Part shown: positions 1 to 64,000 of the stretch, one piece after another | Position numbering within the stretch: the stretch's first letter is position 1 | How the letters are laid out: each line of letters starts with the position of its first letter | NCBI RefSeq assembly: GCF_025118155.1 | Contig: NW_026251389.1 | Span: forward strand, 1,116,001 to 1,180,000 | Direction: 5' to 3' | DNA length: 64,000 nucleotides | Source: Cokeromyces recurvatus | Taxonomy: Eukaryota > Mucoromycota > Mucoromycetes > Mucorales > Mucoraceae | Notes under the pieces: model-generated | The model's database searches: none | What the model saw: the letters and a program-made list of their open reading frames with translations, nothing else | Told to the model about the DNA's origin: nothing | Program-made: the position numbers and the translations under genes

Positions 1-3000
1 TTATAACATGGACGATTAATTGTACTCCTTAAAAATTAATTATAGATGTATGGTGCGCTTGGTGAGGATGGTAACACAGAGCTTATGAAGCGTCCAACAC
101 CTAATACTGATGCAAATGAAACATACACTAAAGATACCCCTATAAAAAAGTACGAAGGTAATGATGTCGTGGAGCTTACAAAAGCATTACTTTCTATTGG
201 AGATTTGAAAAATGCACAGTTGATGCTCTCTGAATATGATAAGCTCATTGATTTATTTCCTGAACTTGCGCATGATATCTACCGTCTTTGTAAGGCTGTC
301 CTTGAACCTGCTTATACTATTTTTGTACCTCCTAAAACTCAAGCACTTTATACCCATCTTCACGAATGTGCTGAAGCCTCAAAGATTAAATCTGCCTTTT
401 CTACACAAGACGACCCAAATCCTACTGTACCTGATCATATCGAATTTAAGTCTGTTCTTGTTACTGATGCGCTTTTACACAATACTCGTGACTTAATCAA
501 GAAAGAGCGATATGTATTTTTCTATAAAGAGTGGGAAGATAATTTACAGCCATGTTTAACAGTAGAATGTTTAACTACTCATTTCTTGCCTTTAATGCGT
601 CTTGCTGGTCATCGTACATACTTGGTTACAGACCTTATACATAAGCTTATTTTAATTATTGGTGGGATTATTGAGCGTGGCTCAGAAATTCCTGATAGTC
701 GCGTTCACTGTAATAATATGCTTCGTGAAATTCTTTTACCTGCTATCTCCTTTAGTCACGGAAACCCTGGTACAATGGCCAGCGTCTGGGAAGTATTGTG
801 CCATTTCTCTTTTCAAGAAAGGTATGCACTATATGGTGAATGGTTTACTGATTTCTACAAAAAAACTATTGAAACAAAATTATTAAAAGCCCGTACTGAA
901 CGTGCCATAAAAGGCGTAATGCGCCGTATTTCCAAGAATGATGTACGTCGTTGTAGTCGCGATTTGGGTAAATTAGCCCATTCTAATCCTACATTAGTGT
1001 TTAATATTATGTTGGATCAGTTACAGCAGTTTGATAATATGGCACCAATGTTAGCTGATGCCTGTCGTTATCTGGGTGATTTTTCATATGATGTTCTTGG
1101 ATATGTACTTACTGATAAATGGACGGGCTCACAAGGTCCTGGTCGAATCCCTAAAACTAAAGAAAAAGAAGACGGTATGCCCGCTACTTGGTTACGTGCT
1201 CTTTCTGTCTTTGCTGGTATGCTTTTTAAGAAACAAGATATTGAAGCAACTCCTTTATTACGCTATATAGCGCGTCGTTTACGTTATGATAACGCAGTAT
1301 CAGATCTTATTATTCTTAATGAATTTATTACAAAGATGGGAGGTATTGAAATCTTGGCTAGTGCTTGTACTGAAGATCAAATAACTGCAGCTAGCTGCTC
1401 TGAATTCCTCAAAACTGAAGCCTTCTTACCTATTTCTATGGATAATCGTCGTGCATCACGTCGTGTATTAAACCGGCTTAAAGACTCTCTTCGTCGAAAT
1501 AATATTGGCTTTGAAATTCTTGTTCTGCTCTACAGACTTGAAGAAGTTTACGAAATTGAACAAGATATTCAGCCTAGTACTCGATGCTCAAAAATTGATC
1601 GTGTAAGACAGACTCAGTTACAGTATTTTGAATTATTAATGTCTTTATTTGAAGGCGAAGAATTTGCATCGTTTATGCCTGATGTTGATATACTAGTTAG
1701 AGATTATGCTCTCCCTCTTGAAGTTGCATTAAACTTCAATCGTCCTAAGACGCAATTTATAATTCAAAAGAATTTGGAAACTCCTGTTGTTAAAGATGAA
1801 ATATGGCCTCCTTTCAAACCCTTGAATGATGTTATACCTTCTTTATTACCAAGTCCTCCTTTGTCTACATATTTTTCATCTGAGTTCTATACTATCTTCT
1901 GGCAGCTTAGCTTATATGATATATACTGTCCTGAAAGCCATTATGAAGCAGCCATTAAGCGTCATACTGAGATGGTTCGCCAGTGTCAAGATACTCGTAG
2001 TTCCTTTTATCAAAGTAACCGTCCTTCGGTAGTCAGCAAAGCAGAACGTCAAGCTCAAGCTAGTTTGGAAGTGCTTCGTGAGGACTTACCTCGTCATAAA
2101 GCTCATGTTGCAAAAGTTATTTCTGTTTTGAACGAAGCTAAGTCACGCTGGTTTCCTGCCACTAAACAACGGGATGCTCAAACTGCAAGTATTATGGACT
2201 ATTGCATTTTACATAGAAGTAGACAATCTGAAATTGATGCTGCTTTCTGCTTTGAGTTCAGTATGCTAATGCATCGTCTAAATGTACCAAACTTCTCAAG
2301 TTTAACTTTATTTGATAGAATACTATCAGAGTACCTATCACCTTGCTTTATAGCCCTCTCTGAATATGAAGCCACAAACTACTCACGATTCTTTTATAAG
2401 TCACTAATGAAGATGAAAGGATGGTGCGATGATGAAAAACTTTATAATAAAGAAGCTATTGGAGATAATCTTGTTGGTTTTCAGAAAAATTGGAATGATG
2501 ATTCTTCAGTTCCTATCAAAAAAGAAGATCTCTTGGCTTTTAGTGAATTCCAGCGTTTCCTACACAAATGGCATTTTAAGACTACAGTTGTGATCGAACA
2601 TGCACTTAAATCTGATGATGCATATGTAATTAAAAATTCTTTCTTGGTACTTCGCCAATTTATACCTTGCTTCCCTCTTGTTCAAGAGCATGGTAATATA
2701 CTTGTAAAAGTAGTCAAGAGGCTTGCTGAAGAAGAAAAGCGTGGTAATATTAAAGTGCTTGCAAGAAGTTACCTTGGCCTCATCACAAAATATAAATCTA
2801 AATGGATTCCAAAACAAACATTCCTTGGTATCAAAAATGACCCTGCTCCTGTAGATATAAAAATTGCACTTACTAGCAGCAGCAGTAGTAGTAGTAATAA
2901 TAATCATAGTAGCGAGTCTAATAGTAGTAGTAAAGACGATACCGGGAAAAAGCGTGCTGATGAGTCATCTGCTAAGCACACTTCATCAAGAAGTAGTAGC

Positions 3001-3597
3001 TCACAAAATCAAGTACAGAGCGCCACTAGTTCTTCATCCTCAACACAAAAGAGACAACGTGAGGACTCATCTAGGAGTGAAAGCTCTCGTCCTGACAAAT
3101 CAGCACGTGTTGATGAAAGCAGCCGTCATCACCACCGAACCACACCATCATCAACTAGACGAAGTTCTCCTAGGGAAACAAAAGCTGATCCTCCTCGCTC
3201 TTCTCGTGATTCTGGTCGTGATACTACTCGAGAAAATGGTCGTGAAACTGTACGTGAGTCTGGTCGTGAAACTGTACGCGAGTCTGGTCGTGAAGGCGGC
3301 CGTGATTCTGCTCGCGATTCTGCTCGCGAAAGTGGACGGGAAAGTGGGCGTGAGACACGTAATGCACCTTCCTCCCCTCGACGTAGTGGCCCCTCTCCTA
3401 CTACTGCTAATGTATCTCGTTCATCTGATTCTAGAGGAGCCAAAAGAGAAGCTGAAGATAGAGGACGTCATGATCGTCCTGAGAAAAGAAGAGATGTTCG
3501 GGATGATAGATCAAGAGGAGAGCGCCGTCCTGATGAGAGGAGAAGGGAAGAGCGTCGAGTTGATGATAGAAGACACGATAGAAGACGACGACGTTAA
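1..3597 (+). CDS. THO2: THO complex subunit 2, 5'-truncated by the window
   Basis: Subunit of the nuclear THO/TREX complex, which couples transcription to mRNP packaging and export. The window opens in an intron that ends with an AG at 45; the visible exon (46-3597) runs in one frame for 1183 residues. The body is a long helical THO2/THOC2-like domain. The last about 240 residues are low-complexity Ser-rich, then Arg/Glu/Asp-rich, with a repeated GRE-type segment around 3205-3360, ending in an RRRR tail. Basic, disordered C-termini are typical of the family and are thought to bind nucleic acid. The true start lies upstream of the window. CWC22 follows on the same strand 0.8 kb downstream. Confident of family; the exact 5' exon border is inferred. 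Confidence 0.88.
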
Positions 3598-4271
3598 AAA
3601 AATAATTGTGTATTCTTTTATTATTATTATTATTATTGTTTTATGTTAAATACACTTTTTTTTTTTTGTTTATATCTATTTTATTTAAATAAATATTAAT
3701 TACGTAGTAATTGTATAAAGAATAAAGAAAATATTCATGCATATTGATTTTATTAAGAAAGTGTATTACCCTTTAATGTAGTAATATAATTATGTTTTGA
3801 GAATAGAAAAGTCTAGATATTCGGCGTTTATATCTGTTTAAAAGCCATAGCTACAGCTACACAACAAAAGACAACTTAATTTTACAATAAACAAAATATA
3901 TTCACCTTCGAATACATTATTCCTTTTCTTGGATAATTTTTAATTTCTGTTAAACTATAGTTCCCAATTACTGCATTTTTTTTTTAAAAAAAAAGCCTTA
4001 TTAAATATCACAGGGGCAAAGTCAGCAATTTGCCTCTAGTAACATAATGGACTTTTTATCCTATAAATCAATACTTACAAGATTATTATTAACTAATCCT
4101 TTTATTTGATTTTGTTCATACTTTGTATTATTGATATATTTCTTAGCGGTTTTCTTCTTTGAGTTATTTATATCTAAAAAAAAAAAAAAGTGCCTTTCCA
4201 TGTAAAATACCTTTTTCTCCCATCTTATTAGGAGTTTCAAATTCCCTACTAAAAAATTTCTTTCTCTCTCT

Positions 4272-4319
<48 letters not shown>

Positions 4320-4399
4320 ACATTTACGTTTATATATTCATTTATAAATTACACATTCCATTTCTAAAAGAAAAAAAAATAAGTAAAAAGAAAAGCAAA
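3598..4399. other. Intergenic region, THO2 3' side and CWC22 promoter
   Basis: No coding potential seen. It holds short T and A runs and a pyrimidine stretch (CT repeat followed by about 36 T, near 4260-4312) just upstream of the CWC22 start. The T tract may act as a nucleosome-free promoter element, which is inference. Confidence 0.5.
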
Positions 4400-4836
4400 A
4401 TGAGCACAGAAGTGCAATCAAAAGCATCTAACCAAATAAACACAATGAATATAACAACACGCGCGGGTGGTGCATACATCCCACCCCATCGTTTACGTCA
4501 AATGCAACAATCTATTACTGACACAAGCAGTGAAGCATATCAACGTATTACCTGGGAGGCATTAAAAAAATCAATTAACGGTCTCATTAACAAAGTCAAT
4601 ACATCAAATATAAAAATGATCATACCTGAATTATTCGGTGAAAATCTTATTCGTGGTCGAGGATTATTTTGCCGCAGTATGATGAAAGCACAACAAGCTA
4701 GTTTACCATTTACACCTGTCTATGCAGCTACAACAGCAGTTATTAATACAAAATTACCAGCAGTAGGTGCATTATTATTGACGCGTTTAATACTTCAATT
4801 TAGAAGAGCTTTTAGACGAAATGACAAGGTAATTGC

Positions 4837-4872
<36 letters not shown>

Positions 4873-6917
4873 CTAGTATAAATATATGTGTCTAACATTT
4901 GCATTGCTTTAATAGACCTCTTGCCTTGCAACTACTATGTTTATTGCTCACCTCACTAATCAGCTTGTTGCAGACAAAGTTCTTGCTCTTCAAATATTAG
5001 CCCTCTTGTTAGAACGACCCACAGATGATTCAGTTGAGATAGCAGTTGGTTTCATGCGTGAAGTTGGAGCACTTTTAGCACAAGTTTGCCCTAAAGCTAA
5101 TAATGCTATCTTTGAAAGATTTAGAGCAGTATTACATGAGGGAGAAATTGATAAACGTATCCAGTATATGATCGAAGTTTTATTTCAAATTCGAAAAGAT
5201 AAATATAAAGATAATGAACCTGTTATTCAAGAGCTGGATCTTGTCGAAGAAGAAGATCAAATTACTCATAATATTAGTTTAGATGATGACGACCTTGATC
5301 CAGAAGACATGTGTAATATATTTAAATATGATCCAGATTATACAGAAAATGAAGAAAAATACAACGCTATTAAAGCTGAAATTCTTGGTGAAGACTCTGA
5401 TGCAGAAAGTGGCTCATCAGAGGAAGAGAGTGGAAGTAGCGATGAAGAAGAATCTTCGGATGAAGAGGAAGAAGAAGATAGAATGGAAATTGTTGATAAA
5501 ACAAATGATGAAGTTATTGAATTGAGGAGAAGAATTTATTTGACAATCATGTCTAGCGTCAACTTTGAAGAAGCATGTCATAAATTAATGAAGTTAAATA
5601 TCCCTGAAAAATACCAGGTAAGCATAAATATGAATCACACTATGTTATTCAAGTTATTAAAATTTGTATTTATAAATGTAGCCTGAGTTATGTAATATGG
5701 TTATTGAATGCTGTTCTCAAGAACGTACTTATCTGAAATACTATGGTTTAATGGCAGAGCGTTTCTGTAAAATGAACCGTTTATGGGTAGATACCTTTGT
5801 TGATTGCTTTACCGAAGTCTTTCAAACTATTCATCGTTATGAAACTAATAGACTTCGTAACATTGGTAAATTATTTGCTCATCTCTTTAATACAGATTCA
5901 CTTCCATGGACTGCATTTCATATTATTCGATTAACAGAAGAAGATACCACATCTGCATCTCGTATCTTTATTAAAATTTTATTCCAAGAGATCAATGAAT
6001 TCTTAGGTTTAAAGACCTTAAAGGAACGTATAATGGATCCATACATGTCAGAAAGTTTGGCCGGTATGTTTCCTAAGGATAATCCAAAGAATACACGTTT
6101 TGCTATTAACTATTGGACCAGTATTGGACTTGGTGCACTTACAGAAGATTTACGTGAGTGGTTAAGAACTGCTCCACAACAACGTATCAAACAAGATGAG
6201 AGTGACAGCGACAGTGATTCTGAAAGTGATAGTGGCAGCAGTACCGCTAGTAGTTCCTCTTATGATAGTGATTCCTCTTCATATTCAAGTAGTAGTAGCT
6301 ACAGTAGTCGTAGTAGCAGTAGCAGTCGCAGTCGCAGTCGCAGTCGCAGTCGCAGTCGCAGTAGCAGTAGCAGTAGCAGTCGTAGTCGTAGTCGCAGTCG
6401 CAGTACGAGTGTTAGTAGCCGCAGTCGCAGTCGTAGTCGCAGCGCTAGTGTTAGTAGCCGTAGCAGTCGTAATAGCTATAGTGTAAGTCGCAGCCGTACT
6501 CCAGTTTCAAGTAGAAGTCGTAGTCCTGTTTCGCGTAGAGACCATCGTCGTAGCCCTGCTAAACACTCTAGTTATCGTAGTCCTAGTCGTAGTCGTAGCT
6601 CTAGTCGTAGCCGTAGTCCTGTTAGACGACGCAGCCCTACTAGACGTAGCTCTACTAGACGTAGCCCTATTAGACGCAGCCCTATTAGACGTAGCCCTAT
6701 TAGACGCAGCCCTATTAGACGTAGCCCTATTAGACGTAGCCGCCGAAGCCCTAGCTATAGTCGCAGTCGCAGTCCTATTAGACGTTCTAGTCGTCGAAGC
6801 CTTAGTCGTAGTCTCAGTCCTAATGCTCGTAAAAGCTATCGCGATCGTAGTCGTAGTTCTAATGGGCATAGAAATTATCGTGATCGTCGCAGTCGTAGTC
6901 CCAGTTATCGTAGATAG
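4400..6917 (+). CDS. CWC22: Pre-mRNA-splicing factor CWC22
   Basis: Spliceosome component that, in characterised species, is needed for catalytic activation and, in animals, for exon-junction-complex loading. Three exons fit: 4400-4828, 4916-5617 and 5682-6917, giving 788 residues. The N-terminal half is a MIF4G domain that crosses intron 1, where the reading resumes as [13 protein letters not shown]. An acidic Ser/Glu tract (about 5390-5485) separates it from the MA3 domain of exon 3. The last 240 residues are an RS domain with several tandem RRSPI units at about 6650-6740. A long RS tail occurs in animal CWC22 but is absent from the short yeast protein. The start ATG is the first in the exon and fits the family. 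Confidence 0.93.
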
Positions 6918-7081
6918 TAAATATACAGTTTTTTTTTTCCCTCCCCTTCTTATAATAGGTATTTGATTATTTATATTTTGCACTTTTGAAAAACAAAAAC
7001 GATTCAAATAAATATTGTCTATTATTATAATTAGTGTAATCATTTTTCGTTTTATTTATAATAATAATAATAAAAATAGAT

Positions 7082-8046
7082 TTAACAATCTTTTGTATTA
7101 TTCGTTGCAACAAGTAAAATGTCATCTGGTTGTTGTAATAAGGAAGAAGCAGTACGCTTCTTTGTCATTAAACGGTGTTTAGATAATTGACGATAGCATA
7201 TGGACATGGAAAAATAAATAAATAAAAAAATGGTAAACACCCACATAAATAATATGTTTGATTCCTGTTTCACAACTGTTTCTGCTCCATGTTCTATTTC
7301 AATTGTAGTTTGAGTAGCAATAACCGGTAGTTCTTCCAAGGTGTTCGAAGGAAGAATAGTCGTTGTGGTAGCATGCTGTTTTACTATTTTTCTAATTATT
7401 TTAAACTCTGTTTCTGGAATCAAATGGAAATTATCATAATCAAGCTATATCATATATAATCAATCAACTTGAAAACATATATACATGTAATATATTAAAC
7501 TTTACAACTACCATCCCTTGTAATTTCAATTCAGTTACTGGTTTTATTGCTTCCATGTTCCAACCTACATTGACGGGCCAATCTTTTAGTTTAGCATCAA
7601 TATGTCCCAAGACTGCAGTTGAATCAGGCTCAATTTGATCTTCTTCATCTTCATCATCATCACAGGCTACTGCAGTGAATAAAGTCTCGTCAAAATCTTG
7701 AAATTCCCCCACTGTTTTATTTGTGTATCTATCTTTAACAAGTAAAACAATCCCTTGATATGCATACCGACCTGTCAAATGTATATTGACAAGTGACGGC
7801 GAATCAGTTGATATCTTTACACCATAACAATCTGGACAGGTTGATTTAGAAGGTCCATGCCCTATTGTCGCCATCTTATTCATGTTGCACTACCATAAAG
7901 GTTAGCTTTTCATGTTGTTCTTTTTTTTTTTTTTTTTTTTTTTTTTGTACGCCTTAACACTCTATGTACATTACTGTTCCTGGTGCACTAGGATACGCAG
8001 TAACCCAACTTATCCATATTATAAACGTCAAAAGTATATTTTTCAT
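7082..8046 (-). CDS. Reelin-domain secreted/type I membrane protein
   Basis: Three exons join in phase: 8046-7975, 7889-7506 and 7444-7082, giving 272 residues. Exon 1 encodes a clear signal peptide (MKNILLTFIIWISWVTA). The mature part starts YPSAPGTC and continues with a His-Gly segment and a hydrophobic core (YQGIVLLVKD), then a GEF segment, a Cys and a W-x-V pattern. This order matches Reelin (Reeler) domains, which are extracellular beta-sandwich domains. An acidic loop (DDDEDEEDQ) lies inside it. Near the C-terminus a hydrophobic segment (MWVFTIFLFIYFSMSI) looks like a membrane anchor followed by a basic tail. The role is unknown. The domain assignment is by eye; the signal peptide and anchor are clear. 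Confidence 0.68.
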
Positions 8047-8160
8047 ATTAAAGCAAAAGAAAGACAACGACAACAAAAAATGATTTTTTTTTTTTTTTTT
8101 AAAAAAAATAATATAATAAAATAACCAATAGAATTTACTTAACAATTGGGATAATTCCTT

Positions 8161-9806
8161 TTAACTCTGATGTAAACCTAATCTATTTTTTTCTGATTCA
8201 AGACGAGCATATAAAAGATAAAGTGCCATTTGATTACTTTCAGGTGTACCAGTAATGGTTACTAGTCTTTCATTAGCATCTCCATGAGGATCAGCAATCT
8301 TGATGTGACTGCCACTTAAATGTCTAATTTCATTAATTTTACTTCCACCTTTACCAATAATACAACCAACCTACATAAATTAAAATAAGAATGAATAAAC
8401 ATTTATACATAACATATCTATAAATACACATCATCATCTTACCATTTCATTAGGAATGAAAATTTGTTGAGCTTGAGTAGCAGAGTTCATGTTGGTCATA
8501 CCGGTCATGCCAGCCATGTTATTCATACCCATTGCATTCATTGCTCCCATGCCGCCCATAGCAGCCATAGTATAATCATTTTGTTTTGAAGTAGGCATAC
8601 CAGCATAACCAGTAGTAGTAGAAGGCCCAACTCCATAATAAAACTGACTTGCAGCAGCACTATTCATCGGGATAGAACCCATATGTATCATACCACCATA
8701 TCCCATAGCAGCCGCCGCAGCCGCCGCCGCGGCAGCAGCAGCGGCAGCAGGATTATTATTACTGTTGTTATTATTTGATCTCATGCCCATGTAATTACCA
8801 TTACGATGGTTACGACCATGAGCTGCTATAGGCCTATAGGGTACATTATTGACTGACCCACGGTCAGGATGGTCTAATAATGTCTTAGCAACACGTTGTA
8901 CAGCTTGTTGAATAGAATGAGGCGTGCCTTGAATAGACACAGTACGTTCAGTAGATAAGGGCAGAGATTCTTCTGAAGCATTTAAACGAGCACCACTTGT
9001 TTCTTGAATCGATTTGATGGTATTACCCAATTTGCCTATCAAAGTACCCATCTTACTATCAGGTACAAGTAATTTAATAACTAATGTTTGTTGCTCATTG
9101 CTCTTATCGTCTAATTGAGTATGTTCAGATAATATCTTTTCAGCAACTAATGAATAAGCCTAAATATAAATATATATAACACATTGAATGCTTTGTTTAT
9201 AATCTCAAGCCTTTATTGCTTTTTACCTTGGCAACAGCATCAACAGGACCAATTACTGTTAAAATCCTTTCATAAGCCCCAGGCACTATTTCGGAGATTG
9301 TGACACGAGCAGATGATGCTTCACGAATATCACTTACATTTTTTCCGCCTCGACCAATAATGACACCAGCATCTTTTGTACTTACTAAAGAACGAATTGC
9401 TATCGTTTCATTTCCTTCTTGTTCGGTTTTTTAATAATTGGATCTTTACTAATACTCGAGCGTGCTTTATCGTCTATTTAATAATGTTAAGAAAAAAAAA
9501 AAAAAAAAAAAACTCAACCCAACCCCTTCCTTTCTATTCTATTCCTATTCTATTTAATCTGTAAAAGATAATTGTATATTTACCTTTTTCAACTTCAAGT
9601 TCTTCTATTGTTTCTTGTTTAACATTATCTTCTGCGGATGGAATAAAATGAGGTGCTTTTGTTTCCGGGTCTGGCACAGCAAGTCGCTTAGGATGACGAT
9701 CTTCGTGATTACTTGCTTCATAATCGGAATCCCATTCTTCTTCATCAAAACGAGGTCTTTTTGACCTATCGATAGGTGAACCAGTGTTAGCTTCGTTGTC
9801 TGACAT
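8161..9806 (-). CDS. Triple KH-domain RNA-binding protein (PCBP/HnRNP-K, Rnc1/Hek2 type)
   Basis: Four exons join in phase: 9806-9584, 9417-9227, 9159-8443 and 8370-8161, for 446 residues. Three KH domains are seen, each with a GxxG loop: GRGGKNV in exon 2, GKLGNTI in exon 3, and GKGGSKI in exon 4. KH1 and KH2 are adjacent; KH3 follows a long linker with an Ala run and Met/Gly/Asn-rich sequence. The acidic N-terminus (MSDNEANTG) precedes KH1. This is the layout of fungal Rnc1 and Hek2/Pbp2 and animal PCBP, which bind C- or U-rich RNA and control mRNA stability or localisation. Which target RNAs it binds cannot be told. A gene-free 2.3 kb lies upstream. Confidence 0.87.
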
Positions 9807-12104
9807 CTATATTCAATTAAGTAAACACGTATATATATATATGTATATATATGTATACAAATATATATGTATATTTATATGTATATGGATATATAATATC
9901 CTTATTTTGCAAGTTACCTTATTATGTGTATAAAATTTATATCCTTATTAAGTAATGGATAAAAAGAAAAAAGAAAAAGAGAATTGGAATGAAAATTAAA
10001 AAGCAGAAAAGTGAAATAATAAGGGTTGCTTCTGTGATGTGTGAATTATAAAGAAGTGAATTTGTGTTCTGGGAAAGAAAGATTAAGAGAGAAAAAAAAA
10101 ATGTAGTGTAAGGATTTCATGTTTCAACATTTTATATTTATATTAAAAAAATAAACATATAAATATATATTTTCTTTTATTTTCAATACTTCAACATGTG
10201 AATGTTAAGGTATTGAAAGAATAAAGAAAATAACATGTAGATTTAATCATGGTTTTTTTTTTTAAGGAAAAAAGAAAAATAAATAAATACCAGTGAATTC
10301 GAACAAGTGCCTATTTATGGTTGTAGAGGGAGTGAGATGGGAAGATCCAAGTTAATAATTTTTTTTTTAAAGAAAAAAAAAATATGTAAAGAAATATATA
10401 CCAAAAAAATAAATAAATGAATAAATAGATGTGAATATGAATTTATTTTTTTATCTGTAACGGATTGTAGAGATTTTATTGGATATAGTTTTTTTTTTCA
10501 GCTTAAGATTGATACTGTGTCATTCCTAAACTGTTGGACAAACAAATTCATTTTTTAGATAAAGCTATTATGTAATATGGATCCATAGTATACATTAGAG
10601 ATGATCTTCTGCAACTAAAAAATTAGCTATTCATCAGACATACTGGATATAATTATGCAAGTTTATAATGTCACTCATATAAGTTCAATCACATTGAATA
10701 GTTGAACAACCCTTGTTTGGCTGGGAGAAGCAGAAGGGCTCTTGTATACGAGTATGTATGATAGAACATAAAGGTATTCTTGTTATAAGTCTGTCAGTAG
10801 TTCCTTTAAAATTATGTATCCATCATTCTCAAAACTTCCTCTCTCACAACTGCTTCCTTTCTGTGGCAGCAAGCCTTTTATACTGATACTAATGAAAAGA
10901 TTCTATTATCTTACATAAATGTAATTATTCGCCAAGAGCCTGAACTGTTTCTTTATAAAATCAATAACTCAGTATTGTACCTATTATTGTATCGAAAAAA
11001 AAAGGTATTTAACATGATAGTATTCTGGTTACATCTATGGCAGCCTTCAGAATTATTATGAGGGTCATGTAAAACAATTCAATCCTTAAATATGTGTATT
11101 TACTTTAAACTATGGATATTAGATATGCAAAAAAAAAAAAAAAAAAAAAAAAAACTGCAAGAAAAAAATAAAATAAAATACTTAAAGACATTAAAACTTT
11201 CCAATGGTTAAAAACTCTTACAAATATATACTCAAATGCATAATATGAAACAGCTAAATCAATGCTAGTAAAAGATATGCTTGATATCTCATCACTTTCT
11301 ATTTGGAAGGGAAAGACCCAGAGTTTTTACTTGAGACATTGACATAAAGTGTACAGTGCAGTTTCAACCTTGAACGATCAATATATTTACATGTCAATTG
11401 TTTAAAAATTAACATTATTATTTTTTTTTTCCACTTGTTTTCGCTCTTCATTAACCCAAAGAAGAAGCTGAACGACTGTATTACAACACTAGGTTAGGAG
11501 CTTTACAAACATATAATACAATTTACTTGCTTAATTCTTTCAAATAAATAAATTTGAATACCAATTGTAATAACCTCAATGCACATGAAAACATTCTTTT
11601 ACATTCATTCATAGGAAAAACGGGTTAAAGTTATACAGTTGAACAATTATTCATCATACATCATCTTTCTAATCTCTTACAAAGATGGAATGTAATTCAC
11701 AATACTAACAAGCTAATTAATTAAAAACTTAATCAACATCTCAATTACAATTTCAACGCACAAAACATAAACCAATCAATAATTCGAGGATGAGAAACAG
11801 AATAAAACAGACAGACTATATGGATGATGTAAGTAAGCAACATTCTCTCATAGCGATGAAGAAGAAAAAAAAAAGGGATTTTTCTTGTTCTTCAACAGAT
11901 TCTTAATTTCTCAATATTTTTTAAAAAAAAACTTGTCTGTTTCTCCTCTTTGATAATGAAAGGTATATGATACTGTGATATCCATGAATATAGATATCGA
12001 CAGGTGCTTTGCAATTGAGATGTTCAAGATAAAAACAAATAGTGTAATTAAATGAACATCATTGTTTATTTTGCAAAGGTTCATATATAGTATGGGTGTA
12101 TAAT
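9807..12104. other. Long gene-free region upstream of the KH gene
   Basis: No exon-like reading frame or tRNA was found in 2.3 kb. The first part has TA-rich repeats (9830-9895) and A/T runs; 10500-12000 is less repetitive and more mixed in sequence. It may hold the promoter and a long 5' UTR of the KH gene or a noncoding transcript, but nothing in the sequence proves either. Confidence 0.4.
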
Positions 12105-12680
12105 TTATTCTTCGTCTTCCTCAGCATCATCACCACCAGCGGCAGCAGCAGCTCTCTTTCTCTTGACACGACCAGCACGACCACCACCATAAGGAGAAGT
12201 CAAAGCGAAATCAATGTGCTTTTGAGAGTCCAAACGAACAATGAAAGAAGGAACATTGACGATTTGCTTACCAACACGAATGTGACGTTGACGAATCAAG
12301 ACACGAGCATGATGGATAGACTTGGCAAGACCCAACTTGAAAACTTGGGTTTGAAGACGACGTTCCAAGAAATCTTCAATCTTAAGAGCCAAAACGTAAT
12401 CGAGCTTCATACGGGATTCGTCAAGGACACCAATACGAACAAGACGACGAATGAGGGCATTACCTTCAAAGAGACGACGAGGATCCTTTTCATCAAGCTT
12501 CAAAAGTTCACGAGCAGCACGACGAATCTTGGAAAGAGTGAGACCGACTCTCCAGATTTCCTTCTTGTTCTTGAGACCAAACTCACCAATCAACTTGAGT
12601 TCTTGGTCAAGACGAGCGGATTCGAAAGGACGCTTAGGGACAGTGGATGTCTTGCTGTAGGTTCTGGTAGTACCGGTCAT
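12105..12680 (-). CDS. RPS9: 40S ribosomal protein S9 (uS4)
   Basis: Small-subunit ribosomal protein of the S4 family that binds 18S rRNA early in assembly. One frame of 191 residues carries the conserved [19 protein letters not shown] start, the S4 RNA-binding core ([19 protein letters not shown], then [13 protein letters not shown]), and an acidic C-terminus ([10 protein letters not shown]). The first residues (MTGTTR) are slightly longer than the usual MVR or MPR start; an AG just before AACCTAC could be a splice acceptor, so a separate first exon cannot be excluded. It is divergent from RPL21. Confidence 0.95.
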
Positions 12681-13190
12681 ACTTTAAAAAAAAGTTTAAG
12701 AGAAAGAACTATTAAAAAACAAACAGTTTGAATTAATCTTTATTCTTTTTTTTTTTTTAAAAAAAAAAAAAGTCGAGTAACAAAATTGAATAAAAAATTT
12801 TCATTTCCATATTTTTGATTGGCCGAAATAAAGATAAACATAAGCCACATAAACTACAAAATAAAGTGGCGTATTGACTGTATAAACAAAAGAATTAAAG
12901 AAAAGGTCTATTAAATAAAATAGAAGAAGATATTATTAAAAGTAGAAAAAAAGTACAGTTAATTTCAGCTTTAATCGTTTATATAAATGTATATGTGTAT
13001 ACGAACAGAATAAAAATTTGAATATTATTACATTAGTATAGTTTTGATTTGCTCTTTTTTTTCTCACTTTAACACCGTTCAAAAAAAAAAAAATCTAAGC
13101 CACCACAATTTTTTTTTCTTCAGACTATAATAATAATTTTTTTCTTTTCAGCCTTTTTTTTCGGTCTCTTTCCATACCACTTCGTACAAG
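12681..13190. promoter_or_regulatory. Shared bidirectional promoter region of RPS9 and RPL21
   Basis: The 510 bases between two divergent ribosomal protein genes hold a CCAAT-type box, seen as TTTTGATTGGCC near 12815-12826, plus several T runs and a CTTTTTTTTC-like pyrimidine stretch ahead of RPL21. A similar TTTGATTGG occurs upstream of RPL7 (about 52635). Co-regulation is inferred. Confidence 0.4.
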
Positions 13191-13908
13191 ATGCCTCACT
13201 CGTTCGGTCGTAAGTTTCGAATTAGAAAGATTGTATTGATGAGAACATTTTTCAGTTAATTGAAGAGTTGTTATTTTATTTGTGTTTAATTAGTTCGCGC
13301 TCGTACTCGCCATATGTTCTCTCGTAACTTCAGAGAGCATGGTGTCATTCCTCTCTCTACTTACTTGAAAACTTACAAAGTTGGCGATATTGTCGACATT
13401 AAGGCCAACGCTGCTGTCCAGAAGGGTATGCCTCACAAGTTCTACCATGGGTAAGATTATCAATTTAAAAAAAAAACAAAAAAAAATAAAAAGTGATGGA
13501 CCAAATAGCTAATGTAAAAGTATTTAATATAATAGTCGTACTGGTGTTGTTTACAATGTCACTAAGTCTGCTGTTGGTGTCATTGTTCACAAGAGAGTTG
13601 GTAACCGTTACATGGAAAAGCGTGTTAACGTCCGTGTCGAACATGTTAAGCATTCCAAGTGTCGTCAAGAATTCTTGGATCGTGTTGCTGCCAACGCTCA
13701 AAAGAAGAAGGAAGCTAAGGCTGCTGGTGGTAAATATATAAATTATATAAAGAAATTAAGGTATATAGATTATTGAATGTTATTTCTTTGTATAGTTTCT
13801 TTCAACCTTAAGAGAATCCCTGCTCAACCTCGTGAAGCTCGTCATGTTTCTACCAAGGGTAATGTTCCTCAAACTATTGCCCCCATTGCTTATGAGACCC
13901 TTATTTAA
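13191..13908 (+). CDS. RPL21: 60S ribosomal protein L21 (eL21)
   Basis: Large-subunit ribosomal protein. Four exons join in phase: 13191-13209, 13294-13450, 13536-13729 and 13796-13908, giving 160 residues, the usual eL21 length. The protein begins [19 protein letters not shown] and has the family's [16 protein letters not shown] and [14 protein letters not shown] segments. The first exon is only 19 bases and intron 1 follows the sixth codon. Compact early introns are common in fungal ribosomal genes. The stop is TAA at 13906-13908. Confidence 0.95.
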
Positions 13909-14555
13909 GGAATTTAAAATAAATAATGAGTGTCGATAAACTAACCATGATGCAATAAAAAAAACCCCTATTTTATTCATCAGTATTTATATTTTATTAC
14001 AGTTTGTAGTTATTTATTCTACTCTATTTATTATCGAGGAATTAAGATGTGAGAGAAAAAAAAAAGATTAACACTATTGGAGATATGTGTATATAAATAC
14101 TATAATAGAAGAGGGGCTTGTTTTGTGAAGCATGATATTTATATATACAAAAATATATATTTTTTATATATAGCCTTCTATAGTATTGTTAACAATAATA
14201 ATGACTCAAGATCAGATAAAGGTGTGTATATATTATAAACATATCTGATTATTAAATAAGATTATGCATAACAGTAAATGTTCATATTTGATCCTAGTTT
14301 TGAATTTAGCAATAAGCTACTCTATATAAATATATAAAAGACAAATGTAGTTTACAGTAATAATGAATATAACATGACACACAATAATATTCGTTGTCTG
14401 AATAACATTTATACACTGAAACAATACCAGTTTTCTTTCTTTCTTTTCTTTTTTTTTTTTTTTTTTTCAATCAAGTTAACAAACATAATATTCTCATGAA
14501 TAAAATCCTTTTTATTTGAATTGTTTCAAATTATAACATCATTCAAGCTATAAAT

Positions 14556-14597
<42 letters not shown>

Positions 14598-15109
14598 AAA
14601 GCTTAAATATAATTGAAGTAGTTTTACCTTTCGTGCATATATAATGAAAACAAGAAGAAGTAAAAAAAGGCATACATTACTTTTTTTTTTTTATTCTTTT
14701 TTCTTCGTTTCCTTTTCTTTTTTCTCTTTTTCTTTTATAATAGGTAAGTATCACATGGGTGGTGAATGATGTACAACCATGCGTTTTTAACGTTATGGAT
14801 CGGAAAATAATTAAATTTAAAGTGGAGAACACTAGACTAACGGCACCTCTTTTTAATAATAATTGCTTTCTATTTTGTATATGAAATGAAAGTAATAGTG
14901 AATCATTTTATTCAAAGAGTTTCTTTAAAGAAATTTTATAAACGCCAATATTAACAAAAAAGACGTTTTTTTTTCTTGGTTTTTTTTCACGTAAGTCTTT
15001 ATTTTTTTCTTTTGGATGAAAAAAATCAGAAAAGAAATAGAAAACATATAGAAATACATACATACACATACACATACATATACATATACACATATATATA
15101 CATATACAC

Positions 15110-15157
<48 letters not shown>

Positions 15158-15418
15158 GTTCTGTTTATTACCATACAATACAGCCGTATTCTTTGATACA
15201 AGGTAAATAAGCAAAAGACAAGAAAAAAAAACCAGACATTTATGCAGCTGTCAATTATTAAAAAGATACAAATCCTTCTCTTTTTAGGTAATAAAAAAGG
15301 TACAAGTGTGTAAGTTTAATTTTATTACTTAACAATAGAAAACAGTTATTTTTAACTTGGCTGCTGGGATAAACAGATTTTTTTTTTTTATGAAAAGAAC
15401 ATTATAATGTCACGCTAA

Positions 15419-15465
<47 letters not shown>

Positions 15466-15731
15466 CATCGTGTGCATGTATTTTCCCTCTCTCTCTTTTT
15501 TTTTTTCATACTATTTTTGCTCAAGAAAAAAAGAATATTTTGTCTTTCCTTTTATTTTATTTTTTATTTTTTTATTTTTTTACTTACCTTCTTTTTTATC
15601 ATTTTTTAGTCAGTTTGACAATTGAATTATTGTGTGATTGTACATTGATAGATAAAAAAAAATATATATGTATATACACACACACAAATACATATATACT
15701 CAGCTATCATTTTATTGCTATCTTTTCTTTG
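13909..15731. repeat. AT-rich intergenic region with T tracts and CA/TA microsatellites
   Basis: No gene seen. Contents include a T run at about 14559-14595, a 44-base T run at 15422-15465, and a CATA/CA-rich microsatellite at about 15055-15152 ending in a (CA)n array. Short reading frames on the repeat are low complexity and were not called. Confidence 0.6.
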
Positions 15732-16606
15732 ATGCATATGCCACAAAGTAATGTAAATACATATATCTACACTATTTTTTCCTTTTTTAATATTATATCT
15801 ATGACGTCTAAACATATACAATTCAAGATTTTAATAATTTACCAACAACATATCATAAATGGATCCCTCATCCATCCACAAATGCATTTAAACAACCACG
15901 AGTATTAGACTGGAGACCATTACAGGGTCAAGTGGATGATTCCTTTCAAATTGAATTAGATATACATGATATCGACCCAAGTCTTTTAAGAATCGCTTTT
16001 AATACTTGTTTCACCACATGTCAATATTCACTGAATACAGTCACTCAAACAATGATACTTCATACGACTGTGCCTAATACAGATTATGTTTCTTGTACAA
16101 ACTTATCAAGAGTCCCTATTTATCTTTTAGTTGTACAAGATCAAAATAAAATTTTGGATTGCTGGTTTATTGGCTATTTCTCATACTTTTTAACAAACGA
16201 ATTTAATCAATTCAATAATACAACTACAATAGCAGACACTTCAAAACAACAAGGTAAAAATTCAATCTATTTAAAGACATATAAATAACATCTCTTACGC
16301 TCTATACCTTCTTTTTTTTTTTCTCGTCTTGTCTCTTTAGAACACATAGTTCCTTCACAACAAACGAATCATAGTACTGATACAGTTCATCTTACACATC
16401 CAACATCACCTTCTTCTCTAACAACTAGTATGTATGCACCTACAAATGTATCTTCTTATTATCCAACTACGACACCAGGTTATCTTAATATGGCTGCACA
16501 TGTTCCTTATATAGGTTTACCTCCAACTCAACCCTCTTCAAGGCCAAGAGAATATTTTGAAGGTAAATAATATAAACCAAGTATTAAATGCATGCATTTT
16601 TAAAGC

Positions 16607-16643
<37 letters not shown>

Positions 16644-17601
16644 GGAGGGTTTAGAACAATCTATGTTAAATTATTCTCCTAACACATTTCAATCAACTTA
16701 TCAACATGATAATCAAATGGATACAACATCAGCAGCAGCAGCAGCAGCAGCAGCATCTTTATTAAGTGCACAAGTACCACCGACAGCACCAGCACCACCA
16801 GCACCAGCACCACCACCATCATCATCATCTCAACATGAAGGATACATGGTACCTATTGTTGATACACTATCTCAATTTTCACAACCATTACCAATCCTTC
16901 CATCTTCTCCTTCAGTCTCTTCAACTACACCACATCCAATACAAATAAAACCTGCTCAGCCTCATCCTCATCCACCTTCATTAGCTATCACATCCACTGG
17001 TACCCCCGCTGCTTATCCGCCACCTATCATTCACTCTAATCCATTTGCTAATCTTCTTAACAGGCCTACGTTACATATTGAAAATGACTTGGAGACAATG
17101 ATGGAGAATTGGACACGAGATGAAGAAAATAACCAACGTCGTCTTGTTCGTTTCTTTCGTCGTCAAGAGGGTAATGAAATCTTTTGTCATTGTGAACGAT
17201 TCGAGATGCCAAGTATCACTCTTGAACGACCACGGCCTGATCTACGTCATCAGATCCTTGTCTCCTGTATTCGATGGGAGGATGATTATTATATTACATC
17301 CGTAGATTGTATCTTTCTGTTACAGCACCTCTTAGGTGTCTCATTTACAGTTGAAGAAAAGAATCGTATTCGAAGAAATCTAGAAGGATTTCAGCCTCGA
17401 ACCGTAGCCAAGATGAAACCTGAGTCCGCTGAATTCTTTAAATTAATTATGGCCTTTGGTGATCCTAAACCTCGAAATATCGAGAAGGATCTAAAGGTAT
17501 TTCGTTGGAAGGATCTAGATAAAGCTTTAAAAAAGATTATTGGCAAGTATACAGCAAGTTATAGCAGTACAGCCAGTGTTTTGGAATCGGTAGATCGATA
17601 A
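15732..17601 (+). CDS. MedA (Medusa)-like transcription regulator, DUF7082-type domain
   Basis: Four exons join in phase: 15732-15747, 15828-16253, 16341-16562 and 16655-17601, for 536 residues starting MHMPQNFNNLPTTYHKW. The tiny first exon (16 bases) is supported by a GTAATG donor, a CTAAAC branch-like site, and a phase match. A middle part rich in Pro, Ser, Thr and Ala, with a run of Ala, leads to a conserved C-terminal domain (about residues 360-520) containing RRLVRFFRRQ, SVDCIFLL, VEEKNRIRRNLEGF and GDPKPRNIEKD. This pattern matches the fungal MedA/Acr1 family, regulators of conidiation and development in ascomycetes. The family call is from memory of the pattern; the target genes are unknown. 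Confidence 0.7.
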
Positions 17602-17752
17602 TAACTATAGGATCTCTCTTTCTCTCTCTCTCTCTCTTTTTTTTTCATATATTTATATACATTTACTTTTATATAATTTATTTTTATAATGACTATTTAC
17701 TACTATTACTTACTCTTACTATTACATTATATATATAAGTATAATTTTTTCT

Positions 17753-17794
<42 letters not shown>

Positions 17795-18728
17795 CTTTTA
17801 ATAAATAATTATTTGTTATCTTTACATATTAAATGGTTTTTTTAAAAAAAAATAATAATAATTCAAAAGAGATTAGTTAGTAGTAGGTAACAGAGTTGGG
17901 GCTCATGTTAAGAGAATTTCTTTTATTATTGAAAAAAGGCAGTTATAAATTGAATCCAAAGTCGATAAATAAATACTTGATTTCTAATATCTAGCACTCT
18001 TGTTATGTTGATGATATAGAGTGAGATGGGATGCAATAGAATAGCTCATACATACATTTTATAGAATAACTTATAGTCAAAGTCCTTGATAACGTTTTCT
18101 TAAAAAAAATGATTTATTGATTTTTATTCTGTACTCTATAGTTCTAATAACTTATAGAAACTAGAGATGTAAACAATTTTTTTTTCTTTCTGCATATAAA
18201 CCTGAGGAAAGAAAAGAAAAAAAAAAGAACCAGATATGAATAATCTGTGTAGTTGATATAATTCTTAGAATTGTACTACAGCATATATATATATCGAGCT
18301 TCTAAGATATAATTTTTTCGAAAAATATACTTGTTTAAAATAAATAAACTATACTCAAGCTGCAACTAGGTTTATATCCTTCAACTAAAGTATTTTAGAT
18401 CGTTATCATCTATTATTATTTCTTTAAATAAATCAATAGTAGTATTCCTAGTTGTTAGCATATACATATATCACCTCAACAATTATTATCTTTTGAAATT
18501 TAATTCTTCAAATTCCTTCAGGGTATCGAACACATAAAGGTATACTAGATCCTATGTAATTAAATACTGTATCTTTGTGTGATAGTTTACGTTTTAAAAA
18601 TAAAAAAAGGGCAAAGATAGGGAATTTATGTGTAATGGACACAATTACAAGGTCTTATCTAATGAGTTACATGCAATACAATATATCATGTCTTTTTTTT
18701 TTCTTTCTTTAATCAAGCCATTCTCTAT

Positions 18729-18762
<34 letters not shown>

Positions 18763-18843
18763 AGCCGTATCTAAAAGGCTTGAGAATAAAATTTTATAGC
18801 ATTGAATTAAAGCAAGAGAATATAATAGATATATACAATATTG

Positions 18844-18885
<42 letters not shown>

Positions 18886-19656
18886 AGTAGAACGTAAGAC
18901 TAATACCTTTCCCTTTTTGTCTAACAAAGAGAAACAAATCAGATTATTTGAAATATTAGAGCTGTTAAACAACCTGATAGAATGTACATCATAAAACAGA
19001 GTATTTAATAATAATAAAAAAATCATTGATGTCCTCTAATACCCAATCGTGAATTTTTGATAAGATATTCTGATATTATATATGTTTCCCCCCCTTTTTT
19101 TATTATTTCGTTTTATAAGTTACATAACAATAGTAATAAGACGGTTGGCTATTTAGCTTATTATGATGAATGGTAAATAAGTGCAGAATGAAAAAGATTT
19201 TTTTTTTTTTTTTGCAATCGTGTTGTTGTATCACCTTGAGATCATGTGCAACTTCTTATTATAATACATTATTTATTAAATACGAATTGCTGCTAAAAGA
19301 TAACCTTTGATGAAGAGGAATAGTGTAATTTATTATAAAAAAAAAAAGAGAGAGAGATTCAATTCAAAATGGTAGTATTATACTCAAATTGACTATTCTA
19401 TGAAAAGTTGCAGTCAAATTATTAAGCTTATGTCAATGATAATGCAAAAAAAAAAAAAAAAAAAAAAATATCATGATTTATTTAGAACTCAGATAACTAA
19501 AATTAAAGTTCGTCTATACCAGTAGTTATGAAGAAGAAAGTCAAATCTTATAATATACTTAATAATCATTTATCAATCTTTTTCTTTTTCTCTATTTTTT
19601 TTTTTTTTTTACTTTTTTCTTTTTTTTTTCACTTTAAATCAGATAATAACGTTATT
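17602..19656. repeat. Gene-free AT-rich region with microsatellites
   Basis: No gene seen in about 2 kb. Features are a CT-rich run after the MedA-like stop, a T tract near 17759-17790, a CTG repeat of about seven units near 18736-18762, and a (TA)n array at about 18846-18872. Probable promoter and UTR sequence of the LDH gene lies at the right end, where T- and C-rich tracts precede the ATG. Confidence 0.5.
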
Positions 19657-20565
19657 ATGGTATCACATTCTAGAGTATCTATTGTTGGAGCAGGATCAGT
19701 TGGAGCTTCAGTTGCTTATGCACTCATGTTCAAAAATATTTGTTCGGAAATATTAATTGTTGATATTAGTCCTGATATTGTTCAAGCTCAAGTTCTTGAT
19801 TTAGCAGATACAGCAAGTATAAGCCATACACGTATCCGAGAGGGGACAGCTCAAGAGGCTGGACAGACGGATATCATTGTGATTACAGCAGGAGCTAAAC
19901 AAAGGGAAGGAGAAACTCGGATTAGACTTATCGAACGAAATTACCGAGTATTAAAGAATGTGATACATAGTATGCAACCTATTCGACAAGATGCCGTCAT
20001 CTTGATGGTCTCTAACCCAGTTGATATCTTGACTCACATTGCACGTAAATTATCTGGTTTACCGCCCCATCAGGTGATCGGCTCAGGCACTTACTTGGAT
20101 ACAACCCGACTTTGTGTTCATCTCGGTGACATCTTTCATGTCAATCCTCAATCTATCCATGCCTATGTGCTTGGAGAACACGGTGACTCTCAAATGATTG
20201 CCTGGAGTGCTGCGATGATCGGCGGTCAACCGATCCAAGAATTGGCTGAATATAAAACCATGGATAAAAAACTAGTTTCAAGGGCCATCTCAGGTAAAGC
20301 AATGGACATTATTCGATTAAAGGGGGCTACATTTTATGGTATTGGTGCCTGTGCTGCTGATATCGTACATACTATTCTATTAAATAAGAGAACAGTTCAT
20401 CCTGTATCTGTCTATGTCGAGAAATATGGTGTTACGTTATCTATGCCCGCCAAGATTGGATGGGAAGGAGTCCAAGGTGTTTATCAAATATCACTTTGTG
20501 AAGAAGAAGAAGATAAATTACAAGCCTCTGCTGAAGCACTTCGAGAAATTCAAAACTTGTATTAA
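19657..20565 (+). CDS. L-lactate dehydrogenase
   Basis: NAD-dependent reduction of pyruvate to L-lactate in the cytosol. The chosen ATG gives 302 residues, slightly short for the 310-330 range; an upstream in-frame ATG only adds a poly-Phe leader read from a T tract. Visible motifs: dinucleotide site [13 protein letters not shown], the active-site loop [11 protein letters not shown] with Gln at the position that separates lactate from malate dehydrogenases (malate enzymes have Arg), the Arg of [17 protein letters not shown], and catalytic His in LGEHGDSQ. It is intron-free. Fungal LDHs of this type are known from Rhizopus, where they make lactic acid. Whether this copy is fermentative is not shown. 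Confidence 0.9.
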
Positions 20566-20942
20566 ATAATATACTAATTTATTATGTTATACCCTTTGTA
20601 GATTCTATTCATTTAATTCTCAAAAAAAAAAAAAAAAAAAAAAAGAAAAATAAAAAATTGAATTTAAAATTATAAATGAAAAAAAAAAAAAGTGGAGAAG
20701 TGAAAAAAAAAAAAAAAAAATTTTTTATTATTGTATTTTTTCTTTTTTGCAACTAATAATAAGCTTGAAAACTTTTTAAATCGCCGCTCCTTTTATTATT
20801 AAAAACAACAATATTATGGATAAAATAAAATAAAATAAAATAAAATAAAATAAAAAAAAAAATAATAATAAAAAAAATTTTTTTTCTCTCTCTCTCTTCT
20901 CTTTATTATTATTATTATTATTATTTATTTATTATTTTACTA
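20566..20942. repeat. A/T-rich spacer with pentanucleotide repeat
   Basis: Several A runs, a short TAAAA-type repeat at about 20822-20855 and TTA repeats at 20905-20935 fill the gap. The right end is the likely promoter and leader of the zinc-finger gene. No gene seen. Confidence 0.5.
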
Positions 20943-21675
20943 ATGCTGTCAACAGAGAAAGAAAGTTCAAATACTTCTTTACCACCACCGTCTGCTTTAT
21001 TTAGTGGTTATTACCCTTCTTCAAATTATGTATTACCTCCTCCTTCTACTTTACCTGGATATCATTCAATACCACCACAGCAACATTTTATATATCATCA
21101 ACAATTACCCACTCCTCCTGCTTCTGTCATATCATCCTCGACTGAAGAAGATCAACAAATTGAAACAAAAAAGACTTCACTAGGTAGACCAAAACGTGGA
21201 CGTCGTCAAAAGAATGATTCTACAACAACAACTATAAATAAAAGAAAAAAGAATCATCACTATGAAATACTTGAATTAAGACAACAAAAAAAGACAACAA
21301 AAAAGCAACAACGTAAAGAATTAGAAGCTGCTGCTGCTACTTTAGCTTCTTTTGCAAATATAACTGAACGAGAAGAATGTGTTAAATTGGAAGCCTGTGC
21401 AGGTCAAGGTGGACAATATCAATGTGATCATTGTGGATATAATTATAAACATTTAAATTGTTTACAAAGACATAAATGGGAACAACATACTGATATATGC
21501 CACACAATGACAAAGCATCAACAAAATCAATTATTAGAGGTAAAGAAGGTTGGTTTGGTTTAATAATAAAATTAACAAAAAAAAAAAAGTCTAAATTTTT
21601 CTTTTTTTTCTCTATTAGGCGGCACAGATTTTGATGGATATTGCTCATTATGGAATGAAAATACGAATACAATAA
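20943..21675 (+). CDS. Single C2H2 zinc-finger, AT-hook-like nuclear protein
   Basis: Two exons, 20943-21539 and 21619-21675, join in phase to give 217 residues. The N-terminal 70 residues are Pro/Ser/Tyr-rich. An AT-hook-like basic patch (GRPKRGRRQK) at about 80-90 is followed by a Lys/Arg-rich region, and one C2H2 finger begins CDHCGYNYKH with the final histidines in RHKWEQH. The short last exon ends QILMDIAHYGMKIRIQ. Likely a DNA-binding regulator, with targets unknown. No close named family is recognised. Its stop is two bases from the stop of the convergent methyltransferase gene. Confidence 0.65.
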
Positions 21676-21677
21676 AA

Positions 21678-22774
21678 TTAAATCTTTCTGAATTTGCCTT
21701 GAAGCCATACGCGATACATTTTTAATTTACGTTGTCGGTTAACAATTAATCGACGATCTACTGCATTTTGTTCTATTCTAAATAAATTATCTTGTTTAAA
21801 TATCTTTGCTATTTCTTCTGATGTAAAAAAATAAACGCGTGTTCCATCTCCTCGAATATAAAAGTTTTCTTTTAATAATCGATTCTTTTTAAATCGTAAT
21901 TGTGCAAGGTCATATCGTCCATAATCACGGAATAATACAAGTCCTCCTGGTTTTAACATACGGTATATGTTCTTAACCGCTTGTTCCCATTGTTCTGGTG
22001 CTAATGCTGACATGACAAAGATCAGGACTACAATGTCTAATGATTCTGCTTCAATTTCCTCGGGTATGTTGGGACTTGAAAGATCCCATACAAATGCAAG
22101 TGATCTTTTTGGATTGTAATTTTTGTTACCAACTACAACGTCTACAGCTGTCTTTGAATAATCTGCTGCATACACAAAGAGTTCAGCGTTTTTATTTTGT
22201 TCTAATAAAGGATACATTGTGTTGCCTGCTCCACATCCTATTTCAAATACTCGTTTCCGTCCTGCATCTACTTTACTTGTATCAAATAATTCTGGGAATT
22301 CAATCTTTAACCAATTACGATTTTTAAAGAATCGATTTTCATTTTTTTCATAAAACTTATTCCAATAATCTGCTGGATTTTTATAATATTGTTCTATATA
22401 TATATATAAAGAGTAGATATTTAGAGGAGTTAAAAAGGAAGAGGGCAAATTTTATCTAAAAAGAAAAAAAAAACATACCTTGTTCTTCTAAAGGAACAGG
22501 GTTTTCAAGTTGAGCAGATACTTTCTCTTTAGCTGATTTTTCTTGTTCTTCATCCCAATCGACATGATCCCTTATGTAATATACAATGAGATAATATACA
22601 ATGAGTCCATTATGAATCAATAATGCAAATCAATGTTCAATACCAAGCATTATAACTAAACACTTCACTTTCATCTTTTAATAATCGAGAACCAAATTTC
22701 TTATTTTCTTCAACTTTTTCGACATCAAGTACAGATGATGTTCTCTTTTTTCCAGTTTCCACATTGTCTTCCAT
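21678..22774 (-). CDS. tRNA 3-methylcytidine methyltransferase, METTL2/METTL6/Trm140 family
   Basis: SAM-dependent enzyme that in characterised relatives makes m3C32 in the anticodon loop of some tRNAs. Three exons join in phase: 22774-22644, 22570-22479 and 22393-21678, for 312 residues. Visible: the family block DYWNKFYEKNENRFFKNR, SAM motif I FEIGCGAGNT, the acidic residue in AADYSKTAVD, motif post-I DLSS, the conserved LKPGGLVLFRDYGRYD, and RGDGTRVYFFTSEE. All key parts of the class I fold are present and intact. The N-terminal 80 residues are Lys/Glu-rich. Whether it is Trm140-like or METTL6-like cannot be told. Confidence 0.88.
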
Positions 22775-23068
22775 GTTTGATCGTTATATATTTATATGAA
22801 TATATAAAGAAAGAAAGAGAGAAAGTAAGTAAGTAAGAAAGAAAGAAAAAAAAAAAAAAGAAAGAAAGAAAATGAAAGTTATGATTTTAAAAGTAAATTT
22901 ATATCAAGTGGCTTTGAATAAGTAACAGCAACAGCAGTAGTTATTATCTGACAGTGATCCAATGAAATTTGTTTACCGAATCCTAATTTGACATTTACAA
23001 GTAAGCAAGCATTTTTATTTTATTTCGTTTTATTTCATTTTCTTTTTCTTTTTTTTTTTCTTGAAAAG

Positions 23069-25075
23069 ATGATTGAAAATAGATCTTTAATTAATGGCAA
23101 ATTAAAAACATATAAAAAGCCAACATCCTGGCATGCCATCTTTCCAATGTTTTTAGTTGCTTTTTCAGGAGGGTAAAAAAAAAAAAAATTGCATACATGC
23201 ATACATACATACATACATATATGCATACAAGCAATATGCATTACATAATATACAACAATATGCTTATAAATAATCCTAATTTTAGAGCTTTATTTGCACC
23301 TCATGTACAGTTTTATACAGAAGTTTTCTGTAGCATGTAAAAATAATAATAATAATAATAATAACAAATGAAAGAGTTGAATAAACTCATACTATTGTCC
23401 TTAGATATTATAATACACAAAATGATATTGATGATAGTCTAATACCATTTAAAGATTGTGCTATTCCTGAAGTTCAAAAAATAGTATCTCAAGCACAAGC
23501 TATCATTATGTTTCTAACCTGTGCATCAAGTAATATTATAAATATGACATCATCATTTTTTTATCTTTTTGTTGTTATTATTACATAATACTGATCTTCT
23601 TTTCTCTTTTCCCTCTTGTCTACTTTCTTTCAATCATAAATATAAAGCATTGGTGGTTGCAGGTTACTATGGCCGCTTATCAGATATAAAAGGACGTGTA
23701 TGCATCATTCGTATATCTACATTGGGTAATTTCATCTATGTATTCTGTGATCTAATAACCGCTAAATATTATGACAAAATCGGCATTTTACTTTTATTTT
23801 TCGGTCCTTTTATCCGAGGTATCATGGCTGGCGAAAGTGTATTGATGGCTACTGTTCAAGCCTATATTGCTGATTGTACAACCACGTCAAACAGGTAAGA
23901 AAAGAAAAGAAAAGATGAATAAATTGGTTAACCAAAAAAAAAAAAAAAAAAAAAAAAGGACAATCGTGTTTGCAAGACTTATGGCAAGTTTATTCATTGG
24001 TTCGGCTATAGGGCCCTTTATCAGTAGTTTAATCCTCAAGGTATGTATATATTCATTTATGTTTGTATACATGTTTATAGTTTTAAATGTGATTCATTCT
24101 TTCTTTTATACTTAGAATACGAAAAGTATCGTGAATGTGTTTTATATAGCTTTATTTGTTGACTTTATCAATGTTATATATACCCTATTCTTTATGCCAG
24201 AATCAAATGAATTAGCTATTCAACCTAAACAAGATAATGACATGGTGAAATCAATTCATTTCTGGGAACGTTTAAATGTGTTTTCAGCACTAAGAATCTT
24301 ATTTAAAGAGAGTCCAGCTCATTTAACACGATTTGCTTTACCTTGTATGGCCCTTGCTGATTTTTTATTGACTTTAGTAAGGAGACCACCTACATTGTTA
24401 TATGCTATGCTTAAATTTAAATGGACTGCATACGAAGGTAGTCTCTATTATACATTTGCGTCTATGATGAAGCTCTTGATGATGATAGCTATCTTGCCCC
24501 TTTTATCAAAGTTCTTTAAAAGATATTATCATTGTTCTTCCATCTCATTTGATATCTGGATGATACGAATCGGTATTGGTATCGATGCACTTTGTCTTAC
24601 ATTATCTGGCTTAGCAACTCATGTCATTGTATTCACACTAGCTGGTATGCTACAAAGTTTCTCTATGTTGGCTCAACCTTCGATTCGTGGATTGATTACG
24701 ACTTTAGTGAATAGAAATCAAGTAGGTGAACTTTTAGGCGCCATAGCTATATTAGATTCATTAGCCAGTAAATAAGAGATAATATATGTATAATATACAC
24801 TGGAGGGGGATGATGTATGATAGTATTAACTCCATTATTATTTAGTGATTATATCTCATTTGGGTATTAATTTTATTTATGGATCTTCTGTCTTGACAAT
24901 GCCTAATCTTACATTTTTTGTTTGTGCGGCTATTGCAAGTTGTTCATGTTTATCAGCATTTATGGTAAGAAAGAAAAGAAGACAAGAAGAATGGAATGAT
25001 GGTGATGAAGAGATACGTCATGGATTGTATAGAAGCCTATCTTCTTCTATGAATGAACGTGAATCTAATCATTAA
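23069..25075 (+). CDS. Major facilitator superfamily transporter, proton-coupled folate transporter-like
   Basis: Seven exons join in phase: 23069-23172, 23286-23336, 23405-23529, 23663-23894, 23959-24040, 24116-24767 and 24846-25075, for 491 residues. The protein is rich in hydrophobic segments, with the MFS loop YYGRLSDIKGR between helices 2 and 3. The overall layout resembles the SLC46-like group of MFS carriers seen in fungi, and the substrate is not known. A run of T and an AG directly precede the chosen ATG, so a noncoding first exon ending near 23023 is likely. The intron 23895-23958 has a poly(A) run instead of a pyrimidine tract before its acceptor. The C-terminal tail is basic and cytosolic in appearance. 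Confidence 0.78.
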
Positions 25076-25307
25076 TCTAATACTATGTACATCTATCTTC
25101 TTTATAATGATTTGTTATACCATTAAATATATAAAATGCTCTCTGTATGTATAGAACTATAAATGCTATATATCCATTTATAAAGTCATTTCATATGTAG
25201 ATAGTATATATACATATAACGAATGACTGTCTGTCTGTCTGTCAATCAATCCCTATTATAATAATACAAACGTCTTAAAAGTGTCCCATTCTTATTCTAC
25301 ATGTACT

Positions 25308-25490
25308 TTATTTGAAAAACCAATAATAAAAGAAAAATACAATAAACACAATAAATAAAGTCAAAAGACACCACATAGTCCCAGATTCCTTTGATGCCAT
25401 TATTTTGAAATTATCCATTGTTTTCCCAAGTATTGACCCTGTATTTGAAAATTGATCATTCTATATAAAAGACGAATTTTTAATTATTGG

Positions 25491-25540
<50 letters not shown>

Positions 25541-26015
25541 CATGTACCATTTGTTCAAGAAAACTGTTTCCAGAACGTATTTCTTCTCCTATTTTTCCAG
25601 TAATCTAAAACATATACAAAATATAAATGCATACAAATATTCATATAAATAAACACACACATATACATGTATATAAAGGCTTCAATAATACTACTCTTTA
25701 ACAATTACATTTTTCAAAATTTGCACTTTTGCAGATAATCCAGAAATTTCTTCATCATTTTGACTTTCCAAGTAATCTAAATCTCTATCATTCATATTCA
25801 TGCTAACCATTGGTTCTCCATTTCTAGACAATGGTGATGGACTTCGTCTTTCATCTGCTCCTGCAAATAAAGCGGATCTGTTATGCAAATTTTGATAACT
25901 CCTATTATTATTATTATTTTTTTTTCGGGAACATTAACAAACAAATAATGTTAAACAGATAACATCTTTAACTTGAGCACCTTACACTGCTCCTATTCCC
26001 AAATTGTCTAGACAT
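25308..26015 (-). CDS. BET1: Bet1-type Qc-SNARE of ER-Golgi vesicle transport
   Basis: Small tail-anchored SNARE for ER-to-Golgi fusion. Exons 25901-25709, 25604-25548 and 25460-25308 join in phase. They contain a SNARE motif (ESQNDEEISGLSAKVQILKN, then ITGKIGEEIR and NDQFSNTGSILGKTM) and a final hydrophobic anchor (LLTLFIVFIVFFFYYWFF) that ends at the stop. The N-terminus should be MSRQFGNRSS (start 26015), resembling yeast Bet1. Its donor is unclear: the good GTAAGG site gives a wrong phase, while an adjacent GTGCTC site fits the phase. With the latter the protein is 145 residues. Family call is firm; first exon border is not. Confidence 0.82.
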
Positions 26016-26161
26016 GCAAATATATAAATAAAAAAGGTTTATTCATTTAAGAAAAAAAAAAATAAAATAAAGAGAGAAACAGAGAGGAAAGGGAATAATT
26101 AAGGTGTGTATGTAGTGTAACGTATTTTTTTTTTTTTTTTTTATTAGTCTGTTGCTGTGGA

Positions 26162-27382
26162 TTATTCTTCATTATTATCACATAAAGACCACATTTTTAC
26201 CCAATCAACAGCTAATGCACAGTCATTACCAGTACCCCAAGTAGGTAACCATGTGTTTTTCGCATCATAGAATTTATTTGGAGCATGAGGATCTTTATTT
26301 GTCCATGGCTTACTTTCATCATCTGGCCAATAACCCGTTATTCCACCTACAGCTACATTTAAAACCTACACGATGATGAATATATTATTACATAATATGT
26401 GTATATATATTTATATATGTACCAAGTAGAATTCTTGATCAAATGGAGCAGATATATCACCTTCTGTCCATGGATTCATTGTATCATTTGTAAACTGACC
26501 TCGACTCCATGCTGTCTCATTAAAATCAACTTGTAATATAGTTGTATTGTCTACATAGGTTCTAATTCCTTCCTTTGTCCATTCTAATCCATAAAGATGA
26601 AAATCATCTGTCCATGATTGACCTGAAGCCGACATTAAAGTATTTGTAGTTAAATTATATTTGTTTAAATAACTATGGGGGCCCCAATGTAAAGCAGAAG
26701 AAACGACAGAGTTATTGCCATAGGCGTAACGATCATTTCCTCTAGATTCAATAATATCAATTTCACCACTTGCAGGCCAACCCCCATAAGCTGAATCAGT
26801 GGGTAACATCCAAATAGCCGGCCATAACCAATCCCCCTTCGGTAGACGTGCTCTGACCTCGACTTTACCATATTGAATAGAAGCAGAATGTAAGGTACGT
26901 ATTCTAGCAGATTGAATAGGGTTCAAATAATTACCTCCAGAGGAACCCATCGCGACCCTTTCACATCCGTAATTTGAATTATCTGTACAATCCACAGAGG
27001 GCGCACCTCCATACAGACTTATGACCCCTCCATTCTTTACTGCCTCTTCTCCAATCCTCTCTGCTGTCAAAGTAGGCTTCAGGTACAAGATACCATCCTT
27101 TACAAAACTATTCGATCTATTATTTGTATAATATTCAAATTCCCAATTTCCTCCTCCACTTAAACTTATTTCATGTTGCCAGTTCTTTAAATTAAACTTA
27201 TCAAAATGATCTTCAAATACAAGACAAAACGGCTCATTAGTATTCATTTCTTCTTGAAGACGAATTGTATTACGCTGAACTGTCGATGCTTTCATATATT
27301 CATCATAAGCATATTTATATTCAAAGCCAAGAATACAAGTAATGAATGTACAAAGTAATAAAAAGAGGAGAATTTGAAGCAT
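26162..27382 (-). CDS. Glycoside hydrolase family 16, beta-1,3-glucanase/glucan-binding type
   Basis: Secreted polysaccharide enzyme, probably acting on beta-1,3-glucan of fungal walls or substrates. Two exons, 27382-26423 and 26365-26162, join in phase for 387 residues. A signal peptide (MLQILLFLLLCTFITCILG) starts the protein. The GH16 catalytic core has the diagnostic E-x-D-x-x-E in SGEIDIIESRGND, so both catalytic acids are present. Other family features are the GGNWEFEYYTNNR and WPAIWMLPT segments and C-terminal VGGITGYWPDD. Several N-glycosylation sites (N-x-T/S) are visible. The layout is like the GNBP-type branch of GH16. Confidence 0.9.
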
Positions 27383-27593
27383 TAAAATAAAGGGAAAGAG
27401 GAAGAGAAAGAGAAAGAAAGAAATGATAAAATAAGTCTACTTTACACCCTTTTTTTTTAATATGTATCTTGATCTGATCTGAGTACATACATACATACAT
27501 GCTTATTTATTTAATGAATAATAACTATCGAAATTACTAAAAATAGGAGCTAAATATTATTACAATTATGCATTATTTAACCGTAAATGAGAA

Positions 27594-28578
27594 TTATTTG
27601 TTGTTTCTGTTAATGAAATTATTAATTGTAGGTGGAATAGTGGATATATTTGTTGTTGTTGTTGTAGCAGCAGCAGCAGTAGCAGTAGCGTTATTTTGAT
27701 TTATTTTCTCTTGTTGTTGCTGTTGTTTCTGCTTTTCTTGTAATTCTCTAATCTTTTGTTTCCTTGCTTCAATTACTTTTTGTGGGTATTGAGGATTGTG
27801 ATCTCCGTACTATAAATAAAGTAAGTCATATAGTATTGAATACTGTACAATATTCCTCTATTTACCTTTTTAAGATAATCCTTTTCTCTCTTGAATAATA
27901 AAATATGTGGTTCTGGTGCTAAAGAATGAAGCATGTTAAAAATTTATGTTATCAAGCAAAAAAAAGGGAAACTTGTTGTTTAAATTAATACCATGAATCA
28001 TGTAATGTTCCCATCCTGTCGATTGATATACGCCTATTCCTATCCATTCTTCTGGCTTTAATAACCGAGGCGGTTGTGGTAACCATCTTGCTAAATTCTT
28101 TGGTAACACCACATGTCTATACAAGTAGATTTATAAATAAGCAGTTATGTATGCATGTGTGCCTCTTTTTTCTTTCTTTCTTTTTAATAGAGTACCTATA
28201 TTCATGTTCCTCATCTATTTTACAATCAATAACCATTACAGCAAAAGAAAAGGATAGGAATAGTGACATGTTTTAAACAAAAAAATAAAAAAAAAAAAAC
28301 TTACCATAATAGTATTTTGAATAAATAATTTGGGCTGGAAGTTCTCTTAGATCCTTTTCTCTTTGTAATCTTTCAGCTTTTTCTTCTTCATTTGATTTAG
28401 CTCTTGGTGATTCATTATTCATTTGTCGTTCTCTTTTAATGTATTTTTTTTTTATTAATAATTTACGTCCTCTTGCTTGAATTTCTTTAAGTTCAGTAAT
28501 AGTTTTTGGCATTAAATTAACATATTCTTTGTCATTAGTAGGTGCTTGTTTTGTTGGTTGTTCTTTACTATTGTCCAT
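27594..28578 (-). CDS. CKS1: CKS1 cyclin-dependent kinase regulatory subunit with long extensions
   Basis: Adaptor that binds Cdk1 and docks phosphorylated substrates. Five exons join in phase: 28578-28305, 28214-28196 (a 19-base micro-exon), 28116-27992, 27918-27866 and 27809-27594, for 228 residues. The CKS core is clear: YSKYYYDEEHEYRHVVLPK, GVYQSTGWEHYMIH, then APEPHILLFKR. The conserved phosphate-site residues and the HAPEPH hinge region (usually HEPEPH) are present. Unusual is the charged N-terminal extension of about 85 residues, which is not part of the standard CKS fold, and a C-terminal Q-, A- and T-rich tail; a Gln-rich tail also occurs in yeast Cks1. The core is firm; the start choice is the first ATG of exon 1. 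Confidence 0.9.
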
Positions 28579-28982
28579 TTTAGTTGTATTAAAAAAAAAG
28601 AAAAGAAAAAAAAAAAGAGTTACTGTATTCAAGTCACAGCAACAATGACAGCAACCTGTTTATAGCCGTAGTAACGGGTCTTTAAAAAAAAAAAAAAAAA
28701 AATCAACATACTAATTTAATCAAGGAGAAGAGAAAAAAGAGAAAGTAATAGTCATGTTCATAATAAAATCGGTTTTTCTGACGGATAATTATATATTAAT
28801 CTATCTGCATACATATTAGCCTATATGAGGTATTGATATGCTCTTTAATGACGTTATTCTATTCTCTTTACATGTATTATTACAAAGGACATAAATAAAA
28901 GAAAAGTAGTAGTATTTTACCCTCCTTTTTGTTTGTTTGTTTGTTTGTTTGTTTGGTTTACTTTCTTCCAACAAGAAAGAGA
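28579..28982. promoter_or_regulatory. Divergent promoter region between CKS1 and an unknown gene
   Basis: No coding potential seen. It includes an A run (about 28685-28701) and a TTTG repeat (six units, about 28929-28953) just before the next start. Confidence 0.35.
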
Positions 28983-29531
28983 ATGGAACAGAAGATAATA
29001 TCATTATCATCCATCGTAAACAATAATCATTCTTCGAATCGAAAATCATTCAGTACAAATAATAAAAGTTTATTACCAGAGCAAAAGAATTTAATAGGGA
29101 AAATGAGTGATATTATTTGGTTCAATACTAATAACATAGTAAAGAAAGATATTATAACTCAAAAGAAATACCTAAAAGAAGAAAGGAATTCCAGCGATAA
29201 TATTTATCATCCTTCACCACGTCATTCTATTTCACCACCACAGCCAGAATATTCAAATAGGAAAAAAACTATTTTGAATAAAATAAAGAGAATATCACGT
29301 CGTTGGATAATCACGTTTGCTATGGTTTTCTTGGGCATCTTTATCGCTATTACATTTATTTTAACAGGCATATTTAAAGCAAGCAGTAGTCATCATACAA
29401 ATGATCCACAAAGCTCATCCACTACTATCGACTTACTCTCTTCTTCTTCTTCTTCTTCTTATAATATACTTGGTACTGTAACAAATTCAATGGATCATAC
29501 CTTAGGATATCCATCTACTACAACCTTATAA
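28983..29531 (+). CDS. Unrecognised single-pass membrane protein
   Basis: I do not recognise this family. The ATG at 28983 opens 182 residues: a polar, Ser/Asn/Lys-rich N-terminal 110 residues with a basic patch (RKKTILNKIKRISRR), one clear hydrophobic segment (WIITFAMVFLGIFIAITFIL), and a short Ser/Thr-rich tail. Basic residues before the segment suggest the N-terminus stays in the cytosol. A poly-Ser stretch comes from a CTT repeat. It could be a real small membrane protein or an over-predicted frame; the long uninterrupted frame and the clean membrane segment favour a gene. Confidence 0.42.
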   Translation: MEQKIISLSSIVNNNHSSNRKSFSTNNKSLLPEQKNLIGKMSDIIWFNTNNIVKKDIITQKKYLKEERNSSDNIYHPSPRHSISPPQPEYSNRKKTILNKIKRISRRWIITFAMVFLGIFIAITFILTGIFKASSSHHTNDPQSSSTTIDLLSSSSSSSYNILGTVTNSMDHTLGYPSTTTL

Positions 29532-29636
29532 TTATCCTATCATTTTAAAAAAAAAAAAAAATAAAATAAAATTATTATACTTTTGCTTATGTAATTATTG
29601 TATTTTTATCTGATTAAAGAAAAAAAAAAGATTTTA

Positions 29637-29681
<45 letters not shown>

Positions 29682-29687
29682 GTAATA

Positions 29688-30677
29688 ATGATAGAAGGCG
29701 AAACATCACAGATTCAATATAAATTTATCGAATATAATGACACCATTTATCAAGTACCCATTCGAAATATGGATCAGGAAAATGTCATTTTATTAAGTGA
29801 TGTTCAATCCATTTTTCCAAAAGCAACTGCCCTTTTATCAAACTCAAAACTAATTCCTTTTAAGCTTGATCCTCTTCATCACACTGAACTATTACCAAAA
29901 CGCATTCCCATCATCAATGATCAAAATATATGGCAAGTGCATGTACCTAATGATCAAGATAATAATACCACTACCTTGGAATTCCGTTTGAAACTTGATC
30001 AACTGAATGAGAAATTAGATTATTTGATTTCATTACATCAATCACAACAGCAAGAAGTGAATAGTGATCAACTGGAACTATCACTTGATAATGCTACCTT
30101 TAGAAGTGTAAATGATGTCAATAACAATAACAGTCCACCACCAGCTTTTTCAAGTCCATCTCATGTACCTTCTTCTTCTTCTTCTCCTTCTTCTCCTTCT
30201 CTTCTTTCTGCTTCATGTCAACAAGACCACCAACAGCATAATAGTAGTAATAATCACCAACATCATCAAGAAGCTCCTCCTTCTTATGAGACCTCCATTC
30301 TCAGTACCATCAAAGATATTAACGAAAAACTACGTTTATTCGAATCGCATATACCGAATCGACACAAATCACCAAAATGGTTAGCAAAACGTGATGAATG
30401 GCTCAATCGAGAACCCAACAGTATTGAACAAGTGGCTTACCAGTTAGTTCAACTCGAGATGGCCTTACTATGGACAGCTGTGACTGAATCTTGGATTCAA
30501 GAGCGGGAAACTTGGTTGTCCTTAGTTGCAAGTGCTCAAACCGAGCGTCATTTAGCAAGTGCCATCATTAATCTTGAAAGATATACATTAGTTATGGATC
30601 AAGAATGGTCTCAGATCAGAGAAAGATGGATTAATGAATTATTGGAATTTGTTGTTTTACCGTTAAGCCATGGTTAA
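29688..30677 (+). CDS. Unrecognised protein with three W-x3-R repeats
   Basis: Intron-free frame of 329 residues from the ATG after a 40-base T tract. No family recognised. The N-terminal 90 residues look folded, residues about 140-195 are Ser/Pro/His/Gln-rich, and the C-terminal 100 residues are helical and contain a tandem repeat. WLAKRDEWL starts at residue 231, WIQERETWL at 269 and WSQIRERWI at 307, exactly 38 residues apart. Repeats 1 and 2 also share a later LE pair (VQLE and INLE). The role is unknown. The regular repeat argues this is a true protein. Confidence 0.5.
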   Translation: MIEGETSQIQYKFIEYNDTIYQVPIRNMDQENVILLSDVQSIFPKATALLSNSKLIPFKLDPLHHTELLPKRIPIINDQNIWQVHVPNDQDNNTTTLEFRLKLDQLNEKLDYLISLHQSQQQEVNSDQLELSLDNATFRSVNDVNNNNSPPPAFSSPSHVPSSSSSPSSPSLLSASCQQDHQQHNSSNNHQHHQEAPPSYETSILSTIKDINEKLRLFESHIPNRHKSPKWLAKRDEWLNREPNSIEQVAYQLVQLEMALLWTAVTESWIQERETWLSLVASAQTERHLASAIINLERYTLVMDQEWSQIRERWINELLEFVVLPLSHG

Positions 30678-30689
30678 TCATAATAGAAC

Positions 30690-30815
30690 ACACACTCACA
30701 CACACATACATACATACATACATACATACATACATGCTCACACACACTCACACACACATACATACATACATACATACATACATACATGCTCACACACACT
30801 CACACACACATATTA
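30690..30815. repeat. Minisatellite, about 52-base unit, 2-3 copies
   Basis: A unit made of a CTCACACACACTCACACACA part followed by several CATA repeats occurs at about 30685, 30737 and 30789, spaced 52 bases. The last copy is cut short. It lies in the 3' flank of the W-repeat gene. Confidence 0.75.
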
Positions 30816-31094
30816 TATATATATATAAAGGAAGGAGGGGAGAGAGAGGAAAAGAAGAAAACGGTATTTTTGTATATAAATACGTATACATGACATGAGA
30901 ATAGGTTCTAAAATATGTAAGCTTTTATATATCAAGCTATTAAAGTCATTATTATATTGTGTTTATTCCTATGTTTTTATTGATAATAAATAAATACTGT
31001 TATTTTGACTATGAATTTGCATTAACATTAAAAAATTTTTGCGTAAAGGTAAAAATAATTTTTTCGTTGTTTAGTAATAAATTTTGCTCCAAGA

Positions 31095-31099
<5 letters not shown>

Positions 31100-31160
<61 letters not shown>
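31100..31160. repeat. 61-base poly(A) run
   Basis: An uninterrupted A run directly left of the transposase fragment. The reverse orientation is a T run. It is among the longest homopolymers in the window. Confidence 0.8.
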
Positions 31161-31163
<3 letters not shown>

Positions 31164-31171
31164 GCAGACAG

Positions 31172-31373
31172 CAAGGAAGTAAAAATAAATGACAAAGTTG
31201 GAACAAGAACTGAGCACTTCTTGGCCTATCTAGCCAACGTAATAAATACATTAGATAAAAATAATATGAAAAACCAGTATATTGTTATGGATGATGCACC
31301 TATTCATAAGCCAAAAGTGATCAAAGCACTGATCGAAGAACAAGGGCATAAATGCATATATTTACTACCGTAA
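31172..31373 (+). pseudogene. DDE transposase remnant (Tc1/mariner-like)
   Basis: After the poly(A) run, a frame without a start codon reads NDKVGTRTEHFLAYLANV and later VMDDAPIHKPKV and KCIYLLP before a stop. The MDDAPIHK and YLLP segments match the second catalytic Asp region of DDE_3-type Tc1/mariner transposases, where the normal continuation is a Pro/Tyr/Ser-Pro segment. Both ends are missing, and only about 60 residues remain, so it is a dead fragment. Inactive; the source element cannot be named. Confidence 0.7.
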
Positions 31374-31784
31374 TGATTTAAAACATGTCTATTGAATATC
31401 ACGAAACATAAATGCATTATTTTGATGTGATTTGAGTATTGTAAGACAAAAGAAATTCTTCAATGACATAAATACAATTCATAGTAAGCTTATTAAATAA
31501 TAATTTACAGGCATTCTAAGGCATATCATTTTCAAGTTTCTTCAAAGCGCAAAATTATTTTTACCTTGACGTAAATTCACATTCAAAAAACCGTAGTTGT
31601 TTTACAAAATGGATCAACAAAATATGTTTTGCCATAGATCAATGAGATTAAAATAGTGGACTTTATTAATAAATGATCTTTACAAAAAGCAAAATGCGTT
31701 AATGAATTTGTAGATTAAACTATACTATACAATGATATTATATATAAAAAGCAAAGGTTCGATGCATTAAAGAAAATCAAATAA
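31374..31784. other. Spacer between transposase fragment and broken gene
   Basis: AT-rich sequence with no gene seen. It may be decayed transposon or flank DNA. Confidence 0.35.
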
Positions 31785-33284
31785 TTACAAGTTAATTGAT
31801 TGTTGGTTTGCAGCTATAATGGTGTTGTCGAAATCAAAGTTATCAATTTGTTTGGGCAAAATGATACCGTAGTCGCTGCCTTTTACAGGCTTTTGGATTT
31901 CGTTTTCCACCAAGCTTGCCCAAATTTATTCTTGTTTGGATTTAATTGTCGCATAACCAGATAATTCATATGCTCTTCCTTCATTGTATTGATGGTTTAG
32001 CATGTTTTTTGAAGACAATCCTATAAAATATATATTATTAGTTACAAAATATTATTTGGTTTACTTTTAACTTACGTTCAACTTCCAAACCAAATTCCCA
32101 AGGTTAAAAATCTTGTCAACTTGGCTTACATCTGTTGGAATGTCAGAATATGACAAATGTTCCAGAACCTGGACATCTTTGGCGGGCGTTTCTAACGACC
32201 ACAGATGGGTGTGTTTGCCTATTTTTTTTTAAAAAAAAAAAAAGAATATTGGTACAATGTTTAAATCAGAATTAAGCGGAAGTCTTACCTCTTGCATGCA
32301 CAAATATCACCTTCAACTCGCGTAATGTGTCTTCAGTAGCATAGAAACACGATTTTAAGATTCTTCGCAGAAACATCAATACGCCAAACAAGCCCTTCAC
32401 GTGGTCCATGCCGAAACGACTGTTGTCCGAGATCCCATATGCACCAGATGTCTCAAGTAAACAAAACTCGATACCGTCCAATTCAACAACGCCATCCGCC
32501 TTGAATATCTCATCAGAGGAGTCTAGTATAACTTTACCCGTTTTAAACGAAAGGTTTATGGTTGGTAAAATTGCCGTCTTTACTGCCAAACTTAAGAGCC
32601 GCCAAACGAGGTGGTAATTGAACATGGACTCGCTTTTTTTAATGATTGAGCAATTTTCCATATACTTGTTTATCAATATAAAAAAATCGTAAACGTATCT
32701 TGCGTTGGCTGAATTGCTGCCCATCTCAATCTCCTCCCAGTGATCGTTATCTAACAGAGCCTTCATGATACTTCTTTCATTTCTATTCTTTAACTCTTGT
32801 ATAAACTTGGTGGTGTATGCACCAAAATCCATGAAAGGTGACTTTACCACCTGGTGTTTGTTGTTGCCTAGTTGCTCATACAGGTCAATATCATAACTTG
32901 GTTTACATTGAATAGTGTATCCACATTCGATAATATGATACTTCTCCGGACAGTATTTGTGACATTCACATTCATCAAAATACTCCTGCCAGCTACTCCA
33001 AAAGTTATCGTCATCGATTGCTATTTTTTCTTTTTTTTCTTTTTTTTTATCGGGCTGGGTGCTGGACTGTGGTTGGTGAGAGACATTAGATGTTGTATTT
33101 CCAAGTGAGGACTTAATTTCTTTAGGCAATTGATCGTTGTTTTTTTTTTAATTTCTCCAGGTCGTTTAAAAATCCTTGCCTGATTGTAAGGAAACCTGAT
33201 TTGGAATCACTTTCTCTAATAAAATCATAATAATTATCAAAATTCCATTCAGAGAATTCAGTTTCTTCAAAGAATTCGATATAT
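31785..33284 (-). pseudogene. Broken member of an unknown fungal family, possible nuclease-like core
   Basis: Reading right to left, an open frame from 33280 to 32289 has no in-frame ATG in its first part. A second exon, 32218-32076, fits in phase, but the next (from 32030) does not: in phase it stops at once (DCLQKTC then stop). One base off, it would continue LSSKNMLNHQYNEGRAYELS, with a further stop after KSKQE and then IWASLVENEIQKP to about 31785. A GT-AG intron with the wrong phase, an internal stop and no start mark a decaying gene. The middle has KADGVVELDGIEFCLLETSG and DHVKG, a layout like PD-(D/E)XK folds; this is inference. The 5' end stops at a transposon end. Similar proteins seem expanded in Mucoromycota. 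Confidence 0.55.
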
Positions 33285-33288
33285 CACT

Positions 33289-33332
<44 letters not shown>

Positions 33333-33416
33333 TCCGTTGTATGTATGGAGTACTATATGGCGTACGCGCGTACGACATACCACTGCAAAAAATTTGTCCG
33401 TTGTACGTATAACTTT
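33285..33416. repeat. Two direct copies of a transposon-end-like sequence
   Basis: CACTGC + A run + TTTGTCCGTTGTAYGTAT occurs at 33285 and again at 33381, 96 bases apart. The first copy has 38 A, the second 6 A. A GGCGTACGCGCGTACG palindrome-like stretch lies between. They resemble the left end of a DNA transposon. Confidence 0.6.
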
Positions 33417-34224
33417 TTACATTTGATTGGCTATTTCTTTGAAAAAAAAACATGAACTATCATTTTTTTTTTTTTTTTTTTTTTTTGCAGAATAGATAAC
33501 GTTTGTTTATCTGTTTAAAAAGCGTTTGATTAAAGATAATAGACAAGTTAGTATATGTGTTAATATAAAGAATAAGAGTTATAGAGAATAGTTATTATCT
33601 TACCTTTAACATATCACTGAAAAATGCTCTGTATAAAAAGTAGAAAAAGCTACTACCAACATAAACAAGACTCTTTTGCTAAGAAAGAAATAAAACTAGT
33701 CAGTATAAATTCGTTAACAAGGATATTCTAAATCTTCATACTACCTTGAATATAATAAATATCTACAGAAAATAAAATAATTGTAAGTAAATAAGTTTTA
33801 ATCTAAAGTAAAAGCATAAAAAAAGAAATAACAATGAATGTAGAAAGATAGTAATTTTCTTAACTTTCTCTATGATCATATGATTCTCTATAGATCCATT
33901 TTTGGAAAAAAAAGTGTTTTTTTCTGTAATTTCACAATGTAAATAGTGTGATTACCCCCCCTTTTTTTTTCTCTCCCTGTAAAAAAAACACAGCCAAAAT
34001 ACCTGTAAATTTAAACATTAAAAAAATAATGAATATTAGCAGTAGACATGTCTTTTTTTTTTTGGATATTTTTATTCTATGATAGTATATTAAACATAAT
34101 ATATTTTTTATTTGGAAGTTTTATATTAAAAATTAGTAGAAATAAACAATTAAAAAATCGGTGCTTAAATTGTGGCGTACGACGTATAGTACTTTTATAC
34201 GTCGTACGCCAACTTTTCGTAGTG
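33381..34224. mobile_element. Putative non-autonomous DNA transposon (MITE-like)
   Basis: The left end (33381, CACTGCAAAAAATTTGTCCG, then TTGTACGTATAA) and the right end, read on the opposite strand from about 34224 (CACTACGAAAAGTTGGCG, then TACGACGTATAA), are similar inverted sequences. Both are bordered by TA-containing DNA, as in Tc1/mariner elements. There is no transposase frame in the 0.84 kb interior, so it would be non-autonomous. The match is imperfect, and the interior may hold unrelated insertions. Confidence 0.45.
34174..34210. repeat. Perfect 15-base inverted repeat (hairpin)
   Basis: GGCGTACGACGTATA (34174-34188) and its exact reverse complement (34196-34210) flank a 7-base loop. 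The arms match the inner part of the right transposon end, so the hairpin may be two ends placed head to head. Confidence 0.8.
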
Positions 34225-35511
34225 TATATATAAGGTCCGACATCTCAGCAGGGACAGCAGCTTTCTCAATAACAATAATAGTTCATAATAACGCGTGTTT
34301 ACAATCAATCACAAGCACCCATTCTATTGATTTATAACAATCTCAACTTTCGGGGGGGGGAGGAGGGAAGAGAGAGAGAAAGAGAGAGAGAGACAGAGAG
34401 ATGAATTTTTTTTAACAGTTTTAACGTGTAATACCAAATAAGGAAATAAAAACTTTAAAAATTCGGAGAATTACCTAAAAAGTAATTAATAAATTTCATC
34501 AGTGTAATTTTTTGAAAGTTTCAATTTTAGATGAAAATTTAATATAAATATAGTTCTCACTCTCTCCCCCCTTTTATTATCATTAATTATTTCAGACTTG
34601 TTATTGTTACTAATGGCGTCTTTTATGAGAATTTATACAGCAGTTTTTATTGTATTGTAAAAGCCGTGATAGAAGTATTATAAAAAAAAAAGGTATGTGA
34701 TACTGCAGCATAGAAGCAATTTTGAATCGAATTTCCTCTAATAAAGAACATCTTATGATTAAATATTTATTCGTCGCCATTAGAAAAGTGTTGAAATCTT
34801 GTTTTTTTTTTAATTTAATTTAATTTAATTGAAAAACCTGGTGTTTTGCTGCTCAGATAAAGTGTTGTGGCTTGTTTAAACGGGTTTCATACATTTTAAT
34901 AATTTATTATAAGCACGAATTGTCAACATCCCTCTTGCTACAACATACCAATTAAACTTGCTTTATGGGATTATTTGATTCATCAGAAGTATTAATAAGG
35001 TGTGCAGTCATAAGTAGCCGTGATGGTCTTGAATAGAAGCTCTCTTCATGTCCATATTACTTTTTTATTATTATTATTATTATTCATTAGAGTATAAATT
35101 TTCAATAAAAATATGTGTATATGATTCTACATGAGTTTTTTTTTTCCTTTTTTTAATATGACGATATAAAAACTTTAATAAATAAATATATACATATTTA
35201 TATATAATATAGTAAAGACTGACGTACCGTGTATAATAAACATGATTATTATAATATAGCGTTCTGCTGCAGCAATAAATATTCAATTTTCAATAAAAAC
35301 TAATTCCATCATATAGACTGTCAGGTAGTACAGCTCTAATGATCTGATATTGAATATAGAACTATACAACGCACAAACAGGATGGCTAATGCATATGATA
35401 GGCAAAAATAGGACTATAATGAAAGATTCTTCAACAAATATAACCGACTTTTTTTTTGAAATTCAGATAAGGAATGATGTAATGTAGAAAGATATTACTT
35501 CAAGTAGTAGC

Positions 35512-35543
<32 letters not shown>

Positions 35544-35713
35544 CAAAGGATAACATAAAAATACTTTATATTTTTATCGTTAGTATATGAAAAAAAAGAG
35601 GAGGTAGTTCAGGTCGTCTGGGTGTTACGATATGCTGCATAAAATATATTCAAAAATAAATATTATTATTAATAACATGTGTTGTACAGATTTTTTATTT
35701 CTTTTTTCTTCTC
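34225..35713. other. Gene-free region with GA repeat and T runs
   Basis: No gene found. It has a TATATAAGG near the right transposon end (34227), a G run and (GA)n stretch at 34351-34395, TTA repeats near 35068-35082, and an AGT/AGC trinucleotide array at 35503-35542. Its right edge is the GH5 promoter. Confidence 0.4.
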
Positions 35714-37384
35714 ATGAGTCTTTTTGTAACTGTAAAAGGAAGTCAATTTTATCGAAACGGGGAACGTTATATGATAAAAGGAGCCAACTATTGGCAAGGT
35801 ATGAATTTAGCAGCCCCCACAAGAGAGCTTGGAGGGGATCGAACCCGACTTTTAATAGAACTGGATCAATTACAAAAAATGGGAGTCAATAATTTACGTA
35901 TCATGGCTTCCTCTGAGGGACCTGACGAGGAACCTTATCGGATGAGACCAAGTTTACAACCTTCTATAGGCCATTATAATGAACATTTGTTTGAAGCCTT
36001 GGATTATTTGTTGGATGAAATGTCGAAAAGGGGGATGACTGCAGTTAGTAAAGTGAGCCATAGCGACACACATAGTATCTCTCTTCTAATTAATATACAT
36101 ATACATATACATATATATTCATATATATACGTATAAATATATATATACATACATATATATAAAACGGTATCTTCATCATAGTGACTTTAAGTAATTTCTG
36201 GCATTGGAGTGGAGGGTAATGATACGATTTATTATTAGATAGAATCAAATCTAATATTAGCATTTCATTTGTGGTAAGATAGGTTTTCACAATATATTGC
36301 ATGGATTACTAAAGAAACGATTCCATACCCTGTAACAAGAGATAAATGGGATACATTTACAGAGTTTACAAAAAGATTTTACAATGATCCTACTATAAGA
36401 CAACAGGTGAATCAGCTTTATAAAAATCATATTCGAGTAGTTCAAACAAGACGAAATACAATAAATGGAAAACTTTATAATGAAGATCCTGTCATTATGA
36501 GTAAGTCATCATGATAGAATAAACTCTTATTTTAGTTTATTTCGCCTCTCTCTCTCTCCTTATACACACACACACATTTATATAGGTTGGCAGATTGCTA
36601 ATGAACCTCAATTGGCTCCTAAGGATTGGTTTGAAGAAATTGCTTGCTTTATAAAACAAAAGTCACCATATCAATTAGTATCAAGTGGAATAGAAAGTAA
36701 AGTTGATAGAGTTGATTTTATGAATGCTCATGAATCAAACTATATTGATTATTGTACCTGTCATTGTTGGGTAGAAAAGTGAGTATATGTATGTGTATAT
36801 ACATGTTATGTATGTGTATATACATGTTATGTATATTTTATTAATTGAATTTTTACTTTTTTTTTAGTTGGGGTATATATGACCCAAGTGATGTAAACTC
36901 TAAAAAAAAAAGTTTATCATTTGCTATCAATTATATAAAGGAGTATATCATGAGTCGATATGAATGGAGTTTAGCATTAGTAGTAAAGAAACCAATTGTT
37001 TTAGAAGAATTTGGAATGGCGAGGGATGCGTGGCGTAAACCTTTAGATAGTGAATATAAATATGACCCTTCAACACCTACAAGTCATAAGGATATATTCT
37101 TTAAAGAGGGAGTCTATGAAACGATTGAAAAGTTGTCTAATTGTTATGGAGGATCCAATTTTTGGGCATATGGAGGCATAGGAAGATCAACAGATAAGCC
37201 AAATTCAAATGGCATGGTTTGGTTAGGTGGTAAAGAGTCTCTATTTCTTTCTCTTTTTTTCTATTATATATCAATATATACTTTATTTTATTTAGATCCA
37301 CCTCATGAGCCTAAAGGATGGTATAGTGTCTATGATACAGATACAACTGTAGATATCATTAAACAACATTTTATGAATCTATAA
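35714..37384 (+). CDS. Glycoside hydrolase family 5, endo-1,4-beta-mannanase-like
   Basis: Six exons join in phase: 35714-36047, 36182-36215, 36283-36500, 36586-36778, 36868-37229 and 37296-37384, for 409 residues. The pattern is GH5 subfamily 7: FYRNGERYMIKGANYWQG near the start, the WHWSGG loop, the acid/base Glu in WQIANEPQ, and the nucleophile Glu in IVLEEFGMARD. Active-site aromatics such as NFWAYGG are present. It should cut beta-mannan chains. The chosen ATG (MSLFVTVKGSQ) gives no signal peptide; secreted relatives have one, and a pyrimidine-rich stretch ending in AG overlaps this ATG, so an upstream leader exon may exist but was not found. Confidence 0.85.
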
Positions 37385-37917
37385 ATATATTACGAAGGGA
37401 GTATATCTATTATGGACAACATTATATAATAAGGAGGAAAAAAAAAAAGTAGAAATAAAAAGAGTGAGGAGATAAACTGACTGTGTGTAATTTATTATTA
37501 GGAGCTTATTATATACAATAATAATAAACCCGATATTAAAACCGTTCATATTTTATACACAAAGTTTTTATTTGGGGGAGGGGAAAGAGAGAGAGAGAGG
37601 CAGAGAGAGAAGCAGAGAGAGAGAGGCGGAGAAAGAGGCAGAGAGAATGAAACATACACACACACACACATAAAAAGGAGAAGAACAGTAAAGCGATTTT
37701 TTTTTTCTTTTAATTATATAATAAAATTTGAGATTTCAGATAATATTAAAAGAGGAAAAAAAAAATTCCCCTATAATGTCGATCCCACCACATAAATAAC
37801 AAAGTTATGCTCAACTAATAAAATAATATTTTTAGATATAATAATACAACATTCCTTTCCCTTTCCCTTTCCTTTTTTTTTCCTAAATAAACAAAACAAA
37901 ACAAAAACAAAAAGAAT
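37385..37917. repeat. Spacer with GA-rich microsatellite
   Basis: A G/A-rich stretch of imperfect GAGA repeats (about 37573-37650) and a CA repeat precede the kinase promoter, which ends in CTTTCC-rich and ACAAAA-rich sequence. No gene seen. Confidence 0.5.
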
Positions 37918-39140
37918 ATGTTTAATAGTAATAATATATCTATTCAACTTCAAAATTATCATATATCAACAGCTATGGATAAAGTAGCCAGTCATAATGA
38001 AACTATTGCTATTCATCCTTTAGCTATGAATGATAAATCTATCAATAGGGCATCATTATTTTCTTCTACAAATACGATTAAAAAGGAAGAAGAATTAACG
38101 GTATCAGCAAGATCACTTATGCATCATGATTTGAACCCAGAATTTAACAAGAAATATATCCTTGGTCAAGAACTTGGAACAGGAGGATATGGATTTGTTG
38201 TGTCTGCCTATGAACGAGAGACAGGGATTGAACGAGCTGTTAAATTTATTATTCGTCATAAAGTACCTTCAAGTGCTTGGGTGAATGATCCTCAAGAAGA
38301 TGGTTTAGTTCCAATGGAAATTTATTGTCTAAAGCATATTCAACATACAAATATTATTCACTATTTGGATTCTTATAAAGATGACGTCTATTTCTATTTA
38401 GTAATGGAGATACATGGTACACAATGGACAACAAGTACACCCCAATTATTAACACATGATTCACAAACAGATGAAGATGAAGATGAAGATGAGATAGAGA
38501 CACCTACGACCACTCTTCATCGACCTTTTGTACGTCGTACTTCATATGATTTATTTGAATGTATTGAACGTCATAAGAAGTTTAACGAAACACTTGCAAA
38601 ACACATCTTTAAACAAGTTGTAGAATGTGTCGCTTATCTAGACGCTATCGGTATTTGTCATAGAGATATCAAAGATGAAAACATAGTCATTGATAACGAA
38701 TACAAGGTAAAAACCAAAGATGATTAGTTTAGAACAATATGAATTGATTTAATCTTTTTTTCTTGATTTGACAGGTAAAATTAATTGATTTTGGTTCTGC
38801 GGTCATTTTACCTCGCAGTAAGAGATCACAAAATAGAAAAGTATTTACAAAATTCTATGGTACCATCTCTTTTGCTTCACCTGAAATCTTAATGTCTAAA
38901 CCTTATTATGCTGAACCTGCCGAGATTTGGTCCCTTGGTGTCTTATTATTTACATTATTATTTGGTGAGGTTCCCTTTTCAGATTCTAAATCTGCTTGTA
39001 AAGGACGTATTCTATTTCCTGATATTGCTGTTTCTCAAAAAGCAAGACATTTAATAAGTTCTTTATTGATAAAGAATCCAGCTCAACGACCAGATATTCA
39101 TGAAGTATTATCACATCCATGGCTTGTCACTTTAGATTAA
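37918..39140 (+). CDS. Serine/threonine protein kinase, PASK/Pim-like
   Basis: Two exons, 37918-38706 and 38775-39140, join in phase for 384 residues; an inner ATG at 37978 is an alternative start. The kinase domain starts near residue 80. Visible: Gly-rich loop LGTGGYGFVVSA, catalytic Lys in RAVKFI, HRDIKDENIVID with the catalytic Asp, DFGSA, and FASPEIL (usual APE as SPE). A DEDEDEDE acidic insert followed by a basic stretch lies between lobes (about residues 183-205). The RDIKDEN and DFGSA motifs resemble PAS-kinase and Pim kinases, but no PAS domain is seen. It should be active; its substrate is unknown. Confidence 0.85.
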
Positions 39141-39576
39141 TTTAGTGAGATGACGTTCTTTTTATCTATCTCTCTTTTTTTATATATCTAATTTTGCTTA
39201 ATACAATTAATGCTATACATGTAAAAAGAAAAAAAAATAAAAAAAAAAGCACAAAACAAAAAAGAACACATGCTATTATTACTATTACAACTATTACCTA
39301 TACATAATAATTTACCCCTCCCACTTACCCCTTTATATATTTACATAATTGGGCATTTTATTATCCTATCTTATTATTCTAGTTTGGCATGCCAAAAAAA
39401 GAAATAAAAAATAAAATAGAATATATTATATTAATTTATATTATTAGAAAATGTACTCACACTAGTCTAAAATAAACTACAGCTATATAATAATAGTAAA
39501 ATAAGTAAGTGAATAAATAAATGAATGAATGATGACTCTATTCTTATCTTCTGTGTATAGATGATGTATATGTAAA

Positions 39577-39639
<63 letters not shown>

Positions 39640-40014
39640 TCTAAAATAAAGTACAACACAGATATGATAAGCTCTATGTCATTACATGCAATCAAGTTAT
39701 CAAAAAAAAAAAAAAAAATCAATAAACGGCGTTTTAACTAATATTTGGAATATTATTATTATTGTTATAAAAGGTATTAATTTACAAAATATACATACAA
39801 AAAAGAAATGCTAAATAAACAAAGAAAAAAGGGCATAGAAGAGCGTGAAATATCTATACATGAGAAGAAGAAGGAGGAGGAGGAGGAGGAAGGGGATATT
39901 TTTCCTTTTTTTTTCTTTCAAAAGTGAAAAGGGAGTAAAGGCTTTTGTATGTTCCTTTTTTTTTCTTTTCTTTTCTTTTCTTTAAAAAAAAAGGAGGGAT
40001 ATATAGAATTGAAT
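39141..40014. repeat. Spacer with 58-base T run
   Basis: No gene. It contains a T run at 39579-39636, a second A run at 39701-39719, and GGA-rich repeats near 39868-39890. It separates the kinase from the convergent small RVxF gene. Confidence 0.5.
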
Positions 40015-40367
40015 TCAAATACAAATCTCTTGAACATTTGTATTGTTATAAAGATGTGTTGTATTTGCTGCTGTTGTTGGAGTAGTAGAAGCATTACTTT
40101 CTTCTTCATCAGACGACACACTCTCCTTCTCTGCTCTTTCAGCTAACATACGTTCCATATCTCTTTTCCATTGTGATTTCATTGTAAGTAATTCAAGCAT
40201 GTCTTTATAAGTTAACTTTGCTACTTCTTGTGCTGTTCGGTCTAATATATACTATTATTATCCAATCCAATACGCATTATAAACAAATTTAATTTTTTAC
40301 CATAATCTTCATTTGCAAAGGTAGACACAAATTCGACGTTACAAGAGAATTGTACTTTTTTATTCAT
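40015..40367 (-). CDS. Small conserved fungal protein with N-terminal RVxF-type motif
   Basis: Two exons, 40367-40301 and 40241-40015, join in phase to give 97 residues. It starts MNKKVQFSCNVEFVSTFANE, joined at the splice to DYDRTAQEVAKLTYKDMLEL. The KKVQF stretch matches the docking motif for protein phosphatase 1 catalytic subunits ([RK]VxF), and a charged helix then an acidic Ser/Glu patch (SSDEEES) and Thr/Asn-rich tail follow. I do not know a named family, but the YDRT pattern looks conserved in fungi. PP1 binding is inference only. Confidence 0.6.
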
Positions 40368-42149
40368 ATTAAAGAAAACCAAGAGAGAAAAGTAAATTAT
40401 GATGGTAATAAACAAAAAAAAAGAGAGAGAGAGAGAGAGAGGTTTTATTAAATAAACAGAATAATATACATTTATATGTACTCAACTACTCTCGTATTCC
40501 TTTCTTTCTATTTATATATTTATTTTAGGTGATTCCGCGGAAAAAAAAACTATTTTTTTTTTCTTTATTCTAAAATTGGAAAACCTCGTTTTTTTTTGTG
40601 TAATAAGGATCTAATAACTTACCGCGTTATATTACTTCACCACTATAGACACACTCATGTGTTCCACTGGAAAAAAAAAATATTTATCTTATTTTTGGTA
40701 ACTTTAACTTAATGAATAAAAATTCCTTGTTCAACTACTAGGACAACATGATAAAACACATAATATAAAAGTAAAACCTGTAAATAAAATAATATTATTA
40801 ATAAAAGACAATAGTTTGTTATGATAGGAAAATGGGAAGATTCTGAAGTCCCATGAGACCTTGTATAACAAGCTTAGTATTATTATTGTGTGCTTTCTAT
40901 ATTGAATTGTAATAAAAAAGCTTATTGACTTTTAAAAAAAAATATATATTTATTTAATTATGATAATTTCGTTTATTCTATTTTTGACAAAATAATCCTA
41001 TATATGATATCCCTTTTATTTTATTTTATTTTATTTATTTTATTTATTTTTTATATATTTATATATTTATATTTATACACTATGTAGTGGACATAGAAAA
41101 AATAATAAATGTAATACGCATAATAGTAACTTTATCTTTTGTCACGGTACTATTGATAATAAAGGTCCTGTCAATTTATATTATTTCTTTACGAGCCGAG
41201 GTATCCTTTTTTTTTTTTACTTTGATTATATACATGTAGTTTACCAAATAACAAGATTTATCCTTCCCCCCTTTTTTTTTTCTAAGTGTAAGATTTAAAC
41301 TATTTTTTTTTTTTTTGTTCGAATATCATCCAATACATGTATTTTTGTTTTAAGCTTATAGAACATTTTTATACCCCTTCGTTCCCTCAATATCCCTTGA
41401 CATTTTAATTCGGGAATAGTTTAAATTACTAATCATGATATGATTGAAAGGAATTTCATGGTAGATATTGCATTCATTTAGTATATCCTTTTTTATGCCT
41501 TCTACAATAATGTGATTATGATATATTATACAAGAATAACCTCTTTCTCTTATTCTTTTTTTCTCTTTTTTTTTTCTTTTTTCTCTTTTTTCTCTCTTTC
41601 TTTATATGCTAGCATTTAATTAAATACGAATGCTGCAGGAGAATAGAATTGCCCATATTTGTGAGAACAATGCAAACTATAATATAACTTGGTTGATATA
41701 CAAATAGACATGTAGCGTGACTTTTTTTTTCTTTTCCTTCAAAAATACATGTATATGTATATAGTAGCTTTGACTTATTATATAATCCTTCATGCTCAAA
41801 AGTTGTATATGTAATCCTATTATTTCATCCTTTTTTTTTATCATTTCTTCTAGAAATAAAAGTTGGCTCATAAAACTTTAATTTTAAAAAAAGAAACAAT
41901 CCAGAAATTCCTAAGGTGTATCATATCTTCTATTATGGTAGTTGTATTATATAGGCTATTACGTAAGAATAACACACATTATATCATGACTGTTGCTATT
42001 ACTACTACTAAGATCAAACATATCTATTACTTTACAACAACAAAGAAAAAAAAAACCCCTTCCCCCAGTACTGTGTATACGTTATATCTATCCTTAATAC
42101 AGTAGTATTGTGAGGTTTCCATTAAAATATATCATATACTTTCTACTTT

Positions 42150-42199
<50 letters not shown>

Positions 42200-42572
42200 C
42201 ATGGACATAGACTACGTTATTTACGTTGACTGCTAATTATTGTTATACGACATTAACTTGTTTTCATATATATATATATATATATATCATGCTAAATTAT
42301 ATAAAGTCTGAATCATAAGACGACCTTCATGACAAAGAAGTTACCTTTTGACTTTACTACTTCTACTACTACTACTACTATTCAGCTGAGTCTAAAGTCA
42401 TTTATGCAGCTCCATATAGTTTTTACACTTCAAATTCAGAAAAAAAAAATTAGTTATTGAAGGATTAAACCTTGGGTTCAGACTTCTTACCTATAAAAAT
42501 TTAAATCTCTAAAGGAGAAACCGTGTTTGATATGGCGATATTAAACAAATAATAATAATAATAATAGTATGT
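40368..42572. repeat. Gene-poor AT-rich region with T tracts
   Basis: No coding potential supported in 2.2 kb. It has TTTTA repeats (about 41017-41050), a 43-base T run at 42153-42195, and a (TA)n array at 42268-42287. Short frames are low complexity. Confidence 0.45.
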
Positions 42573-43330
42573 CTAATTCGAACTTTGCTGAAATATAGCA
42601 GAGCGATCATTTCCATAAAGTACAGCTTTTAAAATTTGATACATATTTTTAGAAGCATTCTTGTCACGCTGCCATAACATCCCACAACCTTGGCAAGCAA
42701 GGACACTATGAAGATTGACAATAGCTTCTGTAAAAAAAAAGAAGAAATTTCTTGACATGAGTGGCACAGCTATGTTAACAAATATTTAAGCACAGTTATA
42801 GATAAAAAAATGATTACCGTATAACCTTTGATGTTCGAAATTCATCCACCCATGCAAGTAATAAATCTCCATCCTTTTGCCATTTCTTTAGCTGTCGATA
42901 GAGAATCCTAGTTACACCGGTACGATACGTCTTTATTTTTGATTATTCCTTCCTCAAACATTTCCATTACCAAAAGAGATGAGTGGTAGTTTCCTTTTGT
43001 CATAAGAAAAAGGGGCTCTTTCTTCCAATAATTTTTTTAGCTTTGCTATATAAATAAAATGGCTATTTAATATTATTTCTTTCCAGTGTTCCATCAATAG
43101 TTTGTACCTTGGATTAGATCGCAGGAGGCATTTTCGTATTTCTTCTTTTCGACTTGTTATATTTCCTTCCACCATTCACCAAAATGTTTACCAATTCTTC
43201 TCTCGCCCTTTGGAAGCCTTGATATAAATTAAATCAGCATTTAGCCGTTGAAGATCGGTTAAACTCAAGTATGTCATTAAGGTGTAACAGGATATAAGTA
43301 ACGTATTGAAAATATTTTGAAATCGTAGCT

Positions 43331-43376
<46 letters not shown>

Positions 43377-43663
43377 TGTTGGGGAGAACATCGTTTAGTC
43401 ATTTTTTGGTTCTCTTTCTTCACATGTCTGATAGACCCCTGTGTAGGTATAGCACTTTTTTTTTTGTAGAGCATCTTCTAATTTTGATGCGAGTTCTTCG
43501 CCATCACCGTAAGCGGCAGCAAATACTCTGTCCTCGATTTGGGGTCTATTGCATACAGAGAAGCATCACTTAACTCTTCTTTTGTCATTACATAACCCAA
43601 GAGTGAGAACATCAATATCTTGTTCAGAATAACGGGAATATTTCAGTATCATTCGTCTCGGTA

Positions 43664-43665
<2 letters not shown>
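42573..43665 (-). pseudogene. Decayed Fanzor/TnpB-like RNA-guided nuclease gene
   Basis: Read on the minus strand, pieces in different frames follow the order of Fanzor proteins: RuvC-I-like YAIDPKSR, then FAAAYGDGEE one base out of frame; RYKLLMEHWKEII; APFSYDKRKLPLISFGNGN; GVTRILYRQLKKW; VDEFRTSKV; and, after a probable intron, a zinc ribbon (CHSC and CQGC) with RuvC-III-like WQRDKNASKNM. The catalytic Asp, Glu and Asp are all still readable, but frameshifts (including at a T9 run between CHSC and CQGC), stops and a 40-base T run break the frame. The N-terminus is missing. Thus it is inactive. No guide-RNA end or flank was recognised. Confidence 0.72.
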
Positions 43666-43707
<42 letters not shown>

Positions 43708-45534
43708 AAATATGTATATTAAAATATATTTTTTCTTTTGTAATGAAAAACGTTAATACAACGACCATGCATGTAGAATACATCTTTCTAAGAAAAGTCA
43801 TGCAAGAGAATATAACTTTTGATATGACTCAATGTATCAACATATTCTATTTTATTATTGAGGTATAGTTATCTCTTACAATATAGAATCATAGTTGTCC
43901 TATTTTAGCCTTATCTCTCTCTCTCTCTCTATGCGTTATATTGAATTAAATTACATTTATTACTTTAATGTACAAATATCTAAAAGAAAATTATAACAAA
44001 AGACATCGGTTTGATAGTATTTGTTTATACATTGTACAATGAAATGTCTTACCATAAAAGCATCTAATTATTAATATGAATAATGGGAATCATTTCTTTA
44101 TATCAATAAAAAGGATATTATGGAAAATTTATTTGTCTTGTTCTCCAAATATAACTAGATCCATACGTCAAATATTACCAGTGAGTTGTAGTTAAAGAAA
44201 AAATAAAAGATTTCAAAGCATAACTATTCTAAGAGAGTGATGCCATTGATGTATTGGAACCTGCTCTTACTTTATATAATATCATAACTACCAATTCTAA
44301 TGACAATAAGACGCTATTTATAATGATACAAAGACGAATCCAATTATTTATTTATTTGTTTTGTTTATTTTTTGGCAAATTCAGTGTTTATTAGATCTAC
44401 AGTTTTACCATTGCAGTCATAAGTACAAACTTTATAAACAACTTTATCACTGATGGAGAGAGAAAGGGAGAGAGTTTTCACCTTTCATTTTGGATGATTC
44501 TTTATAGACTAAACCATTTCTAAATTAGAAGAGTAAACTTATAAAGTAGTCTATTTATTTTATAATATTCGACCATTTTATAAATTAAGCTGATGAGTTG
44601 TCCCTAGATTGCCTTTTTTTTTTCTTTTTATTATAACATCTTTTTTATTGTTGAATATAAATAGATCTGGATCAAAATCATGGGAGATTGAAACTAACAA
44701 ACAATAGAAAGTTAGTGAAAAATAATAAACACAAACGCATATATATGTAAATATATATATATATATAAACAAAAAGAAGAAGGGCCTTTTTTTTTTTCTT
44801 GCTATTAAACGGGTGAACATTGTTTTCAGTAAGGAGGAAATTTAAGGAAGAGTTATAGCCATTGTTATATTGTATATCAAACTTCGTTATAATAAACGCT
44901 AGTTAAGGTAGAATATCCAATGTATAAATTGAAATTATAAGTAAAGGAATCAGTTATATATATATATATAAAAGAAAGTAAGAAACAGGTCTCCTTAACA
45001 TTCTTTATTAAAAAATGATTGACCTTATTTATATCTAGAAATGTATGTGTATACACATATTTATAGAAGTGACTATCCAATTAAGGCAAGACAGTACAAG
45101 TAGTGTCTATTGTACAACCTATTATAAGCAACTATTATTGACTAATATTATCACTGCATATCTACAGAAGATTACTATGTTGTATAAAAAATTGCTGTAA
45201 TCTAATTTGTTATAAAAAGTAACGCGACTAAACATGACGATTAAGAAGATGCTATTTTGTTCTTGATACAAGAATAAATAGACTTTATATGGACATAATA
45301 GACAGAATTACTATTATAGAGATGACAGTTACAACCATGACAGCACCCTTGTTTTAGTGTTGCACAATTAATATAATTCACCTAAATTAATAAGCAGTCT
45401 CAAAGACTTTGAAAAATATTATGTATTTAATACTAATACATACTGAATTGCTTTATCTCTGTTGCAGAATCAAATTGTTTATTGGACACAAAATGAAAAC
45501 GCTTCGGATGTTGAATATGAATATGTATATGAAT

Positions 45535-45585
<51 letters not shown>

Positions 45586-45732
45586 TTTGCTTTATAACAA
45601 TATAATAGTCGATCTTTTTTTTTTTTTTTCTTTTCCTTTTCCCTTTCCTTTTATCTACTTTAACTAGCTTTAATTTACTTTGTTATTTTACATATAAATC
45701 AGAAAGAGCAAAATAATAATAATAACTGGAAA
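43666..45732. repeat. Gene-free region flanking the pseudogene
   Basis: No gene supported. It has a T run next to the pseudogene (43669-43700), a CT repeat near 43915-43931, TA arrays near 44750-44765 and 44955-44970, and a 45-base T run at 45540-45584 upstream of the JmjC gene. The right 100 bases are the likely JmjC promoter. Confidence 0.45.
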
Positions 45733-47863
45733 ATGCCGAAAATTAACCTGTTTGAAAATGAAAATAATTTAAGCTTCCCTTATGTAGCTACTAAAAGAAT
45801 AAATTATTTGGATTACACAAATGAATCTTTACATAATTTTATAAATCAATATTGTATTGAACAAGGAAAGCCCCTGGTCGTATTTAATATGAATAAATCC
45901 ATTCATTGGAATGACAGTCTTTTTACTTTGGATCAACTCAAAGACTACCGTGGTGACATGGGTAAAAAAATAAAATAAAATAAAAAAATAATCTTATTAC
46001 ATAATATATTTATTTATACACTTAAGGATACAAAAAAAAATTGCTTCCATCTAATATTTACTATTTCTCTTTATTATATAATAATAGAGATTGAACTTAA
46101 AACTACTAGTCCAAAAGATAAAACACTAAAGACCCGTTTAGGTGATTTTATTCAATCCATTCAAGAGACCTATAAATTACCTTCTTGTACTTCTAATAGT
46201 ACCATCATTTATAAATCAGTCCCAAAAGTTTACAGTCAAGCTTATGCTAAAGATGTGATTTGTCCTACTGAGTATCGATCTGCTATAGAACAAATCATAC
46301 CTAGTTATCTTTTACCTCATGGTAGTCATGATCTCTTTTCTTCTTTACCAAGTCGTTTTCAAGCTGAACATATTATGTGTTATCTTGGACAAGATAAGAC
46401 GGGTACTCCTCTTCATCGTGATTTATGTGGTACAATGGGTCATAACTTGATGACCATGGCCTCCTCCTCTCCTGATGGTTACGCTGAGTGGTTCATTATA
46501 GAAAATAAATACCGACATGCTTTAGCTGAAGTTCTGAAACCTACCGTCTTTGAAAATAAGCGCACAGATCGTACTGATCGTATATGTAAGACAAATCCCA
46601 GTAAAAGGAAAAGAAAACGATCTAGAGAACAACCATGTGCTTCTTCTAGTACAAGGAGTTCATTTATGGAAAGTGATCGTGCTTGGCTAACTCATTATCT
46701 TATTAAAAAGGCCCAGGCGGTAGTCGTGAACGTGATTGTCCAGAGGCCCGGCGATCTGGTCATCATTCCTAGTCGTGCTTATCATCAAGTAAGGAATGCG
46801 GGGGTCTCGGTCAAGATCGCATGGAATCGAATCACTCCTCAGACTTTAACTTATGCCTTTGAGGATCAATTACCGTTGTATAGAATCATTAACCGTCCCG
46901 AGGTCTATAAATGCAAAGCAATCGTGGCCATTACGTTAAAGAAATGGAACAAGCAACTTGAAAAGTTCATAAAGCATCAGTCCTCTCTCTTTCAGCATAG
47001 TTCATTGATCGAGATCAAACTGTTACTCCACTTACTCTTACATCACCTAATTGAGCCTGAACTCCTCTATCCTGCTGCTACTACTGCTACTACTGCTGCT
47101 ACTGCTGCTACTGCTGCTATTACTGCTTCTGCTGCTGATCTCCCTACTGACCCACCAGAGGATACATTGACGATCGTATGTGATTTTTGTCATGGTGATA
47201 TCTTTCATCGTTATTATCATTGCGAAAGATGTGACGATCATTATGATTTATGTATGGATTGTTATGCCCTTGGTCGTGCTTGTGAACATGTAAATGACAT
47301 GAGAATGAGACAAAGTGCGGATGATATGTATCAATATGTCAAACTCTATCAAGATTTAGTGAAAAATGTAAATACTTTACATCCCGAAACTATCAAAGTT
47401 GGACTAGAAGATGACATACTATCAAAGTAGTGTATTTTATAATGTGATGTTCAAAAGTACTCATACTAATCTATCTATTATAAGATCATCAGATACAGCT
47501 AATAATTTAGCTACGACATGTAGACGTCTAGAGTTACATAGGAGAGATGCTGGTACTCGATATAATTATTTAAAGTGCAGTCATTGTAACAAGTCTGTTC
47601 ATATCTCTACCTTGGGTCAACAAGGTATTAGTCTCTCTTCTATCTTTAGACGTGGTCCCTGTCGTTCATTTAATAATAGTCATTCATCAATGAAAAATGT
47701 ATTTGTATGTAATACATGTACAAATCGATGTCATGAATGTTGGCCATTAGAGAAAAAACTAGGCTCCCTTGAAGACTTTGATTTAGTTTATTATCATCAT
47801 CCTGCACATGATTCTCGTAATCGAGGAGGTTTCATTGATTACACGATTGAAAGGGTAAGCACC

Positions 47864-47908
<45 letters not shown>

Positions 47909-48069
47909 CAAATATTTACATACATATAAAAGGGGAGAAGAGGTAGTCTTAACTTGACTTTTTTTTTTGTTCTATATAGACTTGCGATCAGAGAGTAGCA
48001 GCATCTCAGTTAAAAAAAAGAAAAAAAAAAAAAAAAGAAAAACCAAGCATGTTTAAAATAATAGAATGA
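45733..48069 (+). CDS. JmjC-domain protein with zinc fingers (putative KDM3-like demethylase)
   Basis: Exons 45733-45961, 46088-47367, 47408-47854 and 47980-48069 are proposed, for 681 residues. A JmjC core is seen with the Fe site HxD in TPLHRDLCGTMGHN and a later His in RAYHQVRNAGVSVKIAWN. A basic insert (about 46560-46640) interrupts it. After a Thr/Ala repeat comes a ZZ-like finger (CDFC, CERC, CMDC) and a second Cys-rich part (KCSHC, CNTC, CHEC). The intron 47368-47407 is only 40 bases and may instead be a frameshift or sequencing error; without it the protein ends at 47430. If functional it should be a chromatin demethylase, which is inferred from the fold. Confidence 0.75.
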
Positions 48070-48270
48070 TGTCGATCATTTATTCCATATACCTGTCTTG
48101 TTTTTTTTTGTTCGTTTGTCATCTCCTTTTATCTTTCTTTAAAGTATTAAGCTATTATTGAACATAATACACACATATACATTTATATTATTATTATTAA
48201 AAAAAAACATGCTTTTCTTGTTGTTGTTGCTGTTTCCTTTTTCATTTATTTAAATACACACAACTCATTT

Positions 48271-50952
48271 TTATTTTGGCCTTGATAATGGTTTACCAGC
48301 CAAAATATCTATAATCTCTTGATAATCCAAGGTCTCATATTCTACTAAAGCATTGGCTAATCTGTCTAATTCTTCACGATGCTCTATTAAAATCTGTTTG
48401 GCTCTTCTTTCTGCTGCTTCAATAAATTCAACTATTTCACTTTCAATTAATTTCTTTGTATCTGCACTTAGTATTTGCATATCATCATCATCATGATTAA
48501 CCGGTCCCACTTTATCACTCATACCATAATAACGAACCATACGTTTAGCAATATTTGTGGCCTTCATAATATCATTACTAGATCCACTTGTTACGTTTTC
48601 TTGACCAAAGATCAATTCTTCTGCTACTCTACCTCCCATACAAACATCAATCATAGCAGTAAACTCCTTTTTGGTATATGAATCCTAATATGCATGTGTC
48701 AATAAATATATATATAAATGTATATATATATATATATGTGCAGTACCTTGTCCATTTCTGGTAATTGAACTGTCATACCTAATGCAGCACCTCTTGGCAT
48801 AATGGTGGCTTTATGTAAGGGCATCGCACCAGGAGTATAATAAGCAACAAGTGCATGTCCTCCTTCATGATAAGCAGTTAATCTTTTGTTCTCTTCTGTA
48901 ATCACAGCCGATTTACGCTCAGCTCCCATAATAATTTTATCTTTAGAGTACTCTAAATGACTTAAAGTAACTTCTTTACTATTTTCACGACTTGCTTGAA
49001 TAGCAGCTTGATTGACCAGGTTAGCTAAATCAGCTCCACTAAAACCAGATGTACCTCTGGCTACTACAGTGACATCGACATCATTGGCTACATGCACTTT
49101 CTTCATGTGATGTTTCAAAATCTCTACTCTTCCTCTCACATCAGGTAATGGAACATTAACTGTTCTATCAAATCGTCCAGGTCGAACTAATGCTTTATCT
49201 AATAATTCAGGGAAATTTGTTGCAGCAATGAAAATGACACCCTCTGTTTGAGAAAATCCATCCAGATCAACTAGTAATTGATTTAATGTTTGTTTCATGT
49301 AAGATTGATCTTTAGGATTTCTTTTAGATCCAATGGCATCAATTTCATCAATAAATACAATACTAGGTGCCTTTGCTCTCGCAGCAGCTTATATATATAT
49401 ACATATATATATATTGTGTTAAAATCATTCGAGAAAGGAAGAAATAATAATAATAAAAAAGTATACACAACTTACCAAATAATTCTCGAATTCTTCTTGC
49501 GCCTACACCCACATACATTTCATCAAATTCACTACCACTCATAAAGAAAAAGGGTACATTGGCTTCACCAGCCACAGCTCGTGCCAACATGGTTTTACCC
49601 GTACCAGGGGGACCTGTTAAAAGGACACCCTTTGGTAATTTACCACCTAATTCAGTAAATCGATGAGGATTCTTTAAGAATTCAACAATTTCTTCTAATT
49701 CTTGTTTTGCTTCATCTACACCTTGTACATCCTCAAATCGAACTGTGGTCTGAGTGACGGGCTCATATTCATTCTGTGGATTCGTTGTCTTTAATAACCC
49801 AGAGTTCTCCAATGCAAGGGATAGAATTGTCAAAATACAAAAGGCATACGTCAATGTCACTCCTACCCATCGAAGTGCTTTCCAGAACATATATTTACGT
49901 GCTTCCTCAACTACAACATAAATTGGATTGGATTTCTGACCTGTTCCTCCTTCTATCACTTTATTCACTACGCCTCCTTGACGACTAGCAATTACTTGTT
50001 GGACAATATCCTTTGTTAACTTGTTTACCTCAGAAGAACTCTCTGCTTTCTTTATGACCGCATATCCTAATTCTTCTAATTTTTGTAAAATTTTTGGTAG
50101 TACTTCTTCTGCTTTTATCGTACGTGCTACAGCTGCAATATAATATTTCAAACTTTCATCATTATGTGTAAAGTTTCCTTTTTCAAAACGATTGATAATT
50201 GCCTTCGTATTATTCACCCTAAACCATTCCTAGGATAATAAAGAGTGGTGGGAGGAAAAGGAAGGATTAAAAAATAAATAAATAAAATAAATAAATAAAT
50301 TTAAAAGAGAAGTAGAGAGGAAGAGGAAGGAGCAAAAAAAAAAAAAAAATAGATGATTACCTTGTATAATGTTGCCTGTTTTAAAGCATCTGTTGGAGAA
50401 GCATTGGCTTCTTGTTCTATTCTATTTAAATGACGGTAGTTAATAAAACGATTGCTTGTATTCGTAAATAACGTTCGACGTTGAAAATATCTCTTTGGTA
50501 TTGTATGGGCAAACCGAAAAGCAATAGTAGGATCTGCGTTAAGGATTCTTATAGCCTGAGTTGTTGCTTTATTTAGTTGAGTAAGATTTGAATTTAGAAT
50601 GGATGCTGGTAACTAGAATAAAAGAAAAAAGGGATTAGTTTTTTTCTTTTCTTTCTAAAAAAAAAAAGGAATCCCCCCTCCTCCAAGAAACAACAACTAA
50701 TTTAAATTACAGTCTCCTTGTTTAGTTGAATCCATTGCTCATAATTTTGACAAAGTTGCGGCTGTAGATGACTAGTTTTTAAAAAAGGCTGACGAGAGGT
50801 AATGTTACAGTGTTGGAAAAGACATGTTGCTTCTGAAGTAATACTGGCAAGCTTAAAGATGAAACATTTAGTTAAAAAAGGTAAAAACACTTTATAAATT
50901 GTCTTTTATGTTATACCTTGTGCGTAAATGAACGAGCTCTTTGAGTACTCAT
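48271..50952 (-). CDS. YME1: Mitochondrial i-AAA protease
   Basis: ATP-dependent zinc metalloprotease of the inner mitochondrial membrane that degrades misfolded and regulatory proteins. Six exons join in phase: 50952-50917, 50851-50711, 50612-50361, 50229-49476, 49387-48747 and 48684-48271, for 745 residues. Visible: an N-terminal mitochondrial-type region, one membrane segment ([16 protein letters not shown]), Walker A GPPGTGKT, Walker B VFIDEID, second homology region [20 protein letters not shown], zinc site HEGGH, and a third zinc ligand in the C-terminal part. One membrane segment points to the i-AAA (Yme1) rather than m-AAA group. Tail-to-tail with the JmjC gene, 0.2 kb apart. Confidence 0.93.
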
Positions 50953-51568
50953 TTATTTATAAAAAAAAAAAAAAAGAAATAATAAAAAAATAAAATAAAA
51001 ATAAAATAAAAAAAAGTGTAAATAGTAAAAGAAAATGTTAACCTTGATCCATTGTCGTACTGCAGTTTTTTTTTTTTTTCTTGAAATAATGCAATTTTCT
51101 TCCAGGTTAGAGAGGATGCAGCACTGTTACGATTTCACTAATGACGCAATGGTAACAGCCGCTGAGATCAAAAAAATACAGTTACTAAAAAAAAAAAGAT
51201 AATGAACAATTGCTGCTGCATACAATGTACATTGATAAGCTGCCTATATCTCTTTTTTTTTTTCTTTGAGCTTGTTGATCCTGAAGAAAGGACTACTACT
51301 GCTTTTCCTTTATTTCACGTGTTAATCTCGAAGCTCAATTATTACATATATGGATTAAGCTTCATACCAATTATAAATAGTATAAGCTTTTTTATTTGTA
51401 GTATAAAATATTAACAAACAGTGACTATAGGATAAAATAAGAATGATGATAAAGAAAGGGAAATGAAGAAGCGGGAAATATGGTAAATTCTAAGAAATGA
51501 TTTATACAAGATATAAACATAAGAAAATAAAATAAAAAATAAAATAAATCAATATACTGTGTTAAATT
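50953..51568. other. Spacer between YME1 start and RPL7 3' end
   Basis: No gene seen. It holds the YME1 promoter with A-rich TAAAA repeats near 50990-51015 and a T run at 51066-51080. A short Cys-rich frame at 51202 was not called. Confidence 0.4.
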
Positions 51569-52495
51569 TTAATTCATGGTTTCGACCAATTTATTGATAT
51601 CATCCTCTGCATCTTCTTCTTCATTTTCTCTGTCCATGATTTCCTTTAATTTCTTTTGACGCCAGCCCTTAACAGGGTCGTTCAATTTAAATGGAGTTAA
51701 GAATTTAGAAACAGCTTCGAAATGTTCACCATGTTCAAGGATTTCATGAATAATGTCTTCTAAACAAATAATACCATATTCACCAAGAGCTTCTTCAATC
51801 ATGGCATTGTCAGAAAGAGGAGTACGAACGCCATTGATCCTGGTAGCACCTCTTTTCATGATAAGATCACGTACTGTCTTTAAACTGGGTGAACCATAAG
51901 TAACATAAGGTTCAATTTTTTGGAGATCCTTTACAGTAGCATCATTACAAACAACAAATACACCTGTATTCATCTTTAATAATCCAACTTGACTCAAAAT
52001 TTTTCTGATTCGTGGGTGAATTGAACTTTCTGTTTTCATACGGATCACAAATAATAATTTGCCATCTCCCTTCTGATTTGCTCCCTTTCTATGTCCCTTT
52101 GCCAAGACACGAAGACGTTTTCCTTGCTTTTCGATTAAACGATGTCTACGAATAAACTCATCAGCACGTTTAAATTGTGTCTTTTTAAGTTGTTTCTTTG
52201 TCTAAATAAAATAAATAAAAAAAGATATGTTAAATGTCTTTTGTTTTTTGCTATTTTATTTAATAAAATTAGTTTCAAGTAGTCTAACCTTTCTAAGTTC
52301 TAATCTTTCTTTTGCTTTAATAGCGGCACCCTTTTCATTAGCCTTTCTTTTTTTTAAAAGGGTTTCAGAAACATAAACTGGTTCAGGAATGGCTCTATTG
52401 CTATATAAAGATATGAAAGAAATAATAATTATGAGCAAATAATAGAGAATAAATCATAAAAGATTCAATCTAACCTATCAGACATGATTGTATTT
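51569..52495 (-). CDS. RPL7: 60S ribosomal protein L7 (uL30)
   Basis: Large-subunit ribosomal protein. Three exons join in phase: 52495-52485 (11 bases, MSD plus two bases), 52400-52289 and 52201-51569, for 251 residues, the normal L7 length. Key segments: SNRAIPEPVYVSETLLKKRK, RADEFIRRHRLIEKQG, the uL30 core FVIRMKTESSIHP and TGVFVVCNDATVKDLQ, and GEYGIICLEDIIHEI. Both introns begin with GTTAGA rather than the more common GTAAG-type donor. It is divergent from ARF. Confidence 0.95.
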
Positions 52496-54010
<1,515 letters not shown>

Positions 54011-54347
54011 ACATTAAATACACAAAAGGAATAATAAAAAGAAATAAACGTACACAAAAAAAATCGTAATTTTGAAATCATGCTATATTATATATACATA
54101 TTTAAAAAAAAAGGGCCCTTTTCTTTCTTTCTTTCTTTTTTAAAAAAATAAACTATTATGTAATTTTCTTTTAAATAAAGGTATTGTATTCCTTTGTTAT
54201 AGGTAAACTATTTAAATAAAATGAACACGTGTATTACAATCATTATTATCGTCTTACCATTTATTTGTTATATAAAAAAAAAAAAGTACGCATCTAATTT
54301 TATTTGTATTTGTATCTGTATCTGTATTTTTTTTTTTTTATTATTGA
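54011..54347. other. Spacer between ARF and the TPR gene
   Basis: No gene seen. A T-rich element (about 54326-54342) directly precedes the TPR gene start, and GTATCTGTATTTG repeats lie before it. Confidence 0.4.
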
Positions 54348-57300
54348 ATGGATCAACTAAAGATAAAACAGATATTAAAAGAAATTGATTTAGCTCGTTG
54401 TCAAGGTCAATGGTCTGTAGTGAAGGAGTTAATGACTAAGAAATATATGAAATACAAGCCTGATGATTTGGGTAAAAGGAGAGAAATAGAGAGAGAGAGA
54501 GAAAGAAAAGAAGTTGATGATTAAAAGATTGTTAATAGTATTCAATATGACGATTTGTACGGAAGTTGAACTCATCCAACTACTGAAATTAAATAAGAAA
54601 AAGGGCGATGACATATATCAACATGACACTCCTTACCGTATTTCCTTATCACCTAGTATAGATCCTATCAACGTACAACCCCTTTTAGATAGATTCATGC
54701 CTATCATCTCGAATGAATCAGCAGCAGTAATGGACTGGTATGTTCAGGTTAGTCATCCTTTTTTTTTTTTTTTTGCTATTGGTTGCACTAACTTCCCTAT
54801 CATTGTTAGTTTTCTAAAATTTTATTGGCAAGGATTTATTTTGAATCAGGGCAATATCAAAATACTTTAGACATTTTACAACATTTGGCTTTACGTATAG
54901 AGGATGTTGAGTCAGGTTATGGTCTGATTTGGCTAGTTCAAGCAAGAACGATGAAAGGAATTTGTTTAGAGATAAATGAAGATATTGAAGCTGCTATTGA
55001 AACATATGAAGCTGCCTGGAACATGGTTGAATCTAAGCTACCATATGAAAAAGGCATCATGTTATCCTTTTGGCTTGAAGAATGTCTTTATCGTGCTTGT
55101 TTATTAAAATTGAGACTCAAGTAAGTTCTCCTTTTTATTATTATTATTATTATTATTTTATAATTATTCTGCTTATACACACACACATATATATATATAT
55201 ACATATATATATGTATTTGTATACGTGATACACACTAGTCATCCTGCAAAAGAAATACTCACATTAATGAGTGCTTATCTACAACTTGCCTCTTCTTATT
55301 GGAATCCTCATTGGCATATGTTTAAAAGATGGGTTTTATTCAAGATTTATGCAGAATATATGATCAAGATTTATCAAGATGACACCTATATTGCAGTAAA
55401 AAAGAACTCGAACGGGTAATAGGATATATATATATATATATATATTTTTAAAGAAAAAAAGATAGCATGCTTCAAATGACTTATACACAACACTCTCTTA
55501 GTCTAGCAACTGAAATGAATGCCTTTGATGAACTATCCACACTAATGGATTTATTTAGACAGTTATTTACTCTTATAACGCCTTATCTTTCTGTTGAAGA
55601 TCAAGCTCAGTATGGTATGTCGCTTTGTCATATCATGATGAACTCCCATGATGTAATTGGATGGGGTGAAATCAAACATATACGAAAAATACTTCAGGTA
55701 GTATTATATATATAAAATTAATCTATATCTATCTATATACATACTTAACATATACATATACAAGTTTTTGCATCAAGTCAAGAAGCTTACTTTTAATCAT
55801 CCTACTATAAATCGCTACATGTTTTACACCTTGATAAGATTAGGTAGTTTAGAAGAAGCGAAATATGCTTTTCAATCTTACCTTGATTTGATGGATCTAC
55901 CTAAACTTGAAGCTGATGCTACACTCTTATTCTCCTCCTCCTCCTCTGACCCATCTTTTTTAGCAAACGAAAGAGGATCTCATTTATTTCGAAAATCATC
56001 TACTTATGTGGAAGAAAGTCCAGAGAGAGTGATACAGATTTTACTGGATAGTATCTATCTCTATGGTCATGAGGAAGAAAATAGTCGACTTGCTGTTTAT
56101 CTATCCGAACTCTGTCTTGGGTTCTTACAGCAACTGAAGGGATCTCTACCTCTTGAGTCTCATGTCTATCGTCTAGTTGGTTCTTCTTATACACTCTTGG
56201 CGATTCAATCAGATGAAGGACTTACTAAACGAACTGGATATCATCAAAGGGCGAATGACTTCTTTCAAAGGGCTATTGCATTGAATGTAGGTACAGATTG
56301 GAAGAGCTATTATGGCTTAGGGTTCTTACAGACCATGACACATCACGTTCATGATGCTATTGTCTCTATTCAACGTTCTATTGAAATCAATCCTCATTTT
56401 ATCGCCTCATGGCATCTTTTGGCCCTTTTATACTCTTGTAAAACAATAGATCATCTTGAAAAGGCGAAGGAAGTGATAGAGGCTGGTCTATTACTACTAT
56501 CTCAACAACAACAACAAGGTAGTAATGATGATAACAATACTGGTTTTCATCTTTCTACTTTATCATCCTATCAAGTCAATGATGCATTTGACAGAGCTGA
56601 AAATTATCTTTTAATGAACATGACACGCTTAGCTTTGATTGAAAGTGGAGAAGGAGCGGAAGCAGCAATGAAACATTATGAAAATTTGTTTAGTATTTAT
56701 ACTTTATTATCAAAACAGTTGGGAATTGATTTAAATGGTGACCTAAAGACTCAAGAGAATAATCAGAAAGATGATGATGATATTGACATTGGCGTTGAAA
56801 TAAAAAAGACAAGGAAAAAGTCTTCTAGCTTTTCGTTAATTCGACGCTCTTCTTTTACATCCATCGCCAATAGTATTACTAGTCATAAAAGTTATCGCCT
56901 TCTAGGACGTCCACGATCTTCTTCTGTTGAAGTGAATCATTCCTCTCATATTGAATCTGTTGACATGATGCTTGTTTCAGAAAAGGATTCAACCAAAAGA
57001 AAATCCTCTTATCATCGAGATAGTAGAAAACAATACCATTCAATGCGTCATGATCTGACTCCTCGTCGATCTTATAGTGCCTCTACATCGGGGAAAAAGA
57101 GAGGGGAGAATAAAGAGGGAGTGACGATTATAGGTAGGATTGGAACAGCGAACTCTTCATTACCTCCTCTACCGAGTCATGATTCATTATTCACATTTCT
57201 AATTTCGCCTTCTTATTCTAAGGGTAGTAGTAATAACATCAGTGGTCGACAGTCCAACTCTTCTTCTCTTTCTTCACTCTTTCTTCGAAGTTATCAAGAG

Positions 57301-57960
57301 AGGAAGGCGATGACAGCAGACATCAGAAGGGGGACCCCTCTTGTCAGTTCATGTTTTCAACACAGTCCAGGAACGGAGATCCGAAGACGAGCACGATGGC
57401 GTCATCTCTTGGCCACCCTTTGGTTGATGTCAGCAAGGACGTTCATTAGAGTAGGTCTATTAGAGGAAGCCAATAAAGCATTAGGAGAGGCAGAGGAAGT
57501 GGCTTTAGATGATCCAAATGTATGGTATCAATTAGGTCAACTCAACCTTCAAGTGTATGATATCTTTGCAAAAGAGGATCTTTCTGCTTCTTCTAAAAGA
57601 ATAACAGATCGTCGTTGTCATCATCATCATCATCATCAGTCAATGATGCAAGAGGTAAAACAGATAGCTTTAGATGCATTTGAAAAGGCACTCATGTTGG
57701 ATCCAAATCATGTGCCAAGTCAAGTAGTACAAGCTAGACAACAATGGTCGTTGGCCATCGCAGACCTCATGATGGAACAATTAACAGCGAGATTAGGTTG
57801 GAATTCATCCGAGGCATGGTATCAATATGCTCAAATCAAGAAACAGCAAGGTCAATTTGAGGAAATGAAATCTTTCCTTTTATTTGCATTAGAGTTAACC
57901 GAGAATGAGCCTATCATAAAAGATTATATTCATTTATTTCCCAAATTCTTAAAAAAGTGA
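54348..57960 (+). CDS. TTC7/Ypp1-like TPR protein of the PI4-kinase complex
   Basis: Six exons join in phase: 54348-54471, 54539-54737, 54833-55120, 55239-55415, 55466-55697 and 55765-57960, for about 1071 residues. The N-terminus (MDQLKIKQILKEIDLARCQG) is typical of Ypp1. Helical TPR repeats occur in both halves, e.g. YYGLGFLQTMTHHVHDAI and VWYQLGQLNLQVYD. A Ser/Arg/Lys-rich insert (about 56760-57330) lies between. In yeast and animals this protein joins EFR3 and PI4KIII-alpha to make PI4P at the plasma membrane. The exon 2 donor GTATGT was chosen over GTTAGT because only the first keeps the phase. Confidence 0.85.
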
Positions 57961-58249
57961 CAGCGTTTTTTAATAAATTCATTTATTTTATATGCGTATG
58001 TATTTTTTTTCATTTTTTTTATTTTTTTATTTTTTTTTATTTTTTATTTATTTATTTTTTTTTTAAACGAAAAAAGAAAGCTTCTTATCTTTGTTTTCAT
58101 TGTGTGTTTCTTTACATATAAATTATCTATACACGTATTTATCACACGCTTATAAAAATTGTATTGTCACATCATCATTTAATTTTATTCTAGCATACAT
58201 CTTTATTCTTTTTCTTTTTTTTTAAGAAAAAAAAAAAAAAGGGCACACA
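57961..58249. promoter_or_regulatory. Spacer upstream of the SUMO protease gene
   Basis: T- and A-rich sequence without a gene. The ATG of the next gene follows an A run and GGGCACACA. Confidence 0.35.
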
Positions 58250-60426
58250 ATGAGACGCATCTCAACTCATCGATCTGGTGACAATTCATCTAATGTAAAT
58301 ACAATAGTTACACTCTTGTAGAATATTATTAAAGTTAACTTAAAAAAAACAATAGCAACACCATGAAAGTGGTGCGTCCAATATAGGGACAACTAGAAGC
58401 GTTTCTAATAAAAAATTTAGATCAAGGGGAAATCCAATCTCTGTTCCTATCAATCCTACAGTAAGTTGTTCAAAAAAAAAAAAAAAAAAAAAAAAAGTAT
58501 AATAAATACTCTAATAATATATGTTTTTTTTTAGTTTGCTACTACAACAAAAATACCTCAATCAATTTATAATCCAAAATATGGGTGTAAATCTATTTTT
58601 TTTTTTTTTAATATAAATTAAACTGCATTTTACTAAATTCGACTTTTATATATTTATATAGCACGCAATACTACTAGAAGAGAAAGAAATGAAATCAATG
58701 TATGTATTTCTTTTTTTTTAATACATGTATATGTAAAGAGTTATTGATTTATTTATCTTACTTTTTTTTTTTTTTTATAGAGTCAAACGATATCAGAGCA
58801 TTCAAATAGTGAAACAACTACAGATAGTAATGCGCCAATACGTTCTAGTTCTAGATTAAGAACATCTAAAATGAAAGATAACAGAGCTGAAGTAATTGAA
58901 ATCAATTCAGATGATGAAGCAGTATTCGAATCTGACGAAGAAATTGGTATCATCAGACGTCCAACCAAACGTCGATTAATTCAACATCCCTCAGAAGAAG
59001 ATAAGTCGGATGAAACCAAGACAAGAAAGCATACATTAAATTCTACTGATTCAACGACATTACGAAGGCGGTCTATGAGATCACCTATCAATACAACCTT
59101 GATGACTCCGTTAAAAATTCATAAAACGCCTATGATCGAATATGACTCATCCACATCACCTATTAGAAAAATTCCTGAATGTGCCATCAAGATATCTAAA
59201 GAACCTGAAAAGTTAATGTCACCTTTTAAAAGATTATATTCAGATAAAAGAGCATTTGAAGATTCAAATCAAAATCAACATAATGCATGCGTTGAGGGAA
59301 GTCGTTTATATAAGAAACTTAAATCAAAAAATGAAATAGATAATGAAAAGGGCTCAAATGAGATAGTGACCTATGGCAACGAAAGTGATAAACAGAATAT
59401 ACCCATTTTATCCTATCCTAAAGAAACATCTCCCACTTCAACTAAACAAAATGCCGAGATAAATGATAGCTCATGTGTGAAGGAAAAGTCTTTTATTGAA
59501 AGACTATCTGAACGTACAAGCCAAGCAGCACGAAGGGATTTAATTAAAAAGTATTTAAATATGAATCAAGATAAGATCCCCAAGGAAGAGGATACAGATA
59601 ATACCCTATTATTTAATTCTCAAAATAGTGGAATAAAAGCGAATACGACTCGTGATGAACCGTCATTATCTCCTTTGAAAGATGCTGATAAACAACAGAA
59701 GAAGCAGCAGCAGCAGCAGCAGCAGAAAACAAGTCTTAAGATGACGGGAGATACTTTATCATCTGTCAATCAAGAAATTATTCATCTTGACATGGATGAT
59801 GAAAAAGAAAAATGTAAATATCGAGCAACGAGTCATGAATCATTTACAAGATCTACGCATCCTATAAAGACGTCTCCTAAAACATCTTCACCTATACCTA
59901 TTCAAGTACCTTTAAAGTCATCATCATCTCCTGTGAAGGATATAATAACAGTAACATTACACGATCAAATGGATGATTATAAGCCAGAGCCTATTGGGAA
60001 TGATGAGCATCTATTGATGTATCCCTTTGACGGTAAAAATTCCATCACTCTTTACGAAAGAGATTATAGTCGACTTGATGAAGGAACTTATTTGAATGAT
60101 ACCCTGATTGATATCTTTCCCAAGATTTGGGCGAATGATTATCCAAGCACAAATATTCATACTTTTAGCTCATTCTTTTTTACAAAACTATCTGGATCTG
60201 CAGCAACAGCAATCCAATATGACACTGTTAAAAGATGGACTGCTAATATAAATATTTTTGAAAAGAAGTTTGTTGTAGTGCCAGTTGCTCAAAACAATCA
60301 TTGGTTTATCATTCTTGTCGTGAATCCTAGTCTTTGTATTCCGAATAGTAAAGATACTTGTGAGGATGGACATAAAAGTAAAGTACTTTATGCCGGAGAA
60401 GTATTAGATCGAGAAAAGTAAGTTAT

Positions 60427-60467
<41 letters not shown>

Positions 60468-60930
60468 CATATATTGATCGGCTTTCATTAGACCATATAT
60501 CATGGTACTTGATCCTTTAAATTTATACAAGCAAAAACCGGCAAAGGTACTATTAAAGTATTTGAAAATGGAAGCTTTACATAAATTGAATATACTTGAA
60601 TCCAACTTTATTGAGCCAGATATCGTTCTTTCTTCTTGTCCCGGCCAAAAAAATTTTACAGATTGTGGAGTCTTTTGTTTGCATTATGTAATGAATCTGT
60701 ACAAGTATGATAACTACATGACAAATATTCTTTTTGTAAGTATATACATATATATATAATGCATAGATATTAAGTATCTATTTTCTTTCTTTCAGAGGAA
60801 TAAGGAAGACGATCCAGGATGGGACAAAGATGGATCTTTACCTATATTTCGACAATTATTAAGACGAGAGCTTCATAAAAAGATGCAAGAATACAGAGAG
60901 TATAATTTATCTCAATTTCTTGTGTCTTGA
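58250..60930 (+). CDS. Ulp2/SENP6-7-like SUMO protease
   Basis: Cysteine protease (C48) that removes SUMO from nuclear proteins. Seven exons join in phase: 58250-58294, 58356-58460, 58535-58586, 58662-58699, 58781-60417, 60492-60735 and 60796-60930, for 751 residues. The N-terminal 400 residues are polar and disordered, with an acidic patch EINSDDEAVFESDEE and a Gln run from a CAG repeat (about 59700-59725). The protease domain has the catalytic His in QNNHWFIIL, Asp in YIMVLDPLN, Gln in CPGQKNFT and Cys in DCGVFCL. An insert around SLCIPNSKDTCEDGH between His and Asp is typical of the Ulp2/SENP6-7 branch. Catalytic set intact. Confidence 0.87.
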
Positions 60931-61885
60931 ATTGTATAAATACCTTTTTTTTTTATTTTCTTGAATATTTAACATGTGTACTTGTAGAAAAAGAATTCTG
61001 TTTTCTTTTCTTTTTTTTTTCATATTTTCATATTCTGAAATATAATAGTGTATATAGAAGGATTGTTGTATAGAATAAAATGATTTGTTTATAATAGAGG
61101 CAAACTCTAATTACTTACTATCTTGAAGGTAAACTTTTTTTTTTTTTAAGGTAGACAAGTCTATTTTCATGTTGACTGTGTCCATCTGCCTTAATGTCAT
61201 TTGTTAAAAAAGAAGGGAGAGTATTTATAAGAAACAAGGTAGTTGGTTGAAAAACTTGTAATTTTTGTTTTCTATTGTTATAATAATAAGAATCAGATCA
61301 AGGATATTCCTCCCTTTTTTTTTTTTTTTTTCACTCTTATCCCTTTTGTTTCCCAAGCATTTATTGTAGTAATAATTTATTAAATGTAGTTTTATTCTAA
61401 ACCTGAGATGATCATAACGAGGAATCGATACACTTGGCTTGAGCACTTTCAATATATCCAGGGAATATCTCTTTTAATAATTTATAGTCCTTCCTATCAT
61501 ATGGACACTTGGGCTTTAATGTGTTGAAATACTATTAAAGCATTCTTCTCCTCAATGAATGAATAGCTTATCAACAATCAAAAGATATGTATAAAGAAGC
61601 TTATATGTCTGTCTGTTTCTTTCTTAGACTAAAAGAAAAAGTCATCAAATTAATTGGTTAACCTTTTAGTGTATAGTCTAATTTTGCAGTGCTGTTGTTT
61701 TTATATTATTGGTCCCACACCAACTATTTTTGATAAGGGAAATGTAGTATTTATCAAACTTGTATGTTTATTACAAATATGTACAAATAAAGGAATTATA
61801 ATTTTTTTTTTCTTCTTCATTCAAGATTATTATTATAGATGTGGTGTATATATTCAATTACAGTGTGTAGAAAGATATATATACA
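60931..61885. other. Spacer between SUMO protease and cyclin genes
   Basis: No gene seen in about 950 bases. Contents are T runs and TTATTA-type repeats; the two flanking genes are convergent, so it should hold both 3' UTRs. Confidence 0.4.
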
Positions 61886-62649
61886 TTATTTACATACATC
61901 ATTCTTATTATATATTACATGTTGTTGATTCTTATTAATTGGGTGATCCAAAAGTAAAGATCTGTCTTTTTTTAATTGTTGTACTCTAAGTGAATGCATC
62001 AATAATTGATTTCCATATTGTTGTAATTCTTCTAAGGATACATAAATATCATAATTATTCATTCGAAAAAATTCTAATTCTAAATGATTTAATTCTTTTA
62101 CAGGTAATCCACCGACCTACAAGATATATAATTATTAAAATATAATCCCCTCCAACTGCTGCCCCCCCTTTTTTCTCTCTCTCTCTTTTACTCCCCTCTT
62201 TTGCTCTCTCCTTTTTTTTTTCGTTTCCTTACCTTTGCATATCGTGTATTTGTAAAAAAGACATCAGAAAAGAATTTACTTGAAACCATAATGCCAGCTA
62301 TAAGTAATCGATGAATATTAAATGAATCAATGCGTAAAGGGTCATCTTTTTGTTGTGACATGCGATCAAAGTAGACCAGCAAACTTAGAAAGCATTCATT
62401 TGTACAGGGACAATATTTAAGTATTCTTGTTAAATAGGAATAAATATCAATACTGGGAATTGAGCGAGCATGGAAACATGTATAAGATGATGATGACGAC
62501 AATGAATATTGTTGAATGATGGAATCATTAGCCTTTGTAATCTTTTCTAATAAACAAGTCAACATTTTGATTGTTTCAGTCACTGGAAAATTAGCCAAGT
62601 CAAAGCATGGTGGTGATATTTGTGAATGATATATTTTCTTAACCATCAT
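61886..62649 (-). CDS. Pho80/Pcl-type cyclin
   Basis: Cyclin that should partner a Pho85/CDK5-like kinase. Two exons, 62649-62233 and 62116-61886, join in phase for 215 residues. A cyclin-box start is visible: SIPSIDIYSYLTRILKY, then ECFLSLLVYFDRMS, SFNIHRLLIAGIMVSSKFF, and exon 2 VGGLPVKELNHLELEFFR plus MNNYDIYVSLEELQQYG. Those are the standard PHO80-family blocks. The first ATG of the exon was chosen; a run TTCTGTAG before it could be a splice acceptor. Confidence 0.85.
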
Positions 62650-62896
62650 TCGAAGTCTACAGAAGGAAAAGAAAAAAGTTGAATAAAAAAAAAAAAATGA
62701 AAAATAGAAAAAAAAATAAATAAAATAAAAAACAATAGATTATTAAATAAAAATTTAATAATAAAATTGACTATAGACACTACTACTACTAATACTACGC
62801 TTTAAAATTTATCCATCTTTGATAATATCTTTTAACGAAAAAAAAATAATTCTTTTTTTTTTATTTTATTTTAAAAGTTTCATACAGGGTACATAA

Positions 62897-64000
62897 ATGA
62901 GTTTGTTAGATGATGAACCAATAACTGGTTATGATAATCTAATAAGTACATCACAGCCTATTCAACCTGTTCAAGTTTCTTTATCAGATGCAGCTAAAAG
63001 TAAATCGGGTCGTTCCATCCCGCCTGACGTCCTGATTAGAATATTTCAATATTTACCTATTTATGCTTTGGTTAATGTTGCTTTAACTTCGAGACGTTTC
63101 AAGGTACTAGCTTATGATGATGAAATTTGGGATAATAAACTGCAGGTCATGTTGGAGAATGATCATGGACCATTAGCTGCCATGTTAGCAGGTATATAAA
63201 TATATAGTTGAAATACTGGAGGCATATTTCTATATAAATGTTTAACCAATGTATATTGAGTTAGATAATGATAACACAAAGGGTTCTTTAATTGACTCTG
63301 AAAATACAATATACATTAACAATAAACCTTTAAATACGCTCATTCTCGGCATGTCCACCGATCCTTACAGTGCTCGAGCAAGAGCAAAATCAACAGGAAG
63401 ATCAAAAGAACAATTCAAACAGTTGTATACACAGTTGATACCCTATTATTTAGATTTGCGAGATAGAAATAAAGAATCGACTAAAGTATTACATGATTTT
63501 GGTGGTAACCCCGAAGAATGTGGTAAAGTCATTAATTTATTAATTGGCTTGGGACAATGTCATGTTGTGGATGATTGGAAACAGGTAAATAACGATAATA
63601 ATAAAAAGAATAGTTTAAAATAATATTTCCGGTTAATGTTGAAAATGATTAGATTAATGAAAATTTGAATGCATTATCTCAATATTTTGAAAGCGCATCA
63701 CTTCATGAATTCGAGGTCGCTTATGATGTACATAATATAAATGAAATGAAAGTAAGTAAGCAAGCAAGCAAGTTATTTTATTTTATTTTTTTTGAGTAAA
63801 AATGCTTGTATGGTATTAAAAAAACTTATGGTTGTGTATAATAGTCTTATGCAAATGCTTTAATTGCCTTGAATGGAGGTTTAACCTGTATACAAACTTA
63901 CGTTCAAAAGCATCCTCTGTTTTATGATAATCCTTTCAAACCAGAAGATAACTTTGTGTAAAGCTCATAACTTTATCTATTTGCGTATTGTTAATCTATC
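62897..64000 (+). CDS. F-box protein, recyclin-1 (Rcy1/Pof6)-like, cut by the window end
   Basis: F-box protein of endosome recycling and exocytosis. Exons 62897-63191, 63265-63584, 63653-63751 and 63845-63957 join in phase for 275 residues; a GTAAAG donor follows and the rest lies outside the window. The F-box starts SIPPDVLIRIFQYLPIYALV, and the following part (e.g. YFESASLHEFEVAYDV and HPLFYDNPFKPEDN) matches the Sec10-like body of recyclins. In yeast and fission yeast these proteins link SCF-type function to recycling. Partial 3' end. Confidence 0.78.

What the first reader, a model, noticed from the sequence alone, without database searches (positions are those of the whole stretch)
42573..43665. 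A decayed Fanzor (eukaryotic TnpB-like) gene with its catalytic residues still readable
Minus-strand fragments in several frames keep the order RuvC-I (AIDPKSR), DEFRTSK, Cys pairs CHSC and CQGC, and WQRDKNASKNM. Fanzors are RNA-guided DNA nucleases of eukaryotes. The break points (a T9 slip, a 40-base T run, stops) show how such genes die in this genome and suggest live copies elsewhere.
Basis: partly seen in the sequence, partly recalled or inferred. Interest (0 to 1): 0.75.

Follow-up and report, generated by a model that had tools for sequence, protein, structure and literature searches.

The report
Dead fungal Fanzor with guide-RNA relic
This stretch of a mould's genome holds the broken remains of a transposon gene for an RNA-guided DNA-cutting enzyme (Fanzor) together with a readable trace of what is probably its guide RNA, and the same genome holds many younger copies, some with an unbroken catalytic half.

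Summary
Confirmed. Window 43549-42585 (-) aligns, frameshift-tolerantly, to the RuvC-zinc-ribbon half of Fanzor1 (score 454; 100 shuffles at most 51; 112 other window pieces at most 86). Catalytic Asp, Glu, Arg-Asp and four Cys are readable in order. It is dead: several small length changes, one stop, no recognisable N-terminal half. Two corrections: the gap between DEFRTSK and CHSC is an intron, and long T runs are common in the whole window.
The host is Cokeromyces recurvatus (Mucorales). Its genome has 118 PF07282 matches, 60 over the cut-off, and young Fanzor families; five of 56 other loci show no small frameshift or stop over the catalytic half.
It belongs to a structured element beside about 30 Fanzor copies whose two hairpins covary: a good omegaRNA-scaffold candidate, without RNA data. 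It lies 80-227 nt inside the transposon end in 13 copies measured, unlike published Fanzor1 scaffolds, so how the guide is attached is open.
Verdict: new member of a known kind.

The parts
42585..43549 (-). decayed Fanzor1 gene, RuvC and zinc-ribbon half only; several small length changes and one stop codon
   Evidence: frameshift-tolerant alignment, score 454, controls at most 86
43544..43546 (-). codon of the RuvC-I catalytic Asp (IDP)
   Evidence: Asp conserved in the column
42841..42843 (-). codon of the catalytic Glu in DEFRTS, before the zinc ribbon
   Evidence: invariant in A2 and A3; place as described in PMC11423790 (passage)
42770..42825 (-). intron of 56 nt between DEFRTSK and CHSC, not a lesion
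   Evidence: GT..AG; insert at this place printed for 11 of 12 loci looked at, window included
42663..42766 (-). zinc-ribbon cysteines (CHSC, CQGC) and RuvC-III Arg-Asp (WQRD)
42486..42543 (-). omegaRNA-scaffold candidate: hairpins SL1 and SL2 and 3' motif (here TTTTTATAGGTAAG)
   Evidence: covariance model R1, 65.2 bits, E 9.1e-11; next match in the window 14.1 bits. The window sequence is one of the 23 in the model.
42417..42436 (-). relic of the transposon right terminal repeat, followed by TA (42416-42415)
   Evidence: match to right ends of other copies; no + strand match to its 22-mer within 6 substitutions in the 64 kb, so no left end found
43332..43371 (+). T run inside the relic
43667..43700 (+). 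T run at the 5' break of the relic; upstream of it no Fanzor N-terminal sequence is recognisable

Best explanation
It is the dead, 5'-truncated remnant of a Fanzor1-carrying DNA transposon in Cokeromyces recurvatus. Shown: the coding remnant, its order of motifs and its lesions; younger copies of the same kind in the genome, some without small frameshifts or stops over the catalytic half; in families A and E, terminal inverted repeats and TA at the ends; a covarying structured non-coding element just after (sometimes overlapping) the stop codon in about 30 copies, of which the window keeps a recognisable one. Inferred: when alive the protein bound that RNA, used a guide to find DNA next to a short motif and cut it with its RuvC site, which helped the transposon persist; movement itself needed a Tc1/mariner-like transposase from elsewhere, since in the (capped) list of places with the family A repeat no pair with a transposase was seen. 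The window copy lost its front half and its reading frame. I do not claim that its RNA is still in use.
For: Alignment score against controls. PF07282 at E <= 1 in 118 places of the genome, 60 over the cut-off on their own. Profile of three copies: best PDB match SpuFz1, E 6.7e-10; Foldseek of a relative's model: 7 of 7 matches at E <= 0.001 are Fanzors. Relatives in Mucor, Parasitella, Rhizopus, Gilbertella, Mycotypha and Benjaminiella. Copies in families, many pairs 91-98% identical. RNA element: 93.2% of cells paired (shuffles 84.8), 31 cells changed on both sides (8.7), covariation score 0.323 (0.168), 0 of 500 shuffles as high for these three; slid registers 33-45% paired. Element ends: inverted repeats in extended L023, L019, L041 and L043; the right flank starts with TA in 38 of 46 rows, three of those rows being poorly placed. 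Truncation: the window's N-terminal score, 108, is below all 12 controls (112-143), while its nearest relatives L007 and L008 score 326 and 388 and L053 895.
Against: No RNA or protein data. The window fragments by themselves pass no curated family cut-off. Left end and N-terminal half are missing, so the element cannot be delimited on that side; the N-terminal test is weak for distant copies (A and E copies score only 152-173). The closest copies share only 68-76% of DNA with the window. In the pair count two measures are weak: pairs with a double change 7 against 3.9 (8 of 500 shuffles as high), further pair types 16 against 16.4 (388 of 500). The transposase is not identified.
Confidence: 0.93

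Rival explanations
1. The conserved non-coding element is not a guide-RNA scaffold but another structured 3' element, for example a 3'-UTR or RNA-processing signal of the Fanzor mRNA.
For: It ends in a nearly invariant CAGGTA that also looks like a 5' splice site, and it lies 80-227 nt before the transposon end in the 13 copies measured, whereas published Fanzor1 scaffolds run through the terminal repeat to the guide.
Against: Place (over or just after the stop), size (about 58 nt to the end of the motif) and two-hairpin build agree with SpuFz1 (75-nt scaffold) and PpFz1 (75 nt, SL1 and SL2). Of 36 exact genome hits to its 3' part, 28 follow a Fanzor match on the same strand by position, 30 after reading the loci.
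Confidence: 0.2
2. The window copy is a ghost locus: its RNA is kept by selection and guides intact Fanzors in trans, as proposed for SpuFz ghosts.
For: RNA element recognisable at 65 bits although the gene is dead; ghosts whose RNA scaffolds work are published for S. punctatus (passages).
Against: Of the conserved RNA columns the window keeps 24 of 27 (14 other copies keep 25-27 of 27-29); of the conserved protein columns 33 of 48, or 33 of the 41 that align (14 other copies 39-47 of 47-53) (no formal test made). One outer pair, one SL1 pair, the two innermost SL2 pairs and the 3' motif are altered in the window.
Confidence: 0.06
3. The fragments are a decayed bacterial-type TnpB or Fanzor2, not Fanzor1.
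For: NCBIfam's weak hits are TnpB models; LaTranC is the second PDB match.
Against: The full-length relatives are 690-793-aa Mucorales proteins, Fanzor1 structures head the structure search, and the gene has introns. No tree was built.
Confidence: 0.02

Closest known systems
Fanzor1 of Mucorales (PpFz1 of Parasitella parasitica; MCi and ROr elements of Mucor and Rhizopus)
   Same: Order of catalytic motifs and zinc ribbon; host group; several families in transposons; a two-hairpin RNA of similar length
   Different: The window copy is dead and truncated; in this genome the RNA element lies 80-227 nt inside the right end (13 copies); the roughly 100-aa FRI domain of PpFz1 was not tested for
SpuFz1 / Spu-1 of Spizellomyces punctatus
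   Same: Transposon with terminal inverted repeats and TA target, carrying Fanzor and no transposase; RNA between stop codon and right end; related protein (E 6.7e-10)
   Different: Spu-1 is about 2.1 kb with 30-33-bp repeats and its scaffold includes the repeat; here about 2.4-2.9 kb with repeats of 55-111 bp, introns, and the structured part set back from the end
TnpB of IS605/IS607
   Same: RuvC and zinc-ribbon nuclease; RNA at the 3' end of the gene
   Different: Bacterial, shorter, without introns (recalled)

Membership tests
Fanzor1 | RuvC-I Asp, then [TS][TS] with C4 zinc finger, then Arg-Asp, in this order | tested here: met
   motif as given in PMC3627910 (passages)
Fanzor1 | sequence or fold similarity to solved Fanzor1 proteins | tested here: met
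   tested on other copies and Mucorales relatives, not on the window fragments: SpuFz1 E 6.7e-10, 1.1e-11; Foldseek matches at E <= 0.001 are Fanzors only, from a low-confidence model. phmmer of the Parasitella relative P0011 alone found nothing at 0.01.
Fanzor1 | REC and WED domains before RuvC (600-700 aa protein) | tested here: not met
   not recognisable in the window copy, present in L053, L008 and L007; read as loss by truncation
Fanzor1 | lies within a transposon with defined ends | tested here: inconclusive
   right-end relic and TA present, left end not found; families A and E have both ends
Fanzor1 | place in a tree with Fanzor1 rather than Fanzor2 or TnpB | not tested
   no tree was built
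Fanzor omegaRNA | structured RNA at the 3' end of the gene | tested here: met
   structure predicted, no RNA data
Fanzor omegaRNA | scaffold reaches the transposon end, so that the guide is flanking DNA | tested here: not met
   the 3' motif lies 80-227 nt before the end in the 13 copies measured, window 80 (the script failed on a fourteenth)
Fanzor omegaRNA | expression and binding to the protein | not testable with these tools
   needs small-RNA sequencing

The most novel reading that the evidence does not exclude
In these mould Fanzors the guide-RNA scaffold is separated from the transposon end, and the missing link is made at the RNA level: the scaffold ends in a nearly invariant UUACAG followed by GUA, a usable 5' splice site, so that splicing joins the scaffold to sequence transcribed from the flank and so makes the guide. 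(The alternatives gained no support: for a guide fixed inside family E, the 16-mer after the motif has 4 near matches and no exact one outside the family, against 4 for the reversed control; pairing of UACAG with the end CUG|UA is favoured in folding only in family B, P 0.56, of 13 copies.)
Probability: 0.1. Interest if true: 0.88.

Novelty: new member of a known kind. Interest (0 to 1): 0.5.

Why it matters
Fanzors are being developed as compact RNA-guided nucleases, and what they do for their transposons in eukaryotes is an open question. This relic leads to a fungal genome with dozens of Fanzor copies in several young families, and to a covarying guide-RNA candidate that can be aligned across them. 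Because the RNA candidate sits well inside the transposon end, the genome puts a sharp, cheap question to experiment: where does the guide of these RNAs start?

Tried and rejected
Selection on the window's RNA after the gene died: tested by retention of conserved columns, no clear difference. Guide fixed inside the element: no extra exact genomic target for family E; other families were not searched. Bridging of the scaffold motif to the transposon end by base pairing: not supported by partition-function folding in 12 of 13 copies. A third hairpin around the motif: p < 0.05 for A (L041), B, C, L007, L035 and the window, combined p 1e-6 over 19 representatives, but not found in D (L061, L068, L054), E, F, G, L016, L021 or L059. 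A transposase partner with the family A repeat: 42 repeat matches in a list that is a lower bound; by eye, nine inverted pairs 1.8-3.6 kb apart flank Fanzor and two are short; none was seen with a transposase, but no locus without Fanzor was fetched to look. DDE_3 transposase pieces near the C2 copy lie outside that element. A retrotransposon that targets the guide-RNA gene specifically: 40 of 48 places with its 3' end were fetched, 36 have a readable end; one lies in the motif by pattern (L095) and one by eye (L125); two further loose pattern tags (L124, L127) look like chance; so the LINE is not specific to it. AlphaFold model of P0001: mean pLDDT 57, RuvC part mostly under 50, used only for the Foldseek ranking. 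Rfam: no match.

Full report
What is there. The fragments alone are weak: the last one matches PF07282 at E 0.0033, below the curated cut-off; the others match nothing convincing. I therefore wrote a frameshift-tolerant DNA-to-profile alignment and used a profile of seven other copies from the same genome. The window scores 454 over 43549-42585; the antisense strand 24, the reversed sequence 76, 100 shuffles that roughly keep dinucleotides at most 51, and 112 other 1.1-kb pieces of the window at most 86. The RuvC-I Asp codon is at 43546, the Glu of DEFRTS at 42843, three of the four cysteines at 42757, 42695 and 42686, the first one three codons before these, and the Arg-Asp at 42668-42663. 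The place of the Glu, between the last strand and the zinc ribbon, is that described for Fanzor (passages of PMC11423790).

How it is broken. The alignment needs several short length changes and passes one stop. In the census of 57 sequences the window has 7 frameshift-type events and 1 stop, more than any of the 38 loci that score above it; of the 18 that score below it, most belong to families the profile fits badly. The 56-nt gap between DEFRTSK and CHSC is a GT..AG intron: 11 of the 12 loci examined, window included, show an insert of 52-68 nt at this place, while copies L029, L012 and L033 have none there. The N-terminal half is not recognisable: aligning 46500-43600 to the N-terminal 413 aa of a Mucor relative scores 108, below all 12 codon-shuffled controls (112-143). 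Its nearest relatives L007 and L008 score 326 and 388 and L053 895; family A and E copies score only 152-173, so the test is weak for distant copies. A T run (43667-43700) sits at this break. T runs are not special to the gene: the 64 kb hold 24 A/T runs of 20 or more.

Host and relatives. The genome has 28.05 Mb in 64 contigs. A protein search with a spliced copy finds Cokeromyces recurvatus proteins on contigs of exactly the lengths of C1, C12 and C28, one at 100% identity over 29% of the query (contig lengths), so the genome is that of this Mucorales fungus. Other relatives are in Mucor flavus (49% over the whole query), Parasitella parasitica (40% over 99%), Rhizopus, Gilbertella, Mycotypha and Benjaminiella. 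In the PDB, profiles of three copies and of 12 Mucorales relatives have SpuFz1 first and the TnpB-like LaTranC next; single-sequence phmmer gives SpuFz1 at 9.4e-5 for L029, 1.1e-6 for P0001 and nothing at 0.01 for P0011. Foldseek with a low-confidence model of P0001 has only Fanzors at E <= 0.001, with TM-scores near 0.3.

Copies in the genome. PF07282 has 118 matches at E <= 1, 60 over its cut-off on their own. Many copies fall into families with pairs 91-98% identical over 1 to 3.5 kb; family F is looser, 85-91%; L055/L056 share their flank and may be a duplication. Over the RuvC to zinc-ribbon half, L029, L058, L064, L057 and L043 show no small frameshift and no stop, inserts of 40 nt or more being taken as introns; families E and F align too poorly to be judged. 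Extended family E and A elements have inverted repeats (about 2.4 and 2.9 kb between outer ends, repeats of 55-111 bp) beginning TA|CAGT and ending ACTG. Right flanks begin with TA in 38 of 46 rows, three rows being poorly placed; apart from L055/L056 no two flanks are alike. Bao and Jurka 2013 report ten Fanzor1 families in Mucor circinelloides and about 150 copies of one element in a red alga (passages), and Saito et al. 42 Fanzor loci and 134 ghosts in S. punctatus (section), so the number here is high but not unheard of.

The guide-RNA candidate. Comparing the window with other copies showed a block after the stop codon, 42552-42477, that is more alike (77-82% in seven family A copies) than the coding part (65-76%). 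Iterated profile searches started from the window found it in 32 of 57 sequences, window included. An alignment of 23 distinct sequences gives, by RNAalifold, two hairpins with 6 of 9 pairs supported by double changes. With the outer AUC/GAU helix and longer stems added by me after looking, 93.2% of cells pair (shuffles 84.8), 31 cells have changes on both sides (8.7) and sliding the partner drops pairing to 33-45%; but pairs with a double change are 7 against 3.9 (8 of 500 shuffles as high) and further pair types 16 against 16.4 (388 of 500), and related sequences can exceed such shuffles without structure. The covariance model finds the window element at 65.2 bits, next best 14.1, and 30 strong matches in 57 loci, which are 28 distinct places, 23 of them the model's own sequences. 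An 18-letter pattern of its 3' part has 36 exact hits in the genome against 1 for the reversed pattern; compared by eye follow a Fanzor match on the same strand within about 1 kb, 30 after reading the loci. Families D, E and F have other hairpins, judged by eye, but the same 3' motif TTACAGGTA, CTACAGGTA or TAACAGGTA. The motif is nearly but not fully invariant (for example TATAGGTA in the window, TACTGGTA in L008, TACATGTA in L038).

How it likely works. By analogy with SpuFz1 and PpFz1 the RNA is the omegaRNA scaffold, and the protein cuts DNA matching a guide of about 15 nt at its 3' end. In published Fanzor1 loci the scaffold reaches the end of the transposon and takes in the terminal repeat and target duplication. 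Here the motif lies 80-227 nt before the end in the 13 copies measured. Three ways to attach a guide were considered. An internal fixed guide: for family E there is no exact match outside the family, and 4 near matches against 4 in the control. Pairing of UACAG with CUG|UA: folding gives it weight only in family B. Splicing at CAG|GTA: compatible with the sequence, untested. The window shows TATAG together with a CTA|TA end, a paired double change, but ends with an A there are not rare among the copies, so I give it no weight.

Is the window's RNA alive? Conserved RNA columns kept: 24 of 27 (other copies 25-27 of 27-29); conserved protein columns kept: 33 of 48, or 33 of the 41 aligned (other copies 39-47 of 47-53). 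Both have decayed; this is no evidence for selection on the RNA alone.

Comparison with print. Listings read: Fanzor, 40 of 82 papers; Fanzor with Mucor, 2 of 2; Fanzor with splicing, 20 of 33; two of Fanzor, spliceosome and intron, 10 of 11,085; TnpB with guide RNA, splicing or right end, 12 of 43; two of Cokeromyces, Fanzor and TnpB, 10 of 54, none of the ten naming Cokeromyces. No listed title or abstract deals with Fanzor in Cokeromyces or with spliced Fanzor guides; most entries were not opened, and subscription papers are not held. Read in part: PMC10432273 (sections 5, 6, 7 and passages), PMC11423790 (sections 5, 6 and passages), PMC10711439 and PMC3627910 (passages).

Noticed in passing
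L076, L077, L079, L080, L082, L083, L089: Solo 3' modules: sequence homologous to Fanzor elements starts right after hairpin SL2 (at TTNAGATNNTTACAG) and runs on towards the right end. Upstream is an antisense LINE (L077, L082, L083, L089) or DNA without clear match in the held loci (L076, L080; L079 in part). L082 and L083 share flanks. At least five junctions within about 3 bases; unexplained.
   Followed up: partly
L046 (oriented copy 2518-3200), L009: A non-LTR retrotransposon (LINE) is inserted in the guide-RNA motif; in L046 it is flanked by a repeat of about 13 nt, TTTAGATATTTAC. Of 36 readable LINE 3' ends one lies in this motif by pattern and one by eye.
   Followed up: partly
window, all 64 kb: 24 A or T runs of 20 or more bases; 15 of 30 or more, of which 13 are T on the + strand.
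   Followed up: no
L084-L087 (for example L084 449-505): The 3' region of this LINE carries a stretch like the second hairpin and 3' motif of the family B guide-RNA candidate (R1 22.8 bits in L084, weaker in the others).
   Followed up: partly
P0001, P0011 and L053, N-terminus: CCHC-like zinc knuckles (such as CSKCKQRGHKSARSPLC in P0001) before the REC part, seen by eye; Pfam zf-CCHC only at E 0.47 in P0011.
   Followed up: partly
L091 (C15:163200-164100): By eye, a Fanzor of another type with a different zinc ribbon, followed by a region with TTGATACAGGTGAG.
   Followed up: no
L007 352-1562 (-): IS630/Tc1-like DDE_3 transposase gene pieces next to, but outside, the C2 Fanzor element.
   Followed up: no
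window 37891-39140 (+) and 45664-47430 (+): The relic lies between a protein-kinase-like gene and long open frames; neighbours judged by eye only.
   Followed up: no
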